Shown: positions 1 to 41,598 of the stretch, piece by piece
Layout of the letters: every line of letters begins with the position of its first letter
Position numbering within the stretch: position 1 is the first letter of the stretch
Assembly (NCBI GenBank): GCA_017645925.1
Contig: JAGCNN010000115.1
Span: 1 to 41,598, forward strand
DNA from: Bacteroidales bacterium
GTDB lineage: Bacteria; Bacteroidota; Bacteroidia; Bacteroidales; ML635J-15
DNA length: 41,598 nucleotides
Direction: 5' to 3'
Notes under the pieces: generated by a model
Seen by the model: only the letters and a program-made list of their open reading frames with translations
The model's database searches: none
Told to the model about the DNA's origin: nothing
Position numbers and translations under genes: made by a program

Positions 1-72
1 CCCGAACTTATGGGATTTTCATTCCTGAATTTGTGGAATCTGGGTAAAGCATTGTGCCACTACACACACTAA
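1..72 (+). CDS. Possible 3' end of a gene entering from the left edge
   Basis: Frame 1 is open from the first base to a TAA at 70-72 and encodes about 23 residues ending LGKALCHYTH. It could be the C-terminus of a gene that begins outside the window. A strong hairpin 10 bases further on is consistent with a gene end here. The piece is too short to assign, and a chance open frame is possible. Confidence 0.25.
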   Translation, partial: PELMGFSFLNLWNLGKALCHYTH

Positions 73-81
73 ATTTGTCAC

Positions 82-108
82 AAAAAAGAGACGGCTTTTG
101 ACCGTCTC
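82..108. terminator. Hairpin, likely intrinsic terminator
   Basis: The sequence has a perfect 7-bp stem, GAGACGG (88-94) with CCGTCTC (102-108), and a 7-base loop. Six A residues precede it at 82-87, so on the minus strand the stem is followed by a T run, the classic intrinsic terminator form. On the plus strand it follows the putative gene end at 72 but lacks a good T run. Direction is therefore uncertain. Confidence 0.55.
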
Positions 109-193
109 GTATTCAATTTTAATGTATTGCTGTCTATTTTCTCAATTGTTTTTTCTGTTTATAGAGGATTCTGAAGAATTCCAAATATTGTCT

Positions 194-211
194 GGATTTG
201 TAACCTTTACC
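194..211 (+). repeat. Left arm of an 18-bp perfect inverted repeat
   Basis: GGATTTGTAACCTTTACC here is the exact reverse complement of 2178-2195. The two arms bracket the three genes at 299-2014. Sequence outside the 18 bp is not clearly matched. It may mark the ends of a mobilised segment or be two copies of a dispersed intergenic repeat. Confidence 0.7.
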
Positions 212-226
212 TCATTGTCTAGGCTG

Positions 227-240
227 TAAATCCAACACGA
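227..240 (+). repeat. 14-bp direct repeat, copy 1
   Basis: TAAATCCAACACGA is repeated exactly at 1549-1562. The pair encloses the two genes 299-712 and 727-1551. In the second copy the first three bases are the stop codon of the WG-repeat gene. Confidence 0.6.
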
Positions 241-298
241 CTTTCTGAAAAAACGAAAAGTATTCAATATATTAGTGTGTAAATTATAAAAGACCGAT

Positions 299-712
299 AT
301 GAATCAAACAGATAAAACCGAAGAACCAAACAACTATGAATCATTTAATGATATTGTAAATACTATTACGGAGGATATGCTATTGGAATTGTCAAGTATT
401 TCGCAACGGAAAACCGGATTGGATGTCATTGTATGGGTTCAAACCTACATTTTGCAAACAAACCAACACAATACGCCTCGAATAAGATTTCAAAACAACA
501 CGGCAATCAAGCCTGAAATCAAAGAAAGCATTCCAATGTCAATATCTGACGAACCAAAAATACTGTTAAAATCCAATGATTTGGATAAAATATCGCTAAC
601 GACAAAGCAAATCGCAAGCATAAAAGAATGGATTGTACGCAACAAGGATATTTTGCTGAAACATTGGAATGCAGAAATAACAAGTTACGATGTATTTGTA
701 TCGTTGAAATAA
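299..712 (+). CDS. Hypothetical protein, 137 aa
   Basis: I do not recognise this protein. It is hydrophilic, has no signal peptide or membrane segment, and splits into a helix-rich N-terminal half (about 1-60), a low-complexity linker rich in Lys, Glu, Ile and Pro (about 60-95), and a C-terminal helical piece around KEWIVRNKDILLKHW (about 108-122). The ATG at 299 is the first in frame after upstream stops. It ends 14 bases before the WG-repeat gene, so the two are probably cotranscribed. The gene is AT-rich, and both genes lie inside the 14-bp direct repeat and the 18-bp inverted repeat, which suggests acquired DNA. It could belong to a small accessory or toxin-antitoxin-like cassette, but nothing in the sequence proves that. 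Confidence 0.6.
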   Translation: MNQTDKTEEPNNYESFNDIVNTITEDMLLELSSISQRKTGLDVIVWVQTYILQTNQHNTPRIRFQNNTAIKPEIKESIPMSISDEPKILLKSNDLDKISLTTKQIASIKEWIVRNKDILLKHWNAEITSYDVFVSLK

Positions 713-726
713 CACAATTGCACAAC

Positions 727-1551
727 ATGAAAAACGAACTATCATATCTCTGGACAGCGGAAAAAGCCAACAAAAAAGCACTGCATGGAATGTGGCACGA
801 CTGGATTTGTGGTCGAAATTGCTATGTAGAATGTACAGTGCCTGATGTGCAAACAGCCAAGGAATACATTGAAGCGCGACATATCCGCGAATGTTTTTAT
901 GGCGGAGTGGCTTCGCGATTGGAGAGGAAATACACATCTGAAGAAGTCGAAAGGTATTCGAAATTGGAGAACAAATTCCGCAGAATGCACCTCGATATGC
1001 GCGACCAGATTTTCACTGACGACAACGGAAAGAAAGGACTTCGCGATGTGTGCGGAAAGGTTCTAATAGACGCACAATTCGATGATTTTCCAGAACTCTA
1101 CACTTGCTTCGAACGAACCAATTTGATTCCAGTTATCCTAAATAGCCGCTATTTTCTGTACGACATAAAGAAACAGCAACTTTTAACCAAGGGCTACGAA
1201 CGCATTTACCGCTATTTCTGGTCGTATATCGACTATTTTGTGGCTGTAGAAAACGGCAAGATGGGCATCCTTGATGGAAACAATGGCACCGAGTCCACCC
1301 CTATCGACTTGGACGAGGTCTATTCAATGCAGGACCCTGATGGCGCCATACCAGTGGTGAAGGATGGCAAAATCGGCTTTCTGTGGGGCGACATCTATAC
1401 ACAACCTATATTTGACGATGTATCTATAAACTCGGAAAATTACACTCGTGTACTGCTTAATGGAAAATGGGGCTGGATTGACAGTGATGGGAAATTCACA
1501 CAAAAAAAGTCGGAAGCATCATTTGGCAGTTGGTACGACAGTGAAAAATAA
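727..1551 (+). CDS. WG-repeat (KWG) protein, 274 aa
   Basis: The C-terminal half contains several copies of the WG beta motif: VENGKMGILDG, VKDGKIGFLWG and LNGKWGWIDSDGKF, at about 20 to 35 residue spacing. WG-repeat proteins are common in Bacteroidetes and their function is mostly unknown. The N-terminal part (about 1-100) is charged and not recognisable; it begins LSYLWTAEKANKKALHGMWHDW. No signal peptide is present, so it is probably cytoplasmic. The frame is open from 628, but the ATG at 727 is preferred: it lies just past the end of the upstream gene (712), whereas earlier starts would overlap it by many codons. The stop codon at 1549-1551 is part of the 14-bp direct repeat. Confidence 0.7.
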   Translation: MKNELSYLWTAEKANKKALHGMWHDWICGRNCYVECTVPDVQTAKEYIEARHIRECFYGGVASRLERKYTSEEVERYSKLENKFRRMHLDMRDQIFTDDNGKKGLRDVCGKVLIDAQFDDFPELYTCFERTNLIPVILNSRYFLYDIKKQQLLTKGYERIYRYFWSYIDYFVAVENGKMGILDGNNGTESTPIDLDEVYSMQDPDGAIPVVKDGKIGFLWGDIYTQPIFDDVSINSENYTRVLLNGKWGWIDSDGKFTQKKSEASFGSWYDSEK

Positions 1552-1562
1552 ATCCAACACGA
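1549..1562 (+). repeat. 14-bp direct repeat, copy 2
   Basis: Exact copy of 227-240 (TAAATCCAACACGA). It overlaps the stop codon of the WG-repeat gene. Read with copy 1, it could be a target-site or slippage duplication bracketing genes 299-1551. Confidence 0.6.
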
Positions 1563-1663
1563 AAAAAATTAGCTTTTTTTTGCAAAATCATTGAATTTTG
1601 AAAAACATTTTGCTATGTTATAATGTAAAAAATTGCATAATGTTTAATTTAAATACACATAGC

Positions 1664-2014
1664 ATGAACAATGACAACAAAACCAAACTCATTAGAAAGT
1701 ACCACATTCAAAAAATTGAGAATGTCGCAAACCTTGAACGTTTCGCAAACATCGACTCGTATTATGAGCAAACCACTATTAGAATTAGCGATAAAGTCAT
1801 CGCTCAAATTCGCTTAAGTGGCAAAACATGCTACTTCCACAATATGACAATGCTCCCAAATGATTATGTGCTTAAACAAGTTATGCTTTTCGTCAAAATG
1901 TGGAATGCCGACTTTGATAATCGCCCAAAGAACAAGATTGTCAATTTCAAGAAAAGAAATGATGCTGAACTCGAGCAAAACCCCAAGTTCATAGAGTTCA
2001 AAGAAGCTTGTTGA
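1664..2014 (+). CDS. Hypothetical protein, about 116 aa
   Basis: I do not recognise this protein. It is small and basic, with an alternating beta-like middle (YYEQTTIRISDKVIAQIRLSG) and a helical C-terminal part with VLKQVMLFVKMWN. It has no signal peptide or membrane helix. The frame also offers ATGs at 1598 and 1640; 1664 is chosen because the residues before it are Asn/Cys-rich and look translated from AT-rich leader sequence, but 1640 is possible. It sits alone between the WG-repeat gene and the right arm of the 18-bp inverted repeat. Confidence 0.5.
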   Translation: MNNDNKTKLIRKYHIQKIENVANLERFANIDSYYEQTTIRISDKVIAQIRLSGKTCYFHNMTMLPNDYVLKQVMLFVKMWNADFDNRPKNKIVNFKKRNDAELEQNPKFIEFKEAC

Positions 2015-2177
2015 CGATAAGAGCCATAAATCCGCAAAAATCTTGTTAATAAGTTTTTAATCTCCGCTGCTTTGCGCGTTTCGAATAGAACAAAAGCCAT
2101 TTATAAGTTTCCAAGTTTCTGGTTTATGGACTTGTTGTTTGGAGATTTAAATATGCATTGCAGATGCTAATATTCGT

Positions 2178-2195
2178 GGTAAAGGTTACAAATCC
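2178..2195 (-). repeat. Right arm of the 18-bp perfect inverted repeat
   Basis: GGTAAAGGTTACAAATCC is the exact reverse complement of 194-211. Just to its left, at about 2106-2122, is GTTTCCAAGTTTCTGG, two units resembling the 8-bp repeat family found at 26800 and 28997. It lies about 20 bases past the stop end of the minus-strand PLD-like gene. Confidence 0.7.
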
Positions 2196-2215
2196 GAAAC
2201 GACAGATGTTCGTAA

Positions 2216-4642
2216 TTATATATATTTTATACATATATCCCTCATTGTTCTTGGATGTCCACTTTTTACTAGATATATTCCATACGCGCCTTTTTTATCC
2301 AAAACAAAATCTTTGAATAATTGTGCTTTTTCGCATAAAGAAATAAATTCTTTAATTACATTTTCGCATCTACATATACTATCAGTTTTAGACATAAAGC
2401 CTTGTAAATAATCATATATACATTTTTCATCAGGTTGCCCCCAAATATTAATCATATTTACAATCATCAAATAAACATCATCTTTATAAGTTTCATATTT
2501 AACACCTAACTTCCTTTTATACAGATAGACAATAAGTGCAATATGACTTTCAACCCTATCACGATACATATACAAATCATTTATTGCATTTGCATTATTA
2601 TCAAGACAAGACGAATTCATATATATAAACATATCAACAATAGACTTTAAGTCTTTTTCATTTATTTGACTTAAATAAGACTTTAAGTTTTCATCATCAA
2701 TAAATTTATATCTCAAACAAGAATGGAATAATATAGCAGTGGTTGTCAAAAGGAAATATTCAACATCTCTACACGACAATTTTATATCTTTTTTATTCTT
2801 TCTTTCATAAAACCATTTCAATGTAGAATAAATTATCTTTTTTAGATTGTCTTTTATTTTATTAGCATCTTTTTTAGAAACTGATTTGTATTTATCATCA
2901 CTAAAGGCTACTCCATTAGCAGCATCAATACTAACACTTTCCTCTTCCGACATATTATTGTCTTCTATCCGATTTATATCCAACCTAATCGCTTTCAATA
3001 TGCAATCCAAAAAACGAGAACTGATTGCATTTTCTGTTTCAATTTTAATTTGTATCTCGTCTTTTATCTCTTTGCCTGAACCAAATTTCAATACAGGATT
3101 TTTATGATTTTGAGAATTAGTATTATTTGCTAACCCAGAATACTTTTGAGAAGAAATAGACTCATCATCAAGCAAATCTTTGTATATGTTGTAAATATAT
3201 TCTGTTACAAGTACGCTATTTATAATGCCATTTTCACAATCGTAAATAATTTTAGATAACATTTCACCCATTTTACTAGGATGTGTAAGCATCAATTCAT
3301 GACAATAATTAACATATTGTTTATTTGAAATTATTCCCGAATCGTTTTTTATAAAGCAATATAATAAGGATTCTTCTTTAGAAGAAGTACATAACACATC
3401 TTTTCCGTCAAATTTCAAATTACCAATTTCTACTTCATCACCACCATAATTGACTCCCCATAGCTTTGTGCCTTCTTGACAGTTGCCATCAATGAATAAA
3501 AAATATTTCCCTTGGTCTGAATTATAATCAATCGATTTTATCCGAATTGGGTATATAGTTGATTTATTCGCGTTTTTATCCACTTTTGATATTCTTATCA
3601 TATCATGAATATTCCAATTTATAGGTATTTTCTCATCAATATCAAGTTTTTTTAACGAATAATCTTTCATATTACACCGGAACAAACCGCAAAATTCATC
3701 ATTAGTAGCTTTTCGCAAATCTCCCATAGCGGCAATTGTCGCGTTGGCACTACCAATCATACAATATTCTTTCGATTTAGATTTGAAAATAAAAATTTTA
3801 GCATGCAATATTTTGTCTTTGCCAGAATGTCCTTGTTTGGTTTTGTTAAAATCATAAAAGTTAACACGAATATCCGTTTTCATATCACGAGGAGGCAACA
3901 CACAACATTCTTGAATGAACACATCCATTCTTTTCGCATTATGACATAAATCAAGAATATTCTTTAATGCAATACCATCTTCATCAAAGAAAGGACTAAC
4001 AATAGTTATTTCTTCAATATCTTTAACAGGCAACAAATTACTCAACTGATTAAAAATATTATCATTATCTTCGTTATATAGCAAAGCAACATCAACATCA
4101 TCATTAATTTTAACAAATTCGTGTTTTGAAAATTTTATATTCTGTTTCAAAAGTTCACAATTATCAATCACATCCTTGGTTATCCTTTCTTTTACATAAC
4201 CAGCTGTATTTTGCATATACCCTAGAAAATACTCCCATGCTTCACGAATCAAAGGCAAATGAACTTTGTCAGAATCAGATGCCATCAGACCAGAAAATAC
4301 TTCATGGTTATACCCATCGCCGCCATGCGATATATTTCCTGAGCCAAACATTAAAGCAATATTTTTATTGCCAATGAAAAACTTTAATTTCGGATGAAAT
4401 GCACCTTTAGAAGGAATACCACTAACACTATACCATTTGCCAATTTTTTCTGTAGCGCAATCAAATATTACGCCATTATCTAACTGGTTCTGGTCAACAA
4501 ATAGACAGATGCTTCTAATATCTTTTTGTCTTAATGTCTTTAATATTTGATTATCAAAATATGACAAATTAAAAGAAAAACTTGTCAAGACTGCAGAATG
4601 GTATATGCCCTTTTTTAAATTATCATATATATTTTTTTCCAT
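2216..4642 (-). CDS. Phospholipase-D-like protein with two half sites, 808 aa; probable defence nuclease
   Basis: Two PLD-superfamily half sites are visible. The first is HPK (residues 83-85) followed by GSGN at 100-103. The second is HAK (280-282) followed by GSAN at 297-300. Both lack the Asp of the full HxKxxxxD motif, as in some PLD nucleases. Family members with two half sites usually pair them into one active site that cuts phosphodiester bonds through a histidine intermediate. Residues about 330-810 are not recognised; they are Lys/Asn-rich and helical and could bind nucleic acid or the partner. There is no signal peptide. The gene lies 6 bases downstream of the 509-aa gene on the same strand, so the two form an operon. 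Both are much more AT-rich than the core genes nearby, which suggests transfer. No helicase, methyltransferase or protease domain is visible, so it does not match DISARM or other named systems I know. Nuclease activity is inferred. Confidence 0.7.
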   Translation of the reverse strand: MEKNIYDNLKKGIYHSAVLTSFSFNLSYFDNQILKTLRQKDIRSICLFVDQNQLDNGVIFDCATEKIGKWYSVSGIPSKGAFHPKLKFFIGNKNIALMFGSGNISHGGDGYNHEVFSGLMASDSDKVHLPLIREAWEYFLGYMQNTAGYVKERITKDVIDNCELLKQNIKFSKHEFVKINDDVDVALLYNEDNDNIFNQLSNLLPVKDIEEITIVSPFFDEDGIALKNILDLCHNAKRMDVFIQECCVLPPRDMKTDIRVNFYDFNKTKQGHSGKDKILHAKIFIFKSKSKEYCMIGSANATIAAMGDLRKATNDEFCGLFRCNMKDYSLKKLDIDEKIPINWNIHDMIRISKVDKNANKSTIYPIRIKSIDYNSDQGKYFLFIDGNCQEGTKLWGVNYGGDEVEIGNLKFDGKDVLCTSSKEESLLYCFIKNDSGIISNKQYVNYCHELMLTHPSKMGEMLSKIIYDCENGIINSVLVTEYIYNIYKDLLDDESISSQKYSGLANNTNSQNHKNPVLKFGSGKEIKDEIQIKIETENAISSRFLDCILKAIRLDINRIEDNNMSEEESVSIDAANGVAFSDDKYKSVSKKDANKIKDNLKKIIYSTLKWFYERKNKKDIKLSCRDVEYFLLTTTAILFHSCLRYKFIDDENLKSYLSQINEKDLKSIVDMFIYMNSSCLDNNANAINDLYMYRDRVESHIALIVYLYKRKLGVKYETYKDDVYLMIVNMINIWGQPDEKCIYDYLQGFMSKTDSICRCENVIKEFISLCEKAQLFKDFVLDKKGAYGIYLVKSGHPRTMRDICIKYI

Positions 4643-4648
4643 AATGAA

Positions 4649-6178
4649 CTAAAAGATTTTCATTCCTAAATTAGTTAATTTATTATCACTGACCAAACTA
4701 AGATCTTCCATAAAATTTTTTAGAGAATATAAACGAGGCGATGTAAATTGTGGGAAAACGGTTTCTACATGTATGAAGCAACCTTCTTCAATTACATATT
4801 TTAAAGAACTAGCAGATGAATTACCAATTTTACGATAACTGGACAAAGTATGTTCTTTCATTATGCGTCTAATAATTTTAGAAAGAGCTTCTTGTAAACT
4901 TAGCGTGAAGTTTTTTTGAACACATATATCCAATAACCTGCTAGCATTACCAAACTGCCTACACAATGATAATTCTTTTTCATAATTTACAATTAGATCT
5001 TTTCTGCTTAAATATTCATTAAACGTGGCGCATAACAATTTTATAGCAATAGCGGATGCTTCGTTTATCTTTTCGTCAGACATCCCATTCTGAATCATTT
5101 TATCTAAAAAACATCTGTCTTTAACAATGTCAACAACACCTAACCTGTTGTCTGCAACAATATCGCAAAAGTATTCTCTTCCTGTCTTTTTCATTTGTTT
5201 GACAATGCTTTCCACATATTCATTCAAATACTCAGCAGCTACAATTATCCCTGATTTTCGTTCTATACCTTTTAGAAATTTCCAAAATAATGTTTCTAAA
5301 CAATAATGAATCGTCTCAATTAGATAATAATAATACCAGCCAAATTCTGTTTTGCTATTATCTGAAGGTTGTTCATTAAACATTTTAGCAACAAAATCAT
5401 TAACGACATTATTACTTTCATTTTCTTGCAAAAATTCAATTAAAAGTCTTAATGTATTTCTACGGTTATATGCATTAGTTCCTGAATAAATACTATCATA
5501 GTCAATAAGAATTTCTTTATAAAAATTCCACTCTGAAGAGTTTACCAATATATTATTAAGACAAAAAACTTGTAATTCCACAATGTCTTCTTCTGACAAT
5601 CTACCTGATTCTATCACAGATAGAAAATTTCCACATGCCGTTTCACCTACACTATCAGCAAACCTTTTTGCTAATTTTCTACCACGATCTGTTTCATTAA
5701 ATGTGTTATCATCATAAGAGACAAGCCCCAATGTCAAAAGAGAACCTAAATAATATTGGCCAAAAGCACCTGTACGATATTTCCAATATGTTTCCTTATT
5801 TTCATAATCTGCACCTGCAGCAATATCATAAGTAGAATTATTAACAACTGGACATTTTCCTTTCTTTACATAATCGCTACCAACCACACCCTTTATACCT
5901 TTATCTCTCATAAGCAATGCAATTACCAACTCTGCTCTCCTTATATAATTATATTGATATTTATCGGTTTTTTCTTTATCTTGAGAAAGTATACCTATCA
6001 ACCAACAATACAAACCATAATATCTAATATGATTTGTAAGGTTTGTTAAACCTGGGAGTTGAATTCCATATACCACAATTGAACAATTTTGTATTCCTAA
6101 CTGATCTCGACCTCTTTTTTCTTTAGGGGCTTTCGCCCAACATATGTTTGTTATATCATTTTTCATAAATACAGACAT
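4649..6178 (-). CDS. Uncharacterised partner of the PLD-like protein, 509 aa
   Basis: First gene of the two-gene AT-rich operon. I do not recognise a named domain. The N-terminal block RDQLGIQNCSIVVYGIQLPG (about 23-42), followed by LTNLTNHIRYYGLYCWLIG, looks like a conserved family signature: a Pro-Gly turn, then aromatic residues. A short winged-helix-like segment may lie near YLGSLLTLGLVSYDDNTFNETDRGRKLAKRF. The rest is helical, with no transmembrane helix or signal peptide. Two ATGs are available, 6178 and 6166, and the first is kept. A TAAATTTG -7 element lies about 27 bases upstream. By context it may be a sensor or structural subunit paired with the PLD-like nuclease. Function is inferred only from the pairing. 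Confidence 0.65.
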   Translation of the reverse strand: MSVFMKNDITNICWAKAPKEKRGRDQLGIQNCSIVVYGIQLPGLTNLTNHIRYYGLYCWLIGILSQDKEKTDKYQYNYIRRAELVIALLMRDKGIKGVVGSDYVKKGKCPVVNNSTYDIAAGADYENKETYWKYRTGAFGQYYLGSLLTLGLVSYDDNTFNETDRGRKLAKRFADSVGETACGNFLSVIESGRLSEEDIVELQVFCLNNILVNSSEWNFYKEILIDYDSIYSGTNAYNRRNTLRLLIEFLQENESNNVVNDFVAKMFNEQPSDNSKTEFGWYYYYLIETIHYCLETLFWKFLKGIERKSGIIVAAEYLNEYVESIVKQMKKTGREYFCDIVADNRLGVVDIVKDRCFLDKMIQNGMSDEKINEASAIAIKLLCATFNEYLSRKDLIVNYEKELSLCRQFGNASRLLDICVQKNFTLSLQEALSKIIRRIMKEHTLSSYRKIGNSSASSLKYVIEEGCFIHVETVFPQFTSPRLYSLKNFMEDLSLVSDNKLTNLGMKIF

Positions 6179-6204
6179 ATTTTTTTAATATTTATTACAA
6201 AACG

Positions 6205-6212
6205 CAAATTTA
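6205..6212 (-). promoter_or_regulatory. Bacteroidetes -7 element for the PLD operon
   Basis: On the minus strand this reads TAAATTTG, a perfect TAnnTTTG. It lies about 27 bases before the ATG at 6178. No clear -33 TTG was found at normal spacing, so it is only a half promoter. Confidence 0.45.
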
Positions 6213-6282
6213 CACTAATTTGGTAGATTTTCATGCAAGAACAATAAAAAATGTTCCGATTATTCACGGCTCTTTCATTTAA

Positions 6283-6365
6283 CCGCCCCCTGAGCCTGTC
6301 GAAGGGTAAGGTTAATGTACATTATATCATTTCGTAACCTAGACTTCGACAAGCTCAGTCAGCGG
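6283..6365. repeat. Intergenic imperfect inverted repeat (REP-like)
   Basis: The left arm (6283-6305) contains CCCTGAGCCTGTCGAAG. The right arm (6342-6365) is CTTCGACAAGCTCAGTC followed by AGCGG. The arms are reverse complements with a few mismatches and a spacer of about 36 bases. The core CTGAGCTTGTCGAAG type of sequence is a dispersed extragenic palindrome in many genomes. It may also act as a bidirectional transcription stop between the PLD operon and the leucine-rich-repeat gene. Confidence 0.6.
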
Positions 6366-6790
6366 ATTTATTCAAATGTTAACTATTTGTATCATAAGTA
6401 ACAACATTGTCCAAATGAAAGAACCGTACCGATTATTCTTTTGTGAAATGTCACTAAAATCAAACCGTTCGCATAATTTACTTCTTTCTACAAGATTACA
6501 ATTTTTCGGTGCTAATTTACAAAATTTGGAGATATGTAAATGTATATTGAGAAAAATTTATGCAAAAAAAAGAATGCAAATCGGACATTCCTCTAATTCG
6601 TAAATCCCTTTAGGAGATCACGGATAGCCGACCGCTACAACGCTCCCCGTTCCGTATCGCATGTGCGCTCAGGCTTCCGAACCTTTAGCTCACGCAGCGA
6701 AGCAAGTAGATGACAGTACCAGGCAATCGTCAATCGTAAATCCTTTTGCATCTTGTCAGCAATCGTCAATCGTAATTCGAAAATCGTAAA
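6366..6790. other. Gene-poor spacer with GC-rich patch and short direct repeats
   Basis: No convincing gene was found. A short plus-strand frame at 6376-6603 lacks a ribosome site and recognisable content. Bases 6610-6720 are distinctly GC-richer than the flanks and contain CGAACCTTTAGCTC (6678-6691), the reverse complement of 10431-10444. A 17-bp direct repeat, GCAATCGTCAATCGTAA, occurs at 6723-6739 and 6759-6775, with further AATCGTAAATC copies up to the stop of the leucine-rich-repeat gene. This looks like decayed or repetitive intergenic DNA. Confidence 0.5.
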
Positions 6791-7714
6791 TCAACCTTGC
6801 ATTGCATTCTTGTTTATCGCCAGTATCTTCTCATTTGCCTTTCGTGGCAACATACTGCAACCATCGAACGCGTTTCCACCAATTTGCGTCACAGAATCGG
6901 GCAACTCGAACAAAAACAAGCCACTGCAATCCAGAAAAGCCTCCGTGCCGATTTTTGTCACCGACTTACCAAATGTTACCGCCCCCATACGACTGCAACC
7001 CGCAAACGCGCCATCGCCTATTATCTTCACAGAATCAGGTATATCAATAGAAATCAAATTATTGCATTCAAGAAACATCTCATACGGAATTCTCTTCAAC
7101 GATTCGGAAAGCGTTACATCTTCAAGACTGCTGCAATATTCAAATGCACAACCGTAAATTTGCTTTACAGAATCTGGTATCAACAATGATGTAAGGTTGC
7201 TGCACATTCCAAACGCATTATGACCGATTGAAGTAACCGCTTTGGGTATGTCTATCGATGTAAATGCACATCCGAAGAATGTATAATTGCCAATTTTTGT
7301 AATTTTCGGCGGAATATTCACCGAAGCAAGTCTCGTGCAGTTGCAAAACGCATAGTTGCCAATTCTGGTCACTGTCTCGGGAATTTTGACAAATTTAAGT
7401 CGGGGACAATAAATAAAGGCCTGGTCGCAGATTTCCGTTACTGAATCGGGGATTAAAACATAAACAAGTTTTTGGCACCACCTGAATGCCGCCTCGCCAA
7501 TCCTCGTCACCACTGGAGGAATAATAATCGAAGTCATCGCACAATCATCGAACGCCATATCTCCGATTTTGGTTACAGAGCCTTTAAGCAGAATAATACC
7601 TTTTCCATCGGAGAACTCGTGAGAGATTGAATTGTTTGCAATCCATGAGGTTTCAAGTTTTTCTTCACTCTCGTAAATGATTGTGTGGCGTAATGCTTTT
7701 TTGTCCATTTTCAT
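6791..7714 (-). CDS. BspA-type leucine-rich-repeat protein, 307 aa
   Basis: From about residue 45 to 300 the protein is a run of about eleven units of 22-23 residues of the form IGxxAFxxCxxLxxxxIPxSVTx, the LRR_5 (BspA or Treponema pallidum TpLRR) family. Such repeats form a curved beta solenoid used in protein binding; BspA itself is a surface adhesin. This copy has no signal peptide, lipobox or sorting domain, so it is either cytoplasmic or a repeat cassette separated from an exported precursor. The start MKMDKKALRH follows AT-rich leader sequence, and a second ATG lies two codons in. The end falls directly in short direct repeats, so the C-terminus may have been trimmed. It is the only minus-strand gene between the PLD operon and lolD. 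Confidence 0.85.
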   Translation of the reverse strand: MKMDKKALRHTIIYESEEKLETSWIANNSISHEFSDGKGIILLKGSVTKIGDMAFDDCAMTSIIIPPVVTRIGEAAFRWCQKLVYVLIPDSVTEICDQAFIYCPRLKFVKIPETVTRIGNYAFCNCTRLASVNIPPKITKIGNYTFFGCAFTSIDIPKAVTSIGHNAFGMCSNLTSLLIPDSVKQIYGCAFEYCSSLEDVTLSESLKRIPYEMFLECNNLISIDIPDSVKIIGDGAFAGCSRMGAVTFGKSVTKIGTEAFLDCSGLFLFELPDSVTQIGGNAFDGCSMLPRKANEKILAINKNAMQG

Positions 7715-7958
7715 CTTAATTTTGTATGATAAGATATTTAAACAAGGGCAAAAATTTAGAAAAAAAGGAAGGCAAATCGTCCATTCCTATATGTCGTCAA
7801 TTGAAAATGTTTATTGCACTAGCAGAAGGCAGAAATATTAAGCAACAACTAAACTGCTCTTGCCAAAGAATAGTCAATAAAACTCTCGTACATCATATTA
7901 AAGTAAAGATTTTTGAATTTGGCTTTATTTTGTAATTTTACGGCAAAATTTTGTACTG

Positions 7959-8612
7959 ATGATTGACGTTCAGAACATAACGAAATCGTATGGTAATCTT
8001 CGCGTGTTGAAAGGTATAAACATGCAAATCGACAAGTCCGAGATTGTCTCTATACTTGGAGCAAGTGGAGCCGGCAAGACAACTTTGCTGCAGATTGTAG
8101 GCACACTGTTGAAGCCCGATTCCGGCAAGGTAATAATTGACGGCGTTGATACATTTTCGCTTGGCGAAAGGAAACTTTCTGAATTTCGCAACCTGCATAT
8201 TGGCTTTGTATTTCAGTTTCATCAGCTTCTGCCAGAATTCACAGCGCTCGAAAATGTATGCATACCTGCATTTATAGCTGGCAAGGGCAAGAAAGAAAGT
8301 CAAAGCCGCGCACTCGAGCTGCTTGAAGCACTGAATGTCCGCGAACGAAGCGAACACAAGCCTTCGGAATTGTCGGGAGGCGAAAAGCAGCGCGTTGCAA
8401 TTGCCCGTGCCTTGATAAACAACCCTTCGGTAGTGCTTGCCGACGAGCCTTCGGGAAACCTTGACTCGCAAAATGCCCGCGACCTGTACAAGATTATCTT
8501 CAACTTGCGCGAGAATTTCAAGCAGACATTCGTAATTGTAACCCACAACGAGGAACACGCAAGGTTGACCGACCGTATGTTCACAATTTCAGACGGGGAG
8601 ATACGCCAATGA
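7959..8612 (+). CDS. lolD: LolD-like ABC transporter ATPase, 217 aa
   Basis: The ATPase subunit of the LolCDE-type machine, which powers release of lipoproteins from the inner membrane (MacB/LolD family). All ABC motifs are present: Walker A GASGAGKT (34-41), a Q-loop glutamine in [13 protein letters not shown], signature LSGGEKQ (about 138), Walker [13 protein letters not shown] and the H-loop His in IVTHNEEHA. The length is typical. The ATG at 7959 gives the standard N-terminus [12 protein letters not shown]. The gene overlaps rsmE by 4 bases (ATGA), so the two are cotranscribed. The membrane subunits LolC/E are not adjacent, which is common in Bacteroidetes. A weak promoter-like TAATTTTA lies at 7932-7939. 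Confidence 0.93.
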
Positions 8613-9319
8613 GATTCTTTTACGACAATACCATTTCGGGCAACCACCACATTCTAAGCGAGGACGAGTCGAACCATTGTGCACGTGTGCTCAGGCTGAA
8701 GGTCGGCGACGAAATCTTTATCGCAGACGGTCAAGGCAACCTATATCGCTCACAAATAGAAAACATTGACCATAAACATACTTCGGTGCGAGTCGTGGAG
8801 ACAATTGCCGAATACAACAAATTGCCATACAGCCTGCACATTGCAATAGCTCCTACAAAAAATATGGACCGCATGGAATGGTTCCTAGAAAAAGCCACCG
8901 AGATTGGCATTTCGGAGATTACTCCTATAATTTGCCACAATTCGGAACGCAAAGTCATCAAGACCGACCGCATGAACCGTATAGTGGAATCCGCCATGAA
9001 GCAATCGTACAAGGCCTATCATCCAAAGGTTAACGAAGCTGTAAAGTTTTTGGATTTTGTAAAAAAGGACTGCTCGGAACAAAAATTTGTAGCCCACTGC
9101 GACGAAAATTCTCAGCGCACATATTTAGCCGATATTGTCAAGCCACAAGCATCCGTTACCGTGCTAATAGGTCCCGAAGGCGACTTCTCGCATGAAGAAA
9201 TAGAACTGGCATTGCAAAATTACAAGCCAATTACACTGGGCAATAGCCGTTTGCGTACAGAAACAGCAGCCCTTGTCGCCTGTGATATTGTGTCGATTAT
9301 AAATCAGATGGGGAAATAA
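8609..9319 (+). CDS. rsmE: 16S rRNA m3U1498 methyltransferase RsmE, 236 aa
   Basis: RsmE methylates N3 of U1498 in helix 44 of 16S rRNA using S-adenosylmethionine. It has the N-terminal PUA-like domain ([22 protein letters not shown]) and a C-terminal SPOUT fold with the knot motifs [14 protein letters not shown] and [12 protein letters not shown]. The length matches the family. The start MRFFYDN overlaps the lolD stop (ATGA), implying translational coupling. The catalytic-domain motifs appear complete. Confidence 0.95.
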
Positions 9320-9396
9320 TATGGCATTCATAAAATTTTGACTGAACAAGGATTTTTTGAATACGAATATTGAAAAAAAGTTTGTTACTTTGCAAT

Positions 9397-10044
9397 ATGG
9401 TTTCGGAAATAACAAACGGTGCGATAGTAGGACTTACAGCCTCAATAACGGTTGGTCCCGTAGCGGTGCTTTGCATACAGCGGTCTCTCACACGTCCGCG
9501 CATATCATCGTTTATTTCCGGACTTGGTGTTGTCTTTGCCGATACGCTTATGGCAGCACTGTCGTATTTCCTTTATTCGCTGATTTTCCACAAGATAGAA
9601 GAATACAAGCCCATACTTGGAGTAATAGGCGGCATTATTGTCATCATTTTTGGCGTTTTTATGTTCAAGCGCAATGTGATAAAAGACCTACGGAAAAGCA
9701 AGGACAACCGCAATTCGCTGTGGCAGGACTTCATTTCGGTAGTAGGGCTTACTCTCTCCAACTTCATAGGTGCAATGACCTATATTTTTGCGTTTTTTGC
9801 CATGTTCAATGTCGGAGTAGGCAATGGTGTATCCGACAGCAGCGAACTGATTACCGGCATATTAATAATGCTTGGATTCGTACTCGGGTCGTTTACATGG
9901 TGGACATTCCTCACCATGTCGCTAAGTTTCCTACGCAGAAAAATCCGTCCACGTCATCTTCTCATCATCAACCGAATTGGCGGTTCAATAATTATCCTGC
10001 TGGGAATATACACTATCATCTCAACCTTTGTGGAAATAATATAA
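9397..10044 (+). CDS. LysE/RhtB-type exporter, 215 aa
   Basis: Integral membrane protein with about six hydrophobic helices. The N-terminus (MVSEITNGAIVGLTASITVGPVAVL) fits the LysE superfamily signature, where a Gly-Pro motif follows the first helix; QRSLTRPRISSFISGLGVVFADT is typical of the first loop and second helix. The family exports amino acids or other small solutes; the substrate here is unknown. A TTG start at 9370 is in frame, but the ATG at 9397 fits the family N-terminus. TTACTTTG, close to a -7 element, ends only 4 bases before this ATG, so the mRNA may be leaderless. Confidence 0.8.
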   Translation: MVSEITNGAIVGLTASITVGPVAVLCIQRSLTRPRISSFISGLGVVFADTLMAALSYFLYSLIFHKIEEYKPILGVIGGIIVIIFGVFMFKRNVIKDLRKSKDNRNSLWQDFISVVGLTLSNFIGAMTYIFAFFAMFNVGVGNGVSDSSELITGILIMLGFVLGSFTWWTFLTMSLSFLRRKIRPRHLLIINRIGGSIIILLGIYTIISTFVEII

Positions 10045-10645
10045 GTAATATTCACAACGACACCCATTATTGGGTCAGCCGACATATCGGGTGGTGTTAT
10101 GCAATAAAAATATCCTATCAATAATTATTATCCGTTTTTTTATAACATTCTGCTCAAGCCGCAGTGGCTTTTACTTTTTTATTCGTTCTTACAATTGATT
10201 TTCAGCGGTGCTCATGATTGTCTTTGGACAATTGTTGGCAAAAAAGTAAACAAAAAACCATGTCCGCTGCGTCTGCTTCGCTAAAAATCAGCTGCACTAC
10301 GCTAAAAGTCAGAAACTTGTCTGCGTTTCACTCCGACTTCAAACAGCCTGACTTTTTGCGCTCCGTTCCACTGATTTTCTTAACGCTCACCAGCCAAGGC
10401 GGCAATCAAGGTATGCTCACTTCGTATCGCGAGCTAAAGGTTCGCTTTCATCGATGAGTAAAAAAGAAAATCCGTCTTTGAGAAATTCCGTTTTCTCATT
10501 GCCCAACAAATCTCCACCCACCTTCTCCGCTGTCCCCTATTATTCCCTACTTCAACAACAAGGCTACAATTGAGGCTTATTGTTTTCTTCCGTCCGAACC
10601 ATCAATGTATAAAACAATGCTTTATGTCTAGAAGGCAATTAGAAT
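10045..10645. other. 600-bp spacer without a gene; repeat-like GC patch
   Basis: No supported gene. It holds a hairpin ACCCA-TTAT-TGGGT shortly after the exporter, an intrinsic terminator at 10156-10180, and a perfect hairpin ATTGTC-TTTG-GACAAT at 10217-10232. From about 10250 to 10455 there is a GC-richer stretch with the near-repeat CGCTAAAAATCAG (10279-10291) and CGCTAAAAGTCAG (10300-10312), and the 14-mer GAGCTAAAGGTTCG (10431-10444), shared in inverted orientation with 6678-6691. The frame at 10218-10457 is unlikely to be coding. I read this as a dispersed intergenic repeat. Confidence 0.5.
10156..10180 (+). terminator. Intrinsic terminator
   Basis: AAGCC, a five-base loop, GGCTT, then TTACTTTTTT. 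It lies about 110 bases after the exporter stop and probably ends that transcript. Confidence 0.6.
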
Positions 10646-11152
10646 CTACAGTGGAGTATTGCCTCTATCCTTTTCAAATAGTTCAAGGTTCTTTACAACG
10701 CCGTTCTCAATGTCGAAGCGGACACAGGTCATTGTACGATGTATTCCCATACGGCCCGCTGCTCCTGGATTTATGTGAAGGAGATTGTATTTCTTGTCGT
10801 TTACAATTTTAAGTATGTGCGAATGCCCCGAAATAAAAAGTTTTGGAGGCAGCACCTTCATAATCTCGTTTATCTTGTATTCGTAGCGACCAGGGTAACC
10901 GCCTATGTGAGTCATAAGTACATCAAGACCTTCTACGGTAAAACGTTCTATTTCGGTAGTGCGCATACGTATTCCCCAGCCGTCACAGTTACCAAAGACT
11001 GCGCGAACAGGCTTGCGCGCTTCAAGGGCATCAAGTACATCTTCGGTACCGACATCGCCAGCATGCCATATTTCATCTACAGGCTCAAGAAAATCAAGCA
11101 CATCGTAGTCCAAATAGCCATGAGTGTCGGAAAGCAAACCAATCTTCTTCAT
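10646..11152 (-). CDS. YfcE/MJ0936-type metallophosphoesterase, 168 aa
   Basis: A calcineurin-like phosphodiesterase of the small YfcE family (COG0622). The metal-binding motifs are complete: D9 and H11 in LLSDTHG, GD (32-33) in WHAGDVG, GNCD (about 54-57) in place of GNHD, the His in LMTHIGG, and GHSH in FISGHSHI. The physiological substrate is unknown. The ATG at 11152 is chosen because it gives MKKIGLLSDTHG; the longer frame to 11194 would run through the terminator hairpin of rpmA. The start lies 11 bases beyond the T run of that terminator, so a separate promoter or read-through is needed. Confidence 0.9.
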   Translation of the reverse strand: MKKIGLLSDTHGYLDYDVLDFLEPVDEIWHAGDVGTEDVLDALEARKPVRAVFGNCDGWGIRMRTTEIERFTVEGLDVLMTHIGGYPGRYEYKINEIMKVLPPKLFISGHSHILKIVNDKKYNLLHINPGAAGRMGIHRTMTCVRFDIENGVVKNLELFEKDRGNTPL

Positions 11153-11162
11153 ATAAGTACGC

Positions 11163-11200
11163 AAAAAAATCTTGAGTGATACGGGGAATACCACTCAAGA
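11163..11200 (-). terminator. Intrinsic terminator of the rplU-rpmA operon
   Basis: On the minus strand, TCTTGAGTG pairs perfectly with CACTCAAGA (9 bp) around a 13-base loop, followed by seven T residues. It lies 40 bases past the rpmA stop. Confidence 0.9.
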
Positions 11201-11239
11201 ATAACTAAAACCTTTATTATGAAAAATTTATTAAGATCC

Positions 11240-11512
11240 TTATTCAGTCACTTCTTCAGCGAAAGGAAGAACCGAAACATACGACTTGTTGTCTCTCTTC
11301 TTCTGGAACTTTACTTCACCATCGCAAAGTGCATACAAGGTATGGTCTCTACCAATGCCTACGTTGTTGCCCGGATGATGAACTGTACCACGCTGACGAA
11401 CGATGATGTTACCTGCGATAGCTATTTGTCCGCCATAAACCTTAACGCCTAATCTTTTACTTTCGGAATCACGACCGTTGCGCGAACTACCAACACCTTT
11501 TTTATGTGCCAT
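11240..11512 (-). CDS. rpmA: 50S ribosomal protein L27, 90 aa
   Basis: L27 lies at the peptidyl-transferase centre of the large subunit. The N-terminus [20 protein letters not shown] and the core [21 protein letters not shown] are diagnostic, and no Firmicutes-type N-terminal cleavage extension is present. It follows rplU by 12 bases, the usual L21-L27 operon, and is ended by the strong terminator at 11163-11200. Confidence 0.98.
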
Positions 11513-11524
11513 AACTTTACTGTT

Positions 11525-11836
11525 TTATGCGTTAATACTTTCAATTTCAATCTGAGTCAAAGCCTGTCTGTGACCATTGAGAGTCTGATAGCCTTTTCTT
11601 CTCTTTTTCTTAAATACCAGAACGGTTTCGCCTTTGCAATGCTTGATAACCTTTGCTGATACTGATGCGTTTTCAACTACTGGTGCGCCTACTTTAACGC
11701 TTCCTTCATTGTCAACGAGGAGAACGCGGTCCAACTTGACACTGCTGCCCTCTTCGCTTGCCATGCGGTTCACAAAAAGCTTTGAGCCTTTTTCAACCTT
11801 GAACTGCTGGCCTAAAATTTCTACTACTGCGTACAT
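11525..11836 (-). CDS. rplU: 50S ribosomal protein L21, 103 aa
   Basis: L21 binds 23S rRNA. The start MYAVVEILGQQFKVEKG is the standard L21 N-terminus, so the ATG at 11836 is chosen over the longer frame reaching 11893. The C-terminal part KKRRKGYQTLNGHRQALTQI matches the family signature. It is the first gene of the rplU-rpmA operon with a near-ideal promoter about 30 bases upstream. Confidence 0.97.
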   Translation of the reverse strand: MYAVVEILGQQFKVEKGSKLFVNRMASEEGSSVKLDRVLLVDNEGSVKVGAPVVENASVSAKVIKHCKGETVLVFKKKRRKGYQTLNGHRQALTQIEIESINA

Positions 11837-11863
11837 TTCTCTATTTCTTAAAAATTTGGACTG

Positions 11864-11895
11864 CAAAAGTAATGCTTTCATTTTACGTGGCAAAA
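11864..11895 (-). promoter_or_regulatory. Bacteroidetes promoter of rplU-rpmA
   Basis: On the minus strand TTTTG (11891-11895) is followed after 19 bases by TACTTTTG (11864-11871). This is a full match to the TTTG-N19-TAnnTTTG consensus. Confidence 0.85.
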
Positions 11896-12111
11896 TTTTT
11901 TAAACACTTTTTTGTTCAAGTTTTCCTACTGGACGCAAATCACTAAAATACAACACATTAGCACACACCTATTAATATAAACCATCCCCGCAAAAATCAA
12001 GACCATATATCATGCTTGCTATGCCTGCAAAATTTTGCATTGTAACATTTTGCAGTTTTTCAATCAAAAAAAAACGCCATAATCACTTTTCATTTACTCG
12101 CAAAAAATATT

Positions 12112-12119
12112 TAAATTTG
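12112..12119 (+). promoter_or_regulatory. -7 element upstream of the 766-aa gene
   Basis: TAAATTTG is a perfect TAnnTTTG, 31 bases before the ATG at 12151. The -33 region is weak. Confidence 0.5.
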
Positions 12120-12150
12120 CGCTTTAAAAATAACATTCAAATTAAATTTT

Positions 12151-14451
12151 ATGGCAATTTTATCAAAGGACAAACCATACGGGTGGAAATTCTCGAAGAT
12201 TGGCGGAGTTACACGTGTAAACATTGAAACAGGCGAAGACATCGCCCATCTCGGAGAACTCGACCAAAAGATGTGGACAGTATTGAGCTGCCCGACCAAA
12301 GGTCTTGAAATAGACGAGAAAACGCTTACTCTCCTCGACACCGACCAAGACGGCAAAATCAAAGTCAACGAAGTGATTGCTGCTTCGCAATGGCTAACAA
12401 AGGTACTGAAAGATCCGAATCTGCTCACCAAGCAGAGCGATACGCTCAATCTATCGGATATTAATCAGGAAACCGAAGACGGCAAGAAACTTTACAACTC
12501 AGCAAAACAGATATTAAGCAACCTCAGTCTTGAAAAGGACAATATTTCTATTGCTGACACATCCGACAGACTTGCAATCTTTGCAAAGACAAGGTTTAAT
12601 GGAGACGGCATAATTACAGAAAACTCGACCGATGACGAAAGCCTGAAGGCCATAATAAAATCGTGCATCGATACCATAGGAAGCGTTACCGACCGTAGCG
12701 GCGACCCCGGAATCAACGCCGACCAGATTGAGGAATTCTACACCAACTGCGCCGACTTTGCTGCATGGAGCAAGGATGGAGACGACCGCAAGGACGTTGT
12801 TTTCCCATATAGCGACACCGAAGCAGCTCTTACAGCTTACAACACGCTGAAGGAAAAGATTGACGACTACTTCCTACGCTGCAAGCTCATAGCATTCAAC
12901 AACGACTCCACATCTGCACTCGACGTTTCGGTAGCAAGGTTTGAAGCTATCAGCGACAAGAATCTAACCACCTGCATCGATGAAATTTCAACCTACCCGC
13001 TTGCCCGTGTTGGCAACAGAAAGGACCTGATGCTCAACGAAGGCATAAACCCTGCATGGGAAGCAGCCTTCTCAACACTGAAGAGCCTTATTTTCGATGT
13101 TGACTTTGCTGGAAAAGATTCAATTACCGAAAGCGAGTGGAACACTATTGGTGGAAAATTCGCTGCATACAAGGAATGGAAGGATGCCAAGAAAGGTGCC
13201 GTAGTAGAATCGCTCGGACTTGATGCTATAAAAGGTATTCTCGCCGAAAACCGCAAAGAGGAACTCCTTTCCCTCGTGGATAAGGACAAAGCATTGGAAA
13301 ACGAAGCCAACGAAATAGAAAGCGTTGACAAACTTATGCACTTGTACCGCGATTTCTTCCTGTTGCTCAAGAATTTCGTAACATTCTCCGACTTCTATTC
13401 AAGCAAGGGCGACAAGGCTATTTTCCAAGCTGGAACATTGTTTATCGACCAGCGTAGTTGCGACCTTTGTATAAAGGTAAGCGACATGCCAAAGCACAAC
13501 GCAACGGCTCACCTTAGCGGAATGTACATTGCTTACTGCGACTGCCACTCAAAGACCAAAAACGAAACAATGACTATTGCCGCTGTCATAACCAATGGTG
13601 AAGTCAACAGCCTGATGGTTGGCAAGAATGCAGTTTTCTATGACCGCGAAGGCAACGACTGGGATGCAACAATTACCAAGATTATTGAAAACCCGATAAG
13701 CATCCGCGAAGCATTCTGGTCACCATACCGCAAATTCGCAAGGTTCATCGAAAACCAGATAAACAAGTTCGCAGCAAGCCAGGACGACAAGGTTACCAAC
13801 GAAGCAACAGGCAAGATTGGCGAGGCTGGCGACGAAATGGTTGCCAACGCAAGCAAGGCCGCACAAAACACACCAGGCTCAGATGCCAAGAAGAATCAGG
13901 CATTCGACATCGCTAAGTTCTGCGGTATCTTTGCTGCAATAGGTATGGCTTTGGGATACATAGGCGCATTCCTCGTATCGTTTGCAACAGGCTTCCTGAA
14001 CTTGAAATGGTGGCAGATGCCTCTCGCTATAGTAGGTATAATGTTGCTAATTTCCGGACCATCAATGATAATTGCATGGCTGAAATTGCGCAAGCGTAAC
14101 CTTTCGCCGGTACTCAATGCCAATGGCTGGGCAGTCAACGCACAGGCTTACGTCAACATTAAGTTCGGTGCAACTCTCACTAAGATTGCCAAGTTCCCAC
14201 ATGTAAAGAACGGCAGCGACCCATTCAAGCAGGGTGTTCCTGTATGGAGAAAGATTCTCTACATAGTAATTGCACTTGGAATCGTATTCTGCGCTTTGTA
14301 TTTAACAAACGTGTTGTCGCGTGTAGGATTGCAATCACCTTTCTATAAGGATGAACCTACAGAGGTTGTGGCAATCGATAGTACTGCAGTTCCTGTAGCC
14401 GACAGCATTGCAGCACCAGCCGAAGAAACGGCAGAAGCCCCAGCAGAATAA
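12151..14451 (+). CDS. Large EF-hand-containing membrane protein of unknown function, 766 aa
   Basis: I do not recognise a named family. A textbook 12-residue EF-hand loop, DTDQDGKIKVNE, lies at 63-74, and two degenerate acidic loops follow (near NGDGIITEN and DRSGDPGINADQ), suggesting calcium binding. Residues about 80-580 are soluble and helical. Three hydrophobic segments lie near the end: GIFAAIGMALGYIGAFLVSF, MPLAIVGIMLLISGPSMIIAW and ILYIVIALGIVFCALYL. The tail is Ala/Glu-rich and acidic. No signal peptide is present, so the large domain is probably cytoplasmic. There is a -7 element upstream and a strong terminator downstream, so the gene is monocistronic. Codon use resembles the ribosomal genes beside it, so it is probably native and well expressed. 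Confidence 0.8.
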   Translation: MAILSKDKPYGWKFSKIGGVTRVNIETGEDIAHLGELDQKMWTVLSCPTKGLEIDEKTLTLLDTDQDGKIKVNEVIAASQWLTKVLKDPNLLTKQSDTLNLSDINQETEDGKKLYNSAKQILSNLSLEKDNISIADTSDRLAIFAKTRFNGDGIITENSTDDESLKAIIKSCIDTIGSVTDRSGDPGINADQIEEFYTNCADFAAWSKDGDDRKDVVFPYSDTEAALTAYNTLKEKIDDYFLRCKLIAFNNDSTSALDVSVARFEAISDKNLTTCIDEISTYPLARVGNRKDLMLNEGINPAWEAAFSTLKSLIFDVDFAGKDSITESEWNTIGGKFAAYKEWKDAKKGAVVESLGLDAIKGILAENRKEELLSLVDKDKALENEANEIESVDKLMHLYRDFFLLLKNFVTFSDFYSSKGDKAIFQAGTLFIDQRSCDLCIKVSDMPKHNATAHLSGMYIAYCDCHSKTKNETMTIAAVITNGEVNSLMVGKNAVFYDREGNDWDATITKIIENPISIREAFWSPYRKFARFIENQINKFAASQDDKVTNEATGKIGEAGDEMVANASKAAQNTPGSDAKKNQAFDIAKFCGIFAAIGMALGYIGAFLVSFATGFLNLKWWQMPLAIVGIMLLISGPSMIIAWLKLRKRNLSPVLNANGWAVNAQAYVNIKFGATLTKIAKFPHVKNGSDPFKQGVPVWRKILYIVIALGIVFCALYLTNVLSRVGLQSPFYKDEPTEVVAIDSTAVPVADSIAAPAEETAEAPAE

Positions 14452-14479
14452 GCACAAACACAACTGAAATTTTTCGTAT

Positions 14480-14506
14480 AAAGGCTGCCATTGGGTGGCC
14501 TTTTTT
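14480..14506 (+). terminator. Intrinsic terminator after the 766-aa gene
   Basis: AAAGGCTGCC pairs with GGTGGCCTTT (10 bp, two G-T pairs) around ATTG, followed by a T run. Confidence 0.85.
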
Positions 14507-14567
14507 ATGCTTGGATTATTTCGGAAAAAGATTTTAATAAAAACATTCTCGTTTAGAAAAAATGTTG

Positions 14568-14575
14568 TACTTTTG
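14568..14575 (+). promoter_or_regulatory. -7 element of the rpsP-rimM operon
   Basis: TACTTTTG is a perfect TAnnTTTG. It would place the transcription start around 14582, right at the leader hairpin. No good -33 TTTG is seen at 19 bases. Confidence 0.6.
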
Positions 14576-14579
14576 CGCC

Positions 14580-14598
14580 CGCAGTTCGGGTAACTGCG
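14580..14598 (+). promoter_or_regulatory. Stem-loop at the 5' end of the rpsP leader
   Basis: CGCAGTT and AACTGCG form a perfect 7-bp stem around CGGGT. It sits at the predicted 5' end of the mRNA, about 33 bases before the start codon, where it could stabilise the transcript or act as a regulatory element. Confidence 0.5.
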
Positions 14599-14631
14599 AG
14601 TTTAAGTTATTTATTAAAATTTATTTATTTT

Positions 14632-15189
14632 ATGTCAGTAAAAGTAAGACTTTCAAGGCACGGACGTAAGGCAAGAGCTTTCTACCACATCGTCGTTGCC
14701 GACAGCAGATCACCACGTGATGGTAGATTTATTGAAAAACTCGGAACCTACAATCCGATGACAAATCCAGCAACAATCGAATTGAACTTCGATTCTGCAT
14801 TGGCATGGCTCCAGAAGGGCGCACAGCCAACCGAAACCGTAAGGCGCATTCTTTCGTACAAGGGCGTTTTGATGAAGAAACACTTGCTAGAAGGTGTAAA
14901 GAAGGGTGCTTTCAACGAAGCAGAAGCAGAAAGACGCTTCAATGCATGGATGGACGAAAAGAACATCAAGGTTAGCAACAAGAAGAGCGAACTCGCAGCA
15001 GCTAAGAAGGCTGACGAAAAGGCTAGACTTGAAGCAGAAACCAAGGTTAAGGAACAAAGAGCAGAAGCTATCGCTAAGAAGCGTGCTGAAGCAATGGCTG
15101 CTCTCGAAGCAGAAGCAAAGGCAGCAGCTGCTGAGGCTGAAGGTGCAGACGAAACTGCAGAAGCTCCAGCTGAAACTCCAGCAGAATAA
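14632..15189 (+). CDS. rpsP: 30S ribosomal protein S16 with C-terminal extension, 185 aa
   Basis: The first about 80 residues are canonical S16 ([20 protein letters not shown], then [16 protein letters not shown]). The remaining about 100 residues are a charged Ala/Glu/Lys coiled extension ending in an acidic [12 protein letters not shown] tail. Long extended S16 is usual in Bacteroidetes, whereas E. coli S16 is about 82 residues. It acts in early 30S assembly. Three bases separate it from rimM, so the two are cotranscribed. Confidence 0.97.
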
Positions 15190-15192
15190 GCT

Positions 15193-15723
15193 ATGCTGTT
15201 TGACAACAAGGAACTCGTTGAGATTGCGCAAGTTGCAAAGACATACGGACTTAATGGTCATGTCAGCCTAAAGTTCCACAGCGGTTTCTCCGAGACCTTG
15301 TATGACGAAGAAATACCGGTATTCCTACTTATTGAAGGGGTACCGGTTCCTTTTTTGGTAGAAGACTACAAAAATTCAGGCGGATATGTTGCCACAAAAT
15401 TCAAATATGTAGATAATGCCAAATCCGCAGAAAAATATGTCGGCTGCAAGGTACTTGTATTTGCCGATGCAATTGGCGATGACGATGACTACGACGAGGA
15501 ACTAGAACTTGTTGGCTACAAGGTATTTGACGCACATCACGGCTATGTGGGCGAAATCGCAGATTTCAATTTGATTCCGGGAAATCCCGTCTTTGAAACC
15601 GACTTCAACGGTCGTACGATAATAATTCCATACACCGAAGATATAGTCGTTGACATTAACGACGACAAGCAGGAAGTTTACATCAATGCTCCAGAAGGAC
15701 TGATTGAATTGTATCTGGAGTAG
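15193..15723 (+). CDS. rimM: Ribosome maturation factor RimM, 176 aa
   Basis: RimM helps mature the head of the 30S subunit near S19. The N-terminal domain begins ELVEIAQVAKTYGLNGHVSLKF, the usual RimM opening with its Gly turn. The C-terminal PRC-barrel-like part has YKVFDAHHGYVGEIADF and a final INAPEGLIELYLE, which matches the family end. It overlaps nothing and lies directly after rpsP, the conserved S16-RimM pairing. Confidence 0.93.
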   Translation: MLFDNKELVEIAQVAKTYGLNGHVSLKFHSGFSETLYDEEIPVFLLIEGVPVPFLVEDYKNSGGYVATKFKYVDNAKSAEKYVGCKVLVFADAIGDDDDYDEELELVGYKVFDAHHGYVGEIADFNLIPGNPVFETDFNGRTIIIPYTEDIVVDINDDKQEVYINAPEGLIELYLE

Positions 15724-15737
15724 AGAAATCCCCAAAA

Positions 15738-15766
15738 GGTAAGAGCTACACTTCTTAAGCCTTACC
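15738..15766 (-). terminator. Hairpin between convergent rimM and mgtE
   Basis: GGTAAG (15738-15743) pairs with CTTACC (15761-15766), with a further GC/GC pair after a bulge. On the minus strand it is followed by TTTT, so it may end the mgtE transcript. It could serve both directions. Confidence 0.5.
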
Positions 15767-15778
15767 AATTACCCAGTT

Positions 15779-17137
15779 TTAGAATAAAGCAAACATCTGT
15801 TTAGCTATGAGCAAATAGATTACCAAGCCCATTATATCGTTGAATGTAGTGATGAAAGGTCCAGTTGCGATAGCAGGGTCAACTTTCATCTTTTTGAGCA
15901 ACAAAGGGATAAGCGTACCAAGTACAGTTGCAAAAACAATTACAGACAGCAACGCAACACTTACCGACAATGTCAAAGCAAAACTATCGGAGAAGAAGAA
16001 ATTGTAGGCAAAAATCAATGCTCCGCATATCAAACCATTGCAAGCTCCTATTCTAAATTCCTTGAACAATTTTTTGCCTGTCGAATGAATGTCAAGGTCG
16101 CCACTGGCAAGACCTTGCACCACAATAGCCGACGATTGCACACCGGCATTTCCACCCATAGCGGCAATTAGCGGCAGGAACATTGCAAGTGAAGTGTAAG
16201 AAGCCATCTCCTCATCGAATACACCAATTATTAACGACGAGCAAACACCACCGAGCATACCTATTAGCAACCATGGAATACGCGATTTTGTCTGCTTCAG
16301 TACGCTGTCCGAAAAGTTAACGTCGTTGGTGATACCTGCACTCAACTGGTAGTCCTCTTCGGCATTCTCGCGGATGACATCTACAACGTCGTCGATGGTG
16401 ATTCGTCCCATAAGGCGGCCAATGCTATCAACAACAGGAATTGCAACAAGGTCGTATTTCTCCATGATTTTTGCAACCTCCTCGGCCTTGGTGTCAGTCT
16501 TTACCGAAACGGTATCCTCATCGAGTATGTTGACAATTTTCTGGTTTGTAGAACTGAATAGCAATGACTTAAGCGAAACCGTACCTTTAAAAATATTGTT
16601 GTCGTCAACCACGTACAGATAGTAAATTTCGTCTATCAGTTCGGCCTGGTCACGCATTTCGCCGAGAGCCTGCTTCACGGTCAGATTTTCGTTTATCGCC
16701 ACGAGCTCCTTTGCCATGATACCACCGGCACTGTCCTCGTCGTAGCTCAAAAGGTCAACAATGTCGCCTGCTTGGTCAACATCCTTTACGTGCGACAGAA
16801 TTTCTTCCTGAACATCGTCGTCAAGGTCGCCAAGAATATCGGCAGCATCGTCCGACTCCATCTTGTCGATGAGTTGCTCGCCGATGACATCGCTTGGTAT
16901 GGTTTCAAGGAGTTTTTCTCGCTCATCGTCTTCGAGTTCAACAAGCACATCAGCTTTTGTCTCGGCATCGAGCAGCATAAAGATGAAAGTACAATCGTCA
17001 AGGTTGATTTCTTCGAAATACTCGGCGATGTCGGCAGGGTGCATGTCCTGAATCAATTCGGTAGCCTTTGCCGAATCACGGTTCCGAATGACTTCGGTAA
17101 GCTCGTCCAAGAATTCCTTTTTGATTTCTACTGCCAT
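15779..17137 (-). CDS. mgtE: MgtE-type magnesium transporter, 452 aa
   Basis: MgtE channels import Mg2+ and are gated by cytosolic Mg2+. The layout is standard: an N-terminal superhelical domain (DMHPADIAEYFEEINLDD, about 32-49), two CBS domains (about 135-255), a connecting helix, then five membrane helices containing MFLPLIAAMGGNAGVQSSAI and PLLLKKMKVDPAIATGPFIT, the conserved pore segments. The start at 17137 is chosen because AGGAGAG lies directly before it and the residues after it begin the MgtE_N domain; the frame runs on to 17188 but without a ribosome site. The gene stands alone. Confidence 0.95.
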   Translation of the reverse strand: MAVEIKKEFLDELTEVIRNRDSAKATELIQDMHPADIAEYFEEINLDDCTFIFMLLDAETKADVLVELEDDEREKLLETIPSDVIGEQLIDKMESDDAADILGDLDDDVQEEILSHVKDVDQAGDIVDLLSYDEDSAGGIMAKELVAINENLTVKQALGEMRDQAELIDEIYYLYVVDDNNIFKGTVSLKSLLFSSTNQKIVNILDEDTVSVKTDTKAEEVAKIMEKYDLVAIPVVDSIGRLMGRITIDDVVDVIRENAEEDYQLSAGITNDVNFSDSVLKQTKSRIPWLLIGMLGGVCSSLIIGVFDEEMASYTSLAMFLPLIAAMGGNAGVQSSAIVVQGLASGDLDIHSTGKKLFKEFRIGACNGLICGALIFAYNFFFSDSFALTLSVSVALLSVIVFATVLGTLIPLLLKKMKVDPAIATGPFITTFNDIMGLVIYLLIAKQMFALF

Positions 17138-17475
17138 CTCTCCTGCAAAATTTGTGTGCAAAGATATAGAATCTTTTGTACAATTCAAAGGCTCGGTATT
17201 TCAAAAATATTTTTGACCATTATTGTCGCTAAATTATGCGTTGTCACAATTTTTGTTTTGCTGTCGCGACAAAAATATGCGCCAACGCCACATAATGCAT
17301 ACGTTATTCTATATATATGTAACCTCTCCGAGGTTAATAAGTTTCTTCAAAACCAAGCCATCTCATCTCGTTGCCAATATAACAATCTGACACATGACCT
17401 TGTGTGATTTTGTTGGAATTTTAGCGAACACCAATATTTTTGATAAACATGCAAGACCTTCAGCCTTTCTAACGT
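17138..17475. other. Spacer of about 340 bases without a gene
   Basis: No coding sequence is supported. It contains a short perfect inverted repeat, ATTTTTGT (17249-17256) and ACAAAAAT (17269-17276). The start-side part is the mgtE leader. No terminator with a clear T run was found for the neighbouring 148-aa gene. Confidence 0.4.
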
Positions 17476-17922
17476 CTAGTCTCTTAGCCTTTTGTACTGA
17501 ACTATTCTGTAGTACTTCTTGCGGATGCAAAACTCATAGATTAACCACAGACCAAGAAAAACGTTGGTAGAAATTTCGTAAACCATATCCCATGGATACG
17601 GCAAAGTGAAGAAAAAACCGGCAATCCACAAAACAAGGTCTATAGTGAAAAGCCAATCCCATATCCTCTCGCGGTTTCTGAACGATACCACATTCTCTAC
17701 TCCTGCCTGAATTTCTACTTCATCGGTAACATACAAGAATGGAAACGGGCTTTGTATCATAATGTTGTATATGCCTTCAGGAATCATTATCGAAACGCTC
17801 TTTTGCTGCATTATACCCACGAACCGCCCGTTTATGAAGATTCGGTTCGGCAATTTTGCCATAAGTTTGGACGATTCCTTTACTATAGTCAACTTCTGGT
17901 ATTCGACCTGCTTTTCTTCCAT
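17476..17922 (-). CDS. Small membrane protein with PEGA-like N-terminus, 148 aa
   Basis: Residues about 15-80 resemble a PEGA-type beta module (IFINGRFVGIMQQKSVSIMIPEGIYNIMIQ): a short strand, a turn, and the Pro-Glu-Gly that names the fold. Two hydrophobic segments follow, WDWLFTIDLVLWIAGFFFTL and ISTNVFLGLWLIYEFCI. It is therefore a small inner-membrane protein with a beta domain; function unknown. The ATG at 17922 gives MEEKQVEYQKL. It is divergent from ribF, with which it shares an intergenic region of about 146 bases. Confidence 0.7.
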   Translation of the reverse strand: MEEKQVEYQKLTIVKESSKLMAKLPNRIFINGRFVGIMQQKSVSIMIPEGIYNIMIQSPFPFLYVTDEVEIQAGVENVVSFRNRERIWDWLFTIDLVLWIAGFFFTLPYPWDMVYEISTNVFLGLWLIYEFCIRKKYYRIVQYKRLRD

Positions 17923-18046
17923 GCTGCAAAACTACCATTTTTTTGTCATACGAGGAATTGCATGTAATATTTTGCCTGCCAAGAATTGAATATTGCACCC
18001 CATGTCTAAATTCAAAAATCATAAATCCAAAATCGTAAATAATATT

Positions 18047-18054
18047 TATTTTTG
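18047..18054 (+). promoter_or_regulatory. -7 element of ribF
   Basis: TATTTTTG is a perfect TAnnTTTG, 14 bases before the TTG start codon. No clear -33 was found. Confidence 0.5.
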
Positions 18055-18068
18055 CAAAAAATTTCGCA

Positions 18069-18992
18069 TTGAAACTATTTCGTGAAATATCATCGGCAAT
18101 ACCGAAAAATTGTGTGGCTACAGTCGGCGTATTCGATGGTGTACATTCTGGACACCAATATATTATAGGTCAGGTAAAGCAGATGGCCGACAGGTCGCGA
18201 GTTGAAGAACTTGTAATTACAATGGATCCTCATCCTGCGGCATTTTTCGGAAGAAAGATTGACCTGTTGTCAACAATGGACGAGAAGCTGGAACTTTTTG
18301 AGCGCATAGGAGTAAGGAATTTGCTGGTGCTCAACTTCAACTCGGAAATAGCAGCACTTTCGGGAAACTGCTTCATCGATGAAATACTCGTATCAAGGCT
18401 TTCGGTTTCGCGCTTGCTTTTGGGCTACAACAATTCTATCGGGCACAAGAAAAATGGTGTTTCCGAAATCTACTCAGGCAAAATTCCCGTGTCGCGGCTG
18501 GATAGGTTTCATATTGACTATTCCGACGATATAAGTTCCTCGTCCATACGCAATTTGCTTGTCAATGGCGACATTGCTACAGCAAACAGGTATCTTGGCT
18601 ACGACTATGGTTTTTCGGGCGTTGTGGTGCACGGCTTTGGAGTTGGCAGAACATTGGGCTTCCCAACGGCAAACATCGAACTTTCCGATGCAAGAAAGGT
18701 TGTCCCATGCAATGGAGTGTATGTGGTTTCGGCAAATATTGGAGGCACGGTGTATCCTGCAATGCTCAACATTGGAAGCCGTCCAACCTTCGGTGGCGAT
18801 AACCGCACCATTGAAATGCATATAATTGGCTGCGATTCAGACATATATGGTTCTGAACTCAAAATTGCCTTCAAGCAACGCATTAGGGAAGAACAAAAGT
18901 TCGAAAGCACGGAAAAACTTGTTGAACAACTCCGTGCCGACCGCAGTTTTGTACAGGCTTACTTTATCGAAAACCCCTTAACTTTGCAATAA
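18069..18992 (+). CDS. ribF: Bifunctional riboflavin kinase/FAD synthetase, 307 aa
   Basis: RibF makes FMN and then FAD from riboflavin and ATP. The N-terminal nucleotidyltransferase domain has TVGVFDGVHSGH (18-29) and DPHPAAFF; the C-terminal kinase domain has GRTLGFPTANIEL, GVYVV and MLNIGSRPTFGG. The start is a TTG: the in-frame stop at 18036-18038 leaves no ATG upstream, and any later ATG would delete the essential GVFDGVH motif. A -7 element lies just upstream. It ends 15 bases before the YjgP/YjgQ permease gene and may be cotranscribed with it. Together with ribBA at 20628 it gives two riboflavin/FAD genes in 4 kb. Confidence 0.95.
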   Translation: MKLFREISSAIPKNCVATVGVFDGVHSGHQYIIGQVKQMADRSRVEELVITMDPHPAAFFGRKIDLLSTMDEKLELFERIGVRNLLVLNFNSEIAALSGNCFIDEILVSRLSVSRLLLGYNNSIGHKKNGVSEIYSGKIPVSRLDRFHIDYSDDISSSSIRNLLVNGDIATANRYLGYDYGFSGVVVHGFGVGRTLGFPTANIELSDARKVVPCNGVYVVSANIGGTVYPAMLNIGSRPTFGGDNRTIEMHIIGCDSDIYGSELKIAFKQRIREEQKFESTEKLVEQLRADRSFVQAYFIENPLTLQ

Positions 18993-19007
18993 AAAAGCTA
19001 TAGTTGA

Positions 19008-20495
19008 ATGAAACGACTGCATTTATATGTACTCAAGGCATTTATAGGACCATGGATAATAACGTTCCTGCTGTGCGTTTTCATTCTGCTTATGCAGTTC
19101 CTGTGGAGATACATTGACGACCTTGTTGGCAAAGGACTTGAATTCTCAATAATAATGGAATTGATGTTCTATGCTTCGTTTTCGCTTGTGCCGCTTGCCT
19201 TGCCGCTGGCAGGACTTCTGGCATCAATTATGGCAATGGGAAAACTTGGCGAGACCAACGAACTTTTTGCAATGAAGGCAGGTGGCGTATCGCTGTACAG
19301 GATAATGTCGCCGCTTATAGTATTCAATATCATTATAAGCTTTGCGGCGTTTTTCTTTTCCAACAACTTGATGCCTTATACTAACCTAAAAATGAGGTCG
19401 TTACTATTTGGAATACAGCAGCAGCGGCCCGAAGTGATAATACAAAACGGCATATTTGTGGAGCCCGCCGACGATATATGCATCAAGGTTGACAACAAAT
19501 CGCACAACAACGACCTGAACGGAATCCTGATTTACGACCACCGCAACAGTTCTACGCCAAACAACGTTACCATGGCCACCTCGGGAAACATCCTTATTAC
19601 CGAGGACAATTCCATGATGATACTTGAGCTTCACGACGGCACACGCCACGAAGATGTAAAAGGCAGTAAGTATCAGCACCAGAGTTCTAAGTTCGAGCGA
19701 CAAGTTACCTATCTTGAACTTGACGCAACTGGCCTTGACAAGAACAACGAGGAATTTTTCAAGGGCGGCTACGAAATGCTTGACAACAAACAGCTTTCAT
19801 TTACCATGGACTCCCTGAACAACTCGTTGACCAACAGGGAACAGGAAATTTGCAGCAACTTCAAGCGATTCCAGATATTCAAGGGCATGAACGAGGTTTA
19901 TGCCTCGGGAAATGAAATCCGGCAATGGGCAAAATGTCCGCCGCTGAGAATTACCGCCGAGGACGAATCGGTAGCAACGAAAATACAGATTGATACGCTT
20001 TTGTCGATGATGGACAAAAAACAGAAACAGCAGGTGTACGAGTTTGCGGTAAATTATTCCAGATCGGCAAGCACGTATGTTGGGATTGTTACCGATGAGA
20101 TATGCGGGACACGCCGTTGGATTGTCCGCCACGAAATAGAATGGTTCCGCAAGTACGCTCTGTCGGTGGCATGTCTGCTTTTCTGTCTGATAGGAATACC
20201 GCTGGGCTCCATAATCAGAAAGGGCGGATTCGGCTTGTCAATGGTGGTTTCCATTTTCATCTTCCTGTTATATTATATTGTTTCAACAACCTTCGAAAGT
20301 ACGGTAAAGGAACTGGTAACGCCTGCATATCTGGGAATGTCGATAAGCACATTGCTACTGCTACCTATAGGAATATATTTGGTGGTGGCGGTGGCTAACG
20401 ACAACTTAAGAATTAGCCCGCAGGTAATGAATAAGATTGTGAACATATTTAAGTCCAGGAAGAAAAGGAAAGAGCTGGAAAACAACAGCTTGTAG
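19008..20495 (+). CDS. YjgP/YjgQ (LptF/LptG) family permease, 495 aa
   Basis: LptF and LptG are the membrane subunits of the lipopolysaccharide export ABC machine. The N-terminus MKRLHLYVLKAFIGPWIITFLLCVFILLMQFLW is typical. Three N-terminal membrane helices (about 12-125) are followed by a large periplasmic beta domain (about 130-370) and three C-terminal helices (from about 385). The loop GLLASIMAMGKLGETNELFAMKAGGVS after helix two is the family coupling signature. Whether it is LptF or LptG cannot be decided here; the LptB ATPase is elsewhere. The length is on the long side but usual for Bacteroidetes. Confidence 0.88.
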   Translation: MKRLHLYVLKAFIGPWIITFLLCVFILLMQFLWRYIDDLVGKGLEFSIIMELMFYASFSLVPLALPLAGLLASIMAMGKLGETNELFAMKAGGVSLYRIMSPLIVFNIIISFAAFFFSNNLMPYTNLKMRSLLFGIQQQRPEVIIQNGIFVEPADDICIKVDNKSHNNDLNGILIYDHRNSSTPNNVTMATSGNILITEDNSMMILELHDGTRHEDVKGSKYQHQSSKFERQVTYLELDATGLDKNNEEFFKGGYEMLDNKQLSFTMDSLNNSLTNREQEICSNFKRFQIFKGMNEVYASGNEIRQWAKCPPLRITAEDESVATKIQIDTLLSMMDKKQKQQVYEFAVNYSRSASTYVGIVTDEICGTRRWIVRHEIEWFRKYALSVACLLFCLIGIPLGSIIRKGGFGLSMVVSIFIFLLYYIVSTTFESTVKELVTPAYLGMSISTLLLLPIGIYLVVAVANDNLRISPQVMNKIVNIFKSRKKRKELENNSL

Positions 20496-20547
20496 AAACT
20501 TAAGATTCACATTTCCACGATATTATTTTTTAGTTTTTTTTTATGGA

Positions 20548-20576
20548 TTGCAGAACGGATTTTTAGTGTAATTTTG
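20548..20576 (+). promoter_or_regulatory. Bacteroidetes promoter of ribBA
   Basis: TTG (20548-20550), 18 bases, then TAATTTTG (20569-20576), a full consensus match about 50 bases before the start codon. Confidence 0.8.
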
Positions 20577-20627
20577 CGGTCTTAAAAATTGGTAGAACTT
20601 TGGCCTACCTCTATAAAGGAAAACGAA

Positions 20628-21839
20628 ATGATTGAAGATACAAAACGTCATTTGAATACGGTGGAAGAAGCCATCGAGGATTTCCGTCAGGGAAAGATTG
20701 TTATCGTCGTTGACGACGAAGATAGGGAAAATGAAGGCGATTTCATAGTTGCCGCCGAGAAGATAACCCCCGAAATTGTGAACTTTATGCTGCATAACGG
20801 TCGCGGTGTACTTTGTGCACCGATAACCGAGGAACGTTGCGAAGAGCTGGAACTTGCCCATCAGGTGTCGAACAATACCTCGATGCTCGGGACTCCATTT
20901 ACAGTTACGGTTGACAAACTGGAAGGCTGTACTACTGGCGTTTCGGCTCACGACCGTGCTGCGACAATCCGCGCTTTGGCCGACCCAAATTCCAAGCCCG
21001 AAACCTTTGGTCGTCCGGGACATATAAATCCACTTTATGCAAAGAGCAAGGGCGTTCTTCGTCGCGCTGGGCATACCGAGGCTTCTATTGATTTGGCTCG
21101 TCTGGCAGGACTTTACCCGGCTGCTGCACTTATCGAAATTATGAACGAGGACGGAACTATGGCGCGTCTGCCTCAGCTTTTCGAGGTGGCCGACAAGTAC
21201 GGACTTAAGATTATTTGCATTGCCGACATAATTAAGTACCGCTTGCAGACCGAAAGCCTTGTGGATATGGGCGACAGGGTGTTCCTTCCTACCGAATACG
21301 GCAATTTCGACGTGATTCCATTCCGCCAGCATTGCAATGGATTGGAGCATGTTGCTCTTATCAAGGGGAAATGGGAACCCGACGAGCCTGTGCTAGTGCG
21401 CGTACATTCGAGCTGCGCAACTGGCGACATCTTCGGTTCAAAGAAATGCGACTGCGGTACACAGCTTCACGAATCAATGAAGATGATTGAGAAGGAAGGC
21501 AAGGGCGTTTTGCTCTACCTCAATCAGGAAGGTCGTGGCATTGGCCTTATGAACAAGATTGCTGCCTACAAGTTGCAGGAACAGGGCTACGACACCGTTG
21601 AAGCAAACCTGCACCTCGGCTTCAAGGACGATGAGCGCGACTATGGCGTAGGAGCACAGATATTAAGGCATATTGGTGTAACTAAGATGCGCCTTATAAC
21701 CAACAATCCACGTAAAATGGCAGGAATAAAAGGTTATGGATTGGAAGTAGTGGAAACTGTGCCTATCAAGGTGGAACCCAACGAGTACAACAAGTTCTAT
21801 CTTGAAACCAAGGCAAAGAAAATGCACCATAAATTATAA
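20628..21839 (+). CDS. ribBA: Bifunctional DHBP synthase/GTP cyclohydrolase II, 403 aa
   Basis: RibBA supplies both starting branches of riboflavin synthesis: 3,4-dihydroxy-2-butanone-4-phosphate from ribulose-5-phosphate, and the pyrimidine from GTP. The N-terminal domain has [18 protein letters not shown] (about 28-44), [10 protein letters not shown] and RPGHINPL with RRAGHTEA. The C-terminal domain has the zinc Cys cluster [17 protein letters not shown] (about 260-276) and [10 protein letters not shown]. The ATG at 20628 is chosen because AAAGGA precedes it and it starts MIEDTKRH; the frame begins at 20589 but with no ribosome site. The first lipoprotein gene starts 27 bases after its stop. 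Confidence 0.97.
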
Positions 21840-21866
21840 AAGGTATTAATCGTATTATTTTTAGAA

Positions 21867-22802
21867 ATGAAAAGAAATTTATTGATTGTAGCGATTGCAT
21901 TGTTGGCAGTTGCATTTGTATCGTGCCAGAAAGATGGCGTTTACAAGCCAAAGAAGAGAATATCAAAGGTTTATAACGAATGGAAAACGACCAGAGTTGT
22001 TGCAACCGCCAATGATACGACAACTAGTGCAGATTCTGTTGCACCGTATATTTGCCAAGAATGGACATGGGGCAAGAAAACTTTGACTAGCATCATATAT
22101 AAGGAATATGATGGCGATGGCTCATGGTCTATAAATTACAGCTACGACGACAAGAACAGGATTTCGGTATGTTCAAGCGGTGACGAAAAGGCAGAATACA
22201 CATACGGCGACGACAATATGTTGCAGAGTATAAAATTCACTGATGATTCGGATGATGTAACTGTTCTGAAAATCGCATACGACGGCAAGGTTCCGGCATC
22301 TATTACTACAGAATATACATTCACCTACGACAAGAAACTTTCAAATTTTGCAAAGAGCGTAATTCCTAGCTATATATGTGCCGCAATCGAAGCAGATAAG
22401 CTTCATTTGAAGAGCACTACAATTACTCGTAGCATGACGTCTGTATTTGAATGGGATGGAGAAAATATTTCCCGTGTAGTTACAACGGATGTGGATAACG
22501 ACAAGAGCACAACTACATACGAATATGACGACAAGTTAAATCCGTTCAGAGGAATGTATGCAAACTTATACGATGAAGAACCTAGCTACGACTTTATTTA
22601 TTCGAAGAACAATGTTACGAAGATAACAGAAAGCAGTGATTGGGGCGGTACAACATATACAGAAACAAACGAATTTTCATACGAGTATGATGGCAAGCTG
22701 CCAGTGAAATTAATCACCAAGTACGAAAACGAATACGAATATTCAGGTAGGACCACTACAATTACGACAGTATATACTACCACATACGAATACTCTAAGT
22801 AA
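21867..22802 (+). CDS. Lipoprotein of a local paralogous family, copy A, 311 aa
   Basis: The N-terminus MKRNLLIVAIALLAVAFVSC is a lipoprotein signal peptide with lipobox FVSC, so the mature protein starts with an acylated Cys at 20. The body is rich in Tyr, Asp and Lys with repeating short strands such as INYSYDDKNRIS, YTYGDDNMLQSI and YDGKVPASI, at roughly 20 to 30 residue intervals. These resemble RHS/YD-type beta strands and DUF4595-like Bacteroidetes lipoproteins, but I cannot name the family with certainty. It is followed by copy B at 22879 and a more distant copy C at 24005. Surface or periplasmic location is likely; function unknown. Confidence 0.8.
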   Translation: MKRNLLIVAIALLAVAFVSCQKDGVYKPKKRISKVYNEWKTTRVVATANDTTTSADSVAPYICQEWTWGKKTLTSIIYKEYDGDGSWSINYSYDDKNRISVCSSGDEKAEYTYGDDNMLQSIKFTDDSDDVTVLKIAYDGKVPASITTEYTFTYDKKLSNFAKSVIPSYICAAIEADKLHLKSTTITRSMTSVFEWDGENISRVVTTDVDNDKSTTTYEYDDKLNPFRGMYANLYDEEPSYDFIYSKNNVTKITESSDWGGTTYTETNEFSYEYDGKLPVKLITKYENEYEYSGRTTTITTVYTTTYEYSK

Positions 22803-22838
22803 TTTTTTGTAGAAAACTATTTTATTCATTAAAAGCGA

Positions 22839-22846
22839 TAATTTTG
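22839..22846 (+). promoter_or_regulatory. -7 element before lipoprotein copy B
   Basis: TAATTTTG, a perfect TAnnTTTG, 33 bases before the start codon, so copy B can be transcribed separately from copy A. Confidence 0.5.
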
Positions 22847-22878
22847 CAAAATATTTAATAATTTAAAAACTTAAAGAG

Positions 22879-23799
22879 ATGAAAAGAAATTTATTGATTG
22901 TAGCGATTGCATTGATGGCAGTTGCATTTGTATCATGTCAGAAAGACGGCGTTTACAAGCCAAAACAGAGAGTAGCAAAGGTTTATAATGAATGGACTGT
23001 TACTACAGTACGGACAACTAATGATGGTTCAACAACAACAACTACTACTCAGAATCCATTTGTAGCAGAAGAATGGACTTGGGGAGACAAGACCTTGTCA
23101 AGCGTAATGCACAAGGATAAGGATGGTAATGTTCTTGAAACAATAAACTATACTTATGATGATAAGAATAGAATTTCTGGAAGTTCTTGCGGTAGCGAAA
23201 AGGCTGAATATGTTTACAACGATGACAAGAAGTTGCAGAGCATTAAGATTACAGATGGACCAGATTATACAATGACCATTGAAATCACTTACGAGGATAA
23301 GGTTCCAGCTTCTGTTAAGACAGTTAGGTCATACACATTCAAGAAGCTCTCAGCTTTCGAAAAGAGCATTGTTCCTAGCTATATTTGCGATGCTATTGAT
23401 GCTGATCAGGTGCATCAGAAGGCAACCGTTTCTTCGACTTACAATACAACAATCGAATGGGATGGCAAGAACATTAGTAAGGTTGTTACAACAGGAGAAA
23501 ATAACTACAATTACACAACTACCTACGAATATGATGGTAAAACCAATCCATTTAAGGGAATGTACGCTGGTTTGGAAGGTGACTTCGATGTTGCTTATTC
23601 AAAGAACAATGTCGTAAAGGCTACAAAGAGCCGTGTTGATGGTAATACAACCGTTACAACCGTAAATGAGTATCAGTATGAGTATGATGGTAAGTTCCCA
23701 ACAAAAGTTTCTAATACCGAAGAAATTGAAGAAACAACATTAGGTGTAAATTACAAGAGAACTACTGTATATACAACAACTTACGAATACACCAAGTAA
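22879..23799 (+). CDS. Lipoprotein of a local paralogous family, copy B, 306 aa
   Basis: The N-terminus MKRNLLIVAIALMAVAFVSC is almost identical to copy A, including QKDGVYKPK after the lipobox Cys, and the DNA over the first 70 or so bases differs by only a few bases. Later segments keep the same plan (YDDKNRIS, EKAEYVYNDDKKLQSIK, FEKSIVPSYICDAI, EWDGKNISKVVTT, FKGMYAGL) with much more substitution and a Thr-rich tract (about 48-60). It is clearly a tandem duplicate of copy A. A strong terminator follows. Confidence 0.85.
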   Translation: MKRNLLIVAIALMAVAFVSCQKDGVYKPKQRVAKVYNEWTVTTVRTTNDGSTTTTTTQNPFVAEEWTWGDKTLSSVMHKDKDGNVLETINYTYDDKNRISGSSCGSEKAEYVYNDDKKLQSIKITDGPDYTMTIEITYEDKVPASVKTVRSYTFKKLSAFEKSIVPSYICDAIDADQVHQKATVSSTYNTTIEWDGKNISKVVTTGENNYNYTTTYEYDGKTNPFKGMYAGLEGDFDVAYSKNNVVKATKSRVDGNTTVTTVNEYQYEYDGKFPTKVSNTEEIEETTLGVNYKRTTVYTTTYEYTK

Positions 23800-23828
23800 T
23801 TTTTCGTTTATTAGTTAATAATAATGTT

Positions 23829-23855
23829 AAGGCTTCCCTCGTGGAGGCCTTTTTT
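23829..23855 (+). terminator. Intrinsic terminator after lipoprotein copy B
   Basis: AAGGCTTCC pairs with GGAGGCCTT (one T-G pair) around CTCGT, followed by a T run. Confidence 0.88.
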
Positions 23856-23972
23856 GCATACTATCACCGCTGCTTCGTGCCTCATTTACGGACGGTTTCA
23901 TGGTGTTGAAAACTTTTTCCATTTTTTTTGAAAAAAAATGAGCAAGGCAGTTTTAATTTGCTGCCGAAAGTG

Positions 23973-23980
23973 TACTTTTG
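23973..23980 (+). promoter_or_regulatory. -7 element before lipoprotein copy C
   Basis: TACTTTTG, a perfect TAnnTTTG, 25 bases before the ATG at 24005. The -33 region is T-rich but not exact. Confidence 0.55.
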
Positions 23981-24004
23981 TATCGCTTTAGAATTATATT
24001 TTTT

Positions 24005-24958
24005 ATGAAAAGGATTGTATTTGTATTTGCAGTTTTGCTTTGCCTAACAGCTTTTGTATCATGCACTAAGAGTGGTGTTTACAAACCTAAGGTCGAATTG
24101 TCTGAAATTTGGTTTGAGTCAGAATCGGTAAGAGTTATTGATAGTGTAGAACGTCGCTCTAAAATTCCAAAATATTTGCGCGAAGACTGGATGTGGGACG
24201 GAAAAGCCTTGAACTCGCGTACCGTGTACACCAAGGACGGCGACGTTAAGTTCAATTATATATACGAGTACAACAAAAAAGGAAGAATCGTAGGTATAAC
24301 ATCTAACATTCCTGCAGAAAAGAAAACTCGCATACGTTTTATATACGATGACGACTCAAAGATGCTTAGGGAAATAAAGTATTTTACAGAGGATTTTCCG
24401 GATACCGAACTTCCATACAGATGGCTGGTTTTCAGCTATGATGGCAACAAACTGATGTCAATAACTGAAACCATCAATACTACTCGTTTCCCACGCAATT
24501 CGTATGTTGAAACCTCGCTGCTTAGCTACCTTGTTTCTGAAGAAATGGCTGCAAGCATCGAAGAAAGCTCGATACGCTCAAAGATTGAGTATGATATAAC
24601 CTCAAACGTATATGAATTTGAATGGGAAAAGAAGAATATTTCGCACATTACCATAACTTCTACCGCAGGTGGAAATACAACAGAGGAAAATATTTCATAC
24701 ACATACGACAAGAACAAGAATCCTCAGCTTGCACGCGTAACTGGCTTGGTTGAAGATGCCAGCGTAAATGCTCTTATCTGCTCGCACAACAACGTGGTAA
24801 GCTGCACATACGAAGGTCCAACCAAAACATATACAGAAGAGTGTGAATATACTTACGACAAGAAAATCCCTGTAGAAAAAGTGGTAAAAAGGACAGAAAA
24901 AATATCGACTGTAGTTTCCACCATTACAGAAAAATGGACCTACGTTTACGAAGAATAA
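24005..24958 (+). CDS. Lipoprotein of a local paralogous family, copy C, 317 aa
   Basis: The signal peptide MKRIVFVFAVLLCLTAFVSC with the following TKSGVYKPKVELSEIW places it in the same family as copies A and B but more diverged. Shared landmarks are the Trp-rich EDWMWDGKALNS (matching EEWTWGDKTLSS of copy B), YEYNKKGRIVGI, EWEKKNISHITIT and a Tyr-rich C-terminus. The ATG at 24005 starts the signal peptide; the frame extends to 23978, but that overlaps the -7 element. It has its own promoter and terminator, so it is a monocistronic unit. Confidence 0.82.
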   Translation: MKRIVFVFAVLLCLTAFVSCTKSGVYKPKVELSEIWFESESVRVIDSVERRSKIPKYLREDWMWDGKALNSRTVYTKDGDVKFNYIYEYNKKGRIVGITSNIPAEKKTRIRFIYDDDSKMLREIKYFTEDFPDTELPYRWLVFSYDGNKLMSITETINTTRFPRNSYVETSLLSYLVSEEMAASIEESSIRSKIEYDITSNVYEFEWEKKNISHITITSTAGGNTTEENISYTYDKNKNPQLARVTGLVEDASVNALICSHNNVVSCTYEGPTKTYTEECEYTYDKKIPVEKVVKRTEKISTVVSTITEKWTYVYEE

Positions 24959-24976
24959 TTTTTCATAAAATACAAG

Positions 24977-25001
24977 AAAGGGCGATTTTCGCCCTTTTTT
25001 T
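24977..25001 (+). terminator. Intrinsic terminator after lipoprotein copy C
   Basis: AAAGGGCGA and TCGCCCTTT form a perfect 9-bp stem with a 3-base loop, followed by a T run. Confidence 0.92.
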
Positions 25002-25012
25002 ATGCCCTGATG

Positions 25013-25044
25013 TTGCATAGTTTCCATTTTTTATTATACCTTTG
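25013..25044 (+). promoter_or_regulatory. Bacteroidetes promoter of the 358-aa lipoprotein gene
   Basis: TTG (25013-25015), 21 bases, TACCTTTG (25037-25044), then the ATG 24 bases further on. Confidence 0.65.
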
Positions 25045-25067
25045 CTTTTGGATTAGAGTTTTTCAAA

Positions 25068-26144
25068 ATGAATAGAATCTTATTGGTTATAAGCATATTA
25101 TGCTTGATATTTGCCCTTTCATCCTGCAAGTCCGATTTTGATGTTAACGACAAGTGGCAGGATTCACCCGCTATTTTCTGCATTCTTGACAAATCTCAGG
25201 ATATGCAGTATGTCAAGGTCAACAAGTGCTTTCTTGGCAATCTTCCTGCTTCGGAAATGGCTTCGGTATCAGATTCGCTGTTCTACGATTGCGACATACA
25301 GGTAAAACTACATAGAAAACAAGGAAACACCATCCTGAAGACATGGGAATTCAGACCTGTTGACAGCATTCCTAAGGAAAGCGGCTATTTTGCAAGCGAC
25401 AGAAATACAATATGGGTTGGAAAACCTGATTTAAATGCAGACTACACCTACGAAGTGGAAGTTAACATTGACAACGGCAGGATTATAGCCAAGGGAGAGA
25501 CAAAACTCGTTGATGGCAGCAGAATAACAGCTCCAGACGCACGTTCTCCCAAAATCGAACTGGCAAGATACTACAACGATTTCTCCATCAAGTATATTCC
25601 ATCGGACAATGTTAATCTTCAGGAAGTTAATGTAAATTTCAACTACTTGGAAATAAAGTCTAACGGCGATACGGTTCCAAAATCAATACAAGTTTACAAC
25701 AACCTTTCGTACAGAGTTTCGTCCAATTCATACACCGCTGTAGAACAGGTTTTTGGCGTAGGTTCTTTCTATAGTTCATTGGCAGCGCAAATCAACAACG
25801 ACGACGCAACCGTAGTGAAGCGTTTGGTAAAAATGCCTGATTGCATGACCTTTACAGTATCATCTGCCGACGAAAACCTATATACCTACATGCAGGTAAC
25901 AAAGCCATCAAGCGGAATAGCACAGGACAGACCGATTTTTACAAATATATATATTGACGAGAGTTCCCAAATGGCTGGTGGAGCAGCCTACGGACTGATG
26001 GCTTCACGCTACACGGTTTCCTTGTCAAAGGCTGTGGGTTCCGAAACTCTTGATTCTATTTCACGCGGAATATACACCAATCACCTGATGTTCCCACCGT
26101 GGACAGACAACTACTACATAACACACAAACCTTATAATAAATAA
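25068..26144 (+). CDS. Lipoprotein, possibly DUF4249-like, 358 aa
   Basis: Signal peptide MNRILLVISILCLIFALSSC with lipobox LSSC; mature Cys at 20. The N-terminal part (DKWQDSPAIFCILDKSQDMQYVKVNKCF) has the plan of Bacteroidetes DUF4249-type lipoproteins, where an early strand pair describes claims on interaction followed by a beta-sandwich; the match is by eye and uncertain. Residues about 75-150 form a likely Ig-like domain. It is not a member of the A-B-C family. It has its own promoter and lies tail to tail with the GYF-domain gene at 26178. Outer-membrane or periplasmic location is likely. Confidence 0.7.
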   Translation: MNRILLVISILCLIFALSSCKSDFDVNDKWQDSPAIFCILDKSQDMQYVKVNKCFLGNLPASEMASVSDSLFYDCDIQVKLHRKQGNTILKTWEFRPVDSIPKESGYFASDRNTIWVGKPDLNADYTYEVEVNIDNGRIIAKGETKLVDGSRITAPDARSPKIELARYYNDFSIKYIPSDNVNLQEVNVNFNYLEIKSNGDTVPKSIQVYNNLSYRVSSNSYTAVEQVFGVGSFYSSLAAQINNDDATVVKRLVKMPDCMTFTVSSADENLYTYMQVTKPSSGIAQDRPIFTNIYIDESSQMAGGAAYGLMASRYTVSLSKAVGSETLDSISRGIYTNHLMFPPWTDNYYITHKPYNK

Positions 26145-26177
26145 GTTGTCTTATTGTGCCAGCGTTACTATTAGCTG

Positions 26178-26783
26178 TTAAAAAGAAAGTACAATAATTG
26201 TAACAAACACTGTTACCGCCAATGCTGCTAGGCCGATTATTCCCCAGCGCTTTTGGCTTGATTCGAATTTGCTGATACTTTGGTGTTTCTTAGCAGCTCT
26301 CCATGCCATCTTGTTGCCATTAACGCCAAGCACTATACGAATTATCAGGAGAATCGCAAGAATGATTAAGTTGACAAATTCCAGACCTTCGTTGTAAGCC
26401 ACAATTTTTTGTGCGACAAAAGCAACGGCACTTACTATTGCAGGCCAATATACACCATTGAAAAGTCCCCATATAACAGGAAGTCCAAAAGCTCCCCAAC
26501 TCCATTTGCCTATTATGGACGGTTTTTCTTCATCGGGTTCTTCGACAGTTTTTTCAATGGATTCCTCAGATGCTTTTACAGTGGCAGTATATGTTCCTTG
26601 TTCATCCGATTCTTCCCTGCTAAAATATTCAATATCAACTTTTTCGATTGGAGTCGGTTCACCATCGTTAATCGTAAGTTCGGATACCAATGTGCCTTTT
26701 TCAAGCTCCATTTCCTTGATTTCCGTTGCGGAATATGGACCAGATGGAGGATTGCCTTCGTTGAAAATGTAAAATTTGTACAT
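26178..26783 (-). CDS. GYF_2-domain membrane protein, 201 aa
   Basis: The N-terminus MYKFYIFNEGNPPSGPYSATEIKEMELEKGTLV has the GYF_2 (DUF4339) form: an aromatic strand, then GPYS and a helix. A Glu-rich linker (about 55-85) leads to about four hydrophobic segments, including FGLPVIWGLFNGVYWPAIVSAVAF and IIGLAALAVTVFVTIIVLSF. Such proteins are common small membrane proteins whose GYF part is thought to bind proline-rich peptides; function here is unknown. It lies 20 bases downstream of the MutS-like gene across the 8-bp repeat tract, so cotranscription with that gene is likely. Confidence 0.75.
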   Translation of the reverse strand: MYKFYIFNEGNPPSGPYSATEIKEMELEKGTLVSELTINDGEPTPIEKVDIEYFSREESDEQGTYTATVKASEESIEKTVEEPDEEKPSIIGKWSWGAFGLPVIWGLFNGVYWPAIVSAVAFVAQKIVAYNEGLEFVNLIILAILLIIRIVLGVNGNKMAWRAAKKHQSISKFESSQKRWGIIGLAALAVTVFVTIIVLSF

Positions 26784-26799
26784 AGGGAGTTATTTTTTT

Positions 26800-26839
26800 G
26801 TTTCTATGTTTCTGGGTTTCTATGTTTCTGGGTTTCTAG
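26800..26839. repeat. Five tandem 8-bp units GTTTCTNN
   Basis: GTTTCTAT, GTTTCTGG, GTTTCTAT, GTTTCTGG, GTTTCTAG with exact 8-base period. On the minus strand it encodes the last residues of the MutS-like protein (ETQKHRNPET) and supplies its stop codon. The same unit recurs at 28997-29080 and, more weakly, at about 2106-2122 and 28260-28270. Confidence 0.85.
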
Positions 26840-28252
26840 TTGTTGAGACGCAAGGTCTTGCGTCTTAACAATGACCATTTTTCGTGCTTCGCTAAGGAAT
26901 TCCTCGTCAATATTAAAGATTTCCGCTATTGTAAGACCTTCGGTCGGGACTTCCTCCTCGGTGGTGCTTACAAGCGAATAATCCATGTATCGGTTGATAT
27001 TTTCGGGTGTTACCTTTATGCCGTCCGGAACTTGCAGTCCTTTTACCCTCAGACGGTTACATTGCGCTGTTATGCCGTTGTAGTGGGTTGTGATGAGACT
27101 GCGAGTGGAATGCCGCGAAAGAATCTTTATGAAAGCGTTGACCAATGCACGGCCTTCGCTTGGGTTGGTGGTGCGGGCAAGCTCATCTACTAGGGCAAGA
27201 ATCTTCTGTCCCGACTTAACCGCCTTGAGAATCTTGTCGATGTTGAGCATTTCGATTGCAAACGATGATAGTCCATTCACTTCCGACTGGGCATCGCCAA
27301 TGCTAGTCATTATTTCCTCTACAGGTGCAATTTCCGCACTTTCGGCAGGAACAAAGAATCCAAACTGAAACATCATCTGTATTAGCGACATGGTTTTCAG
27401 TACCACGGTTTTGCCCGACATGTTGGCACCGGTGATTAGGTTTGGCGTTTCTCCAAAATGTATGTCTATCGGCTGGAATTCTCCGCCTCGTTCCTTTAGC
27501 GATTCGGCAACAACCGGATTGAAAGCACCTTTGATGATTGTTTCGCCTTGCGATATAGTCGGCTTGCACAACTTGAAGTCGCGGGCGAGCAGTGCCTTTG
27601 CCAAAAGCAGGTCTAGGTAGGCGAGTTGGTCGTAGTTGGCTTGGATGGCTTCGCTGTAGTTGCGCAATTTCTCGGACAGATGTTCGCGGATGCGGTCTTC
27701 GATTTCAATGCATTCAAGACGTATGCGTTCTGCCTTTTCGTTCTGATTTGCGTTCTTGGCAATGTCGTATTCCTTGCGGAGAGCTGCTAGCTTTTCATCG
27801 TAAACCGAATAGATGTAGAAACTCTGTATTCCATTGTGCTCTGGGTCAAGGATTTCAACTACGGGGTTTAGGTCGTGGAACGGCAGAATATCAATCTGGG
27901 TATCTTTTATCAATTTGCAGATGTCGCGCGATACCATGCAGAAATTTTTCACCTCGAAAAGTTCAATGTCATCGAGTGTCTGTGCCGAACGTAGGTTGTG
28001 TATTGTCTGGTGGATGTCGTTTTGGCAGTACAGACGATGCTGAATTGCGACTATGCTCTTGGCGTTTTCACGGTCGCTGACGAAGTTCGCAAAAATTTCA
28101 AGGGTATCAAGTTCCATTTTCAGTTCGAAGTCGCTTGTGATGAAATGCTGCGATAGCAGTCGCTTGCGACCGGTAGCCGAGCAGATTTCCAATTTCTCGT
28201 ATATGAAACGGAGTCCGCGGTTTTCGTTGATATGATGTTTAAAGGTTTGCAT
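26804..28252 (-). CDS. MutS-family ATPase, 482 aa
   Basis: The C-terminal half is the MutS ATPase: Walker A GANMSGKT (about 275-282), the STIGDAQS-like switch (TSIGDAQSEVNGLSSF), Walker B ALVDELARTTNPSEGRAL (about 350-366) and the THYNG histidine. The N-terminal half is a helical core/clamp-like region. It lacks the mismatch-recognition domain with Phe-x-Glu and the connector of MutS1, and at 482 residues it is far shorter than MutS1 or MutS2. It also lacks a Smr domain. MutS-like ATPases of this size also occur in amino-acid fermentation loci, but no such genes are near. The C-terminal residues are encoded by the 8-bp tandem repeat, so the natural end may vary between strains. Role in DNA repair is unproven. 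Confidence 0.85.
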   Translation of the reverse strand: MQTFKHHINENRGLRFIYEKLEICSATGRKRLLSQHFITSDFELKMELDTLEIFANFVSDRENAKSIVAIQHRLYCQNDIHQTIHNLRSAQTLDDIELFEVKNFCMVSRDICKLIKDTQIDILPFHDLNPVVEILDPEHNGIQSFYIYSVYDEKLAALRKEYDIAKNANQNEKAERIRLECIEIEDRIREHLSEKLRNYSEAIQANYDQLAYLDLLLAKALLARDFKLCKPTISQGETIIKGAFNPVVAESLKERGGEFQPIDIHFGETPNLITGANMSGKTVVLKTMSLIQMMFQFGFFVPAESAEIAPVEEIMTSIGDAQSEVNGLSSFAIEMLNIDKILKAVKSGQKILALVDELARTTNPSEGRALVNAFIKILSRHSTRSLITTHYNGITAQCNRLRVKGLQVPDGIKVTPENINRYMDYSLVSTTEEEVPTEGLTIAEIFNIDEEFLSEARKMVIVKTQDLASQQLETQKHRNPET

Positions 28253-28538
28253 TGTGAATGTTTCTAAGTTTAACTTCGTTAAGGGCTTCGCCGTTCTATG
28301 GGCTAACGCCCGTTTCTATGGTTTTGGGTTCTGGGACGATGCATACTTCGTCCAAATGATTTATCAGGAGTGTCCTTACGGACAGAAATCTGACAAATAC
28401 TTTTCAAATTTAACAAATTTGCATAATTTGTCTTGATTTGTAAGATTTCTTGCGTAGCAACTTGTATTTCCGTTAGAGCGTCAGCGCTAACGCTTATGCA
28501 TCTTGTCAGATTATTCATTGTCAATTGTCAATTGTTAA
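28253..28538. other. Spacer between queD and the MutS-like gene with hairpins
   Basis: No gene seen. It contains GTTTCT units near 28260, the short hairpin GGGC-TAAC-GCCC near 28304-28314, a minus-strand TAAATTTG at 28405-28412 that could serve the MutS-like gene, the hairpin CGTT-AG-AGCG-TCAG-CGCT-AACG (28471-28492), and CAATTGTCAATTGTTAATTATT-type short repeats next to the queD stop. Confidence 0.45.
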
Positions 28539-28988
28539 TTATTCATTATCTGAAGCATACCATTCTGCAAACGAAGTTGACGTTTCGTATAGCCGCAAAC
28601 TGAAAAGCTCTGTACCATCGGGCAGAAGCGGTTTGATAAGTTCGGCAAAATGTGCCACTATATTTTCGGCTGTAGGCTGAAAATCAACTACGTGTATGCG
28701 CTTGAAAATTGCCTTGTTGCTTTCGATAAAACTGGTATCCTCGCTGCTGCTTACGATTAAACTGTGGTCAAACTTGTCGATGAGATTCTCCTTGATTTTG
28801 TTCTTCAATACGCCGAAGTCCACCACCATTCCGTATTTTGGTGATGCAATGTCGGTTATTGGTTCTCCAATGACTGTAACATGGAGCTTGTATGTGTGTC
28901 CGTGTATGTTGCTGCAAAGCCCGTCGTAGTTGTGTAGGGTGTGCGCAGTGTCGAATTCAAATATTTTTGTTACTCTGATTTTGGGCAT
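28539..28988 (-). CDS. queD: 6-pyruvoyl-tetrahydropterin synthase/QueD family, 149 aa
   Basis: QueD makes 6-carboxy-tetrahydropterin, the second step toward preQ0 and queuosine. The zinc ligands H16, H29 and H31 (FDTAH and IHGH) are present, with the catalytic Cys at 25 in LCSNIHGHTY, MVVDFGVLK, the DH pair at 74-75 and Glu in LYETSTSFAEWY. A PTPS used for biopterin would look similar, but the CxxxHGH form is that of QueD. The start at 28988 gives MPKIRVTKIFEFDTAH. A full promoter lies at 29083-29112, and the 8-bp repeats fill most of the leader between them. No queC, queE or queF is in the window. Confidence 0.9.
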   Translation of the reverse strand: MPKIRVTKIFEFDTAHTLHNYDGLCSNIHGHTYKLHVTVIGEPITDIASPKYGMVVDFGVLKNKIKENLIDKFDHSLIVSSSEDTSFIESNKAIFKRIHVVDFQPTAENIVAHFAELIKPLLPDGTELFSLRLYETSTSFAEWYASDNE

Positions 28989-28996
28989 AGCAATAT

Positions 28997-29080
28997 GTTT
29001 CTGGGTTTCTATGTTTCTAAGTTTCTGGGTTTCTACGTTTTTAGGTTTCTATGTTTCACGTTTCTAGTTGTTTCTAAGTT
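28997..29080. repeat. About ten degenerate 8-bp units GTTTCTNN in the queD leader
   Basis: Units such as GTTTCTGG, GTTTCTAT, GTTTCTAA, GTTTCTAC, GTTTTTAG and GTTTCTAG run almost continuously, with one or two units out of phase. They lie between the queD promoter and its start codon, so they are transcribed as the queD leader. Confidence 0.85.
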
Positions 29081-29082
29081 TG

Positions 29083-29112
29083 CAAAGGTAATATTTTTCC
29101 ACCTATTACAAA
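29083..29112 (-). promoter_or_regulatory. Bacteroidetes promoter of queD
   Basis: On the minus strand TTTG (29109-29112) is followed after 18 bases by TACCTTTG (29083-29090), a full consensus. The predicted leader runs about 85-90 bases through the GTTTCTNN tract. Confidence 0.75.
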
Positions 29113-29239
29113 AACTTTATATAGGCAGACATATTATTGCTAACTCAGACTATAGTTTAAAGCTTTCTTTGCTGAAAAATGCCTTTGATACTCTACATTT
29201 CAAAATTCAAAAAAAATAGAAGCATAAACATAAAAATTG

Positions 29240-29247
29240 TACTTTTG
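29240..29247 (+). promoter_or_regulatory. -7 element of the glycosyltransferase operon
   Basis: TACTTTTG, a perfect TAnnTTTG, 26 bases before the ATG at 29273. No clear -33 TTG. Confidence 0.55.
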
Positions 29248-29272
29248 CAAATTAATACCATAAAGTCAGAAT

Positions 29273-31492
29273 ATGTCGAAACCGAAATACAAGAACAAAC
29301 CTGATAATAAAGCCAAGACTGTTGTGTCACCTACAGTTGCCCCGCTTGCCAATACACCAAAGGCAAAGGCCGGTATAATCCCGATAATAATACTTGCAGC
29401 AGTTTCCATTGGCTTGTACATCAACACTTTGCGCAACAACTATGCACTTGACGACTCGATGGTGCTCATCCGCAACTCGTTCACGCAGGAAGGTGTTAAG
29501 GGAATCGGCGACATCTTCAAATACGACACATTCACCGGCTTCTGGGTTTTCAACGATAGCACTCGCACTGTTGAGGAAATTGTAAAGGAAAAGAAACTGC
29601 TTACCGGTGGACGTTACCGTCCGCTGTCACTTGTTACGTTTGCACTTGAAATTGAACTTTTCGGGAGGGACTTCTACGATGAGAACGGCATCTTGGTAGG
29701 ACAAGGCTGTCCAGCCATAAACCACGCAATGAATGCAATATACTACGCACTGACAGTGGTTCTCCTATATCTCATTTTGGTTCGGCTTTTCTCACGCAAG
29801 GACGACTCGTGGTGGTTCTCGATACCATTCATAGCCGCACTGCTATTTACATTCCATCCCATTCATACAGAAGTGGTTGCAAATATAAAAGGTCGCGACG
29901 AGATAATAACCTTGCTCGGTTCTCTTGCTGCCCTATGGTGCTCAATAAAGTACATTGACAGCAAAAAATGGTATTACCTCATTCTTTCGGGACTTGCGTT
30001 GCTTTGCGGACTTTTCTCAAAGGAAAATGCAATAGTATTCCTCGCACTCATTCCGTTGACTCTCTACTATTTTACCAATGCAAAATGGAAAGAAATCGGC
30101 AAGGTGATGATTCCTCTTGCAATAGCATCTGTGGCATTTTTAGCAGTACGCGGAATGGTACTCGGATGGGAACATTCGGAGCAAACAAAGGAACTCATGA
30201 ACGACCCTTTCATCAACATGAATTTCTCCGAACGATACGGTACTATTTTCGTAACCCTACTGATGTACATTAAGTTGCTGTTTATCCCCCACCCTCTCAC
30301 CTACGACTACTACCCGTGGCAAATTCCCAAGACAGAACTTACTGACGGACTTGCACTGCTTTCGTTGGCAATATATTTGGCATTAGGCATTTATGCCATT
30401 TATGGAATGATTAAGAAAAAGGACATTGCTTCATATTCAATTCTTTTCTTCCTGATTCCACTGGCACCAGTCTGCAACATTTTCTTTGCTGTGGGTACGC
30501 TGATGAACGAGCGTTTCGTATTCATATCATCCATAGGATTCTGCCTGCTAGTTGCTTGGTTTTTTGCCGAAGTGTTGCCCAAACTCCTGAAAAACATTAC
30601 AATCGCAAAATATATCACAGGCATTGTCATTTCAATAGTGCTATTCCTTTTTGCACTGAAGACAATCACCCGCAACGCCGACTGGGATAATGACACGGTA
30701 CTTTTTACTCACGACGTAGAAATTTCGTCCGAATCGGCAAAAGGCAATTGTGCCGCTGGTGGTCGTACCCTAGAACGTGCACAATCGTCGGAAGTGAAAG
30801 ACAATAACAAGGAACTGCACGACGCTCTTTGTGAAAAGGCAATCAAGTATCTTAAGAAATCGAACGAAATATATGCAAGCGATGGCAAAAAGGATTCTAA
30901 GAAACATAGCACAACAGCCGTTTACAGCGATGCGATGAACCTTCTCGGAAACGCCTATTTCGAAATTGGCGACATAGCCAACGCTCTGGATTCGTACCTA
31001 AAGATAATCAAAGCCTTCCCTACCCACGACATCGCCAATTCCAACATCAGAATAGTGCTGATGCAAACTCCGGGAATGTTGTACAACCACCGCACAACAT
31101 CCACAGTTCCCGAACTGCTAAACGTACTTGGCGAAATGGTAACGGTAATGCCCGATTGCGGTGAAGCATATTATGCTCTGGGTGTAATTTATGGTCGTGA
31201 ACTTAAAAATATAGAAGCTTCAGTACAATGCTTCGAAAAAGCCGAAACCTGCAAATTTGAAAAGACGGCAACATATTACAAGGACCTTGGCGTTGCATAC
31301 GGATATTCGGGAAAATATGAGAAATCCATTTCGGCACTCGAAAAAGCAATTGAACTTGACCCACAAGACGGACAAACATACACCAACATTGGTTTTTCAT
31401 ACATGAATCTCGGAAATACCACAAAAGGGCAAGAATATATTGCAAAAGGCGATAGTATAAAACAACAAAACGCGGAAAATGATAAAGAATAA
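29273..31492 (+). CDS. GT-C-type membrane glycosyltransferase with TPR repeats, 739 aa
   Basis: The first about 430 residues form a polytopic membrane domain with GT-C landmarks: an Asp pair (60-61) in LDDSMVL in the first loop, YRPLS (about 113), and GRDEIITL (about 207), as in the TMTC/DUF1736 protein O-mannosyltransferase-like family. The C-terminal about 270 residues carry tetratricopeptide repeats (for example MNLLGNAYFEIGDIANALDSY and YTNIGFSYMNLGN). Such enzymes are predicted to take sugars from lipid-phosphate donors. The downstream GT2 gene, which overlaps by 14 bases, is a plausible maker of that donor. The acceptor is unknown. Confidence 0.8.
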   Translation: MSKPKYKNKPDNKAKTVVSPTVAPLANTPKAKAGIIPIIILAAVSIGLYINTLRNNYALDDSMVLIRNSFTQEGVKGIGDIFKYDTFTGFWVFNDSTRTVEEIVKEKKLLTGGRYRPLSLVTFALEIELFGRDFYDENGILVGQGCPAINHAMNAIYYALTVVLLYLILVRLFSRKDDSWWFSIPFIAALLFTFHPIHTEVVANIKGRDEIITLLGSLAALWCSIKYIDSKKWYYLILSGLALLCGLFSKENAIVFLALIPLTLYYFTNAKWKEIGKVMIPLAIASVAFLAVRGMVLGWEHSEQTKELMNDPFINMNFSERYGTIFVTLLMYIKLLFIPHPLTYDYYPWQIPKTELTDGLALLSLAIYLALGIYAIYGMIKKKDIASYSILFFLIPLAPVCNIFFAVGTLMNERFVFISSIGFCLLVAWFFAEVLPKLLKNITIAKYITGIVISIVLFLFALKTITRNADWDNDTVLFTHDVEISSESAKGNCAAGGRTLERAQSSEVKDNNKELHDALCEKAIKYLKKSNEIYASDGKKDSKKHSTTAVYSDAMNLLGNAYFEIGDIANALDSYLKIIKAFPTHDIANSNIRIVLMQTPGMLYNHRTTSTVPELLNVLGEMVTVMPDCGEAYYALGVIYGRELKNIEASVQCFEKAETCKFEKTATYYKDLGVAYGYSGKYEKSISALEKAIELDPQDGQTYTNIGFSYMNLGNTTKGQEYIAKGDSIKQQNAENDKE

Positions 31493-32228
31493 AAAAATAG
31501 TGGTAGTGCTTCCTGCCTACAACGCAGAACAGACGCTTGAACAGACTTACAACGAAATTCCATTCGACATTGTTGATGATGTAATACTTGTCGATGACTT
31601 CAGTCGCGACAATACTGTTGAAGTCGGCAAAAGACTTGGCATCAAGAACATAATTGTCCACGAGAAGAACAAAGGCTACGGTGGCAACCAGACGTCGTGC
31701 TACAACAAGGCATTGGAACTCGGTGCCGACATTGTGATAATGCTCCACCCCGACTATCAGTACACGCCGAAACTGATAGAATCGATGGCCTACATCATTG
31801 CCAACGAAGTGTATCCTGTGGTTCTTGGTTCACGAATCCTCGGTCGCGGTGCACGCAAAGGCGGAATGCCTCTTTACAAGTACCTCTTCAACCGAATGTT
31901 GACATTCACACAGAATCTGCTCATGCACCAGAAACTGTCGGAATACCATACTGGCTACCGTGCTTTCTCAGCCGATGTTCTTCGCGCCATCAACTACAAC
32001 ATCAATTCGGACGATTTTGTATTTGACAACCAGATGCTTGCACAAATTTTCTATGCAGGCTACGAAATAGCCGAAGTTACCTGCCCCACCAAGTATTTCA
32101 AGGAAGCCAGCTCGATAAATTTCAGACGTAGCTGCAAATACGGATTCGGTGTTATTCACACTTCGTTCCTGTATTTCTACAACAAGATACACCTCTGCCA
32201 CAGCAAGATATTCAAAAAAGTGAACTAA
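31479..32228 (+). CDS. GT2 glycosyltransferase, dolichol-phosphate-mannose-synthase-like, 249 aa
   Basis: GT-A fold family 2 enzyme: VVVLPAYNAEQTL, VDDFSRDNT, NKGYGGNQ and a donor-site motif MLHPDYQYTP, where HPDY replaces the usual ADLQ of Dpm1-like proteins. LGSRILG and EYHTGYRAFS also match the Dpm1/DPG-synthase type. It lacks the C-terminal membrane helices of some relatives, so it is a peripheral enzyme that probably transfers a hexose to a polyprenyl phosphate. It overlaps the GT-C gene by 14 bases, implying translational coupling and a shared pathway. Sugar and lipid are not decidable from sequence. Confidence 0.85.
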   Translation: MIKNKKIVVVLPAYNAEQTLEQTYNEIPFDIVDDVILVDDFSRDNTVEVGKRLGIKNIIVHEKNKGYGGNQTSCYNKALELGADIVIMLHPDYQYTPKLIESMAYIIANEVYPVVLGSRILGRGARKGGMPLYKYLFNRMLTFTQNLLMHQKLSEYHTGYRAFSADVLRAINYNINSDDFVFDNQMLAQIFYAGYEIAEVTCPTKYFKEASSINFRRSCKYGFGVIHTSFLYFYNKIHLCHSKIFKKVN

Positions 32229-32240
32229 TTTAACTGCACA

Positions 32241-32945
32241 ATGGACGCAAATGGCATTCTGTATCTTATTCCAAACAAGATAAGCGAGGCTCCGCTTGAC
32301 GAGGTTGTGCCACAACGACTTGTAGCTCTGGTGCCAACCATAAAGCACTACATTGTGGAGGACGTGCGCACAGTGCGACGCTATCTGCGTCAGCTTAACC
32401 GCGAAGTTGACATTGATTCCACAACCTTCTACGAACTGAACAAGCACACCATTGACACCGACATTACAAACTACCTTGATGCTGCCGAACATGGAGAAAA
32501 CATCGGACTTATCAGCGAGGCAGGACTTCCTTGCGTTGCCGACCCTGGAAATGTGATTGTGGCAATGGCTCATCGCAAAGGGATAAAGGTTGTGCCACTG
32601 GTAGGACCTTGCTCAATGATGATGGCGCTTATGGCTTCGGGACTAAACGGACAAAACTTCGCCTTCAACGGATACATTCCCATCGACCAGCCAGAACGCA
32701 CACGCAAGCTACGCGACCTCGAAGCCCGTTCGCGAAAGGAAGGCCAATCGCAGATTTTCATGGACACGCCATACCGCAACAACCGCCTGTTCGACGACCT
32801 GAAAGCAACACTTTCACCACAGACAATGCTTTGCGTCGCCCTCAACATCACTGCCGACGACGAGTTTATCTGCACAAAATCCATCGCCGAGTGGAAAAAG
32901 ACAAACATCGATTTGAACAAAAAACCTTGTATTTTCATAATATGA
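32241..32945 (+). CDS. Tetrapyrrole-methylase-family methyltransferase, RsmI-like, 234 aa
   Basis: The fold of the RsmI/YraL family is recognisable: LYLIPNKISE at the start, GENIGLISEAGLPCVADPGN (about 92-111) as the SAM-binding SAGTP-type loop, VPLVGPCSMMMALMASGL, and IFMDTPYRNN. RsmI methylates the ribose of C1402 in 16S rRNA, but that enzyme is usually longer (about 280) and more conserved; Bacteroidetes carry a shorter relative of unknown target, which this resembles. It begins 12 bases after the GT2 gene. Its final residues and stop are part of the 67-bp direct repeat. Confidence 0.82.
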   Translation: MDANGILYLIPNKISEAPLDEVVPQRLVALVPTIKHYIVEDVRTVRRYLRQLNREVDIDSTTFYELNKHTIDTDITNYLDAAEHGENIGLISEAGLPCVADPGNVIVAMAHRKGIKVVPLVGPCSMMMALMASGLNGQNFAFNGYIPIDQPERTRKLRDLEARSRKEGQSQIFMDTPYRNNRLFDDLKATLSPQTMLCVALNITADDEFICTKSIAEWKKTNIDLNKKPCIFII

Positions 32946-32982
32946 CAAGGCAATAATTGAAAAAATTTTGTAAATTTGCGAT
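32916..32982 (+). repeat. 67-bp direct repeat, copy 1
   Basis: It matches 33534-33600 at 63 of 67 positions. It contains the last codons and stop of the RsmI-like gene and the -7 element TAAATTTG (32971-32978) used by the toxin-antitoxin pair. Confidence 0.9.
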
Positions 32983-33004
32983 AAATAAACTAGGAGGAAA
33001 AAAT

Positions 33005-33187
33005 ATGGCAACTTATACTATTACCATTGACGAAAGAACGACAAGGGGCAAATACATAATGACTGTACTAGCCGCCCTTGGTCTTATTAAGAAAAAAAAT
33101 GACCCAAACGTTGAACGTCAACGGGAAAGGGAAGCGTTCTTGTACACATCAAAGATAAATGCTGCAAAAATGATGAATGAAGCATGA
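33005..33187 (+). CDS. Antitoxin of a MazF-type module, 60 aa
   Basis: A 60-residue protein, MATYTITIDERTTRGKYI..., with a beta-strand N-terminus typical of small Bacteroidetes antitoxin-like proteins, then a basic helix (KKKNDPNVERQRERE) and a helical C-terminus. Pairing and size make it the antitoxin of the next gene. The ATG at 33005 follows the strong ribosome site AGGAGG (32992-32997), so the longer frame from 32957 is rejected. It overlaps the toxin start by 4 bases (ATGA). Confidence 0.72.
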   Translation: MATYTITIDERTTRGKYIMTVLAALGLIKKKNDPNVERQREREAFLYTSKINAAKMMNEA

Positions 33188-33516
33188 GGTACACGCAACG
33201 AGACATAGTGGAAATAAACTTTCTATTTCCAGACGGCACATTTAAGCCACATCCGGCTGTTATTGTGTCAAATGATGAATTACAATATAATGAAGGCTAT
33301 ATTTATCTTTGCCTAATATCTTCCAAAGACTATAACAATCAATACTATTACCAACTTTCCGATGAGATGCTTACAAAACCGTTATCAAAGACAAGCTATG
33401 CAAAATGTCATATTATAGTTGGCAATGTTGAGAGAGATGTAATTCGCAAAATTAGTCGAATAAAAGAACCATACTTTGGAGAATTAGTTGAAAAAATAAA
33501 AGAAAGCATATTCTGA
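33184..33516 (+). CDS. MazF/PemK-type endoribonuclease toxin, 110 aa
   Basis: The MazF/PemK fold is indicated by DIVEINFLFPDGTFKPHPAVIVSND (about 8-32), where the R-P-x-VV segment has become HPAVIVS, followed by YLCLISSKDYNN and the conserved late strand TSYAKCHIIVGNVERDVI. MazF toxins cut mRNA at short sequences. It overlaps the antitoxin stop by 4 bases and would be coexpressed. The pair lies exactly between the two 67-bp repeats. Confidence 0.82.
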   Translation: MRYTQRDIVEINFLFPDGTFKPHPAVIVSNDELQYNEGYIYLCLISSKDYNNQYYYQLSDEMLTKPLSKTSYAKCHIIVGNVERDVIRKISRIKEPYFGELVEKIKESIF

Positions 33517-33533
33517 TATATTAGTAGTTTGGA

Positions 33534-33600
33534 AACAAAAAACCTTGTATTTTCATAATATGACAGGGCGATAATTGGAAAAATTATGTAAATTTGCGAT
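33534..33600 (+). repeat. 67-bp direct repeat, copy 2
   Basis: It differs from copy 1 at four positions. It still carries the fossil 3' codons and stop of the methyltransferase gene and TAAATTTG (33589-33596), and it ends right where the nucleotidyltransferase ATG begins. Confidence 0.9.
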
Positions 33601-33897
33601 ATGAACATTATTGACTCGAACATTGACAGCATTTCTGCATTGTGTCGTTCCCACAATGTAAATAGCTTTTTTGTATTTGGTTCGGTTCTTACCGATAGAT
33701 TCAATAGCGACAGCGATGTTGATATGCTTGTATCCTTTAAAGACATTTCTGCATACGATTATGCTGACAATTATTTGAATCTTAAAGAAAGTTTGTCGCT
33801 TCTGTTGTGCAGGGAAATCGACCTTATTGAGGATGCAGGAATACATAATGCAGTATTGCGCAGAAATATTGACAACACAAAAAAGCAGATTTTCTGA
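33601..33897 (+). CDS. MNT-type minimal nucleotidyltransferase, orphan antitoxin-like, 98 aa
   Basis: The motif GSVLTDRFNSDSDVDMLVSF (about 27-46) is the GSxxxG-x-DxD nucleotidyltransferase signature, and the final REIDLIEDAGIHNAVLRRNI matches MNT-domain proteins. In HEPN/MNT (MntA) modules this enzyme AMPylates and silences a HEPN RNase toxin. No HEPN gene is next to it, so the partner is lost or elsewhere. The ATG immediately follows the -7 element, and no other Met precedes the catalytic motif, so the mRNA may be leaderless. Confidence 0.82.
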   Translation: MNIIDSNIDSISALCRSHNVNSFFVFGSVLTDRFNSDSDVDMLVSFKDISAYDYADNYLNLKESLSLLLCREIDLIEDAGIHNAVLRRNIDNTKKQIF

Positions 33898-33914
33898 AAA
33901 AATCATTATATTTT

Positions 33915-35069
33915 ATGAACCGTTACATAAAAATAGGACTCCTTCTCATCTTTGCCGTGGCTATCTGCCTGACATCGGGCAAGGTGTTCAACATTGAGAT
34001 AGGAACAAAATCGGCAGAAAAGATAACAGAGCTTGGCGACTCAACAGCCTGCTTTGCCGAAATTGTTGAAAATTTCTCGTACTACGAATACACAGCCGAC
34101 AACGACTGCTACCTGCTTTACGACAAGTCGGAAAAACTGGTAGGCAAAGCACTTTTCTCGATGCCATACTGCGCCGACATAAAGGGTTACAACGGAAATA
34201 TTCCGCTCGTAATACTGCTTTCGCCAGATGGCAAAGTGCTGAAAATCCATTTGCTTGACAATAACGAAACCCCCTCTTTCATCGACCGCGTAGTGGCAAA
34301 AGGATTCCTTGAAAGTTGGAATGGCTTGCCAGCCGACGAGGCAAAAGCGAAGCAAGTGGATGCAGTTACAGGCGCAACCTATTCAAGTTCAGCAATTTCA
34401 AAATCCGTAAGAATTCGCCTTGAAAATTACTCCGGCATTGGCGCAACCTCTTCAGAATCGGAAGGCATGGACAACCTCGCTGGCTTCATTGCTTCGATGG
34501 TATTCCTGCTATTCGCAGGTTTCTGCTTCTGGGAGCCGCAACGCACAAGAAAATTCCGCATAGTATTGTTGCTTGCATCAATTGGAATACTGGGATTCTG
34601 GCTCGGACAATTTATCAGCATTGCAAAATTGTCGGCATGGTTGCTTTCGGGCGTGAACTGGCAGATGGAAATTTTCCTGTTCATTGTGCTTGTGGCAGGA
34701 ATTATGGCTCCGCTTTTCCTCGGCAAGCAGTTCTACTGCATGTATGTATGTCCGTTTGGCGCATGCCAGGAACTTGTCGGCAAAATAAACCCCAAGCACA
34801 AGCTGAAGATTTCGCCCAAGGTTGTAAAGGTTTTGCGTTATGCCCGTTATGTTCTGCTTGTAGTGCTTGGCGCATTGCTCTGCACTTCGCTCGACATCAG
34901 CATCGAGAACTTTGAACCGTTCTCGGCATTCAAGTTCCAGTTCGCCTCGCTGGCAGTGCTGATACTGGCAGGCGTGATGCTTGTGCTTTCGATATTCATA
35001 AACCGTCCGTGGTGTACTTTCCTTTGCCCTACCGGCGCATTTTTCTCGCTTTTTATGAAAAAATCCTAA
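33915..35069 (+). CDS. FMN-binding, iron-sulfur membrane protein (NosR/RnfG-like FMN domain), 384 aa
   Basis: N-terminal membrane anchor, then a periplasmic FMN-binding domain (about 40-160) with the flavin-attachment motif DAVTGATYSS (about 149-158), which carries a covalently bound FMN in RnfG, NqrC and NosR. About four further membrane helices follow, and the C-terminal part has two Cys motifs, YCMYVCPFGACQEL and WCTFLCPTGAFF, of the NapH/NosR iron-sulfur type, but fewer Cys than two full 4Fe-4S clusters need. It is likely an electron-transfer protein of the membrane; the partner is unknown. It starts 17 bases after the MNT gene but is probably part of the core genome. Confidence 0.85.
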   Translation: MNRYIKIGLLLIFAVAICLTSGKVFNIEIGTKSAEKITELGDSTACFAEIVENFSYYEYTADNDCYLLYDKSEKLVGKALFSMPYCADIKGYNGNIPLVILLSPDGKVLKIHLLDNNETPSFIDRVVAKGFLESWNGLPADEAKAKQVDAVTGATYSSSAISKSVRIRLENYSGIGATSSESEGMDNLAGFIASMVFLLFAGFCFWEPQRTRKFRIVLLLASIGILGFWLGQFISIAKLSAWLLSGVNWQMEIFLFIVLVAGIMAPLFLGKQFYCMYVCPFGACQELVGKINPKHKLKISPKVVKVLRYARYVLLVVLGALLCTSLDISIENFEPFSAFKFQFASLAVLILAGVMLVLSIFINRPWCTFLCPTGAFFSLFMKKS

Positions 35070-35145
35070 TCGATTTTTTCTAATACAAGAAAGATAATCT
35101 CGCTAACTATTCTAGTAACTCAAAAATGTAGTTGCAATTTATCGT

Positions 35146-35157
35146 ATACTATAGTAT
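35146..35157. promoter_or_regulatory. Palindromic C-box-like operator 1
   Basis: ATACTATAGTAT is a perfect 12-bp palindrome ending one base before the TTG of the predicted promoter, the position expected for an activating controller-protein site. Confidence 0.6.
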
Positions 35158-35158
35158 G

Positions 35159-35189
35159 TTGATATGTAAAAAACTTTTTAAGATTTTTG
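35159..35189 (+). promoter_or_regulatory. Promoter of the controller gene
   Basis: TTG (35159-35161), 20 bases, GATTTTTG (35182-35189), one mismatch from TAnnTTTG. The start would lie near 35196. Confidence 0.55.
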
Positions 35190-35202
35190 CATCAATGAAT
35201 AT

Positions 35203-35215
35203 ATACATATAGTAT
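35203..35215. promoter_or_regulatory. C-box-like operator 2
   Basis: ATACATATAGTAT shares the ATAC and GTAT arms of operator 1 with one extra base. It lies just before the start codon at 35220, where binding would block the gene, giving the usual low-affinity repressor site. Confidence 0.5.
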
Positions 35216-35219
35216 TAGT

Positions 35220-35432
35220 ATGTCAAGTAACATATCAGAACTTATAGCCAATAACATAAGGAAATTAAGATTAGCGCGGCATCTATCACAAGAAAAACTT
35301 GCAGCAGAAGCGGGTTTGCATAGGACCTATATTGGGATGATTGAACGTTGTGAAAAAAATGTAACTGTTGTGTGTTTAGAACGCATTGCTCGTGCATTAA
35401 ATGTTGATATAATCGATTTGATTCATGAATGA
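35220..35432 (+). CDS. Restriction-modification controller (XRE-family C protein), 70 aa
   Basis: A small helix-turn-helix protein: IRKLRLARHLSQEKLAAEAGLHRTYIGMIERCEKNVTV is the XRE fold with the typical recognition helix region of C proteins (AGLHRTYIGMIERGxRN). C proteins delay expression of the restriction enzyme by binding C-boxes; two palindromic candidates are upstream. It overlaps the 138-aa gene by 8 bases, so the operon begins here. Confidence 0.9.
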   Translation: MSSNISELIANNIRKLRLARHLSQEKLAAEAGLHRTYIGMIERCEKNVTVVCLERIARALNVDIIDLIHE

Positions 35433-35841
35433 CTTTGAAAATATAGAGTGCCAAGTACTCTCTAAAAAATACAAATTACATATTGAAGATGCTAATTTTG
35501 CTAGAGGATTTATTCCTCAAAAAGTATTACTTGATAGCACTCGCAATATTCACTCATATTTTGTTTTTTGCAAATATGAGGACGGTATCTTTGAAAGTGA
35601 ATATTGGAATAAGGACTCTTTTTCTATGGCGCTTAGATCAATGATTGCATTACAGTATTCCGATCTGGACAGGCCTTTATTTTTTGTCTTCCAAGATTCA
35701 GAAAACAAGTACAAAATCATAGAGGGGAATGAGTTAAGGGAGGCATTTCTTGAAAATCCTGAGATTAATATCATCAATTATATCAAAGAAAACTCATACT
35801 ACTTATTAGATGTTATAATAAAAATAAAAAAAGAATTGTAA
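35425..35841 (+). CDS. Hypothetical protein of the restriction-modification island, 138 aa
   Basis: I do not recognise this protein. It is acidic, has no membrane segment or signal peptide, and alternates strands and helices (SYFVFCKYEDGIFESEYWNKD, then SDLDRPLFFVFQDSENKYKIIEG). It overlaps the controller gene by 8 bases and ends 3 bases before the transglycosylase-like gene, so it belongs to the operon. It may be an accessory subunit of the nuclease or of the transglycosylase-like protein. Confidence 0.6.
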   Translation: MNDFENIECQVLSKKYKLHIEDANFARGFIPQKVLLDSTRNIHSYFVFCKYEDGIFESEYWNKDSFSMALRSMIALQYSDLDRPLFFVFQDSENKYKIIEGNELREAFLENPEINIINYIKENSYYLLDVIIKIKKEL

Positions 35842-35844
35842 AAG

Positions 35845-36963
35845 ATGGATTTCTATTTTGTTTATAGCTCTGGTGGCGGAGCTGGAGATTGGAATGGCGT
35901 TGACAGAATGTTTAAACATTACATGCCTGATTATTTAAAGGATCATATATTAATTAAATTTGGTGATATATTTTTTAATCATAGAAGCCAAAATTCTATA
36001 ATTAAGCCAAGATTATGGAGAGAAATAAATAATGCCAGAAAATGGATTGTTGATAACACTAATGATTCGATGCTGTATAAGACGCCAAATTTGATTATGG
36101 ATGTCGGAACTACAAAGATAGTAAGTTATCTTACAGCAAATAATCAAGCAAAGAGCGTGAAAGAATTGGTAGACGGATTTGATAATATACTATTTAAAGA
36201 GTCTGTACTAGAGAAATATTGCAATTTAATAACAGAATCACAAATAAAATATGCAGTAACATTTGATATCCCGAACCTGTTTAAAGTAAGATCTCAAATT
36301 GGTGATATCTCACGCAATGTTTACTCCGGAACATCAAATTTGTTGATTGACGCATCTGCAAGATATGCAAATGAAATATTTAATGGTGTAAAAAATGAAA
36401 GTCTACTTTTAACAACAATTAATGGTTCATGGTCTATAAATGACATAGAGAAATTTATGTCAAAGTTGAAATATTCTCCATCGAAACTGGGTATTGGCGG
36501 TTTATCTGATTTGAGAAATCCAAATGAATTTTCATTATTAATAAAAAACCTTGATAAACACTTAGATTTCAGTAAATTTGAAAGGGTTCACTTTTTGGGA
36601 TGCGGAGGTTTAAAGAAAGCAAACGCGATCAAGGAAGCTATAGGTAATCAACATAATTTCTCCGTTGATAATACCACACCATATAACAGATCAATAGATG
36701 GTAATAAAAAAGGGACAGAACAATCATGTTATTATGATTACGCCACAAAAGAAAAGATTCGGATTTCTTCTGACACCAAACAAAGGATACTTTCATTACA
36801 TAAGGCATCTGAAAGTGTTTCTTGTTTTGACACAAAAGAAATGACGAAAATAATAGATTCCATTATTTTGCATCAATCGCATCAAAGTAGTCAAGAAACA
36901 TATGATGCGAGAGGGAAATTGATTATACATAATTTCGATGTGTTCAGATATAATGCAGAATAA
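35845..36963 (+). CDS. tRNA-guanine-transglycosylase-like (DpdA-like) protein in an RM operon, 372 aa
   Basis: The order of motifs in the second half matches the TGT barrel: FDIPN (D141) where TGT has its guanine-binding Asp, TTINGSW (190-196) in place of IVQGG, LGIGGLSD (215-222) like the AVGGLAVGE loop, HFLGCGG (249-255) like LMGVGT, and SVDNTTPYNRSIDG (273-286) with D275 in the position of the TGT nucleophile (FDCVxPTRxxRNG). The TGT zinc CxCxxC motif is absent. The N-terminal third begins with a Gly-rich SSGGGAGDWNG. DpdA-type proteins of this family insert preQ0 or related deazaguanines into DNA. Placement between a controller gene and a nuclease gene suggests a DNA-base function here. 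Assignment is by motif order only; I have not aligned it to a database. Confidence 0.6.
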   Translation: MDFYFVYSSGGGAGDWNGVDRMFKHYMPDYLKDHILIKFGDIFFNHRSQNSIIKPRLWREINNARKWIVDNTNDSMLYKTPNLIMDVGTTKIVSYLTANNQAKSVKELVDGFDNILFKESVLEKYCNLITESQIKYAVTFDIPNLFKVRSQIGDISRNVYSGTSNLLIDASARYANEIFNGVKNESLLLTTINGSWSINDIEKFMSKLKYSPSKLGIGGLSDLRNPNEFSLLIKNLDKHLDFSKFERVHFLGCGGLKKANAIKEAIGNQHNFSVDNTTPYNRSIDGNKKGTEQSCYYDYATKEKIRISSDTKQRILSLHKASESVSCFDTKEMTKIIDSIILHQSHQSSQETYDARGKLIIHNFDVFRYNAE

Positions 36964-37008
36964 TTTAGAAGAGATGCTGCATAGTATTATTATACAAAAT
37001 GTAACAAT

Positions 37009-37800
37009 ATGATTGAAAAAGATATAGCTTTATATAAAGAATTAGTGTCGTTTTGCAACAAACATGCGCATGAGATAGAAGAAAAATTTGAACGCAAATT
37101 AGATTTTTCATCTTTTCATGAAGAGTGCTATGAGAAGATTTTTTATGCAAATCGACATACAAAAACACCTCCTGCCGTCAAGGAACTCAAAGAAATAATT
37201 CCAGAGTTGAAAGATGCATATAAAAGTGCCGCTGATTATTATCTAAACCCTCGAAACAAATATCGAAAAGGATTAGATATTCAGTTAGGTCAATGGTATG
37301 AAAAAGCTCTCAAACTTTTTTTCTTAACAGAAGGTCTTTGTATAAACAAGAAAGGGTATCCTTATCCAGATTTAGAAATCACCAATAAGGATGGTAATGT
37401 GCTCGCATATTTCGAATTAAAATACATAGAAGCTCCTTTCTGGAGAGCAAACAACCAAATCAAAAACACTTATCCATATATTTCCACAAGATATGATTAT
37501 GAAGCATCTTTAACACTGGATACTGGAGAAAAAATGCAAAGGCAAAGGGAAAAAATGAAAGAGCTTGAAGATAAAGGTTTCCCTGTACATTTCCTTTGGT
37601 GGTTTGATTGCTTCCATGTCAAAGGCATCTTTGCGATGTCATCACATGATGTTTATGATTTTTATGATCATGTAGGTGATCAGCATGATAGAAAACTCCG
37701 TTGCGGAGACTTGGATGACCATCAAGAAACAGGGAAAATATACCCACCATTACTAGAAATGATAACCTTTGCTGAATATCTTGATCAATTTGGCGTATAA
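37009..37800 (+). CDS. Predicted PD-(D/E)XK restriction endonuclease, 263 aa
   Basis: A PD-(D/E)XK site is visible at P120-D121 with E136-L-K138 (YPYPDLEITNKDGN then YFELKY). No signal peptide or membrane helix. The N-terminal half is helical and charged. It lies 45 bases after the transglycosylase-like gene and 84 bases before the methyltransferases, which have their own promoter, so nuclease and methyltransferases can be expressed at different times, as controller-protein systems require. With two methyltransferases beside it, the site it recognises is probably asymmetric (type IIS-like). The cut site is unknown. Confidence 0.75.
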   Translation: MIEKDIALYKELVSFCNKHAHEIEEKFERKLDFSSFHEECYEKIFYANRHTKTPPAVKELKEIIPELKDAYKSAADYYLNPRNKYRKGLDIQLGQWYEKALKLFFLTEGLCINKKGYPYPDLEITNKDGNVLAYFELKYIEAPFWRANNQIKNTYPYISTRYDYEASLTLDTGEKMQRQREKMKELEDKGFPVHFLWWFDCFHVKGIFAMSSHDVYDFYDHVGDQHDRKLRCGDLDDHQETGKIYPPLLEMITFAEYLDQFGV

Positions 37801-37845
37801 TGTTAAATATTCTTTATCCGCTATATTTGATTTAAATAAATTATG

Positions 37846-37853
37846 TATTTTTG
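37846..37853 (+). promoter_or_regulatory. -7 element of the methyltransferase pair
   Basis: TATTTTTG, a perfect TAnnTTTG, 31 bases before the ATG at 37885, with TTTG at 37826-37829 16 bases upstream. A separate promoter for the methyltransferases is plausible. Confidence 0.5.
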
Positions 37854-37884
37854 CACACCATAATATGCAATAATTAATTCAGTC

Positions 37885-38664
37885 ATGAATAAGATTTTTA
37901 ATCATAGTTGCGAAAACATGAGAGAGATTCCTGATAAATCAGTATCACTCATGGTTACATCTCCACCATACAACATTGACATTCATTATGGACACAAATG
38001 GGAAAAAGGAAAACAAATTGAATCAAAAGGAGTAAAATATGCTGATAATTTCGAAGAGGATGAATATAGGAATATGCTTGCTAAAGTCATTGGCGAGACA
38101 AAAAGAGTGCTGAAAGATGATGGGCAAATATGGTTCAATATAAAAAATAGGTACAATAAAGGTATTATCATACCGCCTTTTTGGATTTTAGACTTTTTCC
38201 AAGACATGTTCTTAAAAAACATTGTTATATGGAATTTTGATTGGGGTGGTTCTACCAACAAGCGATTTTGTTCTCGATACGAATATGTTTTTTTCTTCAC
38301 AAAGCATAGGGATAATTACACTTTCAATTTAGATGATGTTAAGATTCCAGCATTAAATTATCGTCCAGATAGATATAAAAGTCAAATGAAGAATCCAACT
38401 GATGTTTGGAGAATATCAATGGTAAGTGGCAATTCGCCAGAAAGAACAGAACATCCAGCCCAATATCCGGAAGAATTAATCGAAAGAATTATTAAGGTCG
38501 GCACAAATCCTGGTGATTTAGTTCTTGATCCATTTATGGGAAGCGGTACAACTGCTGTTGTAGCAAAAAAACTTGGACGACAATATGTAGGATATGAACT
38601 GGAACAGGAATATATTAAAATTGCAGAAAAAAGATTGACAGATGACGAACCAAAAATATTTTAG
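37885..38664 (+). CDS. DNA methyltransferase M1 (TSPPY type), 259 aa
   Basis: Beta-class order of motifs: motif IV TSPPY (25-29) near the N-terminus and motif I DPFMGSGTT (215-223) near the C-terminus. TSPPY is usual for N4-cytosine methyltransferases and also occurs in some N6-adenine enzymes. It protects host DNA from the linked nuclease. A 3-residue-conserved DNA-facing segment, NPTDVWRIS, is typical of this class. It overlaps M2 by 23 bases. Confidence 0.93.
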   Translation: MNKIFNHSCENMREIPDKSVSLMVTSPPYNIDIHYGHKWEKGKQIESKGVKYADNFEEDEYRNMLAKVIGETKRVLKDDGQIWFNIKNRYNKGIIIPPFWILDFFQDMFLKNIVIWNFDWGGSTNKRFCSRYEYVFFFTKHRDNYTFNLDDVKIPALNYRPDRYKSQMKNPTDVWRISMVSGNSPERTEHPAQYPEELIERIIKVGTNPGDLVLDPFMGSGTTAVVAKKLGRQYVGYELEQEYIKIAEKRLTDDEPKIF

Positions 38665-39496
38665 TGAAACTCAACCTAATGTTTTTCAGGTAAGGAATAG
38701 TTTTTTTTCTATATCCGATTGCGTGGAGACCATGATGAATATGCCAGAAGGCATTGTAAATACTATTGTCACATCTCCACCATATAATTTGGATAAATCT
38801 TATGGCAAATACGACGATAACCGTAGTTTTCAAGAATGGGAAGATCTAATTGAGAATGTTGCGAGAGAGGCGTATAGAGTACTTGCTCATAATGGCAGTT
38901 TTTTTCTAAATGTTTCTCCTGTACCAGAAAGCAAGACAAAAGAGATTATACCACTTGATGCGATTGCTTATTTCATTTTTAAAAAACAAGGATATTTCCT
39001 AAGAAATAGTATAGTATGGCATTTTAACAATATGCAAAATTGTACTAATAGACTTAGTGGACGATGGGAATCTATACTTTGGTTTGTGAAGGACATAAAA
39101 AATTATAAATTTAATCTTGATGATATTCGCATTCCATATATAACAAAAAATGATAAAAGATTAGAAGGTGGAATCGGGAGAAATCCAACTGATACATGGA
39201 ACTATGATATTCCAGAAAGTGATTTTTGGTATTTTGATCGAGTTAATAATATGACAAAAAATAAGTTGGGAATTTCAGAACATCCATGTGTTTATCCAAC
39301 ACCAATGATTGAGCGCATTATAAAGATGACTACGGATAAAGGGGATGTAGTTTTTGATCCTTTTTTAGGTAGCGGAACAACGCTTGTCGCTGCAGAAAAC
39401 TTAGGTAGAGTAGGTTTAGGAACAGAACTTGATATTAAATATCAAGATATTATAGTAAGAAGAGTAAATAACGAATCGTCACCACTTTTATTTTAA
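38642..39496 (+). CDS. DNA methyltransferase M2 (TSPPY type), 284 aa
   Basis: Same class and plan as M1: TSPPY at 44-48, NPTDTWNYDI in the target segment, and DPFLGSGTT (239-247). It is similar to M1 only in motifs, so each probably methylates one strand of an asymmetric site. It starts inside the M1 gene (23-base overlap) and ends 2 bases before the AI-2E-family gene, so the island ends sharply there. Confidence 0.93.
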   Translation: MTNQKYFSETQPNVFQVRNSFFSISDCVETMMNMPEGIVNTIVTSPPYNLDKSYGKYDDNRSFQEWEDLIENVAREAYRVLAHNGSFFLNVSPVPESKTKEIIPLDAIAYFIFKKQGYFLRNSIVWHFNNMQNCTNRLSGRWESILWFVKDIKNYKFNLDDIRIPYITKNDKRLEGGIGRNPTDTWNYDIPESDFWYFDRVNNMTKNKLGISEHPCVYPTPMIERIIKMTTDKGDVVFDPFLGSGTTLVAAENLGRVGLGTELDIKYQDIIVRRVNNESSPLLF

Positions 39497-39498
39497 TC

Positions 39499-40722
39499 AT
39501 GGAGAAATACCGCAAATATATAATTGGATTTATTGGATTAGCAATACTAATCGCATTTTGCATTTATTTCTCCAACATAGTTTGGTGGCTACTTATTTCG
39601 GCATTCATTGCGGCAATATCAAGTCCAATAGTGAAACTACTCGACAAGATACACTTCGGACGTTTCCAGATGCCACGCTGGGTATCGGCAATGATAACGA
39701 CAATACTAATCTGGGGCGTACTTGTTCTTTTCGTGGCGCTTACCATTCCGTTCATCGGCTCACAGGTAAAACAATTTCAAAACATTGACGTTGAGAGTCT
39801 TCAGACTGGACTTAATCAGCCAATAGAAACGATTGACAAGTTTGTTCAGTCATACCCTATTCTCGGAATGCCAGAATTCTCTACCGAAGATATTATTGTC
39901 GAGAAAATCCAGAACGTCATCAATTTTTCGGCGGCAAGGAATTTCATCGGAAACATTGGCAGCACAGCATTGTCGTTATTTATGGCTTTGTTCTCCATTA
40001 CATTCTTCACCTATTTCTTCCTGAAGGAGACAAAACTTTTCCGCAGCGGCATAATGGTGTTGGTTCCAACACGTTACGAGGACAAGGCCACCCATATCTT
40101 GGACAAGCTGCCAAAACTCATCAAGAATTACCTGCATGGTATTTTCTTCGAGATGCTATCGGTTACAACGTTGATAACCATTGGATTGCTAATATGCGGA
40201 CAAAATTTCGGACTTTCGCTGATGATAGGTATTATATGTGGCTTCCTCAACATAATCCCTTACATCGGTCCGTGGATTGGCGCAGCGATTGGCATTGTTT
40301 TCATAGGAGCAGCAAATGTAAATCTCGACTTCTACACCTACACTATGCCGCAAATTTACGGCTTGCTTATTGTTGTTGTGGTGGTCAGGCTTATTGACGA
40401 CTTTGTTTTCCAGCCGTTCTTCTATTCGCGCAGCGTAAACGCCCATCCGCTCGAGATTTTCATTGTGATAGTTGTAGCAGGAACGCTCTACGGAATCATC
40501 GGTATGATGCTGGCGATACCAGTCTATACGGTGCTTCGTGTGATTGCCAAGGAGTTCCTTTCGGAATACAAGATTGTCCGCACACTGACGCGTGGCATCG
40601 ATGATGAAAAGCCGCAGAAAGCAAAGGAAATTACAAACGGGGCCACACCTCAGAAGCGGCCGAACAGACGGCACTATAGGCGAAGACCGAACAAGCAGGC
40701 AACTGTGGACAAAAAGGAATAG
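39499..40722 (+). CDS. AI-2E family (UPF0118/PerM) transporter, 407 aa
   Basis: Seven or eight membrane helices with the family features: an N-terminal pair, a soluble loop of about 80 residues, and the C-terminal FLNIIPYIGPWIGAAIG, VVVRLIDDFVFQPFFYSRSVNAHPLEIF and GIIGMMLAIPVYTVLRVIAKEF, the PerM signature. Members export small molecules such as autoinducer-2, but in most cases the substrate is unknown. The C-terminal tail is basic (RPNRRHYRRRPNK). The gene GC and codon use match the core genes, unlike the island before it. It starts 2 bases after M2 ends, so it may be read from the island promoter. Confidence 0.9.
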   Translation: MEKYRKYIIGFIGLAILIAFCIYFSNIVWWLLISAFIAAISSPIVKLLDKIHFGRFQMPRWVSAMITTILIWGVLVLFVALTIPFIGSQVKQFQNIDVESLQTGLNQPIETIDKFVQSYPILGMPEFSTEDIIVEKIQNVINFSAARNFIGNIGSTALSLFMALFSITFFTYFFLKETKLFRSGIMVLVPTRYEDKATHILDKLPKLIKNYLHGIFFEMLSVTTLITIGLLICGQNFGLSLMIGIICGFLNIIPYIGPWIGAAIGIVFIGAANVNLDFYTYTMPQIYGLLIVVVVVRLIDDFVFQPFFYSRSVNAHPLEIFIVIVVAGTLYGIIGMMLAIPVYTVLRVIAKEFLSEYKIVRTLTRGIDDEKPQKAKEITNGATPQKRPNRRHYRRRPNKQATVDKKE

Positions 40723-40768
40723 ATACAGCTGAGAATTTAGCAGTTTGAGCACTTCGGGGTTTCAAAAC

Positions 40769-40826
40769 TGCGCAATAGACTGCGCAATATTTTGCAAAAT
40801 GTGCGCAATGGAGTGCGCATTTTTGT
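40769..40826 (+). terminator. Terminator region with four TGCGCA copies
   Basis: TGCGCA occurs at 40769, 40781, 40802 and 40814, spaced 12, 21 and 12 bases. The last pair, with loop ATGGAG and a following TTTTTG, folds as an intrinsic terminator for the plus-strand permease gene. ATTTTGCAAAAT (40789-40800) is another palindrome between the pairs. Confidence 0.6.
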
Positions 40827-40832
40827 CTTTAA

Positions 40833-41351
40833 CTATTGCAACTTGGGCAAAGTGCTCTTAAGATACAGCAGCTCGAACTCGTAGTACATTGCCAAAAGTT
40901 CGCGACCGAGTTTGTGCAGGCATTTAATCTTCCGTTCCATAGCATAGTAGCGCTGATATGAATAATCTGGTTTGGTAATTTCCAATACTCTGTACAGTGG
41001 CAATGTCTTTTCCAGAAGCGGCAATGCCTTATCGTATTCGTTGCGCTCCATATACATATATGCCAAATTATCCATTGGGGCGGCAATCTCATCAAGGTAC
41101 ATCGGTATTATATAGTCTGTGGTGGTGTCCGACTGCATTCCCAACTCCTCAAAATATTCGCGAACAATTTCGGCAAAAATCTTTTGGCGGTTGCCCGTCA
41201 GCATTTCCACCTCCTCCGAATAAGCGAATTTCAAATATTCAATGCTGTCAGCGTTTTCGTTAAATTCAACAAGTTCCTTGTAGTATTCAAATTCTTTGTT
41301 GGTGTCGTTGGAATGATACTCGTGATTTTCGTTTGGGTTGTTATTGTTCAT
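40833..41351 (-). CDS. TPR-like hypothetical protein, 172 aa
   Basis: An all-helical acidic protein. IAAPMDNLAYMYMERNEYDKALPLLEKTLPLYR (about 86-118) fits the TPR consensus (xxLAxxYxxxGxYxxAxxxxxxAL), and neighbouring segments are also helical. The N-terminal 20 residues are Asn/His-rich. No signal peptide. It overlaps the upstream minus-strand gene by a 4-base ATGA, so it is the second gene of an operon. A scaffold or adaptor role is possible but not shown. Confidence 0.65.
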   Translation of the reverse strand: MNNNNPNENHEYHSNDTNKEFEYYKELVEFNENADSIEYLKFAYSEEVEMLTGNRQKIFAEIVREYFEELGMQSDTTTDYIIPMYLDEIAAPMDNLAYMYMERNEYDKALPLLEKTLPLYRVLEITKPDYSYQRYYAMERKIKCLHKLGRELLAMYYEFELLYLKSTLPKLQ

Positions 41352-41598
41352 TTCTTTGTACCAAATTTTTCGAGTTCTTTTTTCACAAATTCTGCATATT
41401 GTTCAATAATACTATCTTTATTTTTCAGGATAGTTTCAATAGTTTCAGTTTCTTTTGTTTTGTCTTTTGTTTTTTCCCGACAATTCCATAAGTCGATTTT
41501 TATTTCGTCACAAAAATATTTGCGGTAGCGCCAATTAGCGTCTTCATTGTATGATGGAATATTAGTTAAAACCTTGTCTTTGCTGTTCTTGTTGTTCA
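41348..41598 (-). CDS. Small hypothetical protein cut by the right edge, about 83 codons
   Basis: The minus-strand frame from the right edge to the stop at 41348 is open for 83 codons. The first full codons are AAC AAC AAG AAC, preceded by TG, so the start would be an ATG whose A is just outside the window. The protein is short, hydrophilic and Lys-rich, with YNEDANWRYRKYFCDEIKIDLW (23-44, shown here only as a landmark around the aromatic residues) and a helical C-terminus rich in Glu and Lys. It overlaps the TPR-like gene by 4 bases (ATGA). Function unknown. Confidence 0.6.
   Translation of the reverse strand, partial: NNKNSKDKVLTNIPSYNEDANWRYRKYFCDEIKIDLWNCREKTKDKTKETETIETILKNKDSIIEQYAEFVKKELEKFGTKK

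Follow-up and report, generated by a model that had tools for sequence, protein, structure and literature searches.

Enzymes of the tRNA-guanine transglycosylase (TGT) type act on tRNA, and those known from DNA biology are deazaguanine inserters, found in phages and in large Dpd islands. In restriction-modification (R-M) systems, controller (C) proteins set the timing of methyltransferase and nuclease. According to papers on R-M control, expression of the methyltransferase must precede that of the nuclease (e.g. PMC3850674). TGT homologs occur within BRC (BREX-related capture) defence systems as well (PMC12839542), and the TGT relative DpdA2 comes from a phage with DNA that contains dPreQ0 (PMC6884629).

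The locus described here is a predicted type II R-M system that includes a new member of the TGT superfamily. It lies in the window, by which we mean the whole stretch of 41,598 nucleotides that was analysed, from a Bacteroidales genome estimated to be 75% complete. With C-protein type II R-M systems the locus shares a controller gene (C), a palindrome in the leader of that gene, a putative nuclease gene (R) and methyltransferase genes, and it differs from them by two extra conserved genes, which we call T and X. The Dpd system contributes a DNA-acting superfamily relative of T, namely DpdA (NF041059, 7UI4), but the operon around T is without DpdB, DpdC and DpdD-K and instead has methyltransferases and a putative PD-(D/E)XK nuclease; no Dpd family was matched by any of the six operon proteins in PADLOC or NCBIfam. 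DpdA2 is a 464 residue protein encoded in a phage preQ0 cluster, whereas T is shorter and is encoded in a C-regulated R-M operon without preQ0 genes. None of the proteins that characterize BRC (PglZ, BrxC-like, HerA/FtsK, GNAT) is encoded in the T operon. No description of such an operon layout was found in the literature searched, and we know of no described base-attacking restriction enzyme of TGT fold. A possible functional analogy is offered by base-excision restriction enzymes of the R.PabI type, which restrict via base removal and have a fold different from that of T. In a review of base-excision restriction the words 'transglycosylase' and 'DpdA' are absent (PMC10273834).

The operon and its counterpart in Myroides

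Six co-directional genes follow one another in the window in the order C-X-T-R-M1-M2. Ahead of them is a putative C-protein operator (C-box, 35146-35164 (+)), a perfect palindrome ATACTATAGTAT (35146-35157) within ATACTATAGTATGTTGATA, which we take as a putative binding site of C. The gene for C (35220-35432 (+)) encodes a 70 residue helix-turn-helix controller protein (PADLOC Control_protein, E 4e-23; Pfam HTH_3, E 1e-12); it is overlapped by the gene for X (35425-35841 (+), 138 aa), which belongs to no known family and has no match in Pfam, PADLOC, NCBIfam or PHROGs. T (35845-36963 (+), 372 aa, ATG start) begins 3 bp past X, and is followed by R (37009-37800 (+), 263 aa), a putative PD-(D/E)XK restriction endonuclease. 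R has a weak HSDR_N match (E 0.056) and reaches the cut-off of no family in Pfam, PADLOC or NCBIfam, with no match in PHROGs either; the PD-(D/E)XK motif is conserved all the same, with PD at 120-121 followed by E136-x-K138, and so is the segment QLGQWYEK when compared with the Myroides R described below. M1 (37885-38664 (+)) and M2 (38642-39496 (+), overlapping M1) are N6/N4 DNA methyltransferases (PF01555, E 4e-60 and 6e-55, respectively), in which SPPY precedes DPFMGSG in M1 and DPFLGSG in M2. The preliminary description had set T amid a controller, a PD-(D/E)XK nuclease and two methyltransferases, and the PADLOC and Pfam matches together with the R motif confirm that setting.

GC content is 31-36% over the operon (window 35000-40000) against 41-48% in most flanking kilobases, and because the operon is so much more AT-rich than its flanks it is likely a horizontally acquired cassette. 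Shortly upstream of the operon, a gene for a PemK/MazF-like toxin, itself preceded by a small ORF (32957-33187), is accompanied by a solitary gene for an MNT-type nucleotidyltransferase; the coordinates reported for this toxin and nucleotidyltransferase group are 33184-33516 and 33601-33897, and it is possibly a small defence or mobile cluster.

A steered scan of ~85,000 genomes returned a single relative of T, in Myroides albus (NZ_WMJX01000044, locus L045), which is 51% identical to the window T over its full length (tblastn with T itself, E 2e-127). The scan ran two patterns and was steered by artificial rows, aligned with T, that kept its motif blocks only; these rows served the choice of search peptides and entered no other analysis. 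All six genes are present at L045: C (77 aa), X (140 aa), R (259 aa) and T (375 aa) overlap in that order, and the T gene starts at the final base of the R gene. M2 and M1 are encoded on the opposite strand, convergent to C-X-R-T and separate from it. Identities between the two systems are highest for the methyltransferases (76% for M1, 74% for M2), followed by C (53% over 58 aa), R (51%) and X (35% over 141 aligned columns). X nevertheless keeps a core in both systems (GFIP..LLD.TRNIHSY and LDRPLF), and may be a partner protein of either R or T. The leaders of the two C genes contain an identical 15-mer, TATAGTATGTTGATA (L045:7540-7554 in Myroides), which in the window overlaps the palindrome ATACTATAGTAT; among 1000 trials with mononucleotide-shuffled leaders the longest common word was 15 in one.

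The order of R and T is swapped between the two copies, so that co-inheritance of the genes goes beyond that of a conserved block of DNA. Membership of T in the R-M system is strongly supported, since its relative in another genus of Bacteroidota sits inside the same six genes; the survey of homologs for shared neighbours, proposed in the preliminary description, yielded this one homolog with all six. The Myroides system adjoins GmrSD-type genes and hence a defence neighbourhood: two tandem GmrSD_N (DUF262) proteins (L045:12137-16421) resemble the two-protein GmrSD-like systems GrwAB/TgvAB, and an ADP-ribosyltransferase-domain protein (PF03496, E 5e-8) is encoded directly upstream of the Myroides C gene (L045:6222-7493 (-)).

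The system that the Bacteroidales and Myroides genomes share is rare. Plain searches with T as query found no homolog in plasmids, phages, or initial scans of genome contigs and viral contigs, nor in 31 genomes of the family, 393 of the order and 395 of the phylum of the window's lineage (overlapping samples), and a T profile found no third system in 378 genomes of the Myroides family or 370 genomes of the class of the window's lineage (the latter overlapping the other samples). Queries with R (plasmids, viral contigs and 376 genomes of the Myroides order) and with M2 (plasmids and viral contigs) likewise turned up no third system, and the contigs retrieved when viral sequences were scanned for DNTTPY[NK] were all unrelated. 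The genome-contig scans relied on few short peptides, and further copies may exist. Two weak partial matches to T (L003, L004) were left out of the homologs, and two others (L048/L049, E about 5e-4, residues 31-146) were rejected as spurious, appearing penicillin-binding-protein-like on reading of their sequences.

Fold, nearest relatives and putative active site of T

Sequence libraries do not recognize T. It has no match in Pfam, NCBIfam, PADLOC or PHROGs and no meaningful sequence match in the PDB; it gives no match to the TGT family PF01702 above the curated cut-off, the sole PF01702 match in the genome being another gene (C166), and none to the DpdA model NF041059 (no NCBIfam family at E 1), which is without a match in the whole window genome. 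A weak Pfam ADDT (amino acid:DNA transferase) match at the C-terminus of the Myroides T (E 0.077) was taken as chance.

The fold of T was approached through an AlphaFold2 model built from the two-sequence alignment (pLDDT 66, pTM 0.65), a model from the single sequence (pLDDT 41, resembling methyltransferases) having been too poor to use. The model consists of alternating beta/alpha units with a helical C-terminus, and pLDDT falls below 50 in residues 1-17, 36-55, 150-161 and 276-292, the last of these being the loop after D275. Foldseek against the PDB by itself returned weak and mixed matches, mostly to other TIM barrels (RPE, endonuclease IV and aldolases at the top, E above 0.001). When the 1000 best Foldseek chains were realigned with VIA-align 2, TGTs filled all 50 of the top rows listed (Z 12.5-13.0), with rmsd of 4.1-4.7 over about 270-290 of the 372 residues and 10-13% identity. 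Model residues 1-372 span residues 40-359 of Z. mobilis TGT (Z about 13), and mammalian QTRT1, the catalytic subunit, is also among the matches (Z 12.6-12.7; 12.7 for the murine protein). The structure comparison called for in the preliminary description has thus been made on a predicted model, whose best alignments are to TGTs.

Among viral structures, the first BFVD match to the model is R9TGF0 from Vibrio phage nt-1 (prob 1.00, E 1.5e-3). Phage proteins annotated as queuine/queuosine tRNA-ribosyltransferases follow at ranks 4, 7 and 9. The length of R9TGF0 (464 aa) equals that of VPFG_00171 (AGN30173), which is encoded in the nt-1 genome between GTP cyclohydrolase I and exsB (QueC), that is, in a preQ0 gene cluster, and on these grounds we identify R9TGF0 as DpdA2. 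A two-sequence T profile scored 28.3 against DpdA2 in hhalign (E 0.007, probability only 5%), a score reached in none of 480 column shuffles (largest 28.04), while X, R, M1 and M2 scored 12-21 in the same comparison. Because the known relatives DpdA2 and DpdA score 19-29 against each other with similarly small profiles, the distance between T and DpdA2 appears to be about that between DpdA2 and DpdA. The T profile rose above shuffles for DpdA2 alone and not for the phage DpdA groups, and the single T sequence did not beat shuffles against phage DpdA profiles. DpdA2, and not classical DpdA, appears to be the nearest known relative of T.

The motifs quoted for T in the preliminary description are all present and in the order given: FDIPN (D141), TTINGSW (190-196), GIGGLSD (216-222), HFLGCGG (249-255) and SVDNTTPYNR (D275). 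An additional, earlier block, NLIMDVGTT (D86), stands at the place of the DSGG/DSGA loop of TGT and DpdA. The block order of T parallels that of both DNA-type relatives across the whole barrel. In nt-1 DpdA2 the blocks are HVDSGG / CFDEIP / IFHGN / HMLGFG / SYDSS, so that D-S-G-G, F-D-E-I-P, HMLGFG and SYDSS correspond to D-V-G-T, F-D-I-P, HFLGCGG and SVDNT in T; phage 9g DpdA has FLDSGAFSA / LDGIGD / CFHAGE / LGGL / VHGFG / SCDSSSW in the same order. With respect to TGT, whose fold T would share, D86, D141 and D275 stand at the places of the three aspartates. In the Z. mobilis enzyme D102 is the acid/base, D156 binds guanine and D280 is the nucleophile; corresponding roles in T are assigned by motif order and not by superposed residues, making D86, D141 and D275 a putative active site. 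TGT has in addition a CxCxxC...H zinc site and PTRNxRNG, where T has no zinc site and TP[YF]NR.IDGN instead. No cysteine is common to the two T copies, and the Myroides protein has none at all, which bears out the earlier claim that T is without the TGT zinc site.

With two known sequences, conservation is weakly tested. D86, D141 and D275 are invariant; NLIMDVGTTKIVS (with D86), AVTFDIPNLFKVR (with D141) and LIKFGDIFFNHRS are each identical at 13 of 13 positions, and FSVDNTTPYNRSIDGN, including D275, is kept at 13 of 16. The pocket loops vary more: LLTTINGSWS is kept at 6 of 10 positions (TTINGSW becoming TTISAEW in Myroides, N193 to S), KLGIGGLSDLR at 6 of 11 (GGL becoming GAL) and VHFLGCGGL at 7 of 9 (HFLGCGG becoming HFLGSGG). 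Of the two features that the preliminary description expected homologs to conserve, D275 stood while the GGL loop did not, being GAL in the sole homolog. Because the copies differ both at the second Gly of that loop and at the residue that aligns with Q203 of TGT, T may bind guanine differently from TGT.

A TGT/DpdA fold for T is well supported by the predicted model, and the TGT/DpdA-like identity first proposed for T holds up, with fold comparison, motif order and profile comparison in agreement. The fold match, the DpdA2 profile score and the joint inheritance of the six genes together exceed what chance would give. That T is both a TGT/DpdA-superfamily protein and part of a C-regulated R-M system is, in our estimation, highly probable.

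Deazaguanine supply and alternative roles

One role put forward for T in the preliminary description was self-marking, in which T, acting like DpdA, would put a 7-deazaguanine in the place of guanine in the host's DNA and so add a second mark beside methylation. In its favour, the closest known relative, DpdA2, comes from a phage with dPreQ0 in its DNA (PMC6884629), T has every one of the three acidic residues used in the TGT mechanism, and the host has QueD and a normal TGT, an ordinary TGT being encoded elsewhere in both genomes. QueD (PTPS, E 9e-31) is confirmed as encoded about 7 kb from T (28539-28988 (-)); a MutS domain V protein is encoded near it (26804-28252 (-)). The remaining supply of preQ0 was sought in the window's genome (75% complete) and in the Myroides genome: neither contains a QueC above the TIGR00364 cut-off, the weak PP-loop matches of ~20-28 bits falling inside larger ORFs and well below the cut-off of 150, and neither has a match to the preQ0 transporter YhhQ (Vut_1). 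A role in preQ0 insertion is weakened because QueC and YhhQ were not detected. This absence is provisional and no more than suggestive, given a window genome at 75% completeness and a transporter search that covered YhhQ, and it would fit an enzyme that excises guanine or exchanges it for some other base, or a protein that only binds; the window PTPS may serve another pathway, since the genome is apparently without QueC. The operon moreover has no DpdB/DpdC-like partner, and protection is already served by two methyltransferases. A protective mark would be expected alongside the methyltransferases, but T in Myroides is in the operon of C and R, apart from them. Self-marking by preQ0-type base exchange is thus not supported, and we consider it unlikely.

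We give no more credence to a non-catalytic T that, with X, would serve R as a subunit or as a specificity or sensor module, its TGT fold flipping and reading guanine or a deazaguanine-marked phage base. In each copy T directly adjoins R, whichever of the two comes first, with a one-base overlap in Myroides; the loops of the pocket differ (GGL to GAL, N193 to S), whereas stretches such as LIKFGDIFFNHRS are invariant; and defence proteins that recognize deazaguanine DNA do exist in the form of GrwAB (PMC12137116). Invariance of all of D86, D141 and D275 nonetheless exceeds the needs of a pure scaffold.

That T acts on tRNA, as ordinary TGTs do, and upon infection modifies or depurinates anticodons as an effector seems to us very unlikely: although tRNA-TGTs, mammalian QTRT1 among them, are its best matches of solved structure, T has no zinc site, the viral proteins nearest to it are DpdA/DpdA2 of the DNA type, its genomic setting is entirely one of DNA restriction, and each genome encodes a normal TGT at another place. 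Least probable of all is a different TIM-barrel enzyme with convergent TGT likeness, as the missing matches to TGT and DpdA sequence models and the Foldseek-only ranking might suggest, but against which stand the TGTs in every top-50 row of the full alignment, the motif order shared with DpdA/DpdA2 across the barrel, and a T-DpdA2 profile score above every shuffle.

A proposed role on the restriction side

The reading we tentatively prefer, with somewhat less than even confidence, is that T is a restriction-side enzyme acting on DNA guanines, by removal or exchange in invading DNA. A restriction-side role is favoured over preQ0 self-marking because of the Myroides operon layout and because no QueC, YhhQ or Dpd partners were seen. 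The controller gene is ahead of R in window and Myroides alike. Judged from layout, T is grouped with R, in Myroides within the C-X-R operon apart from M1 and M2, which points to the restriction side. This conclusion must be tempered by the window arrangement, where T runs in the same direction as the methyltransferase genes and could share a transcript with them.

Under this proposal T would be a divergent TGT/DpdA member, nearest to phage DpdA2, that has become fixed in a C-regulated type II R-M system. M1 and M2 would methylate the target sites of the host, while C would delay and boost the operon of C, X and R/T; it is this control by C that would place T on the restriction side with the nuclease. 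T would bind DNA and seat the target guanine in a TGT-type pocket (D141, GIGG/GCGG loops), the nucleophile D275 would displace the guanine with D86 as acid/base, and the resulting abasic or exchanged site, together with cleavage by R, would inactivate unmethylated invading DNA. What the analysis shows is the system and its conservation, along with the predicted fold of T and its invariant acidic residues; DNA as the substrate of T, its catalysis, its timing and its cooperation with R we infer. The complete scheme is possible but rather doubtful: on the restriction side of a type II R-M system, beside an ordinary nuclease, a TGT-fold enzyme would form a covalent Asp intermediate and thereby take out or replace guanines of invading DNA that is unmethylated.

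A small C-regulated system with a TGT-fold protein of its own would mean that TGT chemistry was recruited into ordinary type II R-M, perhaps for attack rather than for marking, and the locus suggests a defence system that attacks or alters DNA guanines besides cutting and methylating. At six genes, the whole system is of a size that makes it testable in a laboratory strain. T adds to the TGT superfamily a family that current sequence libraries miss, and because they miss it, more such genes may hide in defence loci.
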